This document shows positions 1 through 64,000 of a stretch of 64,000 bases of DNA, piece by piece. The stretch covers positions 124,001 to 188,000 of the forward strand of contig JABTUZ010000002.1 in the NCBI GenBank assembly GCA_015075105.1. The letters are read 5' to 3'. This DNA is from Leptospiraceae bacterium. Lineage in GTDB: Bacteria; Spirochaetota; Leptospiria; Leptospirales; Leptospiraceae. Under the pieces are notes generated by a model, which saw nothing but the letters and a program-made list of their open reading frames with translations, did no database searches and was not told the DNA's origin. Position numbers and translations under genes: made by a program. The first letter of the stretch is position 1. Each line of letters starts with the position of its first letter.

Positions 1-1601
1 GTAATTACTTCTTTCGGTTTCTCTACAACTTGCTCTACTTTTTTGGGTGGAACAACTACAGGTGAAGTAACTTCTGTATTCTTCTCAGGCTCTGAAACTA
101 TAAAACGAAACGCTTTAGAAAAATCTCCACCCTTCTCTAAATTTTTCACCCTCCAATAATACTCCCCGTTGTGCAGGGCTTGAGTGTATGAAAAATTTGG
201 ATGATCTGTTTTTTGTTCAAATACTATGTTCTTAAAGTTTGATTCCTGACTAATCTGTAAAAGAAAACTATCCGTATTCAAAGCCTCCCATTCAAAGGCA
301 ATGTTTGAAGGAATTTGAGAATATTGAAATTGATCAGCCGGCTTAAGTAAAATTACAGGAGAAACCTGAATGCTTTTCTGAATACTAAATTGAGACACAG
401 AACTATTCCTAATCGGTATATCTGCAAGCTCTGATTTTGAAGTGATTTTCCAATAGTAAACCCCATCCTCTAAGTTAGACAAACTCATACTATTGGAATC
501 AATTTCATAAGACTTGGTTTTTTCTTTTAAGTCAGGGCTATGAGATAAAGTAAGCGTGTATCCTGCGGAAAGAAATCTCTTATTCCAGTGAAAATCTACC
601 AAAGGGGAGGAATCTTTGTGGTATATAATTTCTTTATTTCTCGGAGAGAATATTTTAATCTGTGAGTCTGTAACTATAATTAATTTTCTTGTTTCGCTAT
701 GCTCTTCTTTCCCTTCAGAAATAGCAGAGACCCTCCAGTAGTAAGTTCCTTCAGGGATAGAGATTTGTATTTTATCTCCTGAAACACGAGTCTTCTTATA
801 AATAGTCTGAAAGGCAGAGTTTCTGGAAATTTCTAAAAACACTTCTCCAGAGCCGAATTTATTCCAAGAAAAATCTACTTCAGCAGTCTCACCGGAATCT
901 ATAATTCTGATTTTATCGGGAGGATGTATAAGGGATATAGAAATTTTTTTCGCTTGAATATCTTTCTCACCGAGACTGGCAAGCGTACCTTCCTCTATTT
1001 TTTGAGAAGTATTATTGCTTATAACCTCTGCTTTTCCTTTCTCTACATATACGTCTAAATTTTCTTTTGTTCTTCGTAAACTAATATCACTTTTTCCGAT
1101 TTCTACAGTCTGACCCTCGGATTGAATGATCATTTTTGAACTAAAAAAACTATTATCAAAAGATTTTTTGATTTTGATCGAGCCTTCTTTAAAATTGATC
1201 GTAGGGTTGAATCCAGAAAAATCGAGAAAAATCATAGTGTTTTCGTCTATATGGATTTCTGTTCCATCATTGAGTTTGATAATCGCATCTGCAAGCGCTT
1301 CAGTTTTTATAGAGTCTTTATTGGAAACAGGATTATTAATATCTATCGTACTCCAAACTATTCTATTGTCAAATTTCCTTTGGACTGAATTTTTCTTAAA
1401 AACAATGTTTCCAATAGATTTTCTAGTTCCAAAACTCTCTTTTTTTCGATAATCGTAAGTAAATAGAAGTGAAAAAATTACAGTGTTCAAAATAAGAATT
1501 GCAGGGATACGATTCTCTTTTGAAAAAAATAAATTCCCTACTATGTAAATTCTAATGAATTCATAAGAATCAGTAAGAAATTTTTTAATTAATAATTCCA
1601 T
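1..1601 (-). CDS. FecR-domain protein with tandem FN3-like repeats (3' end outside window)
   Basis: This open frame begins at an ATG whose complement is at 1599-1601 and runs off the left edge, so the C-terminus is missing. A single membrane segment lies near residues 24-42, followed by a FecR-type region at about 75-190 (features such as LNDGTEIHIDENT and FKEGSIKIKKS). At least three repeats follow, each ending in a YYWRV or YYWKI signature, which resembles fibronectin-III-like folds in spirochaete envelope proteins. The last visible part is rich in Pro, Val, Glu and Lys. It starts 11 nt after the stop of the adenylate cyclase gene, so the two are probably co-transcribed. I infer a membrane-anchored periplasmic protein that binds an envelope component; the ligand is unknown. 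Confidence 0.8.
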   Translation of the reverse strand, partial: MELLIKKFLTDSYEFIRIYIVGNLFFSKENRIPAILILNTVIFSLLFTYDYRKKESFGTRKSIGNIVFKKNSVQRKFDNRIVWSTIDINNPVSNKDSIKTEALADAIIKLNDGTEIHIDENTMIFLDFSGFNPTINFKEGSIKIKKSFDNSFFSSKMIIQSEGQTVEIGKSDISLRRTKENLDVYVEKGKAEVISNNTSQKIEEGTLASLGEKDIQAKKISISLIHPPDKIRIIDSGETAEVDFSWNKFGSGEVFLEISRNSAFQTIYKKTRVSGDKIQISIPEGTYYWRVSAISEGKEEHSETRKLIIVTDSQIKIFSPRNKEIIYHKDSSPLVDFHWNKRFLSAGYTLTLSHSPDLKEKTKSYEIDSNSMSLSNLEDGVYYWKITSKSELADIPIRNSSVSQFSIQKSIQVSPVILLKPADQFQYSQIPSNIAFEWEALNTDSFLLQISQESNFKNIVFEQKTDHPNFSYTQALHNGEYYWRVKNLEKGGDFSKAFRFIVSEPEKNTEVTSPVVVPPKKVEQVVEKPKEVI

Positions 1602-1612
1602 TTTCTCATTCG

Positions 1613-3541
1613 CTAACTTTTCTTCTGATTTGGTTTAAAATCAATTCCTACAAGATTTCTCAATTCCTTTATGGAATTTGGAGCTTTTGAGTCACCGGCT
1701 TTTCCGAGAACGGCATACACAGTGATTGCCTCGGATTTTCCTTTTACGGTTACCGGTTGCAATTTCTCAACTTTGTAGAGCTTGATGTACTGTTTGAGAG
1801 TAGATTCAGAAACCAAAATATCCGTTCCGTAAGTCTTGTTCAAAGATTCAAGTCTGGACGCAATATTAACAGAATCCCCAATTACAGTAAAATCTAATTT
1901 TTCTTCAGAGCCGATTTGACCTACTACGACAGGTCCTGTATTGATTCCTATTCCAATTTTAATAATTGGTTTTTTTACGCTTCCTCGCCCCCTATTGTAT
2001 TTTAATAATACCTCTCTCATCAATAGTGCGCAATCTATTGCTTTTTTTGGGTCGTCGTCATGGGCTTTGGTAGTCCCCCATGCAGCCATTATAGCGTCTC
2101 CGATAAACTTATCTACATTTCCACCTGTTTGTTTTACGCAACTAACCATTTCCTGTAGATAAGAATTTAATACTTCTACAACTTCTTCCGGTGGAAGTTT
2201 TTCCGATAAAGAAGTAAACCCTCGTATGTCCGAGAAGAAAATTGTACAGACTTTTCTTTCTCCTCCTAAATTTAACTCACCTTTGGATGCAAGCTCTGCA
2301 ATCTCTTTATTCACAAATTTTCCGAGAGATGATTTTAAATTCTCTCTTTCGATTAGCCCGCCCACCATGGAAACAAAGGAATTTGTCAACACTCCTATTT
2401 CATCTCTTGTGGTTGGCTGAATATTTACGGCGTATTGCCCTTTCTCTATTTGTTTTGCTGCCCCTACAAGTTTTAAAATAGGTGAAGTTAAAGATTTTGA
2501 AAATAAATACACTATGAGTATAGCAAGATTTAATACTACTATCATTAGATAGGCATTTCTTCTTTGAATATTGTAAACTTCTTCAAAGGCTTTTTTTTCG
2601 GATACAGTGGAAATTACACCGGCTCCGATAGAAGGAAGTTTCTTGTATGAGCCAATAAATAACTCTCCATTTTTATCTTTATATTTTGTAAGACCGGAAT
2701 CTACAGAGCTTTCTTTCATCGCTTTGACAATAGGAACTTCAGAAAACTTTGCACCTTGCTTTACCAAATTTGTATCAGGGTGAGCCATTAACTTTCCTTC
2801 TGAATTTACTAAATAAGTAATTGTAATTCCCGAGGATTGAAAAGCACCTATGAATTTGTCTAATTTTACGTAGCAGATGATTACAGACCTACCGCCAAAA
2901 GAATATGGAAAAGAAATTCCAATTACAGGGTAATGGAAACCGGAACTGACATTTTGAATCTTTATCATTCCATTTACGGACTGTTTAAAAAAATTGGAAT
3001 GATTGTTAGTGATTTTATCTATTGAGTCGCGAGAAATTTCTCTTTCCGATAAAAAAGATGAATTGTAAAATTTTTTCCTTGGAGTCAAATCTTCTGATAC
3101 AGAATATGAGCCTACAAAAATTAAATTTTTATCGCTTTCAAAAAGAGAACGAACCAGTGTAGTTTCTGCTCCAGGAGTTTGCTCTAATGTAGAGGCTACT
3201 ACCTTAGACAGACTTCCCAAAGACTGAACTTCGGACGAAACTTTTTGCCCGATTATATCGGTGAGATTTATATTATTTTCTTTAATCCTTACTTCACTGT
3301 CTGATTTAAAGAAAAAGGTGGCAAGCGCTATCATAAAAGATAGTGAAATTACGATCAGTCCAGAAATAATCGTAATTAGTTTGTAACGAATTGTCCACTT
3401 TGACGGTAAAAATTCCGGCTTACTGTCCTTTGAAGGTAAAGATAATTCAGAGGTAGTTTCAGAAATATTTTTCTGAAAAGGCGATTTAGGCTGACCTTTC
3501 TTTTTTGTTTTTTGCACTGCCTTTTTAGTTGTTGGTTTCAC
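1613..3541 (-). CDS. Class III adenylate/guanylate cyclase with extracytoplasmic sensor and HAMP
   Basis: A cytoplasmic Lys-rich tail is followed by a transmembrane segment near residues 55-78, a large periplasmic sensor (dCache-like, to about 325), a second membrane segment, a HAMP linker (ending near TRDEIGVL) and a C-terminal class III cyclase domain. Both metal-binding aspartates are visible, in FFSDIRGFTS and in GDAIMAAWG. The family makes cAMP or cGMP from the nucleoside triphosphate. I chose the GTG at 3541 because AAGGA lies 6-7 nt upstream; the TTG two codons earlier would abut that site. The gene precedes the FecR-domain gene and probably forms an operon with it. Substrate specificity (ATP or GTP) was not resolved. 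Confidence 0.9.
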   Translation of the reverse strand: MKPTTKKAVQKTKKKGQPKSPFQKNISETTSELSLPSKDSKPEFLPSKWTIRYKLITIISGLIVISLSFMIALATFFFKSDSEVRIKENNINLTDIIGQKVSSEVQSLGSLSKVVASTLEQTPGAETTLVRSLFESDKNLIFVGSYSVSEDLTPRKKFYNSSFLSEREISRDSIDKITNNHSNFFKQSVNGMIKIQNVSSGFHYPVIGISFPYSFGGRSVIICYVKLDKFIGAFQSSGITITYLVNSEGKLMAHPDTNLVKQGAKFSEVPIVKAMKESSVDSGLTKYKDKNGELFIGSYKKLPSIGAGVISTVSEKKAFEEVYNIQRRNAYLMIVVLNLAILIVYLFSKSLTSPILKLVGAAKQIEKGQYAVNIQPTTRDEIGVLTNSFVSMVGGLIERENLKSSLGKFVNKEIAELASKGELNLGGERKVCTIFFSDIRGFTSLSEKLPPEEVVEVLNSYLQEMVSCVKQTGGNVDKFIGDAIMAAWGTTKAHDDDPKKAIDCALLMREVLLKYNRGRGSVKKPIIKIGIGINTGPVVVGQIGSEEKLDFTVIGDSVNIASRLESLNKTYGTDILVSESTLKQYIKLYKVEKLQPVTVKGKSEAITVYAVLGKAGDSKAPNSIKELRNLVGIDFKPNQKKS

Positions 3542-3645
3542 AAACAATCCTTTTCATTCAAATCATTTGGTTGTCAAAGTGTGAATTTTTTCAATTTTCT
3601 CAAATTCTTGCACTCCTATTGAATTGTAAAGTAGAATTAAAATTT

Positions 3646-4686
3646 TTATTGAAATTCTACCGTATCTTTTTGTTTTTTTACAACCTGTCCGACTATATGG
3701 GCTTCTTCTCCGAGGGACTCTAAAATGTTGATACTATCTTCGGCATCTTTTTCAGGCACAATAACAACATAACCTATTCCCATGTTCAGGACAGAATAAA
3801 TTTCTTTATGACTCATAGAGGAATCTATATGTATCTTTTCAAAAACTTCATTTTCAGGTAAAAGTTTCTTCTGTATCCTCGCGCATAAATCTTTTGGCAA
3901 TACTCTGGGTATATTTTCATAAAATCCTCCACCTGTAATATGTACCATTCCTTTCACTTGAACTTTTTGGATTAATTGCAAAATGGATTTCACATAAATT
4001 TTAGTAGGAGACATAAGATCGTTTTTAATAAATTCTAAGTCTGCTTTTTTCTCAGGCAAATTCCCTTTTTTTAAATACAGTTTTCGTAACAGAGAAAAAC
4101 CATTACTGTGAGGACCGCTCGATTCCAACCCAATAATTATGTCTCCTGTCTTAATGTTTTTACCGTCAATGATTTTGTCTTTTTCAACAACTCCTACTGC
4201 AAACCCACCTAAATCGTATTCGTCTTCTTTCATAATTCCTGGGTGTTCTGCGGTCTCTCCTCCTACAAGTGAAACACCCGCAAGTTTACACCCCTCTGAA
4301 ATCCCAGCTACGATTTGATTCATTTTTTTTATATTTAGTTTACCGCAAGAAATGTAGTCTAAAAAGAATAATGGCTCGCCTCCACTAACTAATAAATCGT
4401 TTACACACATTGCAACCAAATCTATTCCTATGGTGTCGTGTTTGTTTAAAAGTCTGGCAATCTCTATCTTTGTTCCTACCCCATCGGTACCAGATAATAA
4501 AACCGGGTGCTTGTAATTTTTTAAAAAAGAAACGTCGTATGCGGCAGAAAACCCACCAATCCCTCCCAATACATTTCTATCATGGGTGGAATGAACTTTG
4601 GAACGAATCATAGACACAAATTTTTGACCTGCATGGGTATCTACTCCGGATTTTTTATATGTAATCTTTGAGTTTATTTTTTTCAT
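3646..4686 (-). CDS. purM: Phosphoribosylformylglycinamidine cyclo-ligase (AIR synthase)
   Basis: PurM closes the imidazole ring in purine biosynthesis, turning FGAM and ATP into aminoimidazole ribonucleotide. The 346-residue product has the family's usual length. It opens with the conserved TYKKSGVDTHAG region and carries GIGGFSAAYD, LLSGTDGVGTK and GGETAEHPG, all PurM signatures. The ATG at 4686 is preferred because AGGAAGAA lies about 9 nt upstream; an in-frame start 19 codons earlier has no such site and adds an atypical N-terminus. The gene stands alone, divergent from the secreted hydrolase. Confidence 0.95.
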   Translation of the reverse strand: MKKINSKITYKKSGVDTHAGQKFVSMIRSKVHSTHDRNVLGGIGGFSAAYDVSFLKNYKHPVLLSGTDGVGTKIEIARLLNKHDTIGIDLVAMCVNDLLVSGGEPLFFLDYISCGKLNIKKMNQIVAGISEGCKLAGVSLVGGETAEHPGIMKEDEYDLGGFAVGVVEKDKIIDGKNIKTGDIIIGLESSGPHSNGFSLLRKLYLKKGNLPEKKADLEFIKNDLMSPTKIYVKSILQLIQKVQVKGMVHITGGGFYENIPRVLPKDLCARIQKKLLPENEVFEKIHIDSSMSHKEIYSVLNMGIGYVVIVPEKDAEDSINILESLGEEAHIVGQVVKKQKDTVEFQ

Positions 4687-4838
4687 CTTGAATAATTCTT
4701 CCTGAAAACAAAAAATTATTAAAACAAAGTTTGTCGAATACATTATTCATTATTCCAAGGAGTTTGAAGGCAAACCTATACTGAAAGAAATGCAAGACTA
4801 AAACCCTAATTTTTTTTTAAAAAAAGTTAGAAATTTAC

Positions 4839-4866
4839 TTGCTAAATTTTGTAAGTATGGTAAAAT
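4839..4866 (+). promoter_or_regulatory. Putative sigma-70 promoter of the secreted hydrolase gene
   Basis: A TTGCTA box (4839-4844) and a TAAAAT box (4861-4866) are separated by 16 nt and lie about 36 nt upstream of the start codon at 4903. The match is moderate in a very AT-rich stretch. Confidence 0.35.
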
Positions 4867-4902
4867 TTTGTCAAAATTAAGAAAATTTCAATGGAGATGA
4901 AA

Positions 4903-5751
4903 ATGAAAAAAATAGTATTAAGCACTCTTTTTCTATCATTTTTTACAATAGGACTAAACGCAGATACCTATAGATTGTTTGTGCACGGTCGCTCGGATAA
5001 AAACCACTGCTCCCCGATCACTAACACAGGTAGTGCTACAGCTGATGTAAACGGTTACTGGATGGGAGCTGTTTACGGTCTTTCTAATATTCGTTATGTT
5101 GGTTTTGACGGAACTCAAAATGGTGGGGCTTATAGCTGGAACAATTGTGGTGCTCAAAAGCAATTGAATGACGCTCTAAGAGTATTCTGTACAGGTGTAA
5201 ATAAATGTGAGATCTACACTCATTCTACAGGTGGATTAGTTGCGGCTGCCTATTTTGGAATGAATAACCCTGCTGTAAATGTAACTAGAATTCAACTTCT
5301 TGCAAGCGCTGCAGGCGGCTCTGAATTAGCAGACGTATCTACAACCTACCTTAGCTGGCTTGGAATCAAAACTCTCGGCGGGCAGTTAGACAAATCCGTA
5401 AGTACAAGTGGAGCAAGAAACGGTTTCAACCACAACCAATCCTACGGTAAAGTATATTACACAACTTCTGGAGAAGGATCTGACTATTGGAATTTAACAA
5501 GCCCTCTTCTACCAGGTAAAGACGATGGAGTGCTTGCAAATCACTCTCTTTGCAATATCAATAAAGTAGCAGATATCAATGTATCTTGCTCTATTGGAAA
5601 AGGAAACCTAACCCAATCTCGTAAGTGTGGATTCTTATGGTTATCTACATGCTACGACACATATAGCCGATGGACTCCTTACTACACTGTGTGGCAAGGT
5701 GGATCTAAAGAGTCTCACAGAGACGCTCACAGCGACTACAATAGACGTTAG
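4903..5751 (+). CDS. Secreted lipase-like alpha/beta hydrolase
   Basis: The 282-residue product starts with a signal peptide (MKKIVLSTLF... ending in GLNA before DTYRL). The ATG at 4903 is chosen because GGAG lies 6 nt upstream; two earlier in-frame ATGs overlap that site. The mature part starts with LFVHGRSD, which resembles an oxyanion-hole HG motif, and has a nucleophile elbow THSTGGLVA with the serine near residue 108. An HRDAHSD segment near the C-terminus could supply the catalytic histidine. Several cysteines suggest disulfides. It is followed by a strong terminator, so it is probably monocistronic. The fold assignment comes from motif order; the substrate is unknown. Confidence 0.75.
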   Translation: MKKIVLSTLFLSFFTIGLNADTYRLFVHGRSDKNHCSPITNTGSATADVNGYWMGAVYGLSNIRYVGFDGTQNGGAYSWNNCGAQKQLNDALRVFCTGVNKCEIYTHSTGGLVAAAYFGMNNPAVNVTRIQLLASAAGGSELADVSTTYLSWLGIKTLGGQLDKSVSTSGARNGFNHNQSYGKVYYTTSGEGSDYWNLTSPLLPGKDDGVLANHSLCNINKVADINVSCSIGKGNLTQSRKCGFLWLSTCYDTYSRWTPYYTVWQGGSKESHRDAHSDYNRR

Positions 5752-5778
5752 ATAAATACTATAGTTTACTATCTTTGA

Positions 5779-5809
5779 AAAGCCACTCTAATTCAGAGTG
5801 GCTTTTTTT
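5779..5809. terminator. Bidirectional intrinsic terminator between hydrolase and murB
   Basis: A perfect stem GCCACTCT / AGAGTGGC (5782-5789 and 5795-5802) with a 5-nt loop is flanked by A and T runs. It can terminate the plus-strand hydrolase transcript and, read on the minus strand, the murB transcript, whose stop codon lies within it. Confidence 0.9.
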
Positions 5810-6746
5810 ATGGAACTTCTCCGAAATATTCTATTTCTTTCTCTAACAAGATTCCAAACTTATTGTACACGCTATCTTGTACCAAAGAAATCAAATAGTC
5901 AACATCACTCGCTCTTGCATTTCCCTCGTTGGTGATAAAATTACAATGCTCTTTTGAAATAATTGCACCACCTTTTACAAATCCTCGAAGTCCAACCCTA
6001 TCAATCAATTCCCAACTTTTTAATGGTCTAAGGTTGTTTTTAGTTTTGGGAGGATTTTTAAAAACCGAGCCCGCACTTTTTTTATTGGAAGGTTGAGAAG
6101 AATTTCTCTTATCCCTTTTTTCTTTCAAAGATTCTTCAATTTCACTAATATTTCCTTCTTTCAAAGAAATTTTAATATTTAAAACTATGGAATTTTTATT
6201 TTCCTTAAATTCTGAATTTCTGTAACTATACTGAATATCTTTCTTGTTTAAATGTACCAGCCTTCCATTTTGAATACACTCAACTGAGTCGATTAGCTGA
6301 AATATTTCTCCACCATAACAACCCGCATTCTGAATTACAGCTCCACCCACAGAGCCAGGAATTGTACTTAAAAATTCCCCACCTGTAAACCCGGATTGTG
6401 AAATTTTACGAAAAGTAGGAGTAGTCAGCGCACCTCCACCGATTGAAAATTGGTTGTCCGAGATCAAAGTAAATTCCTTAAACTCTCCAGCCAATTTCAA
6501 AACGACAAAATTATCCGGATGATCCGAAATAAGTAGATTGGTACCCCCACCCAAAATCTTATAGGCAGTTTCTCTTTTTTGTAAAATATGAAATATATCA
6601 AAAATCTGTTCGGTATTTTCTGGTTCAATCAGTAAAGGAGAAATTCCACCTATCTTAAAAGAAGAATATAAGGATAGATTTACGTTGGTTTTAAACGAAA
6701 TTGACTTTTCTTTCAAATCCTCCTGTATCTCTGAAAGAAATTTCAA
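5808..6746 (-). CDS. murB: UDP-N-acetylenolpyruvoylglucosamine reductase
   Basis: MurB reduces UDP-GlcNAc-enolpyruvate to UDP-MurNAc with NADPH and FAD in peptidoglycan precursor synthesis. The protein has the FAD-binding region with KILGGGTNLLISD, the TIPGSVGGAVIQNAGCYG segment, and SAGSVFKNP carrying the active-site serine, as in type I/II MurB. I prefer the TTG at 6746: GGAG lies 5 nt upstream and the gene then starts 13 nt after the DedA stop. A longer frame from a TTG at 6797 would overlap DedA by 38 nt and has no ribosome-binding site. The gene follows the DedA gene as an operon and ends in a shared terminator. Confidence 0.93.
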   Translation of the reverse strand: MKFLSEIQEDLKEKSISFKTNVNLSLYSSFKIGGISPLLIEPENTEQIFDIFHILQKRETAYKILGGGTNLLISDHPDNFVVLKLAGEFKEFTLISDNQFSIGGGALTTPTFRKISQSGFTGGEFLSTIPGSVGGAVIQNAGCYGGEIFQLIDSVECIQNGRLVHLNKKDIQYSYRNSEFKENKNSIVLNIKISLKEGNISEIEESLKEKRDKRNSSQPSNKKSAGSVFKNPPKTKNNLRPLKSWELIDRVGLRGFVKGGAIISKEHCNFITNEGNARASDVDYLISLVQDSVYNKFGILLEKEIEYFGEVP

Positions 6747-6759
6747 GACCACTCCAAAG

Positions 6760-7416
6760 CTATTTTTTTTGAAAATAACGTATCTTGATAAACTCAATAA
6801 TTGCAGGAAGTATAGAAAGAAAAATTATCGCAAACACAACAAGAGTAAAATTTTTACGAATTAAAGGAATATTTCCAAATACAAACCCTGCTACAGTGAA
6901 AATCAAAATCCAAATTATACCACCTACAATATTGTATAAAATAAACTTCGAATAAGTCATCTCACCAATCCCTGCAACAAAAGGCGCAAAAGTCCTAACA
7001 ATCGGTATAAATCTCCCTATGATGATAGTTTTCCCACCGTATTTTTCGTAAAATTCATGGGTCTTGTCTAAATGTTTTTTATTAATAAACCGTATATTAT
7101 GCCCACTCAAAATCTTGGGTCTGAAATATCTGCCTACCCAATAATTTACAGTGTCTCCGATGATTGCAGCAATTATAAGAGTAATAATTATTATAGTAAG
7201 GCTAAGACTCCCTCTTGCAGCAATTGCACCTATCGCAAAAAGTAAAGAATCCCCCGGTAAAAATGGAGTTACCACTAGACCTGTCTCAGCAAATATAATC
7301 AAAAACAAAATCAAATAAGTTAGCAAACCAAATTCTTGCGTTATGTAATCTAAGTGCTTGTCTATATGTAATATAAAATCAATAATGTTTGTAATAAACT
7401 CCATAGAATTTTCCAT
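6760..7416 (-). CDS. DedA-family (SNARE-associated/VTT) membrane protein
   Basis: The 218-residue integral membrane protein shows the DedA signatures [19 protein letters not shown] near residues 42-60 and [20 protein letters not shown] in the second half. Hydrophobic segments match the reentrant-loop and helix pattern of the family. DedA/VTT proteins help move or flip lipids, including undecaprenyl phosphate carriers, across the inner membrane. Placement directly before murB fits a cell-envelope role. A second in-frame ATG four codons in (position 7404) has GGAAA upstream and could be the true start. Confidence 0.9.
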
Positions 7417-7476
7417 TTGAATATATTTTATTTAATGTATTAAATATTTCTCCAATTATAGGTCACCAATAAAAGA

Positions 7477-8706
7477 CTATTTTTTCATTCTACCCGCAAT
7501 AAATAAAGATAGAATTGTAGCTACTATGGACACATAACCGACTTTATCGTAATTTTTAATGAGTCCGTGCTTGCCAGTTATTATAATAAACCCCGCTAAA
7601 GAAGATGCAAGACCCGCAGTAAGTTGCTGAACAGATGAATTCACGCTCATAAAACTTCCTCTAAATTTTGGATCAGCTACAGAATTAATCAAAGCAAGAG
7701 CCGGCACAAATCTACCCGACACAAAAATCATAAATACCGTAGTCACCGAAATCGCTAAAAATAAAGAAATCACCGGAAGATTGGTGATCAATACAATCGG
7801 GATAATTGAAATCGCAGCTACAATTTTAAATATAAATACTTTTCCAAATCTATCAGAAAATCTACCAATCAATTGAGATGTAAAAAAAGTAAAAACTCCA
7901 CCAAAAAAATAAATATAAGGCAAATCAGTTTCTGCAATTTTTACATTAGAAACCATGTAAGGACTAATGTAAGGAATCACACTAAAGCCACCAAACATCA
8001 AAGTGGTTGTTAAAAAAAATGCTTTGTAGTGATTGGAATTTTGCAACACATTTAAGATAGATCGAATTGGAGAGATTTCATCTGTTTTGACAATATGCCC
8101 TTTAACAGAAGGTAAAGAATACCAGCTTAAAATCAAAACGAAAAAGCTAATCACACTCAAACCCGAAAATGCAAAAGACCAACCAAATGAATTTGCAAAA
8201 AATAATCCTATCGGTATCCCAACAATAGATGCTACAGAAAATGCTGACATTACCGTACCTGTCGCCCGACCCCTTCTCGAATCCGGTATAATATCTCCAA
8301 TGATGGCAAGAATAGTTGACCAAAGAATCCCTGCAAAGGCTCCCGCAACAACTCTCGCACTGAGTAAAAAATGGAAGTTAGTCGCAATCGAACAAAAAAA
8401 AGTACCAATAGTAAAACCTGAATAAGTAAAAAGTAGTAAACTTTTTCTGTCAAATTTATCTACAAAAAATGCGCCAAACAAACCAAAAAGACCTGCACTG
8501 AATGTATAAGAAGAAACTAATAACCCGAATTCGGAAGAGCCAATAGAAAATACTCTCATAAACTGAGGTCCAAGAGGCATAATAATTACAAAGTCAACCA
8601 TGTGAGTAAACTGAATCGCTGCGAGAGTGAAAATCGCAAGCCTCTCTTTAAATTGGGGTAATCCAACTGGAGAATGGTGTTTGTCGATATCCATATTTAA
8701 AACCAT
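7477..8706 (-). CDS. MFS transporter (DHA1-type drug/sugar efflux)
   Basis: The 409-residue protein has about 12 hydrophobic segments with an MFS loop 2-3 motif (FGAFFVDKFDRKSLLLFT) and a partner motif between helices 8 and 9 (IGRFSDRFGKVFIF). The N-terminal FTHMVDFVIIMPLGPQF stretch is typical of the DHA1 sugar/drug exporter group that includes AraJ-like proteins. It should be a proton-coupled exporter in the inner membrane; the substrate cannot be told. The ATG at 8694 is an alternative start. The gene is alone, 60 nt upstream of DedA on the same strand. Confidence 0.88.
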   Translation of the reverse strand: MVLNMDIDKHHSPVGLPQFKERLAIFTLAAIQFTHMVDFVIIMPLGPQFMRVFSIGSSEFGLLVSSYTFSAGLFGLFGAFFVDKFDRKSLLLFTYSGFTIGTFFCSIATNFHFLLSARVVAGAFAGILWSTILAIIGDIIPDSRRGRATGTVMSAFSVASIVGIPIGLFFANSFGWSFAFSGLSVISFFVLILSWYSLPSVKGHIVKTDEISPIRSILNVLQNSNHYKAFFLTTTLMFGGFSVIPYISPYMVSNVKIAETDLPYIYFFGGVFTFFTSQLIGRFSDRFGKVFIFKIVAAISIIPIVLITNLPVISLFLAISVTTVFMIFVSGRFVPALALINSVADPKFRGSFMSVNSSVQQLTAGLASSLAGFIIITGKHGLIKNYDKVGYVSIVATILSLFIAGRMKK

Positions 8707-8812
8707 AACCTGAATAGGCGATTTTTAGTGAATCTCTTTATATTTTAAACAGGACGGCCATCATTTGACAGTTGGCGTAGATAGTGTTTTTACTTGTGCA
8801 AAAAATCAATAT

Positions 8813-8841
8813 TTGGAAATGAAAAAGATTTTCATTTCCAA
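8813..8841. repeat. Perfect 13-bp inverted repeat in a structured intergenic region
   Basis: TTGGAAATGAAAA (8813-8825) and its exact complement (8829-8841) are separated by 3 nt. A second, interrupted inverted repeat follows at about 8851-8911 (CTTTCA and CCTTG paired with CAAGG and TGAAAG). Both lie between the LCCL lipoprotein stop and the MFS start on the minus strand. No U-run follows, so neither is a standard terminator. Confidence 0.6.
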
Positions 8842-8947
8842 TGTAAAATCATCACTTTCAATCCTTGCCCAGCTCTTGCAAACAAGGACTGAGCAATTAC
8901 TGAAAGTAGTGCCAAAAATCAGCAAATTAGAACTTCGATCAATGTAT

Positions 8948-9319
8948 TTATTTGTCGGAATTTTTTACAGTAAAGCTTGCTTCGTAACTATTCCATGAGC
9001 TGGTTGTTACTCCATTTTTCTCAGAACCAGTATATGCAGGAAGACCCGCAATGATAAATACGGTAACTTTTCCACCTTTATCTTTTTGAATAGCTCCAGT
9101 GTGTACGGCTGCAAGACAAATAGAAGAATCAGTTGTATAAGAATCAGTTCCCCAAATGGAAGCACTTCCACAATTTGCGGGGCAATTGACTGCAAATTCT
9201 TTTAAATTTTGCATTTTTAAAGTTTTTGGCGAATCTGAACATGTCGCATTGACCGTTTTTTTGCAACCTACAGTAATTAGACTGAGTATTACTGCCAACA
9301 TTAGAATAATTTTTTCCAT
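8948..9319 (-). CDS. LCCL-domain lipoprotein
   Basis: A signal sequence ends in ITVGC near residue 19, a relaxed spirochaete-type lipobox, so the protein is probably a lipoprotein. The rest is one LCCL domain: FAVNCPANCG, then IWGTDSYTTDSSICLAAVH, then GGKVTVFII and a YTGSEKNGVTTSSW tail. Four conserved cysteines match the two disulfides of the family. LCCL domains occur in secreted eukaryotic proteins (limulus factor C, cochlin) and are thought to bind lipopolysaccharide or sugars; here the ligand is unknown. AGGAG lies 7 nt upstream of the ATG. The gene appears monocistronic. Confidence 0.85.
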   Translation of the reverse strand: MEKIILMLAVILSLITVGCKKTVNATCSDSPKTLKMQNLKEFAVNCPANCGSASIWGTDSYTTDSSICLAAVHTGAIQKDKGGKVTVFIIAGLPAYTGSEKNGVTTSSWNSYEASFTVKNSDK

Positions 9320-9383
9320 TTATATCTCCTATTTTTGGATATTGAGTATCCATATAAAAAATAATTTTTTAAATTTTATTTAG

Positions 9384-9901
9384 TCAATTAAAAATTTATA
9401 ACTTTTTGCAGGTGTGCCATTTATAGAGTCCACGTTTTATACTAATAGAGTACTTTTCGTGCTAAAATGTGGGAACTCCACTTTTTTCAATAAAGTGCAT
9501 GCTTTATACCAATTGTGAACCTTTTATGTAAACATGTGGGATCTCCAATTCAGAGGCCTGATGTCTGAGGTCTGAAATAGTGGAGGTAGAATCTTTGCAA
9601 ATAGGTTTATCTTTTAGGATGAGGTTTTGAGCCTTAGTAGAGTTTTTGAAATTTCGCGTTTAGTGCAGATTCAGCAGTTTTCGTGCAAAAATGTGGGAAC
9701 TCCATCTTTTTGGGGATTTCAAGAGATTACGCATTTAATGCAGAATTTGGGACTTTTTCTGTAAAAGTTGAAAAATTTCTTCAGAAAATCGCAAAAATTT
9801 TATTTCTATCGTGATATTATTTTACCTTATATCAAGAGGCAAGAAATAGTGGCTGGGGACAGAAACTAGAGGAAAGAAAAATTTTATATTAGGAGAATAC
9901 T
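9384..9901 (+). repeat. DUF1564-associated modular repeat array, copy A
   Basis: This 518-nt stretch without a gene precedes DUF1564 copy A. It holds three copies of a short motif (R1) of the form TTTCGTGCAAAAATGTGG-GAACT-CCAC at about 9454-9481, 9521-9547 and 9678-9703. A longer module R2 (about 9544-9670) begins with an imperfect CCAATTCAGAGG block and ends in TTTAGTGCAGAT. Both modules recur upstream of the other three DUF1564 copies (copy C keeps only R1). The last 130 nt, including TTATTTCTATCGTGATAT, are also shared with copy B. No open frame of credible length is visible. Confidence 0.8.
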
Positions 9902-10366
9902 TTGAATCCAGAAAAATTTGAACGAACGCAGTCAAGTCTGCTTATTCCAGAAAAATATATGGATGAGTTTACCTCGAGGACTGAAACTATTTCGAGAGAG
10001 GATTACTTGCACGAATTGTTGGAGAGATACAGGAATGTGTTACTTTGGAGGACTTTTGAAAAGTTGGATTGTGTTAAAACGGTGTATCAGGAAGAAGGGC
10101 AGAATCTTCAGAAGAAGAATTTTCGTCCTGAGAACGCAGATTGGATTGAGCTTGGTGAGTTTGCTCAATGGCTTGGTATTTCCCGAACGGCTCTTTTTAC
10201 TCTTCTTTTGTTGCTTGACATTGCCGGATGGGACATAATCATCCCTGCCAAGTTCTATGACTTTGGAGTTCCACCCAAGGTCAGTTCGATTGCGATAGGA
10301 GTCTATCTCTCAAAGAGAAAAACTATCCGATACAATAGGCTGATACGACATAAGATGCGGCACTGA
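9902..10366 (+). CDS. DUF1564 family protein, copy A
   Basis: The 154-residue protein starts at a TTG with AGGAG 7 nt upstream. It carries the hallmarks of DUF1564, a family described mainly in Leptospira: SSLLIPEKYM near the start, LLERYRNVLLW, YQEEGQNLQKKNFRPENADWIELGE, and a hydrophobic FTLLLLLDIAGWD segment. The function is unknown. Lys/Arg-rich helices suggest nucleic-acid contact, but that is inference. It is roughly half identical to copies B and C, which are nearly identical to each other, so it is an older copy. It is the only copy on the plus strand. A downstream AAAGCCGGGAGAAAAA stretch does not form a terminator. Confidence 0.85.
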   Translation: MNPEKFERTQSSLLIPEKYMDEFTSRTETISREDYLHELLERYRNVLLWRTFEKLDCVKTVYQEEGQNLQKKNFRPENADWIELGEFAQWLGISRTALFTLLLLLDIAGWDIIIPAKFYDFGVPPKVSSIAIGVYLSKRKTIRYNRLIRHKMRH

Positions 10367-10487
10367 AGAAACTAAAAAAGCCGGGAGAAAAAAATAAAAA
10401 ATAACTAAGAAAAAGCTATGCCCTGCTTGGAATAAACTTATTACAGCTCTATGAATTTAGAGTTTTCAAGAAATCTAGTGATTCTAA

Positions 10488-11237
10488 ATGGTATTTACAA
10501 TGAAAAAAGTTTATAAACTACTTATTTTAGAAGATGATCCAAATTCAGTACTCTTAGTAGAAAAAGCCTTAGGTAGGTATAATTTTCAGATAGACGTTGC
10601 ACAAAATGGAATCGAAGGGCTTATCAAGGTCAAGAAGAAAAAATACGATTTAATTATTAGCGATATTATGATGCCTGGAATGGATGGATTAGAATTTATC
10701 GAAAGAAGTGAAAATTTTACTACAGGAATACCTATCATTATGCTCACTGCCGCAGGGGATAAGGATCGAGTATTGAGAGCAGCTCAAAACAATGTAGCGC
10801 AATATTTATTAAAGCCGATTCGTCCAAGAATTTTATTAGAGAAAGTTTTAGAAACTTTAAAGTTGGATTTAGATAACCTTGTTGACATCAAACTTTTACC
10901 TTTTCGGTTACTAGTGAAAGTAGAAGTAGATAACGTATTGAACTTTCAGTGGGTGGGTTGTCCCGAAAAATCAAATCAAGAAAATATAATAAATGATATT
11001 AGTCGTTCAGTATTGAATTATCCAAAAATCAATACTTATCTATTTGAGTTAGGCGCAAGCCTCATTTATTTTAATGAGTCTTTACAGTTGATCGAAGATG
11101 CAATTACTACAATTCTAATGAGAAATCCAAACTGTTCACCAAACGATATAACTTTAAGAGGAGAATTCTTGAAAGATGTTTCTGTTAATGAATTGCATTC
11201 TTTAAAATACTTATCTAAATGCAATATTAGCAGATAA
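10488..11237 (+). CDS. Response regulator with uncharacterised C-terminal domain
   Basis: The first 125 residues form a CheY-like receiver: acidic pair in LILEDDP, phosphoacceptor Asp59 in IISDIMMPGMDG, threonine in IIMLTAAGD and lysine in YLLKPIRP. The remaining ~120 residues resemble no HTH or enzyme output domain I recognise. The ATG at 10500 (MKKVYKLL...) is an equally good start and gives a typical receiver N-terminus; neither has a clear ribosome-binding site. The gene lies 10 nt before the hybrid kinase gene, so the two form a likely pair, with the kinase as phosphodonor. Confidence 0.85.
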   Translation: MVFTMKKVYKLLILEDDPNSVLLVEKALGRYNFQIDVAQNGIEGLIKVKKKKYDLIISDIMMPGMDGLEFIERSENFTTGIPIIMLTAAGDKDRVLRAAQNNVAQYLLKPIRPRILLEKVLETLKLDLDNLVDIKLLPFRLLVKVEVDNVLNFQWVGCPEKSNQENIINDISRSVLNYPKINTYLFELGASLIYFNESLQLIEDAITTILMRNPNCSPNDITLRGEFLKDVSVNELHSLKYLSKCNISR

Positions 11238-11247
11238 TAAAAAATTC

Positions 11248-13779
11248 ATGGATGTAGAACTACCTCAAAATGAAAAAGAACGAATTCAGGCTTTATTAGA
11301 ATATCAAATTTTAGATACAGAGCCAGAAAAAGCATTTGATGATCTTGCAATGATTGCACTTAAAGTTAGCAATACTACGATTGCCTTAATCAGTTTTGTT
11401 GACACGGACAGAGTATGGTTTAAGTCCAAGATTGGCTTGGAAAAGGAAGAGGTATCACGCGAACTTGCATTAAGCTCTTTTGCAATCATAAACTCTTCAT
11501 CTATTATAGAAATTCAAGATACTTTATTAGATGAAAAATTTTGTCATCACCCCCTTGTTGTATCTGATCCCAAAATCCGATTTTATGCAGGGGTTCCTTT
11601 GATTAATTCACAAGGATATTCTCTTGGAGCTTTATGTGTCATAGACAAATCTCCTAAAATTTTAAGCAACGATCAAAAAGAATTTCTCATAACTTTGGCT
11701 AATCAGATTGTTTATTTACTTGAACTGCGAAAAGTAGTTATAATTCAAAAGAGAATCATTCAAGAAAAAACTCAAATTGAAGAAAGCCTTAAAAGCAGCA
11801 AAGCAATATTGAAAGGTATATTAGACAACATCAACTATGGAATTATTGCTACAGATTTGGATGGAGTGATTCAATCTTTTAATAAAAAAGCTGAGACAAT
11901 CCTTGAGTATAGTGCCTCTGAACTTATTGGAAATTTTACTCCAATAATATTCCATAATAAAGAAGAGATACAGTCTTGTGCAAAAGAATTATCTAAGGAA
12001 TACAAGAAAGAAATTCAACCCGATTTTTCAGTCTTCAAGGAAATTGCGAATCTGGAAATAACAGAAGATCGAGAATGGACTTATATTAAAAAAAGCGGAG
12101 AAAATATTCCTGTTTACCTCACCGTAAAATTGCTATACGACAGCGAAAAAAAGGCTATTGGGTTTCTTGGACTCGTGATAGATATTTCTGAAAGAAAGCA
12201 AGCAGAAATCCAAATTAAAAAAGCAAAAATTGCTACCGAAGATGCAAACCTTGCTAAAACAAATTTCTTAGCTAATATGAGCCACGAAATCAGAACTCCT
12301 ATGAATGGCATTATCGGGATGACTGAACTATTATTACAAACAGAGTTAAATGACGAACAACTTGAGTACGCAAAAGTTATCAGTGATAGTGGAGAAAATC
12401 TGTTAACATTGATTAATGATATTTTGGACTATTCTAAAATTGATTCAGGCAGGATTGAGCTTATAGAAAAACCTTTTGACCTTCTTGAGCGTATTGAAGG
12501 GATTATTGAAATACATTTTCCAAAAGCAAACAAAAAAAAATTAGATTTGTATTCAATTATAGATCCTAAGCTACCAAAATTTGTGTCAGGTGACTCAATG
12601 AGAATAGAGCAGATCATTACAAATCTCTTAGACAATTCGATTAAATTCACAAACGAAGGAGAAATTGTAGTTAAAGTAAGCGTTTTAGAGTATGCACAAG
12701 ATAAATCCTTGATTGAATTTTTAATCAAAGATACAGGTATCGGAATTTCTGAAGATAAATTAGGAAAGCTATTTCTAGCATTTTCTCAACTTGACTCTTC
12801 ATCTACAAGAAGGCATGGAGGGACAGGTCTCGGTCTTGCCATTTCAAAAAAATTAGTCGATCTAATGGATGGGGACATAGGAGTAAAATCAAAACCAAAT
12901 GAAGGCTCGGAGTTTTATTTTCAAATATGGATGAAAAATGGTACGTTAGACGAAATCATTGATCAAGAAACAAATGATTTTACGAAGCAGAAAATACTTA
13001 TTTATTCTCCAAAAATTTCCATTCTGAATAATTTAGAAGTACTTCTTAATAATTGGGGTGCAAACACGATTCTAATCAACTCTGATGAAAAATTTTCAGA
13101 GGCGATAAATATGAAAGAGCAGGTGGATGCCATAATAATAGATTACGACTCAATTTCTCAAAAATCTCCGAGCACCATTGAAGAAATACGAAAACAAGAA
13201 AACCTAAAAGAAATTCCTCTAATTGCAATCACCTCCGAAAATCAAAAAGAAATCACAGACAGAAAAAAAACAGATGATTTTCTATTTTTGACACTAAAGC
13301 CAATTTCACAAAAAAAAATTAAAATGGTTTTAATTTCTGCATTTTCTAAAAAGCAACTTATCTCCAATAGGAAAATTTCTTCAACTACAAATAACCAAAC
13401 GAGTTCTACAAAAATTTTATTAGCCGAAGATAACTCTCTGAATCAAACCTTGTTTACTCGAATCTTTAAAAAATTGGGTTACGCAATTGATATTGCCAAT
13501 AATGGCTTGGAAGTGATAGAGCTTTTAGAAAAGAAAAAATACGATATAATTTTTATGGACATTCGGATGCCTGTTTTAGATGGACTTGAAACAACAGAAC
13601 AAATCTGCAAAAAATATCAGGATAAGAAACCTATCATCATCGCTATGACCGCAAATACAATGGACGAAGAAAAAGAAAAATGTATTTCGGCCGGAATGGA
13701 TGATTTTATAAGTAAACCTGTTTCTTTGGACAGTATTCAAAAATTACTCGATAAATGGGAAAAAATAAAATCTATTTAG
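11248..13779 (+). CDS. Hybrid sensor histidine kinase (GAF-PAS-HisKA-HATPase-pseudoREC-REC)
   Basis: The 843-residue protein begins with a GAF domain (about 5-160), then a coiled linker and a PAS domain (about 190-315). HisKA carries the phospho-histidine in SHEIRTPMNG at residue 346. The ATPase shows the N box (TNLLDNSIKF), G1 (DTGIGIS) and G2 (GTGLGLAIS). Two receiver-like domains follow. The first (about 580-700) lacks the N-terminal acidic pair and looks degenerate. The second is intact, with LLAEDNSLN and phosphoacceptor Asp771 in FMDIRMPVLDG. No membrane segments are seen, so it is a cytoplasmic sensor. It follows the response regulator gene by 10 nt. Confidence 0.92.
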   Translation: MDVELPQNEKERIQALLEYQILDTEPEKAFDDLAMIALKVSNTTIALISFVDTDRVWFKSKIGLEKEEVSRELALSSFAIINSSSIIEIQDTLLDEKFCHHPLVVSDPKIRFYAGVPLINSQGYSLGALCVIDKSPKILSNDQKEFLITLANQIVYLLELRKVVIIQKRIIQEKTQIEESLKSSKAILKGILDNINYGIIATDLDGVIQSFNKKAETILEYSASELIGNFTPIIFHNKEEIQSCAKELSKEYKKEIQPDFSVFKEIANLEITEDREWTYIKKSGENIPVYLTVKLLYDSEKKAIGFLGLVIDISERKQAEIQIKKAKIATEDANLAKTNFLANMSHEIRTPMNGIIGMTELLLQTELNDEQLEYAKVISDSGENLLTLINDILDYSKIDSGRIELIEKPFDLLERIEGIIEIHFPKANKKKLDLYSIIDPKLPKFVSGDSMRIEQIITNLLDNSIKFTNEGEIVVKVSVLEYAQDKSLIEFLIKDTGIGISEDKLGKLFLAFSQLDSSSTRRHGGTGLGLAISKKLVDLMDGDIGVKSKPNEGSEFYFQIWMKNGTLDEIIDQETNDFTKQKILIYSPKISILNNLEVLLNNWGANTILINSDEKFSEAINMKEQVDAIIIDYDSISQKSPSTIEEIRKQENLKEIPLIAITSENQKEITDRKKTDDFLFLTLKPISQKKIKMVLISAFSKKQLISNRKISSTTNNQTSSTKILLAEDNSLNQTLFTRIFKKLGYAIDIANNGLEVIELLEKKKYDIIFMDIRMPVLDGLETTEQICKKYQDKKPIIIAMTANTMDEEKEKCISAGMDDFISKPVSLDSIQKLLDKWEKIKSI

Positions 13780-13868
13780 AGCATTTTTACAAAAGCGATA
13801 AAAATAACAATTGTAATAATTCGTACATTTTATAGAATATACATAAATTTAGTTTACGGTGGTGAGTT

Positions 13869-14612
13869 ATGAAAAGACTCTTTCGTTTATCACAATATGT
13901 TTTTTATATTTTTTTATTTCTTTTTACAATTTCCATAAGTAGTCAAGAAAATAATTTGATCTCTGTCGCAACTTTTGTATCCGGTGAAGTTTGGTATAAG
14001 CACAGTGGCAAACTCGAAAAAGTAAAAATCAATACAGTCTTTGGCAAGGACGATGAAGTGGCAACCAAGGCAGGGAAGGTAGATATTCAAGTTGGTCCAA
14101 ATGCAATTCTAAGATTAAATAATTACACTACACTGAAATTCAAAGAATTGTACGAGGTCGGTGATGCACAAAAAATCAATCTCGCTGTAAATTCAGGAAA
14201 TGTTTACACAAAAATTATAAAAAAACTTACAAAAAACTCAGAGTTTAAGATTGAGAATGATACTTCTGTTGCGGGTGTGAGAGGCACAGAATTTTTAATC
14301 AGCGAAACAAAAAATCTAAACAAAAAATACGACGACTCTGATGTTGACCCAGGAATCTATGTCAATGATGGCAGCGTAGAAGCTGAAAGTAAAAACAACC
14401 CAAATCAAAAAGAATCCTTATCGGCAGGGCAAGAAGTTGTTACAAAAGGTGGAGAAATGAAAAAAGGGATACTACAAGAATATATCAAACAGAAGATGGA
14501 AATTTTTAAAACATTAGATGTGATGAAGGAAGAAAATTTTAAATTATTGAAAGAACAAAACGAAAAAAATAAATCCTTAATGAATGATATAATCAAAGGA
14601 AAAAATAATTAG
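13869..14612 (+). CDS. Secreted FecR-domain protein
   Basis: The 247-residue product starts with a long hydrophobic signal sequence (ending near ISISSQ). A FecR domain follows at about 30-170, with the typical SGEVWYKHSGK start, LRLNNYTTLKFKE, VNSGNVYTKI and the TSVAGVRGTEFLIS motif. The C-terminus (about 195-247) is charged and likely helical. Proteins of this type in Leptospira are periplasmic; they are related to the FecR ligand-sensing domain but lack a sigma-factor partner here. GGTGGTGAG upstream of the ATG serves as ribosome-binding site. GDPD follows 49 nt downstream. Confidence 0.85.
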   Translation: MKRLFRLSQYVFYIFLFLFTISISSQENNLISVATFVSGEVWYKHSGKLEKVKINTVFGKDDEVATKAGKVDIQVGPNAILRLNNYTTLKFKELYEVGDAQKINLAVNSGNVYTKIIKKLTKNSEFKIENDTSVAGVRGTEFLISETKNLNKKYDDSDVDPGIYVNDGSVEAESKNNPNQKESLSAGQEVVTKGGEMKKGILQEYIKQKMEIFKTLDVMKEENFKLLKEQNEKNKSLMNDIIKGKNN

Positions 14613-14661
14613 AATTTGTGGTTTGTGAATATATTTTATTTTAGATATTTGCAGGAGAGTC

Positions 14662-15414
14662 ATGGGAAAAATAAAAGTTATAGCGCATAGAGGGTACAGT
14701 AGCCACTACCCTGAAAATACTATGCTCGCTTTTCAAAGAGCAGTCAATGTCAAAGCAGATATGATCGAGCTTGATGTCACCCTTACCTCTGATTTTGTTC
14801 CTATTGTAATCCATGATGATACATTAAAAAGAACTGCATCCGTAAAAGGTAAGGTTCGAAATACACCCTACGCTACAATCCAAAAATTAGAAGCAGGGTC
14901 ATGGTTTCATAGAGATTATAGGGGAGAGAAAATTCCACTATTGCAAGACGTTTTAGAGTTTGTTGCAAATAACCCAGTTGAGTTAAATATCGAAATTAAA
15001 TCTGAAGCTCACGACAAAAGAGTATCAGAAAAAAATATAGAATCACAAATACTCCCACTTTTAAGAAACTACAGGATTTTAAATAAAACAATTATTTCTT
15101 CATTTGAGCCGGACATTCTTTTGCGATTGAGGAAGCTATCGGAAAATATAAAATTGGGCTTTATATTTGATCGAAAGAAAGGCAATATCAAAGACCCATT
15201 TTTATTTGCAAAAGAAATTCAAGCGTATTCGATTCATCTTCATAAAAGGTTGATAAAGAAATCGATTGTGGAAAGGGCTAAATCTGAAAATTTACAGCTT
15301 TATGTATTTACTTTGAACAAAGAATCGGATATGGAAAAAATGCAAAAATTAGGAGTGAACGGAATGTTTACTGATTACCCGGAAAGGCTACAGAAGTTAC
15401 TGTCCGAAAAATAA
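14662..15414 (+). CDS. Glycerophosphodiester phosphodiesterase
   Basis: The 250-residue protein matches the GDPD TIM-barrel family, which hydrolyses glycerophosphodiesters from phospholipid turnover to glycerol-3-phosphate and an alcohol. Conserved catalytic motifs are visible: AHRGYSSHYPENT at residues 8-20, IELDVTLT with IHDDTLKRT, and NIEIKSE. The C-terminal FTLNKESDMEKM ... GVNGMFTDYPE is typical. There is no signal peptide, so it acts in the cytoplasm like UgpQ. GGAGAG precedes the ATG. It could be an enzyme of envelope lipid recycling, in keeping with the following genes. Confidence 0.93.
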   Translation: MGKIKVIAHRGYSSHYPENTMLAFQRAVNVKADMIELDVTLTSDFVPIVIHDDTLKRTASVKGKVRNTPYATIQKLEAGSWFHRDYRGEKIPLLQDVLEFVANNPVELNIEIKSEAHDKRVSEKNIESQILPLLRNYRILNKTIISSFEPDILLRLRKLSENIKLGFIFDRKKGNIKDPFLFAKEIQAYSIHLHKRLIKKSIVERAKSENLQLYVFTLNKESDMEKMQKLGVNGMFTDYPERLQKLLSEK

Positions 15415-15503
15415 GTCACAGCGATTAAAAAAATTTTATCAAAATAGTATAAAAAAAATATTTTCCACTTGCATCAAATTAAAAATATTAAGAAAAGTAA
15501 TCT

Positions 15504-17498
15504 GTGTTCGAATTAGCTTGTCCAAACTGTGGGTCGAAAGTCCCATTTATAAGTAAATCTTCATTATTTGCAGTTTGTCCTAATTGTAAATCTTCTTCAA
15601 TCAGAAAAGATATGGATTTAGAAACTTACGGAAAAGTTTCTGAACTTCAAGACGACTCTTCCCCACTGCAAATTGGAACTACTGGAAAATATCTAAATAA
15701 CTCGTTTTCTATAATCGGTCGGATTCAGTTAAAATACGAGCTTGGTTTTTGGAATGAATGGTATTTCATAGATGACAAAGGAAATGCAGGATGGATCGGA
15801 GAAGCCATGGGACAGTTCATGGTGACAAGATTGAAGAAAATCGACAACCCTGAAAAATTGCAATTTGGAGTTGACTTAGATAGAAAATACAGCTCTTACT
15901 TAGTGAATAAGACAACCAATCAGCCTATATTTGCCGGAGATGCTATTGCAATTAATAAGAAGGAATGGATCATAAAAGAAATTACTGTAGCTACGTGCGT
16001 TAGTGGAGAAGGTGAACTTCCTTTTAAATTTGATAGTGGCTACACTGCTGTATTTGCAGACCTTTCAGATTATTCAGATAATTTTGCTACTCTTGATTTT
16101 TCGGAAGAGCCGCCACTTCTTTTTACTGGAGACATGACCGACTTTGACAGTTTGAATTTTCAGAATTTGAAAGATCCGAGGTTTTCCGAAAAACTTGCAG
16201 GAAAGGAACCAAAGTCAATCAGTTGCACTTCTTGTGGTGCACCATTAGTGATTAATTTTCCACAATTTACAAACACGGTATCTTGTCAGTACTGCGGAAG
16301 TGTCTTAGACACCACAAACCCCGAACTGAAGATTTTATCTCAATTCAAATTAAAAGAAAAATATACTCCTATTCTTCCATTGGGTGCAAAATGCAATCTC
16401 TACAATCAAGAATATACTGTTTTAGGGTACATGAGGCGAAAGACATTAGTTGATAAAATTACTTATTCTTGGGAAGAATATTTATTGTACAACCCAAAAG
16501 GATATATTTGGCTAAATTGCAATGAAGGGCACTGGATGGTATTTAAAACAATCAAAGGGATTCCGGTTGTAAATTCAACTGTTTCACGCCCGACTGCATC
16601 ATACCATAAAGACAAATATCTTCTATTCACTTCTGGTGATGGTGAAGTAGATTACGCTATTGGTGAATTTTACTGGAGGATAAAAAAAGGAGATAAAGCT
16701 GATCTACAAGATTATGTAAGCCCTCCACTTATGCTTTCTCTTGAAAAAACTCCATCTGAAATAATATGGACGAGAGGCGAATATCTTGAAAAAGAAGTAG
16801 TCAAAAATGCTTTTCTTATGCAATCTCCCCTTCCAGACGGAAAAGGTATTGCCCCATCACAGCCAAATCCACATCAAAAAACATGGAAGAGAAATTGGAA
16901 AATTGCAGTATTGAGTTTTGTTGCTGCAATTATTTTTCAGATAGGTTATTGCAATCATTCGGCAAACCAAAAAGTCTTTAACAAAGAATATACTTTTCTT
17001 AAAAGTGCTGGTGATAAATCTTTTGTTTCAGAAGGTTTTCATCTTGATGGGAAAGAAAAAAATGTTTCGATTGAAGTCGAGTCTCGACAATTAAACAATA
17101 ACTATATATATTTTGCAATCGCTTTAATTAATTCTAAGACAGACGTAGCCTTAGATACGGGTATTGAGCTTAGTTATTATCACGGAGTAGATGACGGAGA
17201 AAGTTGGTCTGAAGGCTCGACAAAAGAATTTATAATCATAGAGGATGTGGAAGAAGGAGATTACTATTTAAGAATAGAGCCTGAATCAGATGTTGCTTCG
17301 TCTTTAAGATATGAGGTTACAGTAGTGCGCGATACTCCACGTTATACCCCATTTATACTTTTCTTGATATTTATTTTTCCTCCAATTTTTGTATCACTTT
17401 TTAAATACAAAAATTTTGAATCTGACAGGTTGCAAAATAGCGATTACGCTAATTCATATAGCAGTAGTTATGATGATAGTGATGATGAAGACGAGTAA
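15504..17498 (+). CDS. DUF4178 protein with zinc ribbons and C-terminal membrane segments
   Basis: The 664-residue product starts at a GTG with AAGAAAAG upstream. It opens with a CPNCGS...CPNCKSS zinc ribbon. Two DUF4178 units follow: LQIGTTGKYLNNSFSIIGRI and, near residue 290, LPLGAKCNLYNQEYTVLGY, each with a trailing aromatic EWYFID or EEYLLYN strand. A second ribbon (CTSCGAP...CQYCGS) lies between them. One membrane segment (near residue 470) and another near 620 bracket a beta-rich extracytoplasmic part, and the tail is Ser/Asp-rich. DUF4178 genes commonly sit next to membrane spermidine-synthase-like genes, as here. The molecular role is unknown. Confidence 0.8.
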   Translation: MFELACPNCGSKVPFISKSSLFAVCPNCKSSSIRKDMDLETYGKVSELQDDSSPLQIGTTGKYLNNSFSIIGRIQLKYELGFWNEWYFIDDKGNAGWIGEAMGQFMVTRLKKIDNPEKLQFGVDLDRKYSSYLVNKTTNQPIFAGDAIAINKKEWIIKEITVATCVSGEGELPFKFDSGYTAVFADLSDYSDNFATLDFSEEPPLLFTGDMTDFDSLNFQNLKDPRFSEKLAGKEPKSISCTSCGAPLVINFPQFTNTVSCQYCGSVLDTTNPELKILSQFKLKEKYTPILPLGAKCNLYNQEYTVLGYMRRKTLVDKITYSWEEYLLYNPKGYIWLNCNEGHWMVFKTIKGIPVVNSTVSRPTASYHKDKYLLFTSGDGEVDYAIGEFYWRIKKGDKADLQDYVSPPLMLSLEKTPSEIIWTRGEYLEKEVVKNAFLMQSPLPDGKGIAPSQPNPHQKTWKRNWKIAVLSFVAAIIFQIGYCNHSANQKVFNKEYTFLKSAGDKSFVSEGFHLDGKEKNVSIEVESRQLNNNYIYFAIALINSKTDVALDTGIELSYYHGVDDGESWSEGSTKEFIIIEDVEEGDYYLRIEPESDVASSLRYEVTVVRDTPRYTPFILFLIFIFPPIFVSLFKYKNFESDRLQNSDYANSYSSSYDDSDDEDE

Positions 17499-17530
17499 CA
17501 CAATACAATTACAAAAAAGGTAGAACAAAA

Positions 17531-17725
17531 ATGAGTTTTCTTAAAGGTTATCTGTATCCAATTTATGCGACAACTTTATTTGGATTTCTTGCTTACGGGA
17601 ATATTATCGGAACTGGTGGTGCTGATGTAGATGAAGTGGAAAATGTGCCCAAGACTGTGAGGGAAAATCCCGGAGTGTATCGATCCCACTTCATCAATTA
17701 CATGAAGTATTCCGGGGGAAAATAA
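17531..17725 (+). CDS. Small membrane protein, 64 aa, in the DUF4178/SpeE-like cluster
   Basis: AAGG lies about 10 nt upstream of the ATG, and the gene sits in tight spacing between the DUF4178 and SpeE-like genes (33 and 10 nt), which supports it as real. A single hydrophobic segment covers residues 8-28. The rest is soluble and contains ENPGVYRSHFINYMKYSGG. I do not recognise the family. It is likely an accessory subunit of the surrounding cluster. Confidence 0.7.
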   Translation: MSFLKGYLYPIYATTLFGFLAYGNIIGTGGADVDEVENVPKTVRENPGVYRSHFINYMKYSGGK

Positions 17726-17735
17726 AATCTAACAA

Positions 17736-19235
17736 TTGAAAAAAGCATTATTTTTATCTGTTTTTATAATTTCAACCTGCGGGTTGATTTATGAATTACT
17801 TGCTGGAGCCTTATCCTCCTATTTACTTGGAGAATCTGTTACCCAGTTTTCATTAATTATCGGTGTGTACCTGTTTGCTATGGGTATAGGAAGTTTCCTT
17901 TCTAAATCACTTGAAAGCAATCTAGTAGAAAGATTCATAGATATTGAAATTTTAATCGGGATCGTGGGTGGTTTTAGCTCGGCTATACTTTTTTTAAGTT
18001 TTAGCTTATCGAATTCTTTTAGGATTCCATTATTTTTTATTGTAGTAGTGGTTGGAATTTTAGTTGGTCTTGAGATACCCATACTTCTTAGAATCCTAAA
18101 AAAGCATGTAGTATTTAAAGAACTTGTTTCTAAAGTGCTTGCATTGGATTATGTTGGAGCACTATTTGCATCCATTTTATTCCCATTATTTTTAATACCT
18201 AAACTTGGCTTAGTAAGAACTTCGTTTTTATTTGGTTTGTTAAATATTTCTGTAGCACTATGGACAACCTGGGTTTTGCCGGTTTCAAACAGGGCGTTAT
18301 ATTCACTTCGAGCAAAATCTATTTTTGCTATTACAATTTTAACAATTGGTCTAATTTTTTCAGATCATATTACTGAATTTTCAGAAGAAAGCTTGTATGC
18401 AGACGAGATTATCTTAGCAAAAAGTTCTCAGTTCCAAAGAATTGTGCTTACAAGATGGAAAGACGAGATGCGTCTTTTTTTAAACGGTCATCTTCAATTT
18501 AGCACCAGAGATGAATATAGATACCATGAAGCATTAGTTCACCCGGCTATGAGTGGACATAAAAATCCTGAAAATATACTCGTGTTGGGGGGCGGAGACG
18601 GAATGGCAGTAAGAGAAATTTTAAAATACAAAACTGTAAAGAAAATTTCTTTAGTGGATTTAGATCCAGTAATGACCGACTTATTCAAAAGTAACGATCT
18701 GCTGAAACAATTCAATCAACATTCTTTGTCTGATAAAAAAGTTCAGTTAATCAATGCAGACGCATTTAATTGGTTAGAAAAAAATCAAAACTACTACGAT
18801 GTAGTGATCGTTGATTTTCCCGATCCGAGCAATTATTCCATCGGGAAACTCTATTCGACTACTTTTTATAAATTACTCAAGAAAAATCTAAACCTTGAGT
18901 CTGTGGTTTCTGTTCAATCCACTTCTCCTCTATTCGCCAGAAAATCTTTCTGGTGTATAAATAAAACGATACAATCAGCAGGAATAAAAACAAAAGCGTT
19001 TCATGTCTATGTTCCTTCATTTGGTGAATGGGGATTTGTTTTAGCCGGGAATACAAATTTTTTAGACCCAAAAAGAATTCCAAAAGATCTAAAATTCTTG
19101 AAAGAAGAAGAGTATTTTAGATTATTTCAGTTTGCGAAAGATATGGAAGAAGTCGATACTGAAATTAATAGATTAGACAATCAAGTGCTTGTTAGATATT
19201 ACGATGAAGAATGGAAACAAATAACACCTTACTAA
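17736..19235 (+). CDS. Membrane-anchored spermidine-synthase-like methyl/aminopropyltransferase
   Basis: The 499-residue protein starts at a TTG. The first ~200 residues hold about six or seven membrane helices. A spermidine-synthase-type Rossmann domain follows, with SAM or decarboxylated-SAM site [13 protein letters not shown], acidic [10 protein letters not shown] and the [16 protein letters not shown] segment in place of the canonical D-x-x-D active site. Proteins with this layout usually occur with DUF4178 genes, and polyamine modification of an envelope component has been proposed for them. A conventional free-spermidine role is less likely given the membrane fusion. It overlaps the next gene by 25 nt. 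Confidence 0.82.
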
Positions 19236-20005
19236 AAATTTTGAAAACAGAAATTGCTTTTGTATTTCTGCTATTTTCCTCCTCAATTTCGGCAAATCCG
19301 ATATACCTTGGGATTGAACCGGCAAAATATCTTATTGGCGACTTCTCTCCAGAAAAATACTTTGAAGCTTACGAAGGACAAAAAGATAAAAAAGTTATCT
19401 ATCTCCGCAAAGACGTTATTCTCGCATTAAATAAGATGCTGCGTGATTTTGATAAGGAAAGAGAAAATAAAAGCAAACAAAATATTTTTCTTGTTTCTGG
19501 TTTTAGAAGTTTCTCTCACCAAAAAAATATTTGGGAAGGAAAATATCGTGGCGATATAAAAATGAGCACAAGTATAAAAGGCAAGACTCCAGAAGAAAAA
19601 ATTTTTTTAATTCTTCAATACTCCAGTGCTCCCGGAACTTCCAGACACCACTGGGGAACAGATTTCGATATCAATGTATTAAGAAATGATTATTACGAAA
19701 AAAATGGACATGGAGAATATTTGTACAATTGGCTAAAAAAAAATGCTGCTAAATATGGATTTTGTCAGCCTTACAACGAATATTATAAAAGAAATAATGC
19801 AGGCTACTTAGAAGAAAAATGGCACTGGTCTTACGCTCCAATAGCAAATCAATTATTGAAAGACTGGGTCCATTACAACAGCAACTCATTTTTAAAATAT
19901 TCAGGAAGATTTTTGGCTTCAGAATATTTAAAAGAGTTACCCTATGAATATGTAGTTTCTGTAAACAAAGAATGCAATGAAATCAAAACAAATCATTTCT
20001 ATTAA
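19211..20005 (+). CDS. M15 family D-alanyl-D-alanine carboxypeptidase (VanY-like), secreted
   Basis: A signal sequence precedes the mature protein (ends near SISANP). The M15 zinc motif is [10 protein letters not shown]: His146 and Asp153 are the likely ligands. A second motif, EKWHWSY, carries the catalytic Glu and third zinc ligand. The [10 protein letters not shown] segment upstream is also typical. The family removes the terminal D-Ala of peptidoglycan stem peptides in the periplasm. The gene overlaps the upstream and downstream genes by 25 and 29 nt, which points to translational coupling. Confidence 0.88.
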
Positions 20006-22646
20006 ACTCTTCAGAAAGTTAGTAATCTTTATTTTCTTTGTAACTTCTTCTGCAATTTTTTCAGGAGAATTTTCAGGTTGGGATGTTGGAAAATCTACAA
20101 GTACATTATTCATCGAAGGTAGAAAAGTTTTTGAAACTTCAAGAAAGTTCAGTTCCCCTGAATTTTTAAATGAAAACCAGAAGATTGATTTTTCTTTTTA
20201 TCTTACAGATTATTATCTTCGAAAAGAAGATAAAGAAGGAATCGCAAATGTAATTTTTTTTCTTCGGAGCGAAAAAGGAGATTACAAACTTGCAGATTAT
20301 TTTATTTCCTCGTTGTGGAGAATGAAAAAAAATGATATTGATGGAGCCAAAAAAAAGCTAAACGAATTCATCGAAATATCTACAGACAATTACCAAAAAG
20401 CTTTAGCTTCTCAGATAATAAATAGTTTTACTCAAAAAAACAATCCTCCAAAGTTAGATGAATCTCCAGAAAAGTTAATTTGTACAAGAAACCAAAATTA
20501 CTATTCTTTGTGTAGATTTCTTAAATTAAAACACCAGATAGACCAACTTAGTCATGAGAGTAATAACCGACATAGGGACTATTTGAATTTAGATAGAATT
20601 CTTGCTCCATTTTTTGAAGAGTATATCTTGAATTATCCTCACCTTATTCATTGGATTGTGCCTGAATTATCAGAGAAATTAGCCTATTTGGGTTTTGCAA
20701 ACGAAGCCATTCACTTTCAAAATATAGTTCTTCAAAAAGAGCAGATGACCGGGACAGCGAAAATTTCTACTTACGAAAAAATTTCATTCTATCAAATGCT
20801 TAATGGAAATTTGCTTAATGCCGAAGAAATTTTGCACCAAGCAATTCGTTTATCAGTAACAAAATCTATAGAAGAAAAAAATCAAATTTATTTGAAGTTA
20901 GGTGCTATTGCATATATTAGAAAAGACTATAGGCAATCATTAAATTATTATATGAATCTTGATTTTAAAAAATGGGATAAGACGATTTATAATCCTTTTC
21001 GATTTGAACCAATTTCTATTAATGAAGCAAAAGACTTGATTTCAGTTTCAATCTGGAAAGTTCGTGGGCCAGTTAAGGCAATTAAAGCACTCAAACTTAT
21101 TCAAAAATCCAATAAAAAATTAGACGAAGAAGAATTGCTCATTCGAACCCGAATAGCACAAATTATATTCCCAGATAAACCAGAGACCGCAGAAAAATTA
21201 GCCGACGAAATTATTTATACGGCTCAAAGTAGAGGTTGGAAAAGAGCCGAATACGCTGGGACTTTACTGCAAGGGTATATTCATATTATAAATAAAAATT
21301 ACAGAAAATCAGTAATCCATTTTACAAAAAGCTATGGAATCCTTGGAGAAAGTAACCCTGAAATGATATCTGAAAGAATTCGACTTAGTGGTATTATTTC
21401 AGCACACATAGCGTCAGGTGAAAGTGCTCCAATTGAAAAATTGCTTCTTACTCTAATAAAATATTTACGAACAGAGCTATTGAACGATGATCTTTCAATA
21501 ATCAAGTATTACTTGGATTTGCGATTTGACTACGAATCTTTGATAAAAAAATCTATTACCTATTTATCAGATACAAAAAATTACTCTTCCTTGTTAAAAC
21601 TTTTATATTCTACAAACAAAGCCAATTATTTTCTCTCTGGAATCAATTCAAAAGGAGTTCTTCAAATTCCTTTTGTTTCAAGAAGAATGAGTTTGTACTA
21701 CACTTTTCGACCCAAAGATGAAAAGAATTTTTTTTCGAACATTCAAGATAAATTAAGAAAGCAAGAATTTGAAAAAGGTGTGGAATTGTTCGATGACTAT
21801 GAGGACACAATATTTTCACATATAAAAAATCCGATCCTTGCCGGATTTGCTTATCAAAAAGAAATTTATTTATTTTTTTATCTTCCTGAAAAAACTTCAG
21901 ATTCTCACTGGAAGTTGGTTAAATTTACTTCCTCAGATTACAAAGGAAATGCATACAACAATGCTCTGATAGAATTTTCTGAACAAGTTCCACAAGACAA
22001 GGTACTTCAAATTTACTTTAATTCTATTGGTATAGATATTCATCAATATCTAAGATCAAAAAGAAATAAACAATATAGCTTGTTTCATAATTTTTCTATA
22101 GCAGGGGGAAAAAATAAACAAGAAATTACGAACCTTACCCCAATTGCCATACTCCCAAACAATAAACCAGTTTTAGGAGTTCAAAATTATTCTATCGCCA
22201 ATTTTGAAGGCACAAAAACATTCAATGAGAAACATAGACTGCATATATGGAATTTTCAAGGAGCAAAAAAAGATTCTGATTCTTTAGGAATTGAAAACTA
22301 TTACTGGACAACAAATAATAAAGAATTCATCTCGTTTAAAAAAATGCAAAGGAGATTGGATGCAAGGATTTCTCCTAACGCATTAATTTTTACATCGGAC
22401 ACTTTAAAAAAATCTTTTTGGGATTCATTGTCAGGTGATTTTTATCCATTTTGTGATTTTTGGTTTAGAAAAGGTGTTGATACAATTTACTATATTCCTT
22501 CACTAAATTTTGAAAATGAAAAACATATCAAACTTATAAAGATTCTCTCTTCTCCATTAAACTCTTCAGAAGAGTTGTACAAAATTTCCGTAAATAGCAA
22601 ATCTATTAGTGATGATATAATTTTAATTCAATCTACTTTAAAATAA
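19977..22646 (+). CDS. Secreted TPR-like protein with degenerate CHAT-type C-terminus
   Basis: The 889-residue protein has a signal sequence (ending near SAIFSGEF). Residues ~50-560 are helical and repeat-like, with TPR-type pairs (for example YLKLGAIAYIRKDYRQSLNYY). The last ~300 residues follow the order of a CHAT caspase-like domain: AGFAYQKEIYLFFYLPE, a LHIWNFQG strand in the place of LHIATHG, and LIFTSDT where active proteins have an S-A-C. The catalytic His and Cys therefore seem absent. This fold call is inference from pattern order. It is the last gene of the cluster, overlapping the M15 gene by 29 nt. Confidence 0.75.
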   Translation: MKSKQIISIKLFRKLVIFIFFVTSSAIFSGEFSGWDVGKSTSTLFIEGRKVFETSRKFSSPEFLNENQKIDFSFYLTDYYLRKEDKEGIANVIFFLRSEKGDYKLADYFISSLWRMKKNDIDGAKKKLNEFIEISTDNYQKALASQIINSFTQKNNPPKLDESPEKLICTRNQNYYSLCRFLKLKHQIDQLSHESNNRHRDYLNLDRILAPFFEEYILNYPHLIHWIVPELSEKLAYLGFANEAIHFQNIVLQKEQMTGTAKISTYEKISFYQMLNGNLLNAEEILHQAIRLSVTKSIEEKNQIYLKLGAIAYIRKDYRQSLNYYMNLDFKKWDKTIYNPFRFEPISINEAKDLISVSIWKVRGPVKAIKALKLIQKSNKKLDEEELLIRTRIAQIIFPDKPETAEKLADEIIYTAQSRGWKRAEYAGTLLQGYIHIINKNYRKSVIHFTKSYGILGESNPEMISERIRLSGIISAHIASGESAPIEKLLLTLIKYLRTELLNDDLSIIKYYLDLRFDYESLIKKSITYLSDTKNYSSLLKLLYSTNKANYFLSGINSKGVLQIPFVSRRMSLYYTFRPKDEKNFFSNIQDKLRKQEFEKGVELFDDYEDTIFSHIKNPILAGFAYQKEIYLFFYLPEKTSDSHWKLVKFTSSDYKGNAYNNALIEFSEQVPQDKVLQIYFNSIGIDIHQYLRSKRNKQYSLFHNFSIAGGKNKQEITNLTPIAILPNNKPVLGVQNYSIANFEGTKTFNEKHRLHIWNFQGAKKDSDSLGIENYYWTTNNKEFISFKKMQRRLDARISPNALIFTSDTLKKSFWDSLSGDFYPFCDFWFRKGVDTIYYIPSLNFENEKHIKLIKILSSPLNSSEELYKISVNSKSISDDIILIQSTLK

Positions 22647-22762
22647 TATTATATATGGCATACTTGCAAAAATTCTTTCATGGAAATATATAAAATCCAA
22701 TACTCAAAGAAAACCAAATTTACTAGTGGTACCCAGTGCAACGCAAGGGCTTGACAGTAGTG

Positions 22763-24358
22763 TCATATATTCTTTAGATCTTCGATTAGTTTTTCAATAG
22801 TTTCTTTTGCACCTTCAGGGGTTGCAGCTACTCGTATATGGCTTTCCAATCTGGTAAGTGAAAAAACTTTCTTTACGTTGTCAGTCAAATTTGTAACAAT
22901 AAGTGACCCTCCCCTTCTTGTAAGCCAGCCTTCAATTTGAATCAAAGCTCCAATAGCAGATGAATCTATATGGTGTGCCTTGGACATATTGAATATTACA
23001 AATCTATATCCTTCTTCCATTTGCTTCTGAATCATTGCCTTTAAATCTGGGCAATTGTACAAATCTATATCCCCGGGAATTGAGTGTTCAAAAATTCTGT
23101 TGTGAACATCTACTCCTTCAAGATCAATTATTTCAGTGCGTCGTCTATGCAAATCAGCTCCATCTGCCATAAGTTGTTTACTGACAGTTGAAGAATAATC
23201 TTTTAGCCTTGTCTCTATAGATTTTAAACGATTTAGAACTGGAGTTAAAGAGTCCGGAGATATAGAAAGATTTTGCTCAATTTTCACAATCATCCTATGA
23301 ATGACTTCTTTTGCTGCATCAGGATTTTTTCCTGCACTAAATCTAGATGCTTCAATCATAGCTTTTGCTGATCTTGAAATAAGTGTTTCCGTTAAAACAT
23401 CCGGGTCGAAAGCAGAAGACTTTGCTGCAAGTTTTTGATCAATATTTCCCTTCACTGTTTCAAAAGACATATTTTGCAGTATATTGTAATAAGATACATC
23501 AACAGAAGCTAGGGCTCCTGCTTTTGCTATTTTAGCTGGATCAGTCTCACAATTGATTACAAAATTTCGGATGTCATCAGAACGTACATCCCCTGCTTGA
23601 ATTGTTAATACGTTTCCGTCTAACGTATATGGAATGTCATTCAATAATTCAACAAAATTCAACCCTTCAGGAAAGGTAATTTTTATTTCAACTGCCTGAC
23701 CGTATAATGCTCCAATATCTCCGAATTCTTTGAAGAATATTTCAGGTGCTTCTTCGGGGTTTGCAATAAAATAAAAATTTCCGCCTCCGGCAACCGAAAT
23801 TTCTCTAAGAGTTTCTTCGCTAAAATCATCTCCTACGCCTATCGCAGTAGTAGAAATATTTCTTCCAAGATGATCTGCTGCAATTTTTTTTAATTGAGCT
23901 GGGTCTTTGATTCCAAGAGTTGCTTGACCATCAGTTAAAAGAATAAGCCTTCTATAGGAATTTGGGATGGGAGCAGATTCCACTGCTCTTAACGTCTGAA
24001 GCCACCCACCACTCAAGTTTGTGGAAGTGCCCACTTGAATACTTCGCAATTTATCAACAATCATACCTTTGTCGGTTAGCTTTGTTAATGGCTGAATAAT
24101 TTGAACATCCGCAGAATAGGCAATAATTGCAACATAATCATTTCTAGTAAGCCAATTGACAAGGTATGAAGCCGCCTCAATAGTAGAGTCCATTTTTTCA
24201 CCTTTCATAGACCAACTTTTATCTATCGCAAGCCCTATAACTAAAGGAGGTCGCTGAGTCATAGCGTTTGCTGGTGTTTTCAGTCTTACCAAAAGATGGT
24301 TGCTTTCTTTGCCGGTAGATAATACAGGATATTTTTCAAATTTGATCTCGAGTTTCAT
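22763..24358 (-). CDS. VWA domain protein fused to a STAS (anti-anti-sigma) domain
   Basis: The 531-residue protein has an N-terminal von Willebrand A domain with MIDAS residues DKSWS (Asp46), the GTSTNLSGG threonine and LLTDGQATLG. Residues ~200-400 resemble the helical and beta regions after VWA in bacterial Ca-activated-channel-like proteins. The final ~110 residues are a STAS domain: IPGDIDLYNCPDLK, FNMSKAHHIDSSAIGAL, where Ser466 aligns with the SpoIIAA phosphorylation site. No signal peptide is seen, so it is cytoplasmic. A GG-rich ribosome-binding site (AAAAAGG) precedes the ATG. The gene converges with the TPR/CHAT-like gene and stands alone. Confidence 0.85.
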   Translation of the reverse strand: MKLEIKFEKYPVLSTGKESNHLLVRLKTPANAMTQRPPLVIGLAIDKSWSMKGEKMDSTIEAASYLVNWLTRNDYVAIIAYSADVQIIQPLTKLTDKGMIVDKLRSIQVGTSTNLSGGWLQTLRAVESAPIPNSYRRLILLTDGQATLGIKDPAQLKKIAADHLGRNISTTAIGVGDDFSEETLREISVAGGGNFYFIANPEEAPEIFFKEFGDIGALYGQAVEIKITFPEGLNFVELLNDIPYTLDGNVLTIQAGDVRSDDIRNFVINCETDPAKIAKAGALASVDVSYYNILQNMSFETVKGNIDQKLAAKSSAFDPDVLTETLISRSAKAMIEASRFSAGKNPDAAKEVIHRMIVKIEQNLSISPDSLTPVLNRLKSIETRLKDYSSTVSKQLMADGADLHRRRTEIIDLEGVDVHNRIFEHSIPGDIDLYNCPDLKAMIQKQMEEGYRFVIFNMSKAHHIDSSAIGALIQIEGWLTRRGGSLIVTNLTDNVKKVFSLTRLESHIRVAATPEGAKETIEKLIEDLKNI

Positions 24359-24528
24359 GTGACCTTTTTCAAATGTTTAGATACCAATTGCAATCAGAAT
24401 AATGTATTTATAGGCTGATTTTAAAAATTATTTAGTGTATGTCTATAGCTTGGCATATTTTTATCGTAGCGAAAATCTTTCGCTTTGTTTTTTTTGAAGT
24501 TTTTTCTTCTTTTTTTTAGTTTTTCTTC

Positions 24529-24993
24529 TTATTCGTCAGGTTTTTGTCGTATCAGCCTATTGTAGCGGGTCGTTTTTCTCTTGGAGAGGTAGGCTCCCCC
24601 CGCAATCGTGGTTACCGGGGTGGGAACTCCATTCTCGAAGAATCTGGTGAGGAGAATTATGTCCCATTCGGCAAGGTCAAGCACTAACAGAAGAGTAAAA
24701 AGAGCGGTCTTTGTGGTGCCAAGCCAGTCTGCAAGAATGCCAAGCTCAATCCAGTCATCGTTATTTGGGGTAAAATTCTTCTTCTGCAAATTTTGTCCGA
24801 CTTCTTGGTAAGCCTTTTTCACCCTCTCCATCTTCTCAAAAGTACCCCAAAGAATCACGTTTCTGTATCTATTCAACAGTGCGTGCAAATATTTTCGTCT
24901 CGAAAAACCTGTCGTTCTTCTATTAAACTCGTCCATGTATTTTGCCGGAACAAGCAAGCTCGATTGTGTTTCTACATATTTTTGTGGATTCAT
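24529..24993 (-). CDS. DUF1564 family protein, copy B
   Basis: The 154-residue protein begins at ATG 24993 with AAGGAG 6 nt upstream; an in-frame extension to 25050 is not needed. It is close to 95% identical to copy C by eye, with the same family motifs (SSLLVPAKYM, LLNRYRNVILW, YQEVGQNLQKKNF, DDWIELG, LFTLLLVLDLAEWD). The near-identity points to a recent duplication or gene conversion. Function unknown. It is preceded by the repeat array at 25156-25560. Confidence 0.87.
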   Translation of the reverse strand: MNPQKYVETQSSLLVPAKYMDEFNRRTTGFSRRKYLHALLNRYRNVILWGTFEKMERVKKAYQEVGQNLQKKNFTPNNDDWIELGILADWLGTTKTALFTLLLVLDLAEWDIILLTRFFENGVPTPVTTIAGGAYLSKRKTTRYNRLIRQKPDE

Positions 24994-25620
24994 AAATTTC
25001 TCCTTAAAGTAAATTTTTCTACTCTCCTTTATAAGGTAAAAAAATATCACGATAGAAATAAAATTTTTGCAATTTTAAAAAATTTTTTTTAGTTTTTACA
25101 GAAAAAGTCCCAAATCTGCACTAAATGTGTAATCTTTTTTTAATCCCCCAAAAAAGTGGAGTTCCCACATTTTCGCACGAAAAGTGTAAGATCTGCACTT
25201 AACGCGAAATTTCAAAAACTCTACTAAAGCTCAAAACCTCATCCTAAAAGATAAACGTATTTGCAAAGATTCTACCTCCACTATTTCCAACCTCAGACTT
25301 CAAGCATCAGTCCTCCGAATTGGAGATCCCACATTTTTGCGTGAAAGGTGAACAATTGGTATAAAACATGCACTTTACTTAAAAGAGTGGAGATCCCACA
25401 TTTTTGCACGAAAAGAGCAAAATCTGAACTAAAAGCGAAATACTAAAAACTATACTAAAGCTCAAAATCTCTATCTACAAGATAAACCAAATTAAAAAAA
25501 TCATAACTCATCTATTTCAGTCCTCGGGTTTTTCGTCTTCTGTCCTCCGAATTAGAGTTTCCACCAAATAAGTCTGAAATCAAATACTTAAAGAATATAA
25601 AACTTCAGGATTAAAAGTAA
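24994..25620 (-). repeat. DUF1564-associated modular repeat array, copy B (duplicated modules)
   Basis: Upstream of DUF1564-B, R1 motifs occur at about 25156-25186, 25320-25350 and 25387-25416. R2 modules occur twice (about 25190-25322 and 25417-25560), the second diverged, so R2-R1 units seem to have been duplicated here. The gene-proximal 130 nt match copy A, including a TTATTTCTATCGTGATAT segment, and the last 30 nt match copies C and D. No open reading frame is apparent. Confidence 0.8.
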
Positions 25621-25851
25621 ACGCTAACAGATAAAATTTTAAAACTAATCGAAGACTTAAGTGAGAAGAATAATAAGAAAGTTATTTCTTTTATTAAAAA
25701 TCTTCAACCGGAGAAAAAAGATATATCTGAGTTGACACATAAATGGGGAAAGTTGCGAAAAAAATATACAGGGACTATAAGCGATAGCACTTTAAATGAA
25801 ATTATGACAGCGATTTACGAAGCAAAGGGAAAAAAATATGGTATGGATTGA
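25621..25851 (+). pseudogene. 5'-truncated small ORF remnant, antitoxin-like
   Basis: An open frame of 76 codons ends at a TGA (25849-25851) but has a TAA just before its first codon and no usable start until an internal TTG or ATG. The translation is charged and helical, with segments KLIEDLSEKNNKK, SFIKNLQPEKKD and SELTHKWGKLRKKY. It has the size of a small antitoxin or accessory protein and ends near residues AKGKKYGMD. It lies directly at the end of repeat array B. I take it as a remnant whose 5' end was lost. Confidence 0.5.
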
Positions 25852-25874
25852 ATCAAAAAAAGTAAAATGAACAT

Positions 25875-26768
25875 CTATTCTCCCGTAAGGTAGATTATAT
25901 CTGCGATTGAAGAGTTATCCTCTGAAAATTGAAAACCTTTTTTTCTGAACATAGAAACAGTAAGAACTTTTAGTCCCATTTTTTGAAGCCTGTAAGTTAC
26001 TCCCATTCTGTTGTCGCTATGAACCCTACCGTTGATATGGACAAGTTTTTTACCACGAGTTTTACATTCTGTGTAAATTGAATCTGCCATTGCAGAATCC
26101 CAGAGAGCTTGTGCATAAAGAAAATTTTTTTTATCTAGTTTTAAGTTATGTACGGGTAAAAAAGACAAAATTTTTTTTTCATATTCTGGAGTTATATTTT
26201 CTTGGATTTGGTTTAGAGGAGGGATGTATTTTCTTGACTCTTTAGGGAGCTTCCACAATTCTTCTAAACCCTTTCTCGAAACCAAATTCGCATAACGTCT
26301 CGGCACATTTGAAGCAATTACAGGGATTTGTTTTTCTTTTGCAAAAAAAATAATTGGTCCATAGTGAGCCTTTAAACTATTCCAATTTCTAATTTCATGA
26401 AAAAGGTTCCCTTCTTTCACAAATCCTAATAAAAATTCGTCTAATACTATCTGTTGGTCTTTTTCAAACATTTCAAAAGAAATAGAAAACTGCATCTTAT
26501 CACTTAGAAATTTTATAAGTTTTAGTTTTTCGGCATGACCTATAGCATCGTCGTGCTCTTCACCTAAAATGAGAATATCGTTATCAATAAACTTTTTCTC
26601 AATTTGTAAAAACTCAATTTTTTGTTTTAGAGAGGTATCAAAAATATAGGGAAATATATTTTCTGCGTAAACAGGAATAGAAAAGAAAAATACAATACTT
26701 GCTACAAAGGAAAAATTCTTTTTTAAAAAACTAAAAAAAATCCTAAACTTAGGATTTAATACTATCAT
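25875..26768 (-). CDS. ChaN-like haem-binding/Tiki-superfamily protein
   Basis: The 297-residue protein is read from ATG 26768. It has a hydrophobic N-terminal segment (about 15-38) that may be a signal sequence. The ILGEEHDDAIGHAEKLK motif, the SFEMFEKDQQ motif and the conserved HYGPIIFFAKEKQIPVIASNVPRRY region match ChaN (DUF399). Members bind haem or act on peptides in the Tiki family. It would act in the periplasm or at the membrane. It stands alone upstream of fcpA on the minus strand, 79 nt apart. A weaker TTG start lies 7 codons earlier. Confidence 0.8.
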   Translation of the reverse strand: MIVLNPKFRIFFSFLKKNFSFVASIVFFFSIPVYAENIFPYIFDTSLKQKIEFLQIEKKFIDNDILILGEEHDDAIGHAEKLKLIKFLSDKMQFSISFEMFEKDQQIVLDEFLLGFVKEGNLFHEIRNWNSLKAHYGPIIFFAKEKQIPVIASNVPRRYANLVSRKGLEELWKLPKESRKYIPPLNQIQENITPEYEKKILSFLPVHNLKLDKKNFLYAQALWDSAMADSIYTECKTRGKKLVHINGRVHSDNRMGVTYRLQKMGLKVLTVSMFRKKGFQFSEDNSSIADIIYLTGE

Positions 26769-26847
26769 AAACTTTGTAAGCCTACTCAAACAAATAGCCG
26801 GGAGTTTAGTCCCCCGGCGTATATATAATTGAAAGAGATTGTCCCTA

Positions 26848-27762
26848 TTAAGGAGTTACAGAGATTACTTCGTCTCTATTCACTAAATTTACGATATGTT
26901 TGTATTCAGCAGAATTTTTTCCGTATTTTAATTCGGTTGCTCTAAGCAAATGAACGTTCTTCTTATATCTGAATTTAAACATTTGATCTTCAGAACCACC
27001 ACCGTATTTTCTAATCATATTTTCTTCAAAAGCGTAGCAGCTTGCAAGATATTTATGAGCAGGGTATTCTTTCTCGTTATCATCAATTTCTAAGTAAAGC
27101 TCAAGAATAGGAATACACTGTGGAAGATTTTGCAAGTCGTATTCAGCAATGATCCAAGCCCTATAAACATCAGATAGTAGTCTTTTGTATTCAGCTCTTT
27201 CTCTTAAATCAGGATTTGTGATTTCATCTAAGTGATTAATTGCTTTTGTAAAATAAGAAACTGCTTGTTGTTTTGCAGTTAATTTTTCTCTTGCAACGAT
27301 TCTTTCTTCTTTTGTTTTTCTATCAATTTTTTGCCAGTACCATTTCTCATCCAAACGTTTCTTTTCAGCTTCGTCTTTTCTGAATTGTTCAACACTTTCT
27401 CGCATTTTTAAAATAGTATTCATTCCGGATTGATAATTTGACAAAGCCAATCTGAATTTATTGTTTGCGAAAGATTTGGACAATTGGTGTAGCTCTTGGA
27501 AAGCCTTGTGATAACCTTTGAAGTCAGGATTCTTCCAAAGAGCTTCGTCTTTTTGAACTTTGTCTTTTAAAGTCTTCTGCTCAGGAGAAAGCTCCTTATC
27601 GTTATCTTCTGGAACTAATTCACCTTTCAAAAGCTCATCTTTTGGCTGATCCCCTGTTTGAGGATTTTGTCCCTGCGGATTTCCTTGTGGTTGGTTTTGA
27701 GCAAAAAGCCCAATCAATCCAAAGGAAAGAAAAATAATGAAAAATATTTTTGTCATCTTCAT
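26848..27762 (-). CDS. fcpA: Flagellar coiling protein A
   Basis: The 304-residue protein has a cleavable signal peptide (ends near GLFAQ), a Gln/Asn/Pro-rich linker to about residue 35, then a long helical region. The segments [41 protein letters not shown] and [10 protein letters not shown] closely match what I recall of Leptospira FcpA. FcpA is a flagellar sheath protein that lies on the periplasmic filament and gives it its coiled shape, needed for translational motility. The ATG at 27762 is chosen for AAGG about 8 nt upstream, over a GTG three codons earlier. The gene appears monocistronic. Confidence 0.87.
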
Positions 27763-27995
27763 TTTAAACACCTTGTTATCTCTTTCAATAATTTAAAAGA
27801 ATAGAAATACAAATTCCACTCTTCCTTAAAAATATCGGTTTTAATCACATTAAGATAAACCCGTCTTTTAAGTAAAAATATAAATTTTTTAAAAATTAAT
27901 TTATTTGCGAAGGGACATAATCTTTACCCTTTTTTAAAATATAGTACTGCAATTAGTTTGGCTATTTCTTTATTGGCATTAATTATAGAAATTGT

Positions 27996-28874
27996 ATGAA
28001 ATTGACGGAACATTTAGCTATTAGGGAAGGAAAATCGTCATGCCTTATTTGTGGAGGAGTTGGATTTACCCTTGAGCACAATATTCCAGGCTCAAAAAGT
28101 AGTGTTTTGAGTATTTGTAATTGCACCTCTACTGAATGCTTAAAGTGTGAATCAAAGGGTAGGCCACCATATTTAGCTTACGACAAAGCGATTGAAAAAA
28201 TGATTCCTTGTTTTTGCCATAAAGTTCGCATAGAATTGAATAGACTGGAAGAATTGATGCAAAAGTCCAATATCCCTGCGAGGTACAGGTATAAATTTCT
28301 TTCTGATATAGATTTGAGCGATAAAAACAATTTAACTCTTTTCGCTGCCCACGACTGGGCAAACTCTCTCATCTTGCACTTGAATGATTTTGAGTATTGG
28401 GAAAAAAATAATCAAGAAAAAAAAGGAATGTATTTATGGGGGGGAACAGGCTCAGGGAAAACTCTTCTTGCCTGCGTTATCCTAAATGAATTGATATTTC
28501 GTTATGGAGTAGAATGTCGCTATGTAAAAATCAACATGGATTTTTTGGATGCGTTGAAAGACACTTATCAAAGAGACAGTGAATTTCATGGAAAAGAAAG
28601 ATCGATTCTGTTAGACTTTACACAGGTAGAGGTTTTAGTTCTAGATGATTTTGGAGTTCAAAAAGACACAGAATGGGCTTTGTCAAAACTGTATGACCTA
28701 ATTGATGCAAGATACGAAGAAGAAAAGCTTACCCTCCTAACGTCCAATTCTTCTATTTCAGATTGGAAAGAAAAAGGTTTTGGCAGAATTTATTCCAGAC
28801 TCTATGAGATGACTAGAGAATTACATTTAGACTGTCAAGATTATAGATTGAGATTTCAATATGAACCCGGATAA
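27996..28874 (+). CDS. DnaC/IstB-like AAA+ ATPase with N-terminal cysteine cluster
   Basis: The 292-residue protein has a Cys-rich N-terminus (CLICGG near residue 17, CNCTS, CLKC, CFCH) that probably binds zinc. An AAA+ domain follows: Walker A GGTGSGKT near residue 150, Walker B VLVLDDFG and sensor-1 TSNSS, in the layout of DnaC/IstB helicase loaders. It may load the replicative helicase. It is followed by folK with a 14-nt overlap, so it heads a small operon with folK and panB. No transposase is nearby, so a role as an IS21 helper is unlikely. Confidence 0.8.
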   Translation: MKLTEHLAIREGKSSCLICGGVGFTLEHNIPGSKSSVLSICNCTSTECLKCESKGRPPYLAYDKAIEKMIPCFCHKVRIELNRLEELMQKSNIPARYRYKFLSDIDLSDKNNLTLFAAHDWANSLILHLNDFEYWEKNNQEKKGMYLWGGTGSGKTLLACVILNELIFRYGVECRYVKINMDFLDALKDTYQRDSEFHGKERSILLDFTQVEVLVLDDFGVQKDTEWALSKLYDLIDARYEEEKLTLLTSNSSISDWKEKGFGRIYSRLYEMTRELHLDCQDYRLRFQYEPG

Positions 28875-29310
28875 ATTGTGTCTTATTTCCCTTGGCTCAA
28901 ATATAGGGAATAGAGTTCACTATATTCATCAAGCTGAGCTTTTGATTTCACTACACCCGGAGATTCAGATTGAAAAAAAATCTTCTCTATTGGAAACAAA
29001 AGCACTTGAGGTAACTAACCAACCGGATTTTATTAACTCTGTAATGAAAATCAGAACCCATCTTGCGCCGGAATGTCTTTTAGGGGTTTTTCAAAACATT
29101 GAATTTAAAATAGGGAGAATCAAAAGATTTGAAAAGGGGCCAAGAGAGATAGACATTGATCTGTTGTATTTTTCTGATTTTCGTATAAACACAAATGCAC
29201 TGACCATTCCTCATCATTCTCTTTTTACAAGACCATTTATTCGTAAGTTGATTCAAGAAATTGGCGAGGAAACAATTTATTCTAAAATTGGAGACTTAGA
29301 GCATGCGTAA
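28861..29310 (+). CDS. folK: 2-amino-4-hydroxy-6-hydroxymethyldihydropteridine diphosphokinase
   Basis: HPPK transfers pyrophosphate from ATP to hydroxymethyldihydropterin in folate synthesis. The 149-residue protein carries the family signatures ISLGSNIGNR at the start, the TNQPDFINSVMKI segment and RFEKGPREIDIDLLYF, which includes the Mg-binding residues. The ATG overlaps the end of the ATPase gene by 14 nt and the panB start lies 8 nt inside its own 3' end, indicating translational coupling. Confidence 0.93.
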   Translation: MNPDKLCLISLGSNIGNRVHYIHQAELLISLHPEIQIEKKSSLLETKALEVTNQPDFINSVMKIRTHLAPECLLGVFQNIEFKIGRIKRFEKGPREIDIDLLYFSDFRINTNALTIPHHSLFTRPFIRKLIQEIGEETIYSKIGDLEHA

Positions 29311-30103
29311 TATTATAGAAATTTTTAAGAAAAAAAAACTATCCAAGACTCCCATTTCTGTTGTTACCTGTTACGATTATACATTTTCTAAAATAATTTC
29401 TGAAACAGATGTTGATTGTATTTTAGTGGGTGACTCACTCGGAATGGTTATCCAAGGAAATGAGAGTACTCTTCCGGTGACTTTAGAAGAAATGATCTAC
29501 CATTCAAAGTCAGTTCGCAAAGGCTCACCTGATAAATGTATAGTTTGTGATTTGCCTTTTTTAAGTTATCAGGTAAGTATTGAAGAAGGAATTCGATCAG
29601 CCGGAAAAGTTATGAAAGAGTCCGGTTGCGATGCAATTAAAATAGAAGGAGGGGGCAACTATATGTTTGAGCTGACGAGAAGATTAAACGAAATAGGAAT
29701 CCCTGTCATGGGACATCTCGGACTCACTCCACAATCTTTCCAAACTCTTGGTGGGTTTAAGTTGCAAGGGAAAGAAATATCTTCTCAAGAAAAAATGAAA
29801 CAAGACGCAATCCACCTTGAAAAAGCAGGAAATTTTTCTGTAGTACTCGAAATGATACCTGAAACTTTAGGAGAAGAAATCACGAAAAATCTTTCTACCT
29901 CAGCTACAATCGGAATCGGAGCCGGTAGAAAAGTTGATGGACAAGTTTTGGTTTTATACGATTTGTTAGGTTTTGGGAAAGATTTCCACCCAAAGTTTTT
30001 AAAAAAATACGCAAGCCTTTATGAAGTTATAAAAAATGCGTTAGACAATTATTCTAAAGAAGTAGAATCACAATCCTTTCCAGAAGAAAAAAATATTTTT
30101 TAA
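29303..30103 (+). CDS. panB: 3-methyl-2-oxobutanoate hydroxymethyltransferase
   Basis: PanB converts ketoisovalerate and methylene-THF to ketopantoate, the first step of pantothenate synthesis. The 266-residue protein shows VVTCYDYTFSKI, ILVGDSLGMVIQG, PFLSYQVS, VMGHLGLTPQSF and the GIGAGRKVDGQVLVLYDLLG motif typical of the family. It overlaps folK by 8 nt and ends 15 nt from the convergent cheY. Folate and pantothenate genes thus share an operon. Confidence 0.95.
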   Translation: MRNIIEIFKKKKLSKTPISVVTCYDYTFSKIISETDVDCILVGDSLGMVIQGNESTLPVTLEEMIYHSKSVRKGSPDKCIVCDLPFLSYQVSIEEGIRSAGKVMKESGCDAIKIEGGGNYMFELTRRLNEIGIPVMGHLGLTPQSFQTLGGFKLQGKEISSQEKMKQDAIHLEKAGNFSVVLEMIPETLGEEITKNLSTSATIGIGAGRKVDGQVLVLYDLLGFGKDFHPKFLKKYASLYEVIKNALDNYSKEVESQSFPEEKNIF

Positions 30104-30118
30104 TCTTCAGAAATTCTA

Positions 30119-30478
30119 TTAAATTAGCTGCTTTACAAGTTCTAGTAAGTCTTCGCCTTCAAATGGTTTTATAAGCCATGCGACTGCACCTGCTTTTTTT
30201 CCGGCTTCTTTTAGCTCTTCGCTGGATTCGGTAGTGAGTATAACTATCTTCATATCTTTTCCGTTTGGCATTAAAAGAACATCTCTTGTCAGGTCTATTC
30301 CATTCTGCCCGGGCATATTTACATCAAACACTCCAAGATCAAACTTTTCGGCTTGAAGAATTTTTTTTGCTTCTTCTGCGTTAGGTGCAGTTTTCACGTC
30401 ATACCCTTCATCGGATAAAGTCATGTCCACTATTTTTAGTACCGTGTTTGCATCATCTACTGCGAGTATTTTCTTCAT
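30119..30478 (-). CDS. cheY: CheY-type response regulator
   Basis: The 119-residue protein is a single receiver domain with the acidic pair AVDDAN, phosphoacceptor Asp52 in VFDVNMPGQNG, threonine in VILTTESS and lysine in LIKPFEGED. It starts at ATG 30478 with AAGGAG upstream; the open frame extends further 5' into the neighbour, without a ribosome-binding site. It is the last gene of the che operon and is the probable soluble output that reaches the flagellar motor. It could also be one of several CheY paralogues in the genome. Confidence 0.9.
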   Translation of the reverse strand: MKKILAVDDANTVLKIVDMTLSDEGYDVKTAPNAEEAKKILQAEKFDLGVFDVNMPGQNGIDLTRDVLLMPNGKDMKIVILTTESSEELKEAGKKAGAVAWLIKPFEGEDLLELVKQLI

Positions 30479-30488
30479 ACTAATCTCC

Positions 30489-31748
30489 TTAGTTTTCAAT
30501 TTCCAGAAGTGGAAAACGTATAGAAACAGAAACATCGTATTCGCTTTTATTCTGAACATTATTATTCTTTATAGTAAAAATTCTAAATTCCCCTTTGTGA
30601 AGTTCGATAATTTTCTTCACTACAGATAGCCCGATACCAGCTCCAAACTCTTCTAAAAAATACCCTTCGTGAGAAACTGTACTTATGCGATAAAACGGCT
30701 CAAAAACCTTATCTTGATGCTCTTCTGAAATCCCTATAGTTCCATCTTGATTGTGGTGGGCTGGGTTGATAATTTTAATTTCTAAAATTTTTTCTTTTAC
30801 AAATACTATTAGATATATAGTTTCTATGTTGTTGGAATACTTCATTGCATTTATGAGCAGTTCGAGTATTGCAGATTCCATAAGCTCTCTATTGAAAATA
30901 ATTTTTGCATTGAGTATAGATTTTGGAATTGAACTGACAACCAATTTTTGATATTTCATATTCAGCATGGGTTTTATTTTTGTTTTGCAAGTTTCAAAAA
31001 ATTTTGCTAGTTCAAAGATTTCGATTTGATCTTTAACCAACACATCATTCATTAAAATTGTCTGTGCTTTCACAAATCCATTCACTAGATTTTTTGCAGA
31101 AGTATAATTTTCTTTCATTAGCTGGAATGCTTTTTCTGAAATCTCTACCTTTTTCGTATCGGGGTTTACATTCGCTTTGGAAACAAGTAAGCTAAGAGAA
31201 GACAACAATCCACCAAAACCACCACCATGAAAAAGTCCTATGTTTACCTGACGTATAGTCTTTGCTGCGATAGAATCAATCTTAGTTTTCTGAAGTTCTT
31301 TCTTCCATTCAAAAACTTGTAGCAACTCTTTAAAATGTATTTCTTCATTTTCAGAAATTGTTTTTAATTTATTTCTCAGTTTATAGATTTCATAAGCCTT
31401 TTCTAATTTACTTTTCAAAAAACCTATTTCAATCGGTTTAATTAAAAAATCAAAAGCCTTGTGGCTACTCAAAGAAGAAATGATCAAATTGGTATCAGCA
31501 ATTCCTGAAACAACAATACAAATAATTTCAGAATTTTCTTTTATTACTTCTTCGATTAATTCGTTCCCGTCCATTTCTGGCATGATCATGTCTGTAAGTA
31601 ATATATGAAATTGTGAAGTGCGAAGTTTCTGTAGTGCTTCTTTTCCACTCTTAGCAAGCTCATACTTGTAATTTAAGGAGAGCATCATCTCTCCCAACAC
31701 TTCGAGCATGTCTTTGTTGTCATCTACAACTAAAACTTTTGGAGTCAT
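30489..31748 (-). CDS. REC domain-histidine kinase-like ATPase protein in che operon
   Basis: The 419-residue protein starts with a receiver domain (Asp53 in LTDMIMPEMDG), then a helical linker, and a GHKL ATPase at the C-terminus (LLINAMKYSNN N box; GAGIGLSVVKKII G2 box). A typical HisKA H box (S-H-E-x-R) is not visible in the linker, though GLFHGGGFGG contains a histidine. The classical DxGxG motif is replaced by INPAHHNQDG. It sits between cheB and cheY, overlapping cheB by 4 nt. It may phosphorylate or regulate CheY; that is inference. Confidence 0.8.
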   Translation of the reverse strand: MTPKVLVVDDNKDMLEVLGEMMLSLNYKYELAKSGKEALQKLRTSQFHILLTDMIMPEMDGNELIEEVIKENSEIICIVVSGIADTNLIISSLSSHKAFDFLIKPIEIGFLKSKLEKAYEIYKLRNKLKTISENEEIHFKELLQVFEWKKELQKTKIDSIAAKTIRQVNIGLFHGGGFGGLLSSLSLLVSKANVNPDTKKVEISEKAFQLMKENYTSAKNLVNGFVKAQTILMNDVLVKDQIEIFELAKFFETCKTKIKPMLNMKYQKLVVSSIPKSILNAKIIFNRELMESAILELLINAMKYSNNIETIYLIVFVKEKILEIKIINPAHHNQDGTIGISEEHQDKVFEPFYRISTVSHEGYFLEEFGAGIGLSVVKKIIELHKGEFRIFTIKNNNVQNKSEYDVSVSIRFPLLEIEN

Positions 31749-32818
31749 GGACTTAGCCTATTGTCATATATTTTCTGACATTGCGAAACCAATTCTTCAA
31801 CGATAGAATCTAAAGGCATTTGAACCGAGATAGCTCCAGATAGATAGGCTTCCCTTGGCATTCCATACACAACACAGGTTTTTTCGTCTTGCCCAATCGT
31901 GAATGATCCTTGTTCAAACATTTTTTTAAGTCCGTAAGCCCCATCTTTTCCCATTCCTGTAAGGATTACGCCGATTGTGTTTTTACAGATAGAAGTTTCT
32001 GCAATTGATTGAAATAACACATCCACTGAGGGTCTGTGTCCAGATACTTTTTCTCCTTGAAAAATTTCTACACAGATAGATTTATTTTTTTCCTTTATCG
32101 CAAGGTGAGATTCTCCACCCGGTGCTACATAGGCTACTCCATCTTTTAAAACATCTCCCGATTTTGCTTCTACTACTTCTAAAGCGGACAAAAGGTTTAG
32201 TCTTTGTGCAAATAGTTTCGTAAATCCCTCGGGCATGTGTTGAACTATTACGATAGGTGGAAGCCCTTCTGGAAGTTCGATTAAAATATCTCTAAGTGCG
32301 TTTGTACCTCCGGTAGAGGCACCGATTGCAATCAAGCGAACATTAGTTTCGCTTATTTTTTTTTGTGATAGTTTTTTTTCTTTAGCTAAAATTTTTTTTG
32401 TTTTGGTTGATTTTATATTTGCCTTGCTTGCAATAATTACTTTTTCAGTAAGCTCGTTGATAGTTCTTTCCATTCCTCCTTCTTCACCAAGAGGTTTGGT
32501 AACAAAATCAACCGCTCCCGCATCCAGTGCTTCGAGGGTAATAGATTGCCCTTCTGATGTAAATGAGCTGACCATGACTACGGGGATATAGTACTGCGGG
32601 ATTAGTTTTTTTAAAAACTCTACTCCGTTCATCTTTGGCATTTCCACATCAAGGGTTAAGACATCAGGTTGCAACTCTACTATTTTGTCTCTTGCTTCAT
32701 AAGCGTTAGACGCTGTTCCTATGACTTCGATTTGGTCTGACTTGCTTAATCCTCTTGATAGAATGGATCGAATAATAGCTTGGTCATCGACAATGAGAAC
32801 TCTAATTTTTTTCGACAT
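31745..32818 (-). CDS. cheB: Protein-glutamate methylesterase/deamidase CheB
   Basis: CheB demethylates chemoreceptor glutamates, activated by phosphorylation of its receiver domain. The 357-residue protein has the receiver (Asp57 in LTLDVEMPKMNG), a linker of charged residues, and the esterase with GASTGGTNAL (Ser), HMPEGFT (His) and GMGKDGA (Asp) catalytic motifs. The ATG at 32818 is preferred over a TTG two codons earlier. It overlaps cheR by 17 nt, the usual arrangement for these paired enzymes. Confidence 0.95.
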   Translation of the reverse strand: MSKKIRVLIVDDQAIIRSILSRGLSKSDQIEVIGTASNAYEARDKIVELQPDVLTLDVEMPKMNGVEFLKKLIPQYYIPVVMVSSFTSEGQSITLEALDAGAVDFVTKPLGEEGGMERTINELTEKVIIASKANIKSTKTKKILAKEKKLSQKKISETNVRLIAIGASTGGTNALRDILIELPEGLPPIVIVQHMPEGFTKLFAQRLNLLSALEVVEAKSGDVLKDGVAYVAPGGESHLAIKEKNKSICVEIFQGEKVSGHRPSVDVLFQSIAETSICKNTIGVILTGMGKDGAYGLKKMFEQGSFTIGQDEKTCVVYGMPREAYLSGAISVQMPLDSIVEELVSQCQKIYDNRLSP

Positions 32819-33650
32819 GACCAATGCTCTTTTTGTAAATTGAAGGATAAATCTGTTTCAATCCAAATTTATTGAATAGCAAAGATTCTGTTAGTCCAAT
32901 AAATAGATAGCCGTTGTAATTTAAAAAATCATTTAGCTGCCCGATGAGGTTATCTCTTGTTTCATCATCAAAATAGATTAACACATTTCTAAGGAAAATG
33001 ATATCAAACTTTCCTTGAAAAGGAAAATCTTTTCTTAATAAATTCAAAACTCTAAAATCAATCATTCTTTTTATTTTAGGTGAAATTTCTGATTTTCCGT
33101 TTTGCAATTTTGTTGTGTATTGCTCTCTTAGATAGCTCGGAAGTTTTTCTATAACAGATTCTCTGTATTCTCCATGACATGCAGTTTGAATAGCTCTGCG
33201 AGAAACATCAGTTGCCAAAATTTTTATACTGCAATTGCAAGGTTGATTCACTCGAAAAAATGCATCTAAGAGCATGGCTACAGTGTAGGCTTCTTCACCG
33301 GTAGAGCATGCAGCTACCCAATATTTTAATTTATGCTCTGGCAAATCTTCGAGCTGGTGTTTTTGTTCAGGAAAAATTTTCTGGGTTAGTATTTCAAATT
33401 GGGTATCTTCTCTGTAAAAATATGTATGGTGGGTGGTTACTTTGTCTATAAAATCATTGAGCAAGTCTTCATCTTTTTCTTCTAAAAGTTTATAAAAAAG
33501 CTCTTTGTAGTTTTCAAGTTTGTATTTGATTAAAATGGGAATCAAACGATTGTTTAAAGTACTCAATCCGTTATGCGAAAACGTAACTCCGGTTTTTAGT
33601 TTAATATATTCTAAATATCGAATATATAAATCTTCAGTAAGCCCAAGCAT
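32802..33650 (-). CDS. cheR: Chemotaxis protein methyltransferase CheR
   Basis: CheR adds methyl groups from SAM to chemoreceptor glutamates. The 282-residue protein shows an N-terminal helical domain, TTHHTYFYRED and the SAM site VAACSTGEEAYTVAML, then ILATDVSRRA, and FDIIFLRNVLIYF near the C-terminal third. It shares an overlap with cheB and lies 4 nt after cheA. Its small N-terminal and beta-subdomains would be the site that binds the receptor's C-terminal pentapeptide. Confidence 0.95.
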   Translation of the reverse strand: MLGLTEDLYIRYLEYIKLKTGVTFSHNGLSTLNNRLIPILIKYKLENYKELFYKLLEEKDEDLLNDFIDKVTTHHTYFYREDTQFEILTQKIFPEQKHQLEDLPEHKLKYWVAACSTGEEAYTVAMLLDAFFRVNQPCNCSIKILATDVSRRAIQTACHGEYRESVIEKLPSYLREQYTTKLQNGKSEISPKIKRMIDFRVLNLLRKDFPFQGKFDIIFLRNVLIYFDDETRDNLIGQLNDFLNYNGYLFIGLTESLLFNKFGLKQIYPSIYKKSIGHVEKN

Positions 33651-33654
33651 AGAA

Positions 33655-35562
33655 TTAACTCATTACACTTTCTTCAAAGTTTCTCGCATACATCTGTACG
33701 ATATATTCCGTGTCGATGATTACACCCACCTGACCATCACCTAGAATTGCACTACCGGTAAGACCCTGCAAAGATTCCATAGTCTCGTCTAAGGGTTTCA
33801 CTACAACTTGTTGACTTCCGATAATTTTATCTAACTTGATTGCAACGAAGTTTTCTTTTTTCCCGACCACTACGGCAATCCTATCTTCACTTTTTTCCAA
33901 AGAATTTTCGTATTGAAATACTTCTGTAAGCTCTACTACAGAGATGAGTCTGTTATTTAACTTCATCACTTCTTGGTGATCGTGAATTTCTGAAACTGTG
34001 AGTGAAGTAAGGTCGATAAATCTTTCTATGTTTTCAGTAGGAATAATGTAATACCTTCCTCGGAACTGCACAACCATTGCATCTATAATTGCAAGCGTAA
34101 GCGGGATTCTAAGATAAAAGGTGGAGCCTTCTCTGTAAACAGAGTGAACGTCTATTTTCCCTTTTAGCTTAGTGATTTCTTTTTTTACTACATCCATTCC
34201 GACACCCCTGCCGGAAATATCTGTAACCGAATCGGCTGTAGAAAATCCGGGTAAAAAGATCAATTCCCATACCTCAAAGTCGCTCAGGGAATTTGGATCC
34301 GTGGTGAGTATCTCATTTTCAATTGCTTTGTTTAAAATCTTTTCTCGATTCAACCCTTTGCCGTTGTCTGAAATAATAATCCAGATTTCGTTACCTCTGT
34401 GCATCGCTTCCAAAGTGATAAGTCCGAGTGGAGGCTTAGAATTTTTTACTCTTTCGGCTTCTGTTTCGATTCCGTGATCTACTGCATTTCTGATGATATG
34501 TACCAAAGGGTCGGAAAGTTTTTCGATGATAGACTTATCTATTTCTGTTTCTTCACCTTTTACTTCGAGTCTAACATTTTTACCGGATTTTTTAGAAACA
34601 TCTCTAACCAATCGGTGCATTTTTTGAAATAAACCGGAAATAGGAACCATTCTCATGGATAAACCAATTTCCTGCAAGTCGTGAGTGATCTTACTTAATT
34701 GAGAAGCAGACCTTCTAAGCATTTCTATATTTAAGATTTCGTCGTTAGCGTGCCTCGATACCATTGCGTCAACTATTACCAATTCACCCAGTAGGTTTAC
34801 GAGTAAGTCTAATTTAGAAGTAGGGATTCTAATATCTGAGGCTTCTTGGTGGTCTTCTGTTTTTAGCTCTTTTGTATCGGTGGATTTTTGGTTGGGGGTT
34901 TCTTTGAGCACTTCGGTTTCTAAATTTGCCTGTGGTGTTTGCTGTATTTCTTCTTTAAAAATTTCAAACTTCTTGGCATCGCTTTCTTTTGTGGAAGACT
35001 TGGTTTCTTCCCTTGAAGTATTTTCTTCATTGGATGAATTTGAAGCCTTCTCTCTATTCTCTTCTTGGTTCTCTATTTCTTCTGTTTGTAAATTTTTAAC
35101 ATCGGTGAAGATTTCAAATTTTTTAGGCTTAGTTTCTTTTTCGGACTCTGAGGGAAAAACAGGATTCGCTGTTTCTATATTTTTTAATTCTTCAATGAGT
35201 AAGTCCGCAGTGTTTTCTAAACCCTTGTCTTTACCGGTGGAGTCTATAATGGAAATTAGCTCTTTCAAAAAATCGTGAACTCTAAAGAGGCTTTCGATAC
35301 TCTCAGGTTCAATCTTTAATTTTTTCTTTCTGTATAAATCTAAAATACTTTCTGCTTGGTGGGCTACCCTTACAAGCTCCTTCATTCCAAAAAAACCGGA
35401 TGAGCCTTTGATGCTGTGAAAATGCCGAAAAAGACTATTTATCACATCATAATCAAGCTCTTCACTATTTAAAACTTTTTCTTCAAGATGAACAAGAATA
35501 GACTCGATTTTACTTAAATCTTCTTGAGTGTCTTTTAGAAAATCTTTTAAAAATTCGTCCAT
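33655..35562 (-). CDS. cheA: Chemotaxis sensor kinase CheA
   Basis: The 635-residue kinase has an HPt domain with His49 in FRHFHSIKGSSG, a long acidic linker (about 130-245) in which a KKFEIF motif recurs and where the CheY-binding P2 domain is absent or reduced, a dimerisation region (IRIPTSKLDLLVNLLGELVI), the ATPase (HIIRNAVDHGIE N box, SDNGKGLNREK, GRGVGMDVVKKEI) and a CheW-like regulatory domain at the end. It lies 1 nt downstream of cheW and links the receptor signal to CheY and CheB. Confidence 0.96.
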   Translation of the reverse strand: MDEFLKDFLKDTQEDLSKIESILVHLEEKVLNSEELDYDVINSLFRHFHSIKGSSGFFGMKELVRVAHQAESILDLYRKKKLKIEPESIESLFRVHDFLKELISIIDSTGKDKGLENTADLLIEELKNIETANPVFPSESEKETKPKKFEIFTDVKNLQTEEIENQEENREKASNSSNEENTSREETKSSTKESDAKKFEIFKEEIQQTPQANLETEVLKETPNQKSTDTKELKTEDHQEASDIRIPTSKLDLLVNLLGELVIVDAMVSRHANDEILNIEMLRRSASQLSKITHDLQEIGLSMRMVPISGLFQKMHRLVRDVSKKSGKNVRLEVKGEETEIDKSIIEKLSDPLVHIIRNAVDHGIETEAERVKNSKPPLGLITLEAMHRGNEIWIIISDNGKGLNREKILNKAIENEILTTDPNSLSDFEVWELIFLPGFSTADSVTDISGRGVGMDVVKKEITKLKGKIDVHSVYREGSTFYLRIPLTLAIIDAMVVQFRGRYYIIPTENIERFIDLTSLTVSEIHDHQEVMKLNNRLISVVELTEVFQYENSLEKSEDRIAVVVGKKENFVAIKLDKIIGSQQVVVKPLDETMESLQGLTGSAILGDGQVGVIIDTEYIVQMYARNFEESVMS

Positions 35563-35563
35563 C

Positions 35564-36124
35564 TTAATTTTCTCTTTGTTTTATAATCTCTGACTCAGAT
35601 TTATTTAGTGCAGATTTTGGAACTTCACTTTCATGGATTAAATTTTTTAAATCGAGTATGATTTTTACTTCTTCACCTGACTTTCCTATCCCTTTCACAA
35701 ACTTGCTGTTTATAGAGTCTCCCATTTTTGGTGGAGGCTCAATTTCACTTTCAGGAATAAACTCTACTTCGTTCACTGCATCTACAATAAGACCAATAGA
35801 AGAGTTGTCCATACTCGCAATGATTATGCAAGTTCTTTCGTCGTACTCTCTTTTTGCTACATTGAAACGAATACGCACGTCCAAAACAGGAAGAACTTTC
35901 CCGCGTAAATTAATAATTCCCATGATGGAAGGTGGTAGGTTTGGAACTTCTGTGATCGGCTGCATTGCCACTATCTCTGTCACATAACGTATTTCTAACG
36001 AGTAGAGTTTTTTATCGCACACAAAAACAAGGTATTTGTTTTCGAGAGTGTCTTCCTCATCTTCATCGAAAAAATCATCCTCATCATCTGAAAAGTTTTT
36101 CGTTTTCAATAATTCGCTTTTCAT
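35564..36124 (-). CDS. cheW: Chemotaxis coupling protein CheW
   Basis: The 186-residue protein couples CheA to the receptor. After a ~35-residue acidic leader (DDEDDFFDEDEED) comes the CheW SH3-like fold: KYLVFVCDKKLYSLEIRYV, IMGIINLRGKVLPVLDVR, and FVKGIGKSGEEVKIILDL. The ATG at 36124 has AAGGA about 10 nt upstream. A longer frame from 36211 would overlap the receptor gene and has no clear site. The acidic leader is unusual for CheW. Confidence 0.93.
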   Translation of the reverse strand: MKSELLKTKNFSDDEDDFFDEDEEDTLENKYLVFVCDKKLYSLEIRYVTEIVAMQPITEVPNLPPSIMGIINLRGKVLPVLDVRIRFNVAKREYDERTCIIIASMDNSSIGLIVDAVNEVEFIPESEIEPPPKMGDSINSKFVKGIGKSGEEVKIILDLKNLIHESEVPKSALNKSESEIIKQREN

Positions 36125-36128
36125 GGGA

Positions 36129-38420
36129 TTAGTATCCTTCAAATTCTTTGTCTTCAAGAGAAATGACTTTTTCGGGGTCGATTTTGGCTTGTTTGTGTGA
36201 GCCATTCCCATTTTGTGAGACAGCTTTTTTAACTACAGGTGCGTTATGCGAGCGACTTTGCTCTTGAGTTTTTTTGGATTGAGCCGGGTTGACAGGTGGT
36301 TGATTAGAGTCTTTGATGTGGAATTTTGCAATAATCTCCGACATACTCTCTGCCTGACCTGCAAGCTCAGTACTGGAAGAGGCAATCTCTTCGGAGTTGG
36401 ATGCATTGGTCTGGGTGACTTGCTCGATCTGCTGCATGCTCTTTTCTATTTCTACAAGTCCTTTTACCTGCTCATCTGATGCGATCACTACCTCTTTCAT
36501 AAGAGTTGCCACCTCATTGACGCTTTCACTAATTTCAGTCAAAGCAATAAAAGTTTTTTCCGCAATGTCAACACCGTTGTTTGCTTTGTTTATCGACTCT
36601 TGAATGAGGTCTGCTGTTTCTCTTGCGGCTTTTGCACTACGATCAGATAGCCTTTTTACTTCTTCTGCGACTACTGCAAATCCTTTTCCGTGCTTACCTG
36701 CTCTTGCTGCCTCTACTGCCGCATTTAAGGAAAGTAGGTTTGTCTGAAATGCAATTTCATCTATTGCTTTTATAATTTTAGAAATATTGTCCGATGCGTT
36801 CTTGATCTGGTTCATCGCATTTTTTAGCTCGCTCATCATCTCTTCTCCTTTCTTTGAGCTGGTGAGTGTGTGAGTAGAAAGCTCGTTGGCTCTTTTTGCA
36901 TTTTCTGAGGCTTGTTTGGTCTGAGAACTTAACTCTGTAACTGCTGCAGAGATTTCTTCCACAGATGCTGCTTGCTCTGATGAACCTTGGGCAAGTGACT
37001 GACTCGCTTCAGAAATCTGTCCTGCCCCACCGTGGACTTCACTTACTGCTTGAATCATTACACCAAGGATTTCATTGAATGAGTCCAAGGTTTTATTTAG
37101 TGAATTTTTAATTTCAGCGTGACCGCCCTTGTATTCTCCGTTTACATATTCCCGTAAGTTTCCATTTGCCATTTCTGCCATTACTTTGGAGGCTTCTTCG
37201 ATTGGCTCGACCATTTTTACTACGATATCGTTTATGCCGGGAGGAATGGCTTTGAAGTCTGTGCCGATTTCTTCTTCGGACATCCTTGAGTCCAAGATAC
37301 CGTCTTTGATTTTTTCTGCAAATTCCTTAGCACGGGCAACTAAAGTTTCTATTTGAGATGTAATGCTTTTGGTCAAAACAATTGCCAAGAATATCGTACC
37401 GAGAAGAGTACCGGCAAGCAGGACGTAAACGAGGTAAAGAATTTTCGTTTCTTTTACTAAATTTTCATCCAATTTTTTTACGAGTAGCCCTGAAGTGTTT
37501 TTATTCACTTCAAAAATTGCGTTAGTCGCCACTGTAGCAATTTTAAAGTATTCCGAAGGAGTGATTGTAAGTTCTTTTGCAGTTACAATTTCTTTTTTTA
37601 TGACTGAGATATAATTTTCTATAATTGAATTGAGCTTGTCAATTTCTTCTTTAGAAAAAATTTTCTCATCCGGATTGTATTTTCTTGCCATTTCTAATGA
37701 ATCTTTTGAAAATTTAGAATAAAAAAGCAAATCTTGATATAGGAAAATAAACTTTTCAAACTCATCATTTGAATTATTTTTTTTATTAAGTAAACTAATT
37801 CCATAGGCTCTAGTCTTTCCTACAGTTTCAGCTAAGAAAGGCATTTTAAAGATGGATAAATCCATAATATAATAAGTATCAGAATTTGGATCTAAAACTA
37901 ATCCCGAAGCATCCCCCAATTTGGTAATAAATTTTAATGAATTATCAATTGCATTACTGTGAATTTCGAGATTTTCTAAAGAAGAAACAGTTTTATAGGT
38001 ATCTTTTAATTTTTTATAATCTTTAGAAATTTTCTCCCAACCAGAGGTTACATGCAATTTTTGAGATGCTGTCTTGCCGAATTTTTCAATTTCCAGATCT
38101 ATTCTATCTAATTCAGATTCTATTTTAGATAATTCGGAAATTATTTCATTGCTTTTGTCTCCACCGTGGTATCTGGAACTAAGCCCACGATGCACAGCAA
38201 GATTATTATTGAAATCAACTGCCATTAATACTACTTTTGTACCTTCATTTTCGAGAGTGAAAAATTCCATTTTACGGGCTTGCTCTTTGTATATCATAAA
38301 TCCCATAACGAGAAGTGGGATTAGAACCGCCAAGACCATTAGAATGAGTCTTTGCTGGATTGAGAATTTATTAAAAATTCTAAAGAGTATGTTGGTATTG
38401 TGAGTTTTATTGTGACTCAT
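36129..38420 (-). CDS. Methyl-accepting chemotaxis protein with NIT-like sensor and C-terminal tether
   Basis: The 763-residue receptor has a membrane segment at about 24-45, a ~290-residue periplasmic domain ([13 protein letters not shown] near residue 76 resembles the nitrate/nitrite-sensing NIT domain), a second membrane segment (about 333-357), a HAMP linker, and a long methyl-accepting coiled coil. The hairpin tip reads [23 protein letters not shown] split over two helices. A flexible 50-residue linker (rich in Ser, Gln, Asn) leads to a final KEFEGY. EFEGY fits the x-[FWYH]-x-x-[FWYH] rule for CheR/CheB tethering. It is the first gene of the che operon; the ligand is unknown. Confidence 0.92.
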
Positions 38421-38724
38421 AGTGGTAATCCTGCCTTTACAAAAACCAAATTTAAAAAAATTTGTATCTTAGTGAAGAATTACAATACATTTTAAAAAAA
38501 GTAGTGTCAAGAACTTTAATTTAAAAATATTCTTCTTCTTACTTTTAATCTAATTGCAATACTATACGTCCAATAATTTTTTTTAGAGAATAAATGTAAT
38601 CTTTTAAAAATAGTTTGTCAATAATTTTTTTCCTCTAAAGAAATAATTTTTTTCTTTTGTAGTAGTTAGAGCTTAGAGCGTGTTGTATTTGTGTTGTCTT
38701 TTTTGTTCACGTAAGTTTTTTCTC
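38421..38724. other. 304-nt AT-rich intergenic stretch with che promoter
   Basis: No credible open frame is seen. The region carries a good sigma-70-type promoter for the minus-strand che operon at 38482-38510. The part nearer the DUF1564-C gene (about 38560-38720) is AT-rich with no recognisable repeats. Confidence 0.6.
38482..38510 (-). promoter_or_regulatory. Putative sigma-70 promoter of the che operon
   Basis: Read on the minus strand, a perfect TTGACA (complement of 38505-38510) is followed after 17 nt by TATTGT (complement of 38482-38487). It lies about 60 nt upstream of the mcp start. It does not look like a flagellar sigma-28 promoter, because no GCCGATAA-like box is present. Confidence 0.65.
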
Positions 38725-39189
38725 TTATTCGTCGGGTTTGTATCGTTTTAGTCTATTGTAGCGGGTTGTTTTTCTCTTGGAGAGGTAAGATCCTCCCGCA
38801 ATCGTGGTTACCGGGGTGGGAACTCCATTCTCGAAGAACCGACTGGGGAGAATTATGTCCCATTCGGCAAGGTCAAGCACCAACAAAAGAGTAAAAAGAG
38901 CGGTCTTTGTGGTGCCAAGCCAATCCGCAAGAATCCCAAGCTCAATCCAATCCTCGTTATTTGGGGTAAAATTCTTCTTCTGCAAATTTTGCCCGACTTC
39001 TTGGTAAGCCTTTTTCACCCTCTCCATCTTCTCAAAAGTCCCCCAAAGAATCACGTTTCTGTATCTGTTCAGCAATGCGTGCAAATATTTTCGTCTCGAA
39101 AAACCCGTCGTTCTTCTATTAAACTCGTCCATATATTTTGCTGGAACAAGCAAGCTCGATTGGGTTTCTGCATATTTTTGTGGGTTCAT
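38725..39189 (-). CDS. DUF1564 family protein, copy C
   Basis: The 154-residue protein begins at ATG 39189 with AAGGAG upstream. By eye it differs from copy B at only about eight residues. All family motifs are intact (SSLLVPAKYM, LLNRYRNVILW, YQEVGQNLQKKNF, LFTLLLVLDLAEWD). Function unknown. It forms the left boundary of the small-gene island at 39.6-41.1 kb, in the same orientation as the truncated copy D on the right. Confidence 0.87.
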   Translation of the reverse strand: MNPQKYAETQSSLLVPAKYMDEFNRRTTGFSRRKYLHALLNRYRNVILWGTFEKMERVKKAYQEVGQNLQKKNFTPNNEDWIELGILADWLGTTKTALFTLLLVLDLAEWDIILPSRFFENGVPTPVTTIAGGSYLSKRKTTRYNRLKRYKPDE

Positions 39190-39587
39190 AAATTTCTCCT
39201 TAAAGTAAAATTTTCTGCTCTCCTTTATAAGGTAAAAAAAGTTTGCTTTAGAAAAAAAATTTTTGCATTTTTTAGAAAATTTTTTTAGCTTTTACAGAAA
39301 AAATCCCAAATCTGCACTAAATGCGTAAACTCTTGAAATCCCCTAAAAAAGTGGAGTTCCCACATTTTTGCGTGAAAAGTGTAAAATCTGCACTAAAGGT
39401 GTAATTCCCTATAAAACGATATAGCTCATGGATTATAGTCTTTTGAAAAAATTGTGATATTAATCGCACAGAAAAAGAATTAGAAAAACGAGAAAAATAA
39501 AATGAAATTGATGATGATATTTATTATACTTCAAGACTACAAGAAATCACAGACGACGAGCTTGAATATATTTTTTAGGAGAAACCA
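39190..39587 (-). repeat. DUF1564-associated repeat region, copy C (short form) with ORF remnant
   Basis: The gene-proximal ~200 nt match copies B and D, including AAAGCAAACTTTTTTTACC on the minus strand. A single R1 motif is at 39351-39380, and the R2 module is missing. From about 39400 the sequence departs from the repeat family. A frame with one internal stop ends at 39578 and reads EIDDDIYYTSRLQEITDDE, probably the decayed tail of an unrelated small gene. Confidence 0.7.
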
Positions 39588-39770
39588 ATGACTGAAACAC
39601 AAATTAAATCTTTAAAGAAAAAATTTCCAGAACTTTGTGAAAAATGCAAAGTCATTTCTGAAAACGGAAAAAAATTTTACGTTCTTGCCAAAACCGAAAA
39701 CATGATCCACAAATTCGACAAGGCTTCCAGTTTCGTCAAGTTTGCGAAGGGGCTGAACGATGGATTCTGA
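39588..39770 (+). CDS. Small hypothetical protein, 60 aa (island gene 1)
   Basis: AGGAG lies 6 nt upstream of the ATG, and the gene overlaps the next by 11 nt, which supports translation. The protein is basic and contains KKFPELCEKCKVISENGKKFYVL split over two short strands, with two cysteines in an E-x-C-E-K-C arrangement. I do not recognise the family. The pairing with an overlapping partner of similar size resembles a toxin-antitoxin module; this is inference only. Confidence 0.6.
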   Translation: MTETQIKSLKKKFPELCEKCKVISENGKKFYVLAKTENMIHKFDKASSFVKFAKGLNDGF

Positions 39771-39963
39771 ACTTGCAAAAATATTATTGGATCCAGTTGA
39801 TAGTTTTCAACAAAGACTCATGTATGCGTTTCTTAAAAGAAAAGGCCTTATGGAGGAATTTCATGATTTTTTTGACGAGTGGATTGTCGCCACTAAATAC
39901 CCGAACCCTGAACCTATTCTCATTCCAGAAGAAATTTTAAGAAAACTTGACAACCTGCGATGA
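39760..39963 (+). CDS. Small hypothetical protein, 67 aa (island gene 2)
   Basis: The ATG lies inside the end of the preceding gene (11-nt overlap). The protein is acidic (LAKILLDPVDSFQQRLM, EEFHDFFDEW, then PILIPEEILRKL) and has no recognised motif. An acidic protein next to a basic one in an overlapping pair is what is often seen for antitoxin and toxin partners, but the family is unknown. Confidence 0.6.
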   Translation: MDSELAKILLDPVDSFQQRLMYAFLKRKGLMEEFHDFFDEWIVATKYPNPEPILIPEEILRKLDNLR

Positions 39964-39972
39964 TAAAAACCC

Positions 39973-40000
39973 TTGACAGAAAGAAAAAAATAGCTATAAT
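39973..40000 (+). promoter_or_regulatory. Consensus sigma-70 promoter, predicted leaderless start
   Basis: A perfect TTGACA (39973-39978), 16-nt spacer and perfect TATAAT (39995-40000) end 6 nt before ATG 40007. The usual start point, about 7 nt after the -10 box, falls on the A of that ATG, which would give a leaderless mRNA. The same geometry recurs at 40792-40819. Confidence 0.75.
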
Positions 40001-40006
40001 ATGGGT

Positions 40007-40219
40007 ATGACGACAGCTACGAAACAAAAAACCGACAAAAAAGACTGGGAGCTTGCAGACAGGCAAAGAGATTTTTTAAAAGAAAAATATGGGCTTGAAC
40101 TTATTAAAGTGAATGAGTATGGCTATATTTATGATGGGATAGAGTCATTAAAAGCCTTTAAAAAATACGGAAAAGAAGGGAAAAATGGTTCTATTATGGC
40201 AGTCAGAAAAATAAGATAA
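40007..40219 (+). CDS. Small hypothetical protein, 70 aa (island gene 3), probably leaderless
   Basis: The start is set at ATG 40007, which coincides with the predicted transcription start. An in-frame ATG at 40001 overlaps the -10 box and would not be transcribed. The protein is basic and has the segments ELADRQRDFLKEKYGLEL, YGYIYDGIESLKAFKKYGK and a Lys-rich tail. I do not recognise the family. The next gene starts right after the stop codon (stop 40217-40219, ATG 40220), so they are one operon. Confidence 0.65.
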   Translation: MTTATKQKTDKKDWELADRQRDFLKEKYGLELIKVNEYGYIYDGIESLKAFKKYGKEGKNGSIMAVRKIR

Positions 40220-40498
40220 ATGCCAAAATTCGCTGAATTTAGAAATTTTGAATTTTATTATTTTGTAAAAGATGCAATTGCGGATGAGCCGTTGCATGTT
40301 CATGTTGCAGTCTCAAAAGATAGGTATCGGTTTGGAAAGTTTTGGCTTGAGCCGGACGTTTCTATGGATAGGAAAGGTGCGCTTTCTACTCCAGACATAT
40401 TGAAAGTCGAAAAAGCCTTAAAGAAGAATTTGACAAAAATCAAAGCACAAATAGAAAAAATAAAAAAAGGGGAATCAGTCAAAGTTATAAAACTATGA
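40220..40498 (+). CDS. DUF4160-like protein (putative toxin-antitoxin component)
   Basis: The 92-residue product starts MPKFAEFRNFEFY and carries ADEPLHVHVAVSKDRY, FWLEPDVSMDRKGALS and a basic C-terminus. This resembles DUF4160 proteins (short beta proteins with a P-x-H-x-H motif), here with E-P-L-H-V-H. DUF4160 genes are often paired with DUF2442 genes, as here with a 4-nt overlap, and such pairs are suspected toxin-antitoxin modules. The molecular function has not been established to my knowledge. Confidence 0.75.
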   Translation: MPKFAEFRNFEFYYFVKDAIADEPLHVHVAVSKDRYRFGKFWLEPDVSMDRKGALSTPDILKVEKALKKNLTKIKAQIEKIKKGESVKVIKL

Positions 40499-40740
40499 AA
40501 TCTTTAAATTTTCCAGAAATCCAGGATGCCATGATCCTAAAGAGGGACTTGGTGGTTAAGTTGGTTGACGGTCGATCCGTAATATATCCGGTTTCGCTTT
40601 TCCCTGAATTGCGAAAGGTTCCTGTAGGTGCAAGGAAAAAGCCTACGATTGGCGGGATAGACATGATAGATCGTTTTTCATTCAAGGGGCGGCCTGAAGT
40701 ATATCAGATAGATGAGACTCTTCATTTAAACAAAATTTAA
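40495..40740 (+). CDS. DUF2442-like protein, partner of the DUF4160 gene
   Basis: The 81-residue protein has LVVKLVDGRSVIYPVSLFPELRKVP followed by RKKPTIGGIDMIDRF over two blocks. That follows the DUF2442 pattern of a D-G-R, a P-x-x-x-[YF]-P-x-L, and a G-x-G-I end. It overlaps the DUF4160-like gene by 4 nt. In the toxin-antitoxin interpretation it is the likely antitoxin. Confidence 0.75.
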   Translation: MKSLNFPEIQDAMILKRDLVVKLVDGRSVIYPVSLFPELRKVPVGARKKPTIGGIDMIDRFSFKGRPEVYQIDETLHLNKI

Positions 40741-40791
40741 ACTTTTATTCGCCTCACTATAAAAAATTTTTTCAAAAGTGTTACTTTTCGC

Positions 40792-40819
40792 TTAACAAAA
40801 AAAAACGCCTGGGCATAAT
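40792..40819 (+). promoter_or_regulatory. Second promoter with the same leaderless geometry
   Basis: TTAACA (40792-40797), a 16-nt spacer and CATAAT (40814-40819) are followed after 6 nt by ATG 40826. The sequence after the -10 box (GTGGGT-ATG) matches that of the 40 kb promoter (ATGGGT-ATG) at five of six positions, and the spacer length is the same. ATG 40826 is in frame with the RHH gene. Confidence 0.65.
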
Positions 40820-40869
40820 GTGGGTATGTCTCTGACTGGAACGGAAAGCGCGGTTAACGATAGAACCTC

Positions 40870-40896
40870 CCGAAATCTCCCCCAAGGAGGTTTCGG
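40870..40896 (+). promoter_or_regulatory. Shine-Dalgarno-sequestering RNA hairpin
   Basis: CCGAAATCTCC (40870-40880) pairs with GGAGGTTTCGG (40886-40896) over 11 bp with a single G-U pair, around a 5-nt CCCAA loop. The 3' arm contains the GGAGG of the only strong ribosome-binding site of the RHH gene. In RNA the site would be buried until the stem is opened. Confidence 0.8.
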
Positions 40897-40897
40897 A

Positions 40898-41188
40898 ATG
40901 GCGGTCACGAATACAAAAAGTATCACAATTAAGCTTGATGATAATTTGTGTAGTGTTGTCCAAGATTTTGCAGAGAGAAACGAAATGGATGTTTCAAAAG
41001 TAAGTCGTTTAGCTTTAAAAAAATTTCTGGGTGTAAATCCGCCGGTGAATGTCAAAAAATTAGAAAAAGGGTGCGACCTAATCGGCAGGTTTTATTGCCG
41101 AATAACGGGGAATATTTGTATAGTCTATCCGTCATCGTTGTCCGGCTTAAAATTCTTCTTTTGCAAATTCTGTCCGACTTCTTGGTAA
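40898..41188 (+). CDS. Ribbon-helix-helix DNA-binding protein with chimeric C-terminus
   Basis: ATG 40898 is preceded by AAGGAGG with 7-nt spacing. The 96-residue protein begins with an RHH-type segment (SITIKLDDNLCSVV, then AERNEMDVSKVSRLALKKFL), the fold used by CopG/MazE-type antitoxins. An in-frame upstream ATG at 40826 would give a 24-residue extension. The tail after about residue 76 reads into the antisense strand of the truncated DUF1564 gene (KFFFCKFCPTSW also appears in the antisense frame of copies B and C). The native C-terminus was therefore probably lost at the junction near 41125. No toxin gene is seen downstream. Confidence 0.7.
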   Translation: MAVTNTKSITIKLDDNLCSVVQDFAERNEMDVSKVSRLALKKFLGVNPPVNVKKLEKGCDLIGRFYCRITGNICIVYPSSLSGLKFFFCKFCPTSW

Positions 41189-41370
41189 GCCTTTTTCACC
41201 CTCTCCATCTTCTCAAAATTACCCCAAAGAATCACGTTTCTGTATCTATTAAACAGTGCGTGCAAATATTTTCGTCTCGAAAAACCCGTCGTTCTTCTAT
41301 TGAACTCTTCCATGTATTTTGCTGGAATTAGCAAGCTCGATTGGGTTTCTACATATTTTTCTGGGTTCAT
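41125..41370 (-). pseudogene. DUF1564 family protein, truncated copy D
   Basis: The start (ATG 41370 with AAGGAG upstream) and the first ~80 residues match copies B and C, up to KKNFKPDNDD. The next codons then read Gly-stop where the other copies continue with WIELG. The second half, about 72 residues, is missing and is replaced by sequence belonging to the RHH gene. This is a rearrangement breakpoint near 41125. The remaining 81-residue frame is unlikely to make a functional protein. Confidence 0.85.
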
Positions 41371-41877
41371 AAATTTCTCCTTAAAGTAAATTTTTCTGCT
41401 CTTCTTTATAAGGTAAAAAAAGTTTGCTTTAGAAATAAAATTTTTGTAATTTTAGAAAAAATTTTTTAACTTTTACAGAAAAAGCCCTGAAAAAAGGCGT
41501 AAACTCTTAATTCTGCAAGTTCCCAAGGCGTAAACTCTTGGTAAAAGCATCCCTTAAAAAAGTGGAGTTCCACATTTTGCGTGAAAGGTGAACAAAAACT
41601 TGGTATAAAGATATGCAAGATTCTTCAGAAAGAGTGAGATCATCCCCACAAAGGGATTTCAATGAAAAGTGCAAACTGCACTAAAAGCGAAATTTCAAAA
41701 ACTCTACTAAAGCTCAAAACCTCATCCTAAAAGATAAACCTAATTGCAAAGATTCTACCTCCACGATTTCCGACCTCAGACATCAGTCATCAGTCCTCCG
41801 AATTGGAGCCCCACAAAGGGATATTAAAATTGAAAATGTAAAAAGGTGTTCGGAAAATAAGTGGAAGTTCAGTTAGT
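41371..41877 (-). repeat. DUF1564-associated modular repeat array, copy D
   Basis: Upstream of the truncated copy lie an R1 motif at 41562-41590, a degraded R1-like block near 41640-41670 and one R2 module at about 41672-41807 (with CAGACATCAGTCATCAGTC on the plus strand). Two short TAAACTCTT repeats (about 41501 and 41532) are special to this copy. No gene is seen. It ends directly at the stop of the FtsI-like gene. Confidence 0.78.
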
Positions 41878-43686
41878 TTATTGAAAATACAAAATCCATT
41901 CACCGGATTCAGGTAGGGGATTTCCTGGGCTTGGACTTTGATCAAAGCAAAAACCTGATCCGACAAATTTGTATTTTACTTGTAATTTATTCATTATCAG
42001 TAAGGCTTCTTTCACTGATTTTCCAGTGAAGTTAGGAACGATATTGGTTTTAATTTTTGGTGAAACTTTTTCTATTCTGTGGAGAGTATATACTTTAGAA
42101 GATTCGCTTGATTCTATAATTGGGATTATGCTTTCCACGACTTCTCTAAATACGGGAGCTGCAAGCCCGCCACCGGAATGAACTAAGCCACCCGGTTCAT
42201 CAAAAAGCACAAGCCCTACAATCCTCGGCTCGTTTGCCGGAAAAAATCCAAGAAAAGAAGCGCTGTAAAGAGACTCGCTGTAACCTTTTCCGGGTTTCGC
42301 TTTTTGACCTGTGCCGGTTTTACCTGCAATTGCATAATCCTGCAAATAGGCATTTTTCCCTGTACCTTGGGAAACGACTTTCGTCATTGCGTTTAGGATT
42401 TGTTTTGTAGTAGAGTTTTTGATTCCGATTGTAGATGGGGTGTAAGAAAATTGTTGAACTATATCCCCATAAGAATTTGTAATAAAAGAAACTGCTGTGG
42501 GAGTGAAAATTTTTCCTCCATTCACAATACTTGCGGCAGAGGTAACTAACTGGATCGGTGTGACGGAAATTCCTTGACCAATCGCTAAAAAATACGATGT
42601 GCTGGGAGTCCATTTTTTAAATTCAGGAAAGTATCCTTTGTTTTCATAAGGAGAAAATCCGGTCTTCTGACCAAATAAAAAATTCTTCATGTACTCGTAG
42701 AGTTTTTCATCGGGAATTTTTTTGACTGCTTTTATAATTCCAACATTACAGGAATATTGTAAAATTTCTTCTAAGTCAACTGGCCCGTGGCTATCCGTGC
42801 ATCGGATAATTGAATTTCCGAATTCTATATAACCTGGGCAAAAAAATTTCTCGTTTGGCTTTATCAGCCCTTCATTTACAAGAGTCATTGCCATGAATAT
42901 TTTCATAGTTGAGCCTGGCTCATAAACGTGACGAATCGCCCAGTTTGTAGTTGCTTCTGCGGGGTAGTCGTAATATTTATTTGGATTAAAATTAGGAAAA
43001 CTGGCCATGGCTAAAACTTTCCCTGTTTTCACATCCATGAAAATACCGACCGCTTTCTTTGATTTTGTTTCTAAAAAAGCCCTACCCAATGCGTGCTCTA
43101 ATTTATATTGAATTAGGCTGTCTATGGTAAGGTGGAGTTCGTTTCCTCTTGGAGTATCCGTATCGTTTGCAGTGAGTAACTCTTTGTGGTATAAAAATTC
43201 TAAACCGGAAAGTGATCTGTCATCGTCCATTCCGGTAAACCCGATTAAATTGGATGCTAAACTACCATTTGGGTAAACTCTCTTGAATTCTTTTTCTTGT
43301 CGAACACCGGGTAGAGCCATCTCCATAATTTTTTTAGCTATTACGTTATCTACTTCTCTTTTCAATAGAAAGTAATTTGATTTTTCTTTAATTAAAGATT
43401 CAATTTTTTCTGTTGGAATGTCTACGTAAGGAGAGATCTGAGTTGCAGTGAAAGCTGGATCGTAAACGTTTGCCGGATTAATTCCAATGGTGGAGGAGTC
43501 TTGGGAGAGGGCAAGCTCTATCCCTCTTCTGTCGTATATTGCGCCTCTTTGAATTCTTAATTCCGATCTAGTTTCTTGAGAGTTTCCGTTTAGAAATGTT
43601 AAAAAAACTACTCTACTGAAAAGAATCATGAAAAACAATAGTAAGAAAAAAAACAGATATTTTAAACGAAGAATGTATAACGACAT
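41878..43686 (-). CDS. FtsI/PBP2B-type peptidoglycan D,D-transpeptidase with PASTA domain
   Basis: The 602-residue class B penicillin-binding protein has one N-terminal membrane helix (about 10-32), a dimerisation domain starting [16 protein letters not shown], and the transpeptidase with EPGSTMKIF (S-x-x-K), YSCNVG (S-x-N) and AGKTGTGQ (K-T-G). A C-terminal PASTA-like domain follows ([16 protein letters not shown]...). It cross-links septal peptidoglycan outside the inner membrane. It follows lepB by 25 nt. No other division gene of the usual dcw cluster is adjacent, so the assignment to FtsI rather than another class B PBP is not certain. Confidence 0.87.
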
Positions 43687-43711
43687 ACCTATATTGATTT
43701 ATCGGAAACAA

Positions 43712-44260
43712 TTAAAATATCCATAAAACCTTTCCTCGCAAATAACTAAACGGAACTAATCCGAACGATCTTGAGTCGGTTGAGTAATCTCTGTTGTCTC
43801 CAAGTAGTAAATAGTAGCCTTCAGGGATACGACCTTTTTCAAATATGGGGAGAAACTCAAGATTCCCGTCAATCGAGCCTTTCCAGTTTTTTTCTTCTTT
43901 TGAATTTTTTGGGGAAGGAATCTCATCAGGCGAGACTAAAAATTTATCATTATCAAAAATATAGAAATCGAATGGAGTGCCTTGCAGTCTTTTTACTAAA
44001 ATTTCGTTTTTGTTGTTTTCAAATACAAGAATTTCATTTTTTTGAAGATTGGGTTTTCCTATTTGAACAGTCTCTTTAATAAAAGGAAGTTTTATAGGAA
44101 AAAATATTCTGGATACAAATAGAATGTCTCCATTCTTGATAGTGGGAAACATCGAATTTCCGCTTATAATATAAATCTGGAAAAAACACAGTCGGATAGC
44201 GAGTAGCACCACAAAAAAGAGTAAGGAATAGAAATATTTTTTTTGTAAGAGTTTTGTCAT
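43712..44260 (-). CDS. lepB: Signal peptidase I
   Basis: The 182-residue protein has one N-terminal membrane helix (about 9-29), then SGNSMFPTIKNGD with the nucleophile serine, ILVKRLQG with the general-base lysine, and the C-terminal LLGDNRDYSTDSRSFG motif. These are boxes B, D and E of type I signal peptidase, which cleaves signal peptides of exported proteins in the periplasm. It precedes the class B PBP gene in an operon. Confidence 0.92.
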   Translation of the reverse strand: MTKLLQKKYFYSLLFFVVLLAIRLCFFQIYIISGNSMFPTIKNGDILFVSRIFFPIKLPFIKETVQIGKPNLQKNEILVFENNKNEILVKRLQGTPFDFYIFDNDKFLVSPDEIPSPKNSKEEKNWKGSIDGNLEFLPIFEKGRIPEGYYLLLGDNRDYSTDSRSFGLVPFSYLRGKVLWIF

Positions 44261-44411
44261 AGATTTATTTTTTTTTAGAATTCCTTGGTTACATATATTT
44301 ATATAAAAAATTTACTTGATTTATCATAAGAAAAATTCTCCACTAAAATATAAGTTAGACAGATGGTAGTAAATTCAAGTACCATTTCGCAAAAAGGAAA
44401 TTTTTCAGAAA

Positions 44412-45551
44412 ATGGGAAATAAAACAATCTTATTAATCGACGATAGCGAAGATAATCAATTCTTAGTTTCGAGAATGTTAAAGAAAAATGATTATAACGT
44501 CTTGATTTCAGACTCAGGGAAAAGCGCTTTTCGTATTTTAGAAAACGAGACTGTTGACTTGATTCTTTTAGATTTTGTAATGCCGGAAATGGGTGGAATA
44601 GAAGTTTGTAGAGCTTTAAAAAGAGATCTAAAAACAGTATCAATACCCGTAATTTTTCTCAGTGGGAATAGCAGCTCGGACAATATAGTAAATGCACTGG
44701 AGGCCGGTGCTGTGGACTATATTTCTTTTCCATTTAACGAATCAGAGATAATAGCGAGAATTGAAACTCATTTAAAAATAGCTTCTCTTGAACATGAAAA
44801 CAACCAGCAACTGAAAAAAATTCAAGGCATAAATAAAATCATGGAAGACGAGCTGGAGATAGCGAGGAAAATTCAGCAAACAATAGTAATGCTCAAGTTT
44901 CCGATTTCGGATGATTTTCAAATTACGAGTTATTACAAACCTGTTGGCAAAGTAGGTGGAGATATTATTAGCTACAAGGAGAGAAACGACGGTAGTTTGA
45001 ATTTTTTCTTTGGAGATATTTCCGGTCATGGAGTATCTGCGGCGCTATTGTCGGGAATGTATGTATTGGCGTTTGATATTTCTTCCAGATTTGATTGTGG
45101 TCCAAAAGAGCATCTACAAATAATCAATGATATGATCGCCAAGTTTGCAAAAGATTTCTTTCTATCAGCAATTCTTTTTCGGTACATTCCATCTTCAAAA
45201 AAAATAATTTATTCTTATGCAGGTCACCACCCTATGCTTGTAATTCGTGACGGAGAAATTATTCCCTTACCGGGAACCGGAAACCCACTCAATATTTTTC
45301 CTGAAATTCATTTGATCGAGAAAACATTTCAATTGATCCAAGGCGATAAATTATTTCTTTTTTCTGATGGTTTATTTGAGTTCTGGGAAGATAAAAGAGA
45401 AATTTTCGGATACGAAGGATTTATAAATTCACTTCCAAAGTTTTCAAATTTGCATGGTTATAATTTCTTGGAGTCCATTTCCAATGAAATGTTTTTAATA
45501 TCAAAAAATAGGATTATGGATGATGTAAGCATGCTCCTAATCGAAGTATAG
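44412..45551 (+). CDS. Response regulator-PP2C phosphatase (RsbU/SpoIIE type)
   Basis: The 379-residue protein has a receiver domain with Asp54 in LLDFVMPEMGG, then a helical linker (ENNQQLKKIQGIN), and a PP2C-type phosphatase with YYKPVGKVGGDI, FFGDISGHGVSAALL and LFLFSDGLFEFW. SpoIIE-type phosphatases remove phosphate from STAS-domain proteins in partner-switching systems; the VWA-STAS protein at 22.8-24.4 kb is a candidate client. The gene is on the plus strand, divergent from lepB. Confidence 0.9.
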   Translation: MGNKTILLIDDSEDNQFLVSRMLKKNDYNVLISDSGKSAFRILENETVDLILLDFVMPEMGGIEVCRALKRDLKTVSIPVIFLSGNSSSDNIVNALEAGAVDYISFPFNESEIIARIETHLKIASLEHENNQQLKKIQGINKIMEDELEIARKIQQTIVMLKFPISDDFQITSYYKPVGKVGGDIISYKERNDGSLNFFFGDISGHGVSAALLSGMYVLAFDISSRFDCGPKEHLQIINDMIAKFAKDFFLSAILFRYIPSSKKIIYSYAGHHPMLVIRDGEIIPLPGTGNPLNIFPEIHLIEKTFQLIQGDKLFLFSDGLFEFWEDKREIFGYEGFINSLPKFSNLHGYNFLESISNEMFLISKNRIMDDVSMLLIEV

Positions 45552-45701
45552 TTTTTTTGCTATAGCTGGAAAGAGATTGGAATAAAAAGATTGCTTTACA
45601 ATCGAATCCCAGTCTGATACAATTATGAAAACTGGCATCTCTTCCCTATGGATTCAAATAGGGTTTTGGGTGTTTGAAATTTCGGTTTATGAGAGGTCTT
45701 T

Positions 45702-45860
45702 ATGGAAATCCAGAACGTAAATATTTTGACAAATTCTTATAATCTTCCGGTTCAATCTCTTCCAAATGTCGATATTAAAGTAGAGAAAAAGGAAGAAGTT
45801 CCTGTTTCTTCAGAGCAAGATTTAGCTACTCAAGGGCAGATAGTTGATATACGGGCGTAA
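45702..45860 (+). CDS. Small hypothetical protein, 52 aa
   Basis: An ATG with AGAGG upstream opens a 52-residue frame that ends 15 nt before the next gene. It is hydrophilic (MEIQNVNILTNSYNLPVQ ... KVEKKEEVPVSSEQD) with no signal peptide or membrane segment. I do not recognise it. The tight spacing to the next gene supports it being real. Confidence 0.55.
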   Translation: MEIQNVNILTNSYNLPVQSLPNVDIKVEKKEEVPVSSEQDLATQGQIVDIRA

Positions 45861-45875
45861 AAACCGGAGAATTTT

Positions 45876-46694
45876 ATGGCGATTACCAAAGAGCAAAAAT
45901 TAGACTTTAACGAAAATTTAAAAGAATTTAAAAATTATCTAGAAGATTTAAAAAAAGAAATCAATCTGTACAAAACTCAGATGAAAAAAAAGCCCGCTAT
46001 GGAGCCATACTTTCAGATAGCACTTGCAATCAATTCTATAAAATTTATCAATACCTGTCTTCTTATAAGCGAGTTGAGTGACGCTAAAATGGGAATCAAG
46101 AGCGATAATTATTTGAATCTAGGAAGGAAAGAAATCTACGGTGCAATCTCTTATTGTGAGAAGGTTGTTGGTTCGGACTATGAGGGAGGACTTGCAGAAA
46201 ATAAGGATCTTCTTGCAAAGATTGAAGAATTTAAACCGATTCAAAGATTGAATTTAATAAAATCAATCCGAATGGTTATGCACAAGACAATAGATGCTTA
46301 TGGGCCTTCCAGTAAATGGAAATGGAGCTGGCCCGAAATTCACTTTAAATTAGCAGTTCTTGCAAAAAATTTATTTGATTTCAGAGCGTATGAAGCAGAA
46401 AATAATTTAGACAACCCTAATTATTACATTCGAAATGAGTATTACAATTTAATTATCGAGTTGTGCAGCTTTGCGGCTCAAGAGTATAGATCGAAATACG
46501 ACTTGTCCACAAGTGACGTAAACGATTTGAAAAAGTCCATTTCCATGCTTGAATTGAACAGAAAAATTTTTCAGATAACCGGAAATTTGGATGATATTGA
46601 AAAAACAAAGATACTCATAGAATCTTTAAAAGAAAAAGTTGAAGCGATCGAAGCAGAAAAATCCAAAGATAAAGATAAAAAAAAGAAAAAATAG
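45876..46694 (+). CDS. Conserved hypothetical cytoplasmic protein
   Basis: The 272-residue protein is mainly helical and ends in a Lys-rich tail ([11 protein letters not shown]). Features include [16 protein letters not shown] and [24 protein letters not shown] precedes the ATG. There is no signal peptide or membrane segment. I do not recognise the family. It lies between the small ORF and trxA. Confidence 0.65.
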
Positions 46695-46784
46695 ACTTTT
46701 CTGTTTTCTATGGTAATAAAAATTACAAAATTAGAAGAGTATCTGTTGTAAAAGCAGGTCAAATTTAAGTGAGGGATTTTAGAA

Positions 46785-47099
46785 ATGGCGCTACCTGAAG
46801 TGAATGATTCAAATTTTCAATCAGAAATTTCCAAAGGGTTGGTATTAGTAGATTTTTGGGCAGAATGGTGTGGTCCTTGCAGAATGGTTGGACCGGTATT
46901 AGAAGAATTATCAAGAGAGTATGGTGGAAAAATTTCAATAAAAAAACTGAACGTAGATGATAATCAAAATACCGCCAGAACATTGAATATTCAATCTATT
47001 CCTACTTTGCTATTATACAAAGATGGTCAAGTTGTGGATAAGGTAATCGGTGCATTGCCAAAAACACAGTTGAAATCTTTTATTGATAGACATGTCTAA
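46785..47099 (+). CDS. trxA: Thioredoxin
   Basis: The 104-residue protein shows the thioredoxin fold with VDFWAEWCGPC (Cys29 and Cys32), the cis-proline segment SIPTLLLYKDG and a C-terminal helix. It reduces disulfides in cytoplasmic proteins. It lies 23 nt before the MBL/cNMP gene; the two could be co-transcribed. Confidence 0.95.
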   Translation: MALPEVNDSNFQSEISKGLVLVDFWAEWCGPCRMVGPVLEELSREYGGKISIKKLNVDDNQNTARTLNIQSIPTLLLYKDGQVVDKVIGALPKTQLKSFIDRHV

Positions 47100-47122
47100 A
47101 AAAGAACTATAAAAATCTCCTT

Positions 47123-49270
47123 ATGGAGAATACTGTAAAAGATTACATTGAACTGCCGAGGGGGGGCTACCTTGCAGATACTAGCGTAGGCTATATCCAA
47201 ATCGGCTCTCCTCCGGAAACGATCAAGGACACTATGTTCTTTGATAAAAAATCTCCTTTGATTTACGTTCTTCCAAATAAATTCTTCCATGTTGAAAAAG
47301 GAATCAGTGTAGCAGAGTTAGAATTCCCGATTTATTACAACCATTTCCTTCGTCAAAAATTAACTACAATAGTCTGCACAGAAGAGCAAAAAGAACAGTT
47401 AATTGTAGTCTTGAGTGAATCTGTATTTGGCCCTGAAAAAATAAATCTTGCAAGTGAATTTTTAGATGGAGAAGAGTCTTTTGGTTTTCCAAACATGAAA
47501 GCCGAGATGGACTATTTTAGAGGGAATAGGAAATTAGAGGATTTAGTAGAGTTTCAGGTATTTAAAGAAGGCCGTGTAAAAATTCAAAATGTACTAATCG
47601 AAAAACTCATCAATGGTGATTTTATCATTATTGATGGAGATAAAAAAGTTTCTCTGCCGGGGGAAGTCGGATTCAATATAAAATACGACATTGGTAAAAG
47701 GTTAGAAGAGCCGTATCGTGCTCCACTACTTGGAATCACTTGCCTTGGACCATCTCACGGATTTGATCCAAAGGATAACACTTCCGGTTTCATACTTTGG
47801 ATTAACCACCAAGGTATCATGGTTGATCCTCCTGTGAACTCTACAGAATGGTTGAGGGATTCCAATGTTAGTCCCAAATTAATCAACCACGTTATTTTAA
47901 CCCACTGCCATGCAGATCACGATGCGGGAACTTTTCAAAAGATTCTCCAAGAAGGAAAGATCACGATTCATGCAACTACAACAGTACTAGAAAGTTTTTT
48001 AAGAAAATACTGTGGACTGACAAAAATTCCAAAGAAAGAGCTTATGGAATTGTTTAATTTTCAACCGATCATCATAGGTAAGCCAACAATTATCAATGGA
48101 GCCGAATTTAATTTTTATTATGCGCTTCATTCTATACCATCAGTGGGTTTTGAATTTTTCTTCCAAGATCAATCTTTTATTTATACATCCGATCACTTGA
48201 ATGAGCCAGACGTTCACGATAAAATGTACAATGAAGGCGTGCTTACCGAATCAAGGTGGAAATTTTTAAGAGAGTTTCCTTGGGACAGGCAAATCATCTA
48301 TCACGAAGCAGGGATACCTCCACTGCATACTAGAGTCAGTTACCTTGCTTCCCTTCCAGTAGAAATACAAAAAAAGATCACACTATACCATATCGCAAGA
48401 AAAGATATGCCTGAAAATACAGACTTGAAAATTGCCAAGTTTGGTATCGAGCATACCTTTGAGCCAAAGATTACTCCTCCTAAGTATATGGAAGCCTATA
48501 ATCTATTGGATATACTTTCGCAAATAGATATTTTTAACGGCTACCCTATAGAAAAGGCAAAAGAATTTTTACTTATTGTGAATGAAGAAAAATACAAGAG
48601 AGGAGATTTAATTTTCAGTAAAGGTACCCAAGGAGATAAATTTTTTATTATAGCATCGGGTAACGTAAAATTTGAGGGTTTATCCGGGGACTTGGATATG
48701 CCTGTCAAACGCTATGGTCAATACGAATATTTCGGTGAAGCCTCTCTTATTTTAAACACTACCAGGGCAGCGGATGTATATGCAGAAACCGATGTAGTTG
48801 CGCTTACAATTGAAAAGAATAAATTTTTACAATTTATAAGAGGTTCCAACCTAAGGCAGGATTTAACAAAGCTAAATGCAATCAGGGAAACCAATTCTTG
48901 GAAAACTTTAGCCGAATCTCGTCACTTTAAGGGACTGACCAGTCACCAAAAAACTCAGTTAGAATTAATCATGAACGTAAAAAATATTTCTAAAGGAAAA
49001 GTATTGATTTCTGAAAAGAAACTTTTTGAAGAAGTGTATATAATTCGGGAAGGAATTGTTTCGGTAGAAAACGAAAACCACAAATACGAGGATTTAACCA
49101 AGGGCGATTTTGTAGGTGAAATTTATAACTTTACAAAGAAAATTTCTTCTACCTACACATTTATTGCAAAGACTGACTTACAGGTTTATTCTATTTCACA
49201 GGAAGACCTGACAAATTATATCAAAAAGAATCCGGGTGTTTATATGAGAATGAACACTGCCTATTCCTGA
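47123..49270 (+). CDS. Metallo-beta-lactamase-fold protein with two cyclic-nucleotide-binding domains
   Basis: The 715-residue protein has an MBL hydrolase with the metal motif HCHADHDAG at residues 261-269, further histidines in LHSIPSVGFEF and YHEAGIPPLHTR, and two cNMP-binding domains toward the end (about 490-600 and 610-710; GDLIFSKGTQGDKFFII, RYGQYEYFGEASLI). A ~220-residue N-terminal part has no recognised family. The domain mix suggests an MBL enzyme whose activity or location responds to cAMP. It precedes a Fis-type regulator gene by 4 nt. Confidence 0.85.
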   Translation: MENTVKDYIELPRGGYLADTSVGYIQIGSPPETIKDTMFFDKKSPLIYVLPNKFFHVEKGISVAELEFPIYYNHFLRQKLTTIVCTEEQKEQLIVVLSESVFGPEKINLASEFLDGEESFGFPNMKAEMDYFRGNRKLEDLVEFQVFKEGRVKIQNVLIEKLINGDFIIIDGDKKVSLPGEVGFNIKYDIGKRLEEPYRAPLLGITCLGPSHGFDPKDNTSGFILWINHQGIMVDPPVNSTEWLRDSNVSPKLINHVILTHCHADHDAGTFQKILQEGKITIHATTTVLESFLRKYCGLTKIPKKELMELFNFQPIIIGKPTIINGAEFNFYYALHSIPSVGFEFFFQDQSFIYTSDHLNEPDVHDKMYNEGVLTESRWKFLREFPWDRQIIYHEAGIPPLHTRVSYLASLPVEIQKKITLYHIARKDMPENTDLKIAKFGIEHTFEPKITPPKYMEAYNLLDILSQIDIFNGYPIEKAKEFLLIVNEEKYKRGDLIFSKGTQGDKFFIIASGNVKFEGLSGDLDMPVKRYGQYEYFGEASLILNTTRAADVYAETDVVALTIEKNKFLQFIRGSNLRQDLTKLNAIRETNSWKTLAESRHFKGLTSHQKTQLELIMNVKNISKGKVLISEKKLFEEVYIIREGIVSVENENHKYEDLTKGDFVGEIYNFTKKISSTYTFIAKTDLQVYSISQEDLTNYIKKNPGVYMRMNTAYS

Positions 49271-49274
49271 TAGT

Positions 49275-49793
49275 TTGCGAATATTAGTTTATGGGAAAGA
49301 ATACGAAGAAAGAATCCGTGAAGGACTTTCCGGGTATTTGAGTAATTTTGTTTCTGATATAAAAGAGTTAGAGTCCATGCTCCAAAAAGAAAATTTTGAT
49401 CTAATTGTGTTGAAATACAATGCAGCAACTCTAGACTTTCTTGACTCACTAAAAAAAAATTACGAAAAAATTCAATTTCCATTAATTCTTTCTATCTCCC
49501 AAAATAAGGAAAACAATTTAGATCGAATAGATGATTTCTTAACTGAAGATTTTACAGCAAAGGAGCTATCAAAAAGGCTTTCTATATTAGAAGAAAAAAG
49601 CAGTTACTTTCGTTTTCTTTCTGAATATAAAAATTCGAGTTTAGAAGAAATAGAAAAATTTTTAATTCTTAGTACTGTAGAAAAAGAGAAAGGTTCAAAG
49701 TCCAAAGCAGCTAAAATTCTTGGGATTAGCACAAGAACGATAGAGTTAAAATTCCACAAGTGGGGGATTACGTCAAGAGAAGACAAAGTTTAA
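49275..49793 (+). CDS. Fis-type HTH protein with receiver-like N-terminus
   Basis: The 172-residue protein starts at a TTG. Residues 1-100 follow the order of a receiver (ILVYGKEYEE ... NFDLIVLKYNAATL), but the phosphoacceptor Asp is absent. The C-terminus holds KSKAAKILGISTRTIELKFHK, a Fis-type helix-turn-helix like those of NtrC-family regulators. It is therefore a likely DNA-binding regulator without a normal receiver. It follows the MBL/cNMP gene by 4 nt. Confidence 0.75.
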   Translation: MRILVYGKEYEERIREGLSGYLSNFVSDIKELESMLQKENFDLIVLKYNAATLDFLDSLKKNYEKIQFPLILSISQNKENNLDRIDDFLTEDFTAKELSKRLSILEEKSSYFRFLSEYKNSSLEEIEKFLILSTVEKEKGSKSKAAKILGISTRTIELKFHKWGITSREDKV

Positions 49794-49877
49794 GTGAGGT
49801 GAAAAACAATAAACAGTTCAATGTTTTATTTGACCTGAATAAATAGTTTCAAAATCTATTCTTTTAAAGAGGGACAA

Positions 49878-51008
49878 ATGGAAAGAATCATTCAATTTAC
49901 GGAAGAGCACAAGCAATTTAGAGAAATGGCGAGAAAATTTTTTGAAACAGAGGTGGCTCCTTTTCATGAACAGTGGGAAAAAGACGGAATTGTTCCGAGG
50001 AGTATTTGGAAAAAAGCCGGTGATAGTGGTTTACTCTGTCCCGATTTTCCGGAAGAATATGGAGGGAGTGGTGCTGACTTCCTTTACAATGTGATTGTAA
50101 ACGAGGAATCGGCAAGAGTTGGGAATAGCGGATTTTTTATCTCACTGCATAACGATGTAATTGCACCCTATATTTCAGAATACGCAAATGGAGAGCAAAA
50201 GAAACGATGGATGCCTGGTTGTGCTTCGGGAGATAAGATATTGGCTGTGGCTATGACCGAACCAAACGCCGGATCTGATTTGAAAAGCATTCGAACTACT
50301 GCAGAAGAGAAGGGAGATTATTTTATTGTAAATGGTTCTAAAACTTTTATTAGCAATGGACAGCTTGCGGACTATGTAATTACAGCGGTGAAAACTTCTA
50401 CTGATTCGATTAGCCTTGTAATGATAGAAGAAGGGATGAAGGGATTTGAGAGAGGAAGAAGATTAGAGAAAATCGGGCTGAAAGCACAAGATACATCTGA
50501 ATTGCATTTCACTGATGTAAAAGTACCTAAGGAGAATTTAATCGGTAAAAAGGGACAGGGCTTTCGATACCTTATGACTAAACTCGCAAAGGAAAGATTG
50601 GTCGTGGCCATTAGTGCAGTAGAGGGAACTCAATTAGTTCAAAACTTAACTTTAAAATATATAAAAGAGCGTGAAGCCTTTGGAAAACAGATAGGTACTT
50701 TTCAGCATATCAAATTTAAAATGGCAGAAATGGCGACTGAGCTTGCAATGTGTAGAACATTTATTGATCAGACTATTCTTGCAATGATGAAGGGAGAATC
50801 TTTGACGACCGAAGCCTCTATGTGCAAGTGGTACTCTACAGAAATGCAGAAAAGACACACGGATGAGTGTTTGCAATTCTTTGGCGGTTATGGGTATATG
50901 TTGGAGTACCCTATCGCAAGAGCATTTTTAGATTCCAGAATCCAAACGATTTATGCAGGTACTACGGAGATTATGAAAGAAATCATCGGTAGAAGTTTGG
51001 GTCTTTAA
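49878..51008 (+). CDS. Acyl-CoA dehydrogenase
   Basis: The 376-residue flavoprotein matches the acyl-CoA dehydrogenase family. Visible motifs are AVAMTEPNAGSDLKSIRTTA, FISNGQLADYVI, ALAKERLVV-like GFRYLMTKLAKERL and the C-terminal FGGYGYMLEYPIARAFLDSR with AGTTEIMKEII, where the glutamate near TE is the usual catalytic base. It performs the first oxidation in fatty-acid beta-oxidation or a similar branched-chain step. AGAGGG precedes the ATG. Confidence 0.93.
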   Translation: MERIIQFTEEHKQFREMARKFFETEVAPFHEQWEKDGIVPRSIWKKAGDSGLLCPDFPEEYGGSGADFLYNVIVNEESARVGNSGFFISLHNDVIAPYISEYANGEQKKRWMPGCASGDKILAVAMTEPNAGSDLKSIRTTAEEKGDYFIVNGSKTFISNGQLADYVITAVKTSTDSISLVMIEEGMKGFERGRRLEKIGLKAQDTSELHFTDVKVPKENLIGKKGQGFRYLMTKLAKERLVVAISAVEGTQLVQNLTLKYIKEREAFGKQIGTFQHIKFKMAEMATELAMCRTFIDQTILAMMKGESLTTEASMCKWYSTEMQKRHTDECLQFFGGYGYMLEYPIARAFLDSRIQTIYAGTTEIMKEIIGRSLGL

Positions 51009-51010
51009 AA

Positions 51011-53122
51011 TTATTCTCCACGGGAAGGGTCAATCCCTTCCCAGTCTTCGGGCACGCCTTTTTCATCAAATAAAACAGATCTTTTTAAATAGTACTCGGC
51101 AGTCTTATCGTTTGAGTCTATATGCAAGACTTCATGGAAATTTAACTTAGCATTTTCAAAATCTTTTTTCATATAGAATTCTACTCCTGCTTCAAACTTG
51201 TCTTTAGTTTTTAGTTTTGTTTCCATGATTCTCTGCGATATACCATTGAGTACTTCATAAATTACTACTGGTTGGTTTTTGCCTTTGACTTTTACTCTAC
51301 CAGAAATTCTAAACTGAAAATTATTTTTATTTTGAATTTTCTCATAAAAATCTTCACTAACAAGGATAGACACTCCAAATACTTTGGTCAGTCCTTCAAT
51401 TCTGGACGCAAGATTTACCGCATCTGATATAACCGTAAAATCGTATCTTTTCTCTTCTCCTATTACACCCACCATTAGATTACCGGAATGGATTCCAATA
51501 CCAATTCTCACGGACGGAAAACCTTTTGCCTTTCTTCTTTCATTGAAACTAAAGAGCTCGTTCATGGTTTCTACAGCAGCATGCAGAGCACCATCCGGGT
51601 CGTCAGGGAATAAAGCCATAATCCCGTCACCGATATATTTATCTATGTACCCTCCGTACTTTCGTATAATAGGCCCTGAAAATTTCAGATACGAATTGAT
51701 AAAGTCAAAATTTTCTTTTGGAGACATGGATTCCGAGATTGTAGTAAAAGATCGAATGTCAGAAAAATAAACAGTCATTGTTTTTAAAGTTTGGTCACCG
51801 AGCCTAACGTCTGTTATGGCTTCTTTTTTTAGAATACTCAAAAATTCTTTTGGCACAAACTTACTGTTTGCCTCGTTTGTAAGTTTTAAATTTTCAGAAA
51901 GATTCTGAACCGCTTTGTATGCCTTAGAGAAAATCAAAGAAAGAATAAAGGACTGACTGAATTGAAAAATAAATAGTCCGATAGGAGCCAGATAAACAGT
52001 TTTTATGATCTCTTGAGTATTTAGTATATCGTTTATCACAGTAACGGACAAGACTAAGGCACCTGTCAGTACGGATAGAGCACCATCTCTGTTATGAATA
52101 ATAGCCCTAACAATCGAAAACAATAAATAGATAATCATGAAAAGAATAAAGACTTCGTAATAAAATAAATAGTAAGTAAAATACGGCTTTGGAGAAACTA
52201 TGTTTGCAAGAGCAAAAAGTAATCCTAATACGAGATTTAACAGGATTACTTTCAGATTTATTTCATTTGGGTAGAGAGTTCTTAGAAAACCACCAAATAT
52301 CGGGACACTCAAATAGAAAGTCAGATAATCAATCCTGACTTGCCAGTCCCATGGAAAATTTGGATAGATCTGAGTGATCCAATTTTCTCCAGAAAACATG
52401 AGGCGAACTGCAATGATCAAACAATAGACTCCAAAAAAAACTGCTGCCTTGTCGTCTCTTCTCAACATAAACAAACCGAAATGATAAATCGCCATAATCA
52501 AAAGACTGCCAAAAAGAAAGCTGTCATAAAAAACGTCTATGTCTCTCAATTTTTGAATTTGATCGTATTTTCCGAGAATTATTTTTTCCCAGAATCCCCC
52601 GAGTCGATGAGAGTAGTTTGATATTTGAAAAATAAATTCAAGATTTCCGTCAGGTGGAATTTCAAAATTTATTATTTGAGTCAGGTATTGTGGTTTTGAG
52701 GAATCTTTAGAATCGCCTACTTTTCCGTTTGTGGCAACTAACTTTCCGTTTATCCAGAAATTGTATGACGTAGCTTGATGGGGAATTTTTAAGCCAAATA
52801 GCTGAGAAGAATATTTTGGATGGAAGTGAAGTTTTACCCTGTATGTTCCAAAACCGTCTCTACCGATTTTCTCTCCACCAATTTCAAAATCATTCCATGC
52901 CGAAGGAATAAGAGCGTAGTAAGGCTCAAGAGTATTTTTTTTAAAATCTTCCGGGTTTATTAATTTTTTCCAATAGAATTCAAAATCTCCCTCAATCTTA
53001 TAATTCCCTTTTTCTGTAAAATTCCAGTTGGTAAGGTCAAGTAACCCTTTTTCTGCTTTTAGGTTTTCAGAGTATAAATTGAAAGAAAAAAAAAGTATAA
53101 AAATAAGCAATAGTCGCTTCAT
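51011..53122 (-). CDS. Adenylate cyclase with 7TMR-DISM-type sensor
   Basis: The 703-residue protein has a signal sequence, a periplasmic beta-rich domain of the 7TMR-DISM type (about 25-185), about seven membrane helices (190-400) and a class III cyclase domain with TVYFSDIRSFTTIS and YIGDGIMALFP carrying the two metal aspartates. A short TPR-like end is seen (FEAGVEFYMKKDFENAKLNFHEVL). It makes cAMP or cGMP in response to an external ligand. It is the second cyclase of the window. The 2-nt gap from the acyl-CoA dehydrogenase gene is convergent. Confidence 0.9.
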   Translation of the reverse strand: MKRLLLIFILFFSFNLYSENLKAEKGLLDLTNWNFTEKGNYKIEGDFEFYWKKLINPEDFKKNTLEPYYALIPSAWNDFEIGGEKIGRDGFGTYRVKLHFHPKYSSQLFGLKIPHQATSYNFWINGKLVATNGKVGDSKDSSKPQYLTQIINFEIPPDGNLEFIFQISNYSHRLGGFWEKIILGKYDQIQKLRDIDVFYDSFLFGSLLIMAIYHFGLFMLRRDDKAAVFFGVYCLIIAVRLMFSGENWITQIYPNFPWDWQVRIDYLTFYLSVPIFGGFLRTLYPNEINLKVILLNLVLGLLFALANIVSPKPYFTYYLFYYEVFILFMIIYLLFSIVRAIIHNRDGALSVLTGALVLSVTVINDILNTQEIIKTVYLAPIGLFIFQFSQSFILSLIFSKAYKAVQNLSENLKLTNEANSKFVPKEFLSILKKEAITDVRLGDQTLKTMTVYFSDIRSFTTISESMSPKENFDFINSYLKFSGPIIRKYGGYIDKYIGDGIMALFPDDPDGALHAAVETMNELFSFNERRKAKGFPSVRIGIGIHSGNLMVGVIGEEKRYDFTVISDAVNLASRIEGLTKVFGVSILVSEDFYEKIQNKNNFQFRISGRVKVKGKNQPVVIYEVLNGISQRIMETKLKTKDKFEAGVEFYMKKDFENAKLNFHEVLHIDSNDKTAEYYLKRSVLFDEKGVPEDWEGIDPSRGE

Positions 53123-53224
53123 AATGGTTTACAGTGGATAATGAAATAAATTTAACAAGTAGTTTTTTTAATTTTGATTTTAAAAAAAGGGGGAAAATTT
53201 TACTTAGATAAAAGACTAAAAATT

Positions 53225-54472
53225 ATGGCAATTCTCAGAGCTTTTAAGGGACTACGCCCGCCTAAAGAAATTATATTGCAATTGGTTTCTAAACCTTATG
53301 ACGTTTTGAATTCCGAAGAAGCTCGTTTGGAAGCTCAAGGAAACGAGAAATCTCTTTATCATATCATCAAACCGGAGATAGATTTTCCGTCTGGAAAAGA
53401 TGAGCACGATTTGGATGTTTACGACAAAGCAAAAGAAAACTTTGAAAAGTTTCGTAAATCAGGTTGGCTTGTTCAAGATAAAAAAGACCACCTCTATATT
53501 TATTCCCAGACTATGAATGGGAAAACCCAATATGGAATCGTTGGATGCGCCGGAGTTGAAGACTACCTGAATGGAATTATAAAAAAACACGAGCTGACCA
53601 GAAAAGATAAAGAAGAAGATCGCATGAATCATGTACGGGTTACGAATGCGAATATGGAGCCTGTGTTTTTTGCTTACCGACAAAATAACGATCTGGATTT
53701 GATTGTTGCAAATTTTGTGAAAGCTAATCCTCCGGTTTATGACTTTATTACATATGATGAAATTGGGCATCGATTTTGGGTGATAGAAGATGATACTATT
53801 ATAAAAAATATTATTGGTTTGTTTGAACGTATTCCTTATACTTATGTTGCCGATGGACACCACAGAACAGCAGCCGCAGCCTTAGTGGGTTTAGAAAAAA
53901 GAAAAAACAATCCAAATCATACAGGGGATGAAGAATACAATTTTTTCCTTGCTGTACATTTTCCCGATTCGCAACTTTCCATTATTGATTATAACCGAGT
54001 CGTTAAGGATCTAAACGGTTATACTTCAGAACAAATCCTTAGCCTTTTAAAAGAAGATTTTATTGTTGAGAAAATGGGTGAAGAAATATATAAACCGGAA
54101 AAGTTCCATGAATTCAGCATGTACTTAGAAAATTTTTGGTATAGATTAATCGCAAAAGAAAATACATACAACGATTCTGACCCGATTCAATCGTTAGATG
54201 TAACAATACTTTCAAAATATATTTTAGACAAAGTTTTGGGAATTAAAGATTTACGAAGTGATACTCGGATAGACTTTGTTGGTGGAATACGCGGCTTAGA
54301 AGAGTTAAAAAAAAGAGTAGATAGCAAGGAAATGAAAATTGCTTTTGCACTGTATCCTGTGTCTATGCATCAACTTATGAATATTGCAGATTCCAATCAA
54401 ATTATGCCGCCCAAGTCAACTTGGTTTGAACCTAAACTCCGAAGTGGATTAATTGTACATTTGTTGGAATAG
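53225..54472 (+). CDS. DUF1015 family protein
   Basis: The 415-residue product is read from ATG 53225, where the family normally begins (MAILRAFKGLRP). A TTG 17 codons upstream is an alternative. Motifs are KPYDVLNSEEAR, LYHIIKPEIDFP, QYGIVGC and VADGHHRTAAAAL, a ParB-like D-G-H-H-R site. The family is widespread and its biochemical role is not settled to my knowledge. A strong terminator follows the gene. Confidence 0.88.
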   Translation: MAILRAFKGLRPPKEIILQLVSKPYDVLNSEEARLEAQGNEKSLYHIIKPEIDFPSGKDEHDLDVYDKAKENFEKFRKSGWLVQDKKDHLYIYSQTMNGKTQYGIVGCAGVEDYLNGIIKKHELTRKDKEEDRMNHVRVTNANMEPVFFAYRQNNDLDLIVANFVKANPPVYDFITYDEIGHRFWVIEDDTIIKNIIGLFERIPYTYVADGHHRTAAAALVGLEKRKNNPNHTGDEEYNFFLAVHFPDSQLSIIDYNRVVKDLNGYTSEQILSLLKEDFIVEKMGEEIYKPEKFHEFSMYLENFWYRLIAKENTYNDSDPIQSLDVTILSKYILDKVLGIKDLRSDTRIDFVGGIRGLEELKKRVDSKEMKIAFALYPVSMHQLMNIADSNQIMPPKSTWFEPKLRSGLIVHLLE

Positions 54473-54476
54473 AAAG

Positions 54477-54501
54477 AAGCGGAGAATTTTTCTCCGCTTT
54501 T
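54477..54501. terminator. Bidirectional intrinsic terminator
   Basis: A perfect GCGGAGAA / TTCTCCGC stem (54479-54486 and 54490-54497) with a 3-nt loop is flanked by A and T runs. It serves the DUF1015 gene and, on the minus strand, the phasin-like gene. Confidence 0.9.
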
Positions 54502-54508
54502 GAAAAAT

Positions 54509-54763
54509 CTATTTTGAAGTAACTTTAGTTTTTACTTCGTCAACTTTCTTATTCAAATCACCAATTAGGTTTTGAAATCCTTTTACGCCTTCTTCTGCAT
54601 ATTTTCTCAAATTAACCGAAAGTTCTCCATTGTCTTGAGCTCCTTTCGTTGCAAGAGTTTTAAACTCTGATTCAATCTTTGTAATGAGTTTTTCAGCTTC
54701 TGATTTTACTGTAGCAATAGCTCCAATTGTAAAGTTTAATGCATCTTTAATTTCTTTTTCCAT
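54509..54763 (-). CDS. Phasin-like protein
   Basis: The 84-residue protein is all-helical (EIKDALNFTIGAIATVKSE, then KLITKIESEFKTLATKG, then YAEEGVKGFQNLIGDLNKKV). This pattern matches small phasin-related proteins that coat polyhydroxyalkanoate granules. GAGGAC precedes the ATG. Two palindromic operator-like elements lie upstream at 54785-54821. No polymer synthase gene is in the window, so a PHA role is tentative; a short structural helical protein is the alternative. Confidence 0.65.
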   Translation of the reverse strand: MEKEIKDALNFTIGAIATVKSEAEKLITKIESEFKTLATKGAQDNGELSVNLRKYAEEGVKGFQNLIGDLNKKVDEVKTKVTSK

Positions 54764-54784
54764 GCTTGTCCTCGTTTTAATTTA

Positions 54785-54821
54785 TTGTGCGGTGCACAAG
54801 ACAATATTATGCACTGCACAA
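54785..54821 (-). promoter_or_regulatory. Tandem palindromic operators upstream of the phasin-like gene
   Basis: TTGTGCGGTGCACAA (54785-54799) and the complement of 54807-54821, TTGTGCAGTGCATAA, are two near-palindromes of the form TTGTGC-N3-GCAYAA. Their start points are 22 bp apart, about two helical turns. They lie 22-58 nt upstream of the start codon, in a place where a repressor could block transcription. Confidence 0.7.
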
Positions 54822-54995
54822 ATTTTGTCTATTCTTTTTTTATTTTTTTGCAAGTAAAAATTTTTATTTTTCTTCCTTAGGCATTTTTGAGAAAATAAAA
54901 AGAGTCAAAAAGATCTATCCAAAAGACCGGAAATAAATGTAGAAACCCTTCAGAACAGAGTAAACTACATGAAAACAAAGCTTAGAAAAGCAAAG

Positions 54996-56189
54996 TTATG
55001 CACTTAATAAAAATTTTTCACGAATAGAAATCATTTCTTCCCAGCTTAAAGCGTCCTTTTTTTCTTCTGAGGCAGTCTTAAAAATTGGTTGAAGAAATTC
55101 TGCTTCCTTCTTGTGAATAATAACACCATTCTCCTTAAAAATCTGAATAATTGCAGCCTTCCCGGAGAGGCTTGTAAATTGAATTTTGTCTGTATCTTCT
55201 CTGCCAATAAGCCTGAAGTCTATCGCTCTATAAGCACCTTTCTTCATTGTGTTTGTTTTCGCTACTCCGTCTTGATGAATACCGCTTCGATGGCTTGTAA
55301 TATCTTCTCCAATAATCGGAGCTTTTTCATGGATCGGAATATTCGACATTTTTGAGATAAGTTTAGCGACAGAATAAATTTTATCCATATTTAAACGAAT
55401 ATCCACACCAGAATTGAAAAGTGCACATGCAACTTCATAGGTATTTGTATTTCCTGCACGCTCTCCAAGTCCGTTCAAGGCTGTTTCAAGCTGAACTGCA
55501 CCTGCAAAATAACTTTCTACAGTTGTAGCAGTAGCCATCCCCAAATCATTATGGGTATGAACAGATACGCGAACATGAGAAGGCATCGCATCCACTGCTT
55601 TTTTTACCAAGGATACAAAATCAGAAGGTCTGGTTCTTTCTACCGTGTTCGCCAAGTTTATTATCTCTGCACCTGCTTGGATTGCAGTGTGAAAAGCATC
55701 AATAGAAAAATTAAGCTCTGCTTCAGAATCACCAAAATGCTCCCCGGAAAATTGCACCAAAGCCTTGCCCTTGGAAACCTCTTTCGCATAACGCACTGCA
55801 TTCTCTATATTTTTTAAGACTTCCTTTTCCTCTAATTCAAGAATATACTTTCTTGCAAAAGGACTGATTGGATAAACAATATGTAAGCACGGCTTTTTAC
55901 AAAAACGAATTGCTTCCCACGATAGTTGAATTTCTTTTTCGAATGCACGAGAGAGACTGGAAATCTGAACTTCCGGTGGAGAGATTTTGGCAAGCGATTT
56001 ACAAGAATCAAAATCTGTCTGACTTGCAGATGCAAAACCAACCTCCACGCCTTGGCTTCCTAATTCCAGTAGCGAACGAAATACAATTATCTTTTCTTCC
56101 TTTTGCCAAGGCTTTTTTAAGGCTTGATTTCCGTCTCGTAGGGTAACGTCCATAAAAAACGGGCTGGGAAATTTGCTCTCTTGTTTCAT
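54996..56189 (-). CDS. leuA: 2-isopropylmalate synthase, short form without regulatory domain
   Basis: The 397-residue enzyme shows the alpha-IPMS catalytic barrel: [16 protein letters not shown] at the start, [19 protein letters not shown] with the metal-binding [19 protein letters not shown], and [13 protein letters not shown]. The C-terminal LeuA allosteric domain (about 120 residues) is absent. It condenses acetyl-CoA and 2-oxoisovalerate in leucine synthesis. A leucine-insensitive short isozyme has been reported in Leptospira. AAGGAG precedes the ATG. A leucine-coded leader and terminator lie upstream (56246-56361). A citramalate or related synthase is the alternative, but the leader supports leucine. 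Confidence 0.85.
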
Positions 56190-56245
56190 TCAAAGTCTCC
56201 TTCTCCACCCCTCTTCGGGTTTTGGATCAGGGACTCCTGAAAAAC

Positions 56246-56276
56246 AAAAAACCCGCTGGAGGAAGGCGGGTTTTTA
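56246..56276 (-). terminator. Attenuator terminator in the leuA leader
   Basis: On the minus strand, AAAAACCCGC pairs with GCGGGTTTTT around a 9-nt loop (arms 56266-56275 and 56247-56256). It is followed by a U-run. It lies between the leader peptide stop and the leuA start, so it would end transcription before the gene unless prevented. Confidence 0.85.
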
Positions 56277-56294
56277 TTTTACAAAAACATCGCT

Positions 56295-56319
56295 CTTCTT
56301 CTCAAGAAGTGAGAAGAAG
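56295..56319 (-). promoter_or_regulatory. Anti-antiterminator hairpin overlapping the leucine codons
   Basis: A perfect 10-bp hairpin (CTTCTTCTCA / TGAGAAGAAG) with a 5-nt loop starts within the run of leucine codons. The 3' arm and the sequence after it can pair instead with the 5' part of the terminator (GCG and GAAG with CGC and CTTC, with one bulge). That would be the antiterminator. Confidence 0.75.
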
Positions 56320-56361
56320 GAGTAGATTGCATGCGAATTGATTGCTTTTGCAAATTTTCAT
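56302..56361 (-). CDS. Leucine-rich leader peptide of the leuA attenuator
   Basis: A 19-residue frame reads MKICKSNQFACNLLLLLTS and carries five consecutive leucine codons (CTA CTC CTT CTT CTC at 56311-56325) five codons before or within the first hairpin arm. The stop codon UGA lies at 56302-56304, in the loop-proximal part of that hairpin. It is followed by the terminator. This is the arrangement of leucine-controlled attenuation leaders such as leuL. The ribosome-binding site is weak (AGAG about 11 nt upstream). Confidence 0.85.
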   Translation of the reverse strand: MKICKSNQFACNLLLLLTS

Positions 56362-56411
56362 ATTAGTATGACTCTACAATCGGCAGAAAGGTTTTAGAAT
56401 CAACCATTTTT

Positions 56412-58634
56412 TTATTTTTTTAGGATCATTTTTTTTGTACAAGATTGAATATTTTTTGCCCCGGTAAGCACCATCGTATTTTTCAACTCAGTCGAATATT
56501 TATTCAATAAAAATTTTACACCCGTCGATCCCCCACCGACTGCATAGATGGCAATCGGGCGACCCACCAGTACTCCATCTGCACCAAGTGCTAACATTTT
56601 GAAAGTATCCATTCCGCTCCTTACTCCACCATCTACTAAAACTGGAATTCTGCCGTTTATTACCTCACAAATGGAAGGCAAGACTCTTGCAGTTCCGGGC
56701 GTGTCGTCTAAAACTCTTCCACCGTGATTGGAAACTACAATGCAATCAGCTCCGGCATCTAATGCGTGCAAAGCGTCTTCCTTAGATAAAATCCCCTTCA
56801 ATATAAAAGGGAGCTTGGTCATCTTTCTAATTTTTTCTAATTCGTTTGTGGTTCTCATAGGTGGATTTTGATTTTTCATAAGCATAGTTTTAAAGTTTAT
56901 TGCATCTATATCCATTCCGACTGCAATTGCTTTTACTCTTTCTGCTTCTGAAAATCTTTCTTTTAAAAGTCCAATGTCTGACCTTGGTTTACAAATTAAA
57001 ATTCCTTTCCCCTGAAATTTTTCTAAAGCTTTTATCATAATAGTATATTTTTCTAATGAAGCCCCGTCCCCGAGCCATCCAATACTTCCTGATTCAACAG
57101 CACCTCTAAGAATAGAGAATGCAAAATCTTCTTCCGTTACCGCAGAATTCATATTTGTAACAGCACCGGTCATTGGAGCAGTCATAATTGGTGATACGCA
57201 TTTTTCACCAAAAAATTGAAATTCAGTGTCGGCTTCTATTCCTTCGCGAATATAAGTTGGCAGAATAGAATACTCTTTGAGCGCAAAAGAATTATCCTGA
57301 AAGGTAAACATATTTCCTATCCCGCCCATACCGGGAACGCCTGACGCACAATCCGTTCCATCGCATACTTTACAAACCCAACAAATTTCCCTTCCAAATC
57401 GGTTTCTTGCATTTTGCTGAATTTCTTTTTCTGTTAGAGAAAAGGAATCATCGCTCTCGAAAGATATTATTTCTTTTGCTTTTTGGAAAATCTCTTCTGC
57501 ACTTTTTAGATCGTTGGCTGAAATAATTATATGCCCTGTCTTTTCAATGTTATTGGTTGGCTCCTTGATAATATCTCCGGGTTTATTCTGGATAAAAATT
57601 TCACACACTCCTTCTATCTTTTTTGCTTCTTCCACTCCCTTAATTGCAAGAAGTTTTCCTGAAGGAGCGAGGAGGGATCTTTCGATAGATACCTTTTTTA
57701 ATACAGGTTCAAGATTATCCGGTGTCTCGCCAAGAGCCACAAGAATAGCAGCGCGATTCAAGTTGACTCCACTCGACAATGGATAAGTAAAAGCAGACAT
57801 AAACCCTCCGGAAAGTCTTGCAGCAATCTCTCCAACTTTTACTCCTGTTTTTGTAACTTTAATATCTCCTTTTCCTGCACCTAATGTAATTCCAAGTGCT
57901 TTCATACCATTTCGCATAACGCTTTCAACTTCTTCTAATATAGAATTCGGAAGAGATGAAGGCATATTGTGTCCCATCTCTATAAAGTAGGGCTCTCTTT
58001 CAATGATCCTATCTGCAATTCCTGTCATATAAATATTTCCACCGAAAGAAAGCGCATCCACAGATAGTTCCGGCCCTTCCATATATTCTTCGAGAATCAT
58101 TTCTCCGGTTGGGCAGAATTTTTTTGCGTGCTTAAAAGCCAATTGCAACTCTTCCCTATTGGTTACTTTGATCACTCCTCTTGCACCCATATTGTCTGCG
58201 GGTTTCATTACAAGAGGAAATGAAAGAAAGTCTAACGCATCTCTCGCATCCTGAATACTCCAAATAGGATAAAATCCGGGAATAGGGACGTTATGATCTT
58301 TGAGTCGCTTTCGCATTTTTATTTTATTGGAGGCAGCTTCAGCATCCACATAACGTATCCCGGGTAAGTTTAGAGAATTGGCAACTGCGGCAACAGTCAT
58401 ACTTGCATCTGTTCCTGCCGTAATAACTGCATGGATTCCGTGTTTTTCAGAAAATCTTTTTGCCTCACGCACCATTCCTTCTACATCTTTTGTACTCATT
58501 ATGATCTGATAGTCAGAAATTTTAAACCCTAATGAGTCAGGGTTCATATCTGCGACTACGGTTTTTAAACCCATTGTCTTTGCAGTTTGAATTACAGGAA
58601 CTTGAAGTAAGCCCCCGCCAATAATAAAAATCAT
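56412..58634 (-). CDS. ATP-grasp ligase fused to an FMN-dependent alpha-hydroxy-acid dehydrogenase
   Basis: The 740-residue protein begins with a Rossmann-like preATP-grasp region (IFIIGGGLLQVPVIQTAK) and an ATP-grasp domain with PLVMKPADNMGARGV, EEYMEGPELSVDAL and VGEIAARLSGGF, to about residue 400. A Cys-rich stretch (EICWVCKVCDGTDC) leads into an FMN-binding TIM barrel with SNHGGRVLDDTPG, PVLVDGGVRSGMD and ALGADGVLVGRP, as in lactate or glycolate oxidases. ATG 58634 is chosen because the domain starts there; a TTG 8 codons earlier is possible. It follows mnmA. The combined activity is unknown. Confidence 0.83.
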   Translation of the reverse strand: MIFIIGGGLLQVPVIQTAKTMGLKTVVADMNPDSLGFKISDYQIIMSTKDVEGMVREAKRFSEKHGIHAVITAGTDASMTVAAVANSLNLPGIRYVDAEAASNKIKMRKRLKDHNVPIPGFYPIWSIQDARDALDFLSFPLVMKPADNMGARGVIKVTNREELQLAFKHAKKFCPTGEMILEEYMEGPELSVDALSFGGNIYMTGIADRIIEREPYFIEMGHNMPSSLPNSILEEVESVMRNGMKALGITLGAGKGDIKVTKTGVKVGEIAARLSGGFMSAFTYPLSSGVNLNRAAILVALGETPDNLEPVLKKVSIERSLLAPSGKLLAIKGVEEAKKIEGVCEIFIQNKPGDIIKEPTNNIEKTGHIIISANDLKSAEEIFQKAKEIISFESDDSFSLTEKEIQQNARNRFGREICWVCKVCDGTDCASGVPGMGGIGNMFTFQDNSFALKEYSILPTYIREGIEADTEFQFFGEKCVSPIMTAPMTGAVTNMNSAVTEEDFAFSILRGAVESGSIGWLGDGASLEKYTIMIKALEKFQGKGILICKPRSDIGLLKERFSEAERVKAIAVGMDIDAINFKTMLMKNQNPPMRTTNELEKIRKMTKLPFILKGILSKEDALHALDAGADCIVVSNHGGRVLDDTPGTARVLPSICEVINGRIPVLVDGGVRSGMDTFKMLALGADGVLVGRPIAIYAVGGGSTGVKFLLNKYSTELKNTMVLTGAKNIQSCTKKMILKK

Positions 58635-58673
58635 TCTTCCGCGATGTTGAAAGCTCAAAATTCTATACCGATA

Positions 58674-59798
58674 TTAATTTATTTTCTTGAGGGATTTTCT
58701 TTGGATTCCTGTCTTTTCAATGGTTCCTCCAAATAATATATAATCGCCCTCTAAAGGAAAGAATACAGCAGACTGTCCGGGAGTCACCCCTTTTACGTTT
58801 TCCAAGGGTGTTACACTACAACTATTTTCTTCAAAAGAAACAAGGCATTCTATAGGTTTATGCCTATAACGAATTTGAACTCGGCACCGCAACGAATGGT
58901 TTTTCATTTTAGGCTCCATTCCTTGAAAATTTATGGAGCCAACCCTGAAAGATTCAGAATACATTTCGGACTCTTCACCGAGAATTACAGTACCATCGTC
59001 TTCAATACTGATTACAAAAAGTGGGGTTGACCAAGATATTCCAAGCCCCTTTCTCTGCCCTATAGTAAAATTTTCTTTTCCAGAATGCTCGCCAATCACT
59101 TTCCCGTTGACTAATTTAAAATATCCTGATGTGAATTGTACATCTTTCTTTTTTAGAAATACTCGATAATCATTTTCCGGGATAAAGCAAATTTCTTGGG
59201 ATTCCAATTTCTCAGCTACCGATAGATTGTACTTTCTTGCAATAGAGCGAACTTCTTCTTTTTGCATATTTCCAAGCGGAAAGATCGTATTTGCAAGATT
59301 ATCCTGTGAAAGTCCATATAGATAATAGGCTTGGTTTTTTTTGGAATCTGCTCCAAAGGATACCGCATAACGTCCATTAACGGATTTGATTTTTGCATAA
59401 TGACCTGTCGCAATCTTGGAAATTCCCAAGGCTTTGGCTTTTTGGAATAAAGCTCCAAATTTTACAAAAGTATTGCACTCTACACAGGGGTTTGGTGTCA
59501 GTCCGTCTTGGTAGTCATTGATAAATCGATCAATAACTCTTTTTTGGAATACTTCTTCCATCTTAACAATATAGAAAGGTATATTCAATCGCAACCCTAC
59601 TGATCTCGCATCACTTACATCTTCAGGAGAACAACATGATTTTTTTTTGGGATTGCAAGCACCTGACTCATAGTCCCAAGTACGAATATTTACCCCGATT
59701 ACCTCATACCCTTCTTCTAATAAAATTCCTGCAGCAACAGAGCTGTCAACGCCACCACTCATGGCAACAACTATCCTTTCTTTGTTTTTTTTAGTCAT
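58674..59798 (-). CDS. mnmA: tRNA-specific 2-thiouridylase MnmA
   Basis: MnmA thiolates U34 of Lys, Glu and Gln tRNAs. The 374-residue protein has the PP-loop AMSGGVDSSVAAG at the start, the NPCVECN active-site cysteine, SQEICFIPENDY with the second cysteine and FTIGQRKGLGI. It follows the aspartic-protease-like gene with an 8-nt overlap and precedes the ATP-grasp/FMN gene. Confidence 0.95.
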   Translation of the reverse strand: MTKKNKERIVVAMSGGVDSSVAAGILLEEGYEVIGVNIRTWDYESGACNPKKKSCCSPEDVSDARSVGLRLNIPFYIVKMEEVFQKRVIDRFINDYQDGLTPNPCVECNTFVKFGALFQKAKALGISKIATGHYAKIKSVNGRYAVSFGADSKKNQAYYLYGLSQDNLANTIFPLGNMQKEEVRSIARKYNLSVAEKLESQEICFIPENDYRVFLKKKDVQFTSGYFKLVNGKVIGEHSGKENFTIGQRKGLGISWSTPLFVISIEDDGTVILGEESEMYSESFRVGSINFQGMEPKMKNHSLRCRVQIRYRHKPIECLVSFEENSCSVTPLENVKGVTPGQSAVFFPLEGDYILFGGTIEKTGIQRKSLKKIN

Positions 59799-60732
59799 AG
59801 GTGCAGATTTTTTTTTTCTTTTTATAATAGATTTTTTTTTCGGAATAACTTATAACGATTTCATTTTTTTCTAACCAGTTCATACCAATTAGACCGGTTA
59901 TATTTTCATTTTTTAGAGTGTTTAGATGAAAAGTATTTTTTCCTGTTAGAAATTCCGGGTTATTGAAACAATTCTCTTTTGAAAGGATGCACCCAATTTT
60001 AGCAATTCGAGTTTCAGTTGTTGAAATATTGCCCAAGGAATCAAAATATCGAGACCTTCGTCCGCTACGAAACTCCTTTTCTTCTGCTTCATTTTGCACA
60101 ATGAAGGAAAGACCAGACCCTGTATCCAATAAAAAATTTTTCTTCTTCAACCCATCTATGTATGTATCAACTACAATATAATTTTCTATAAATCGAATGG
60201 GAGTTCCATTAAAACCATGATCTGATAAACTTATCAATCGATTCTTTTTTAGAAAATATATAGATTTAGGAAAATTCAAAACTAAATCAAATTCAGAAAG
60301 TAAATTATTCCCAATAATTCCATCAAATTGAAAGAACTCAGGAAATTGAGTCGCAATAAATTTTTTATTTTCAAAGATTATGCTTTCTTCTTGAAAAACA
60401 TCTAAAAATATTTCAGAATATTTTATATCAGAATAAGAGTTTAATGATTTTAATTGCATTTGTAAAACTTGAGACTTTTCTAATTCAGGAAATTTATTTT
60501 TATTCAATAGAGATAGATTTGAGCCTGTATCAATTACAAATCGAAGTTTTCTTTTATTGGAATCTTTGAAAGGATGAGTGCCCACTTCGAGCACTATGGT
60601 TGGAAGTGAATCAATGGATGATATTGAAAAATAAAATCCATCATAATTTTTGTCTTTAAGAATTGAACTAAATGAAGCTCTACACTGGACTACGCAAATA
60701 AGACAAATTATCAAACCAATTTTTTTATACAT
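59791..60732 (-). CDS. Lipoprotein with two aspartic-protease DTGS motifs
   Basis: The 313-residue protein has a signal sequence with CLICVVQC, which suits a lipobox with a cysteine near residue 17. Two active-site-like motifs, VIDTGSNLSLL near residue 68 and LLDTGSGLSFI near residue 203, sit in the two halves. Each is a D-T-G-S like those of pepsin or retropepsin. The arrangement is a single-chain, two-lobed aspartic protease. It would lie outside the inner membrane. The substrate is unknown. It overlaps mnmA by 8 nt and the next gene by 22 nt. Confidence 0.75.
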   Translation of the reverse strand: MYKKIGLIICLICVVQCRASFSSILKDKNYDGFYFSISSIDSLPTIVLEVGTHPFKDSNKRKLRFVIDTGSNLSLLNKNKFPELEKSQVLQMQLKSLNSYSDIKYSEIFLDVFQEESIIFENKKFIATQFPEFFQFDGIIGNNLLSEFDLVLNFPKSIYFLKKNRLISLSDHGFNGTPIRFIENYIVVDTYIDGLKKKNFLLDTGSGLSFIVQNEAEEKEFRSGRRSRYFDSLGNISTTETRIAKIGCILSKENCFNNPEFLTGKNTFHLNTLKNENITGLIGMNWLEKNEIVISYSEKKIYYKKKKKICTYD

Positions 60733-60935
60733 TTGTGATTAGAACACCGGGTATAATCAATCACGCAATCTTTATATTCGATATTTGTCTTTTTGTCTTT
60801 TTCTCTATATTCTATAAAACAAGAATATGGAGCAAAGCTATACTCACCCCTAAATAATGCCCTGTCTTGAATTCTCTCAATAAAACTAACGCTCTGATCT
60901 CCGGACCAGTTTGAAATCTTTAATGCAACACTCAT
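60711..60935 (-). CDS. Small hypothetical protein, 74 aa
   Basis: GGGAGA lies upstream of the ATG and the end overlaps the protease-like gene by 22 nt, so it is probably translated. It has several aromatic and charged residues (SFIERIQDRALFRGEY) and four cysteines (SCFIEY, DCVIDYTRC, HKC). There is no signal peptide. I do not recognise it. It heads a run of three overlapping or nearly adjacent genes. Confidence 0.6.
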   Translation of the reverse strand: MSVALKISNWSGDQSVSFIERIQDRALFRGEYSFAPYSCFIEYREKDKKTNIEYKDCVIDYTRCSNHKCIKKLV

Positions 60936-60978
60936 AGAAATCTCCCGATATTTTACTAATCGGTATTTCTAAAAATTT

Positions 60979-62043
60979 CTAAAGACAAACTGTTCTGTTT
61001 CTACCTCCGTGTTTTGCTTGATAGAGAGCCTTGTCTGCTCTTTCGATAAGCTCTTTGTTGTTTTTATCATTCGGATGAAACTCTGTAACCCCAACACTGA
61101 TAGTTACCCTTAAATCTTCACCTGTATTTGGATTTTTGACAACTGTAGATTCTATCGCTTTACGAATTTTCTCTCCCATTTCAAACCCTTCTTCCATAGA
61201 GGCACCGGGCATTACTACGCAAAATTCTTCTCCACCGTAACGAGCAGGAATATCATTTTTTCTTGCGGACTCGATTAGTTTTTTTGCTACTTCAATAAGT
61301 ACAACGTCTCCTGCCTGATGTCCATAGGTATCGTTGAACACCTTGAACTTATCAACGTCTGTGAAAAGTAGTGCTAACTTTGAATTTTTCTTTCTACATC
61401 TGTCCATTTCTTCTCTTAACTTGGATTGAAAATAATGGTGGATTTTTAACTGAGTCATCATGTCCACAGTTGCTAGTTCATACAATCTGGAATTTTCTAC
61501 AGCAATTCCAGCAAGACCGGCTAAGGTTGATAGAAAATCTTTTTCTGATTCTTCAAAGTCACTCATACTCATTTTTTCGCCGAGCACGAGTAAACCATTT
61601 ACCTTCCCTTTTGCACTAAGAGGAACCATAAGCTCTACACCATGATTCTTGAAATAATCAATTTCCGAGTTTGGGATAGAGTCATTTTCTTCTAATTTAT
61701 TTAATGTGATCGCCTTGGGCCTTTGCTCAAAAAAATGAATTAAAGGAGAATCAATCATGATCTTTTTACTCTCATCTTCTTTTGAAAACTCAAATCCTTT
61801 ATGACTTAAATCTAAAGTGAAATGATCTGCGTCCACATCCGGCGCGAGATAAATTGCCGCTTTAAGGGTTTGTAACTGAGCAAGACAAATATTTAAAATA
61901 GCGTCTATCAAATACTTATAATCTAATGTAGAATTTAATGCTTTACTTATATCGATAAGCTGCCTTTGATCATAAATTTTCTTCTCATACTGCTCAATTG
62001 CTGTTTCAATGCTATCTGATTGTTTCAAGACTTTTTTTCCCAT
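60979..62043 (-). CDS. GAF-GGDEF diguanylate cyclase
   Basis: The 354-residue protein starts with a helical lead (QYEKKIYDQRQLIDISKAL), a GAF domain at about 30-190 and a GGDEF domain with DVDKFKVFNDTYGHQAGD and the active-site RYGGEEF. It makes cyclic di-GMP in the cytoplasm when its GAF ligand is bound. No RxxD inhibitory site is visible before the GGEEF. It stands 43 nt upstream of the small gene; GGAG precedes its ATG. Confidence 0.93.
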   Translation of the reverse strand: MGKKVLKQSDSIETAIEQYEKKIYDQRQLIDISKALNSTLDYKYLIDAILNICLAQLQTLKAAIYLAPDVDADHFTLDLSHKGFEFSKEDESKKIMIDSPLIHFFEQRPKAITLNKLEENDSIPNSEIDYFKNHGVELMVPLSAKGKVNGLLVLGEKMSMSDFEESEKDFLSTLAGLAGIAVENSRLYELATVDMMTQLKIHHYFQSKLREEMDRCRKKNSKLALLFTDVDKFKVFNDTYGHQAGDVVLIEVAKKLIESARKNDIPARYGGEEFCVVMPGASMEEGFEMGEKIRKAIESTVVKNPNTGEDLRVTISVGVTEFHPNDKNNKELIERADKALYQAKHGGRNRTVCL

Positions 62044-62243
62044 ATAAATTACTCCAATTTTTTTATAATATAGAGAAATACAATTAGATTTCTACCTTTT
62101 TTTTGTTAATTTAAAAAATGGCACACCTATAAAAAACCATTCTGCAAATACAAATATGCAAAAATTCAGATAAACTTGACTTTTCTAATCAACAAACTCG
62201 TCTGTTTTAGGGTTTTTACGCAAAGTTTAAATTTAGAAACATA

Positions 62244-62271
62244 TTGACCTTTTAAGCAATTCTAATATTAT
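62244..62271 (+). promoter_or_regulatory. Putative promoter of the initiator tRNA gene
   Basis: TTGACC (62244-62249), a 16-nt spacer and TATTAT (62266-62271) end 11 nt before the tRNA. The predicted start is about 5 nt upstream of the mature 5' end. Confidence 0.6.
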
Positions 62272-62282
62272 GACATTTATAT

Positions 62283-62355
<73 letters not shown>

Positions 62356-62479
62356 GAATTCAAGCCAATTTTCTTTTTTTCAATTTTAAAAATAATCAAA
62401 CAAAGCCTTTATCTATTCGTTTGAAATGTAAGAAAACAATTTGTTTGACTACAAAACTATTTTACGAAAAATAAACAAC

Positions 62480-64000
62480 ATGAAAAAATACTTTTTATTG
62501 CAGGTTTGTATTTTTCTTCTTACAATTGTATTTCTAATACCTTCGCTGGACAATACATGGTTTGATAATTCTTTGAGTCTGCACGATTGGGATCAGCATT
62601 TTTTCTATCTTGAATCAGTTAGAAAAGCAATTGTAGATTTCAAAGAAATACCTTTTTGGAACCCTTATTATGTCGGTGGGATCCCGATATTAGAAAATCC
62701 TCAAGTGAAATTTTTTACACCTACCAATATAATCTCAATTTTTATAGGAAGCATTAAAGCTCTGAAGTTTTCGATAATTCTATACTATATCGTTGGAGCT
62801 TTAAGTTCGGTATTTCTATTTTATCGAGTTTGCCGTTTAGGATTTTACGGAACAATGTTTTCCTCTTCTTTGTTTTTATTTTGTGGATGGCACACTCAAC
62901 ATATTTACGCAGGTCACTCCCAATTCCAATCAGTTTTTATTCTACCTTTTATAACAGGAGCCGCTCTACTCTATATAAAAAACTCTGACAAAAAATATTT
63001 AGTCTTTGGCGCTTTAGGAATGGCTCTGATGCTGTCCGATGGAAATATTTATTTTTTTCTATTTGCCATTTTTATTTTAACCGTAACGATGGTTGGCACA
63101 TTCATCCTAAATTTAGAAAGTCAGATTTTTCAAAAGGTTGTGCTTTTCATTGCATTATCTATTTTGTTTGGTGCGTATCGACTTATTCCAGAGACACATT
63201 TTTTTTTCAATAACGGTGCTTACTTTATGCCCGATAAAAATTATTTAAAGTTTATAGATATTTTTCAAATTTTTACAGGAGTAAGTCAACATCCATACCT
63301 TGCCCGAAATATAGAAAATCAACAATACTCATGGTGGGAGTATGGTGCATACATCGGATTATTCCCATTTATAAGTTTTATTTTGCTTTTAGTGTATTTT
63401 AAAAAAAAAGATATTCCAATACTATTTCTTGCTTTGTTTGTGATTTGTCTAATGATTGGAAATTTTCATTTTCTTTCGCCGGGAAACCTATTGTCTTATA
63501 TTCCCGGTTTTACAAATATTCGATGCTCTGCACGATGGGGTATCGTGTTTATTCTAATATTCTCAATTCTTTGGGGGCAACTTATAAATAGATTTTATAA
63601 CTATGTTTCAAAAAAAAATCACTATTCTCGATTCACATTTCTTTTATTACATTTATTTCTAATCATTGCATTCGGGTATTTTTATTCAGACTTAACTAAA
63701 AAAAATGCCAAAAACTTAAATAAAATTTTTTCGATTCCATGGGAGCAAATATACACAGAAAAGCAAAAAGAATTGACTACAGTTTCTGATCTGAAGTCTT
63801 ATGGGGCTTCCTCGTCTCTTTTGAAAGGAATTTTTTCTAATCAGTCTATTCGAGACGGGTACGAAAATCTTTTCTCAAATAGAAATCTTCCATCTATAGG
63901 AGAAAAAATCTATCGAGGGGAATTTTATCTTTTAAATAAAAATGGAAATCTGAAACTTTTTAATCAAACAATGAACACATTAAAATTTTCGATTGAATTA
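62480..64000 (+). CDS. Polytopic membrane protein, GT-C glycosyltransferase-like (3' end outside window)
   Basis: An ATG at 62480 opens a frame that continues to the edge (507 codons so far). It has many hydrophobic segments. The first periplasmic loop reads DNTWFDNSLSLHDWDQHF followed by FKEIPFWNPYYVGG, which resembles YfhO-like and GT-C glycosyltransferases, where an Asp in that loop binds the lipid-linked sugar. A soluble loop begins near residue 410. The family assignment is tentative. Confidence 0.75.
   Translation, partial: MKKYFLLQVCIFLLTIVFLIPSLDNTWFDNSLSLHDWDQHFFYLESVRKAIVDFKEIPFWNPYYVGGIPILENPQVKFFTPTNIISIFIGSIKALKFSIILYYIVGALSSVFLFYRVCRLGFYGTMFSSSLFLFCGWHTQHIYAGHSQFQSVFILPFITGAALLYIKNSDKKYLVFGALGMALMLSDGNIYFFLFAIFILTVTMVGTFILNLESQIFQKVVLFIALSILFGAYRLIPETHFFFNNGAYFMPDKNYLKFIDIFQIFTGVSQHPYLARNIENQQYSWWEYGAYIGLFPFISFILLLVYFKKKDIPILFLALFVICLMIGNFHFLSPGNLLSYIPGFTNIRCSARWGIVFILIFSILWGQLINRFYNYVSKKNHYSRFTFLLLHLFLIIAFGYFYSDLTKKNAKNLNKIFSIPWEQIYTEKQKELTTVSDLKSYGASSSLLKGIFSNQSIRDGYENLFSNRNLPSIGEKIYRGEFYLLNKNGNLKLFNQTMNTLKFSIEL

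Follow-up and report, generated by a model that had tools for sequence, protein, structure and literature searches.

A predicted leucine-codon attenuator, leaderless or nearly so, before the short 2-isopropylmalate synthase gene leuA2 in Leptospirales and Fibrobacterota

The 64,000-nucleotide stretch of Leptospiraceae DNA analyzed here (the window) carries leuA2, a gene for a short 2-isopropylmalate synthase, on its minus strand, with an intergenic gap of 222 nt between it and an upstream gene of the same orientation (56412-58658). LeuA2 of the window scores 578 bits against the NCBIfam model NF042434 'IPMS_Lepto' (cut-off 500), and is thus a member of this family. The initial annotation had described an enzyme devoid of the C-terminal leucine feedback domain, and domain searches bear this out: the protein consists of HMGL-like and post-HMGL domains only, and the allosteric domain LeuA_dimer (Pfam PF08502) is absent from it, as it is from LeuA2 of relatives L001 and L009. 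The accompanying idea, that control by leucyl-tRNA supply would replace allosteric control, survives only in part. It suits the protein of the window, but the five Fibrobacterota LeuA2 that we tested all contain PF08502 (25-56 bits) and all five lie behind an attenuator of the type described below, while LeuA1 of the window's genome contains the domain (127 bits) and its gene has no such leader. There is therefore no simple trade between gaining an attenuator and losing the domain. As for the upstream gene, it encodes a 748-aa protein in which an ATP-grasp half resembling L-amino-acid ligases (LAL_C2) is fused to an FMN-dependent dehydrogenase half, a pairing that looks unusual.

The gap before leuA2 contains the elements listed in Table 1. 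A leader peptide with five consecutive leucine codons, a hairpin overlapping them and a terminator with a U-run had all been read from the letters at the outset, and all three are found again here. The terminator is missing from the list of our consensus scan, in which loops were limited to 8 nt while this one has 9 nt; direct hairpin searches recover it. The leader as a whole folds better than 200/200 dinucleotide shuffles (z = -4.8), and the region of hairpin 1:2 taken separately reaches z = -3.9. We also ran a combined detector, defined as a Leu-rich short ORF ending at most 80 nt from a GC-rich hairpin with a T-run, which was positive on only two of the 1158 tiles of the window, overlapping each other and both at the leuA2 leader, and on 0/3000 shuffled copies of this leader. 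These numbers bear on one alternative, namely that the hairpin is a constitutive terminator closing the transcript of the upstream gene, as its position and orientation would allow, and that the Leu-rich ORF is there by chance, with no regulation involved. Such a coincidence would have to explain why shuffling never reproduces the arrangement and why the window has no second site of this kind.

Table 1. Predicted elements of the leuA2 leader and the gene that follows it (window coordinates)
Feature	Position	Strand	Basis
Predicted -35 box, TTGATT	56398..56403	-	aligned with TTGACA/TTGCCA of relatives at equal spacing
Predicted -10 box, GATTGT, 16-nt spacer	56376..56381	-	GATTGT common to L008 and L009
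Leader peptide ORF, MKICKSNQFACNLLLLLTS then stop; 19 codons, ATG 56361 to TGA 56302	56302..56361	-	sequence reading, counterparts in relatives
Regulatory leucine codons in tandem, CTA CTC CTT CTT CTC	56311..56325	-	direct reading
Hairpin 1:2 (pause/protector), 10 bp, over Leu codons and stop codon; CTTCTTCTCA (56319..56310), loop CTTCT, TGAGAAGAAG (56304..56295)	56295..56319	-	folding
Antiterminator arm 2, TTGAGAAGAAGAGCGATGTTTTTG, partner 56275..56257	56282..56305	-	duplex energy
Intrinsic terminator, 10-bp hairpin (arms 3:4) and U-run; predicted as AAAAACCCGC-CTTCCTCCA-GCGGGTTTTT (56275..56247), U-run reaching 56240	56240..56275	-	direct hairpin searches
Shine-Dalgarno of leuA2, AAGGAG	56197..56202	-	direct reading
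leuA2, short 2-isopropylmalate synthase, 397 aa	54996..56189	-	NF042434 score, domain search

A feature that the initial annotation missed is the position of the promoter. The GATTGT box ends 6 nt before the leader AUG in L008 and L009, and 14 nt before it in the window, where the predicted transcription start falls at about 56369 and would leave an 8-nt 5'UTR ahead of the leader peptide. Across leaders, scoring for a sigma-70-like promoter gives a sharp peak at a distance of 6 or 7 nt between the end of the -10 box and the AUG (z = 9.9 and 9.0, respectively), and a gap of 6-7 nt is found in 30/38 loci. With such a gap the predicted transcription start falls at the leader AUG itself, so that, judging from promoter spacing, the leader is predicted to be leaderless or nearly so. 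There are precedents for this kind of start, both in the lineage of the window, with about 440 mRNAs with a 5'UTR shorter than 10 nt reported for L. interrogans (PMC5243855), and in leader peptides, since leaderless ones have been reported in Streptomyces (PMC8079986).

We then looked at how far the arrangement extends, which gave our principal result, drawing relatives of LeuA2 from a collection of 84,980 species genomes, within the order and class of the window, its phylum, and the Fibrobacterota. In the phylum of the window they occur in 7/393 genomes, all seven within its order, and in Fibrobacterota in 110 of 168 genomes (E <= 1e-140); with NF042434, members from 109 of the 168 genomes exceed 500 bits. 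Relatives lacking the Leu run or the terminator had been named beforehand as grounds for abandoning the attenuator, and both elements, a Leu-rich leader and then a terminator, are present at 7/7 Leptospirales leuA2 loci (a set that does not include the genus Leptospira itself), with the same arrangement at about 80 Fibrobacterota loci. We collected 86 leaders, three loci being cut by contig ends, and kept 38 once near-copies were removed. Their peptides differ in length and sequence, but a run of Leu is retained throughout, as in MTIKQYNLLLLLSLT, MSKAHAQLLLLGLSG and MKKTLNLLLLLQLACGARF. The exceptions are seven loci of a divergent Fibrobacterota LeuA2 group that has LRDANQ for LRDGNQ (L103, L107, L108, L109, L110, L112 and L115) and the leuA2 locus of a PVC-labelled MAG (L012), where we found no attenuator, plus one locus (L114) with a weak leader. 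Two further leuA2 frames contain one internal stop, G200 (C69:6870-8021, TAA) and G183 (C21:19669-20718, TGA), and are possible pseudogenes or assembly errors. Strong matches to a covariance model of the leader occur before leuA2 only; the top-scoring leaders belong to the training set of the model, and its informative part is the lack of strong matches anywhere else. Weaker matches elsewhere (26-42 bits) look like ordinary terminators, except for three that led us to the isoleucine leaders discussed below. In a tree of LeuA2 proteins the Leptospirales group together in 58% of bootstrap trees, and the tree does not settle the direction of a transfer between Fibrobacterota and Leptospirales. 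That the ORF, promoter spacing, antiterminator and terminator recur together before leuA2 behind different upstream genes is again difficult to reconcile with a terminator serving whichever gene lies upstream and a fortuitous ORF.

It had been suggested that the 3' arm of the first hairpin can pair with the 5' arm of the terminator, and calculation agrees: in the window, arm 2 with the terminator 5' arm and loop yields -12.8 kcal/mol, compared with a mean of -5.7 for shuffled sequences (1/200 shuffles as strong). Over the 38 non-redundant leaders, pairing of the stretch following the Leu run with the terminator 5' arm averages -15.2 kcal/mol, versus -9.2 for shuffled stretches. A consensus folding of the leader alignment (RNAalifold) recovers the terminator alone, as expected because the arms are shared by alternative pairings, and for this reason we tested covariation on arm pairs by re-pairing. 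Swapping arms 2 and 3 between loci weakens the mean energy to -12.2 (sd 0.39), and in 10,000 re-pairings the true value is never reached; at core positions of the antiterminator, C-G alternates with U-A and A-U with G-C. This is strong evidence from sequence, uncorrected for phylogeny, that arms 2 and 3 co-vary, though kinship of the sequences may supply some of the permutation signal. Hairpin 1:2 stands out in Leptospirales and less so in Fibrobacter, with a mean z of -1.2 across the 38 leaders. Since the pairing of arms 2 and 3 needs matched partners, and given the detector and the recurrence behind different neighbors, we regard an unregulated terminator with a chance ORF as very improbable.

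The position of the ribosome fits the same scheme. A modelled ribosome on the stop codon covers arm 2, and in 38/38 leaders the antiterminator then loses more than 5 kcal/mol (the median goes from -15.1 to -3.0, and the window drops to -2.7 kcal/mol), and a ribosome modelled on the Leu codons leaves the antiterminator arm free. In an equilibrium folding model the terminator beats the antiterminator in most leaders, and the switch must therefore be kinetic, decided while the RNA is being synthesized. Classical attenuators likewise choose between their structures kinetically. Cognate codon run, intrinsic terminator and an exclusive antiterminator positioned for control by the ribosome, the sequence hallmarks of leader-peptide attenuators, are thus found together. 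We consider it very likely, on the strength of the comparative evidence (86 leaders, co-variation of the arms and ribosome geometry), that the leuA2 leader is a ribosome-mediated transcription attenuator sensing charged leucyl-tRNA, which was the core of the initial reading. Transcription would start at the leader AUG or within some 8 nt of it, and the ribosome would load at the 5' end with no Shine-Dalgarno sequence. With ample Leu-tRNA it would proceed to the stop codon inside arm 2 and mask this arm, letting terminator 3:4 form. With scarce Leu-tRNA it would stall within the Leu run and so sit over arm 1, leaving arm 2 unmasked and able to pair with the terminator 5' arm before arm 4 exists, and read-through into leuA2 would follow. 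In the absence of translation, hairpin 1:2 would form and transcription would terminate. A leucine-binding riboswitch, or a terminator bound by a protein, could also account for a 5' region that is conserved, structured and equipped with a terminator; the ORF would then be incidental. However, no Rfam family matches, and conservation in the alignment is confined to the run of Leu or Ile codons and to the arms that complement each other, with nothing resembling a ligand pocket, so that we give this possibility hardly any credence at all.

A second feature overlooked initially is a sister leader with isoleucine codons. In Fibrobacterota, the gene for citramalate synthase, which opens a route to isoleucine, is preceded in 7/8 genomes by a leader built on the same scaffold with a run of Ile codons (L239, L240, L241, L242, L244, L245 and L246). 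Four of these synthase genes were tested against TIGR00977 and scored 682-690 bits. The Ile runs read, for example, ...LAIRIIITPPGSGL or ...AIIIIRITDGIGSGLA, and the antiterminator and terminator arms resemble those of leuA2 (e.g. GGGAGCGG / CCCGCTCC). We found no earlier description of Ile-codon leaders before the citramalate synthase of Fibrobacterota. The upstream regions of Leptospiria citramalate synthase genes have no such leader, and searching those of leuA1, ilvB and cimA in the window's genome gave no attenuator. The way the codon follows the product, Leu or Ile, is the best evidence at hand that the ORF acts as the sensor, as far as sequence comparison can tell. It also bears on a different explanation, in which the Leu run is a stretch of slow codons and the leader answers mainly to oxidative stress or to slower translation in general, instead of to leucine. 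Superoxide is reported to induce leuA2 more than any other gene in L. interrogans, for a cause left open and with a moonlighting role proposed, and added leucine gave no fitness benefit under paraquat (PMC12345160). But codon identity tracks the product, with Leu before leuA2 and Ile before citramalate synthase, and the paraquat fitness test did not measure read-through into leuA2; we therefore find this explanation unlikely, if somewhat less so than the other two alternatives.

Scans against Rfam 15, by gathering score and by E-value, returned no family: at the gathering score the window leader matched none, those of the Thr_leader and Phe_leader type included, and the leaders of relatives gave best matches of 27-33 bits against 55. 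The attenuator of leuLABCD in E. coli and Salmonella combines a short leader ORF with a run of Leu codons and competing antiterminator and terminator, upstream of the first enzyme of leucine synthesis. The window leader shares with this gamma-proteobacterial system the Leu run, the competing structures and the first-enzyme target, and differs from it in having leuA2 as single-gene target, in its predicted (near-)leaderless start, in the phyla where it occurs and in matching no Rfam leader at the gathering score. Leaderless, Leu-rich peptides are also known from Actinobacteria, with MRAVRLLLSEPR before leuS, accompanied by a terminator, and MRFGLLLLSCRGEGL before leuA (PMC8079986). The leader of the window resembles the branched-chain leaders of this group (LeuL and IlvL of S. 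lividans, the ilvB-II uORF of Corynebacterium) in its Leu-rich peptide and, by prediction, in being leaderless or nearly so. However, it has a standard terminator/antiterminator pair, unlike actinobacterial leuA, where the LEU pseudoknot is found but a typical terminator is not (PMC1262725, PMC8079986). Mutated codons in the Streptomyces leuA and ilvB leaders gave non-classical behavior (PMC1262725), which counts against an attenuator reading. Closer to the window, the Leptospira 'ilvB motif' was re-read in 2023 as an attenuator with a Val/BCAA-rich uORF (PMC10272879); it is alike in being a predicted BCAA-type uORF attenuator of the same lineage, and unlike in being Val-rich, placed before ilvB, and limited to seven representatives, all in Leptospira. 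The ilvB gene of the window's genome has no leader of this type. The initial impression that no attenuator had been described in Leptospirales must hence be narrowed to leuA, for which neither Rfam 15 nor the literature, as far as our incomplete coverage goes, gave a description in Leptospira or Fibrobacterota.

Probable leader-peptide attenuation of leucine synthesis, of the classical kind, is in this way placed in two phyla for which we found no described leuA attenuator, and more than 80 leader examples are available to build an RNA family model. With the Leu and Ile sister leaders, nature has in effect run a codon-swap experiment on a single RNA scaffold. If true Leptospira share the leader, a leucyl-tRNA attenuator would be a simpler cause for the induction of leuA2 by superoxide. 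One can speculate that damage to LeuA1, by cutting leucine synthesis, would open the leuA2 attenuator if L. interrogans has one, although the lack of a fitness benefit from leucine under paraquat argues against this link (PMC12345160). As a broader proposal, which we hold only tentatively and consider more doubtful than not, Leptospirales and Fibrobacterota would share, through descent or transfer, an unlisted family of leaderless, codon-swappable attenuators (Leu before leuA2, Ile before citramalate synthase), which in Leptospira would couple oxidative damage of leucine synthesis to leuA2 and account for its induction by superoxide without a redox regulator. We observed lastly that TTA and TTG make up only 2/34 Leu codons in the Leptospirales leaders, versus 51% of Leu codons in the ORFs of the window, an avoidance that could reflect either the pairing of arm 1 or codon sensitivity.
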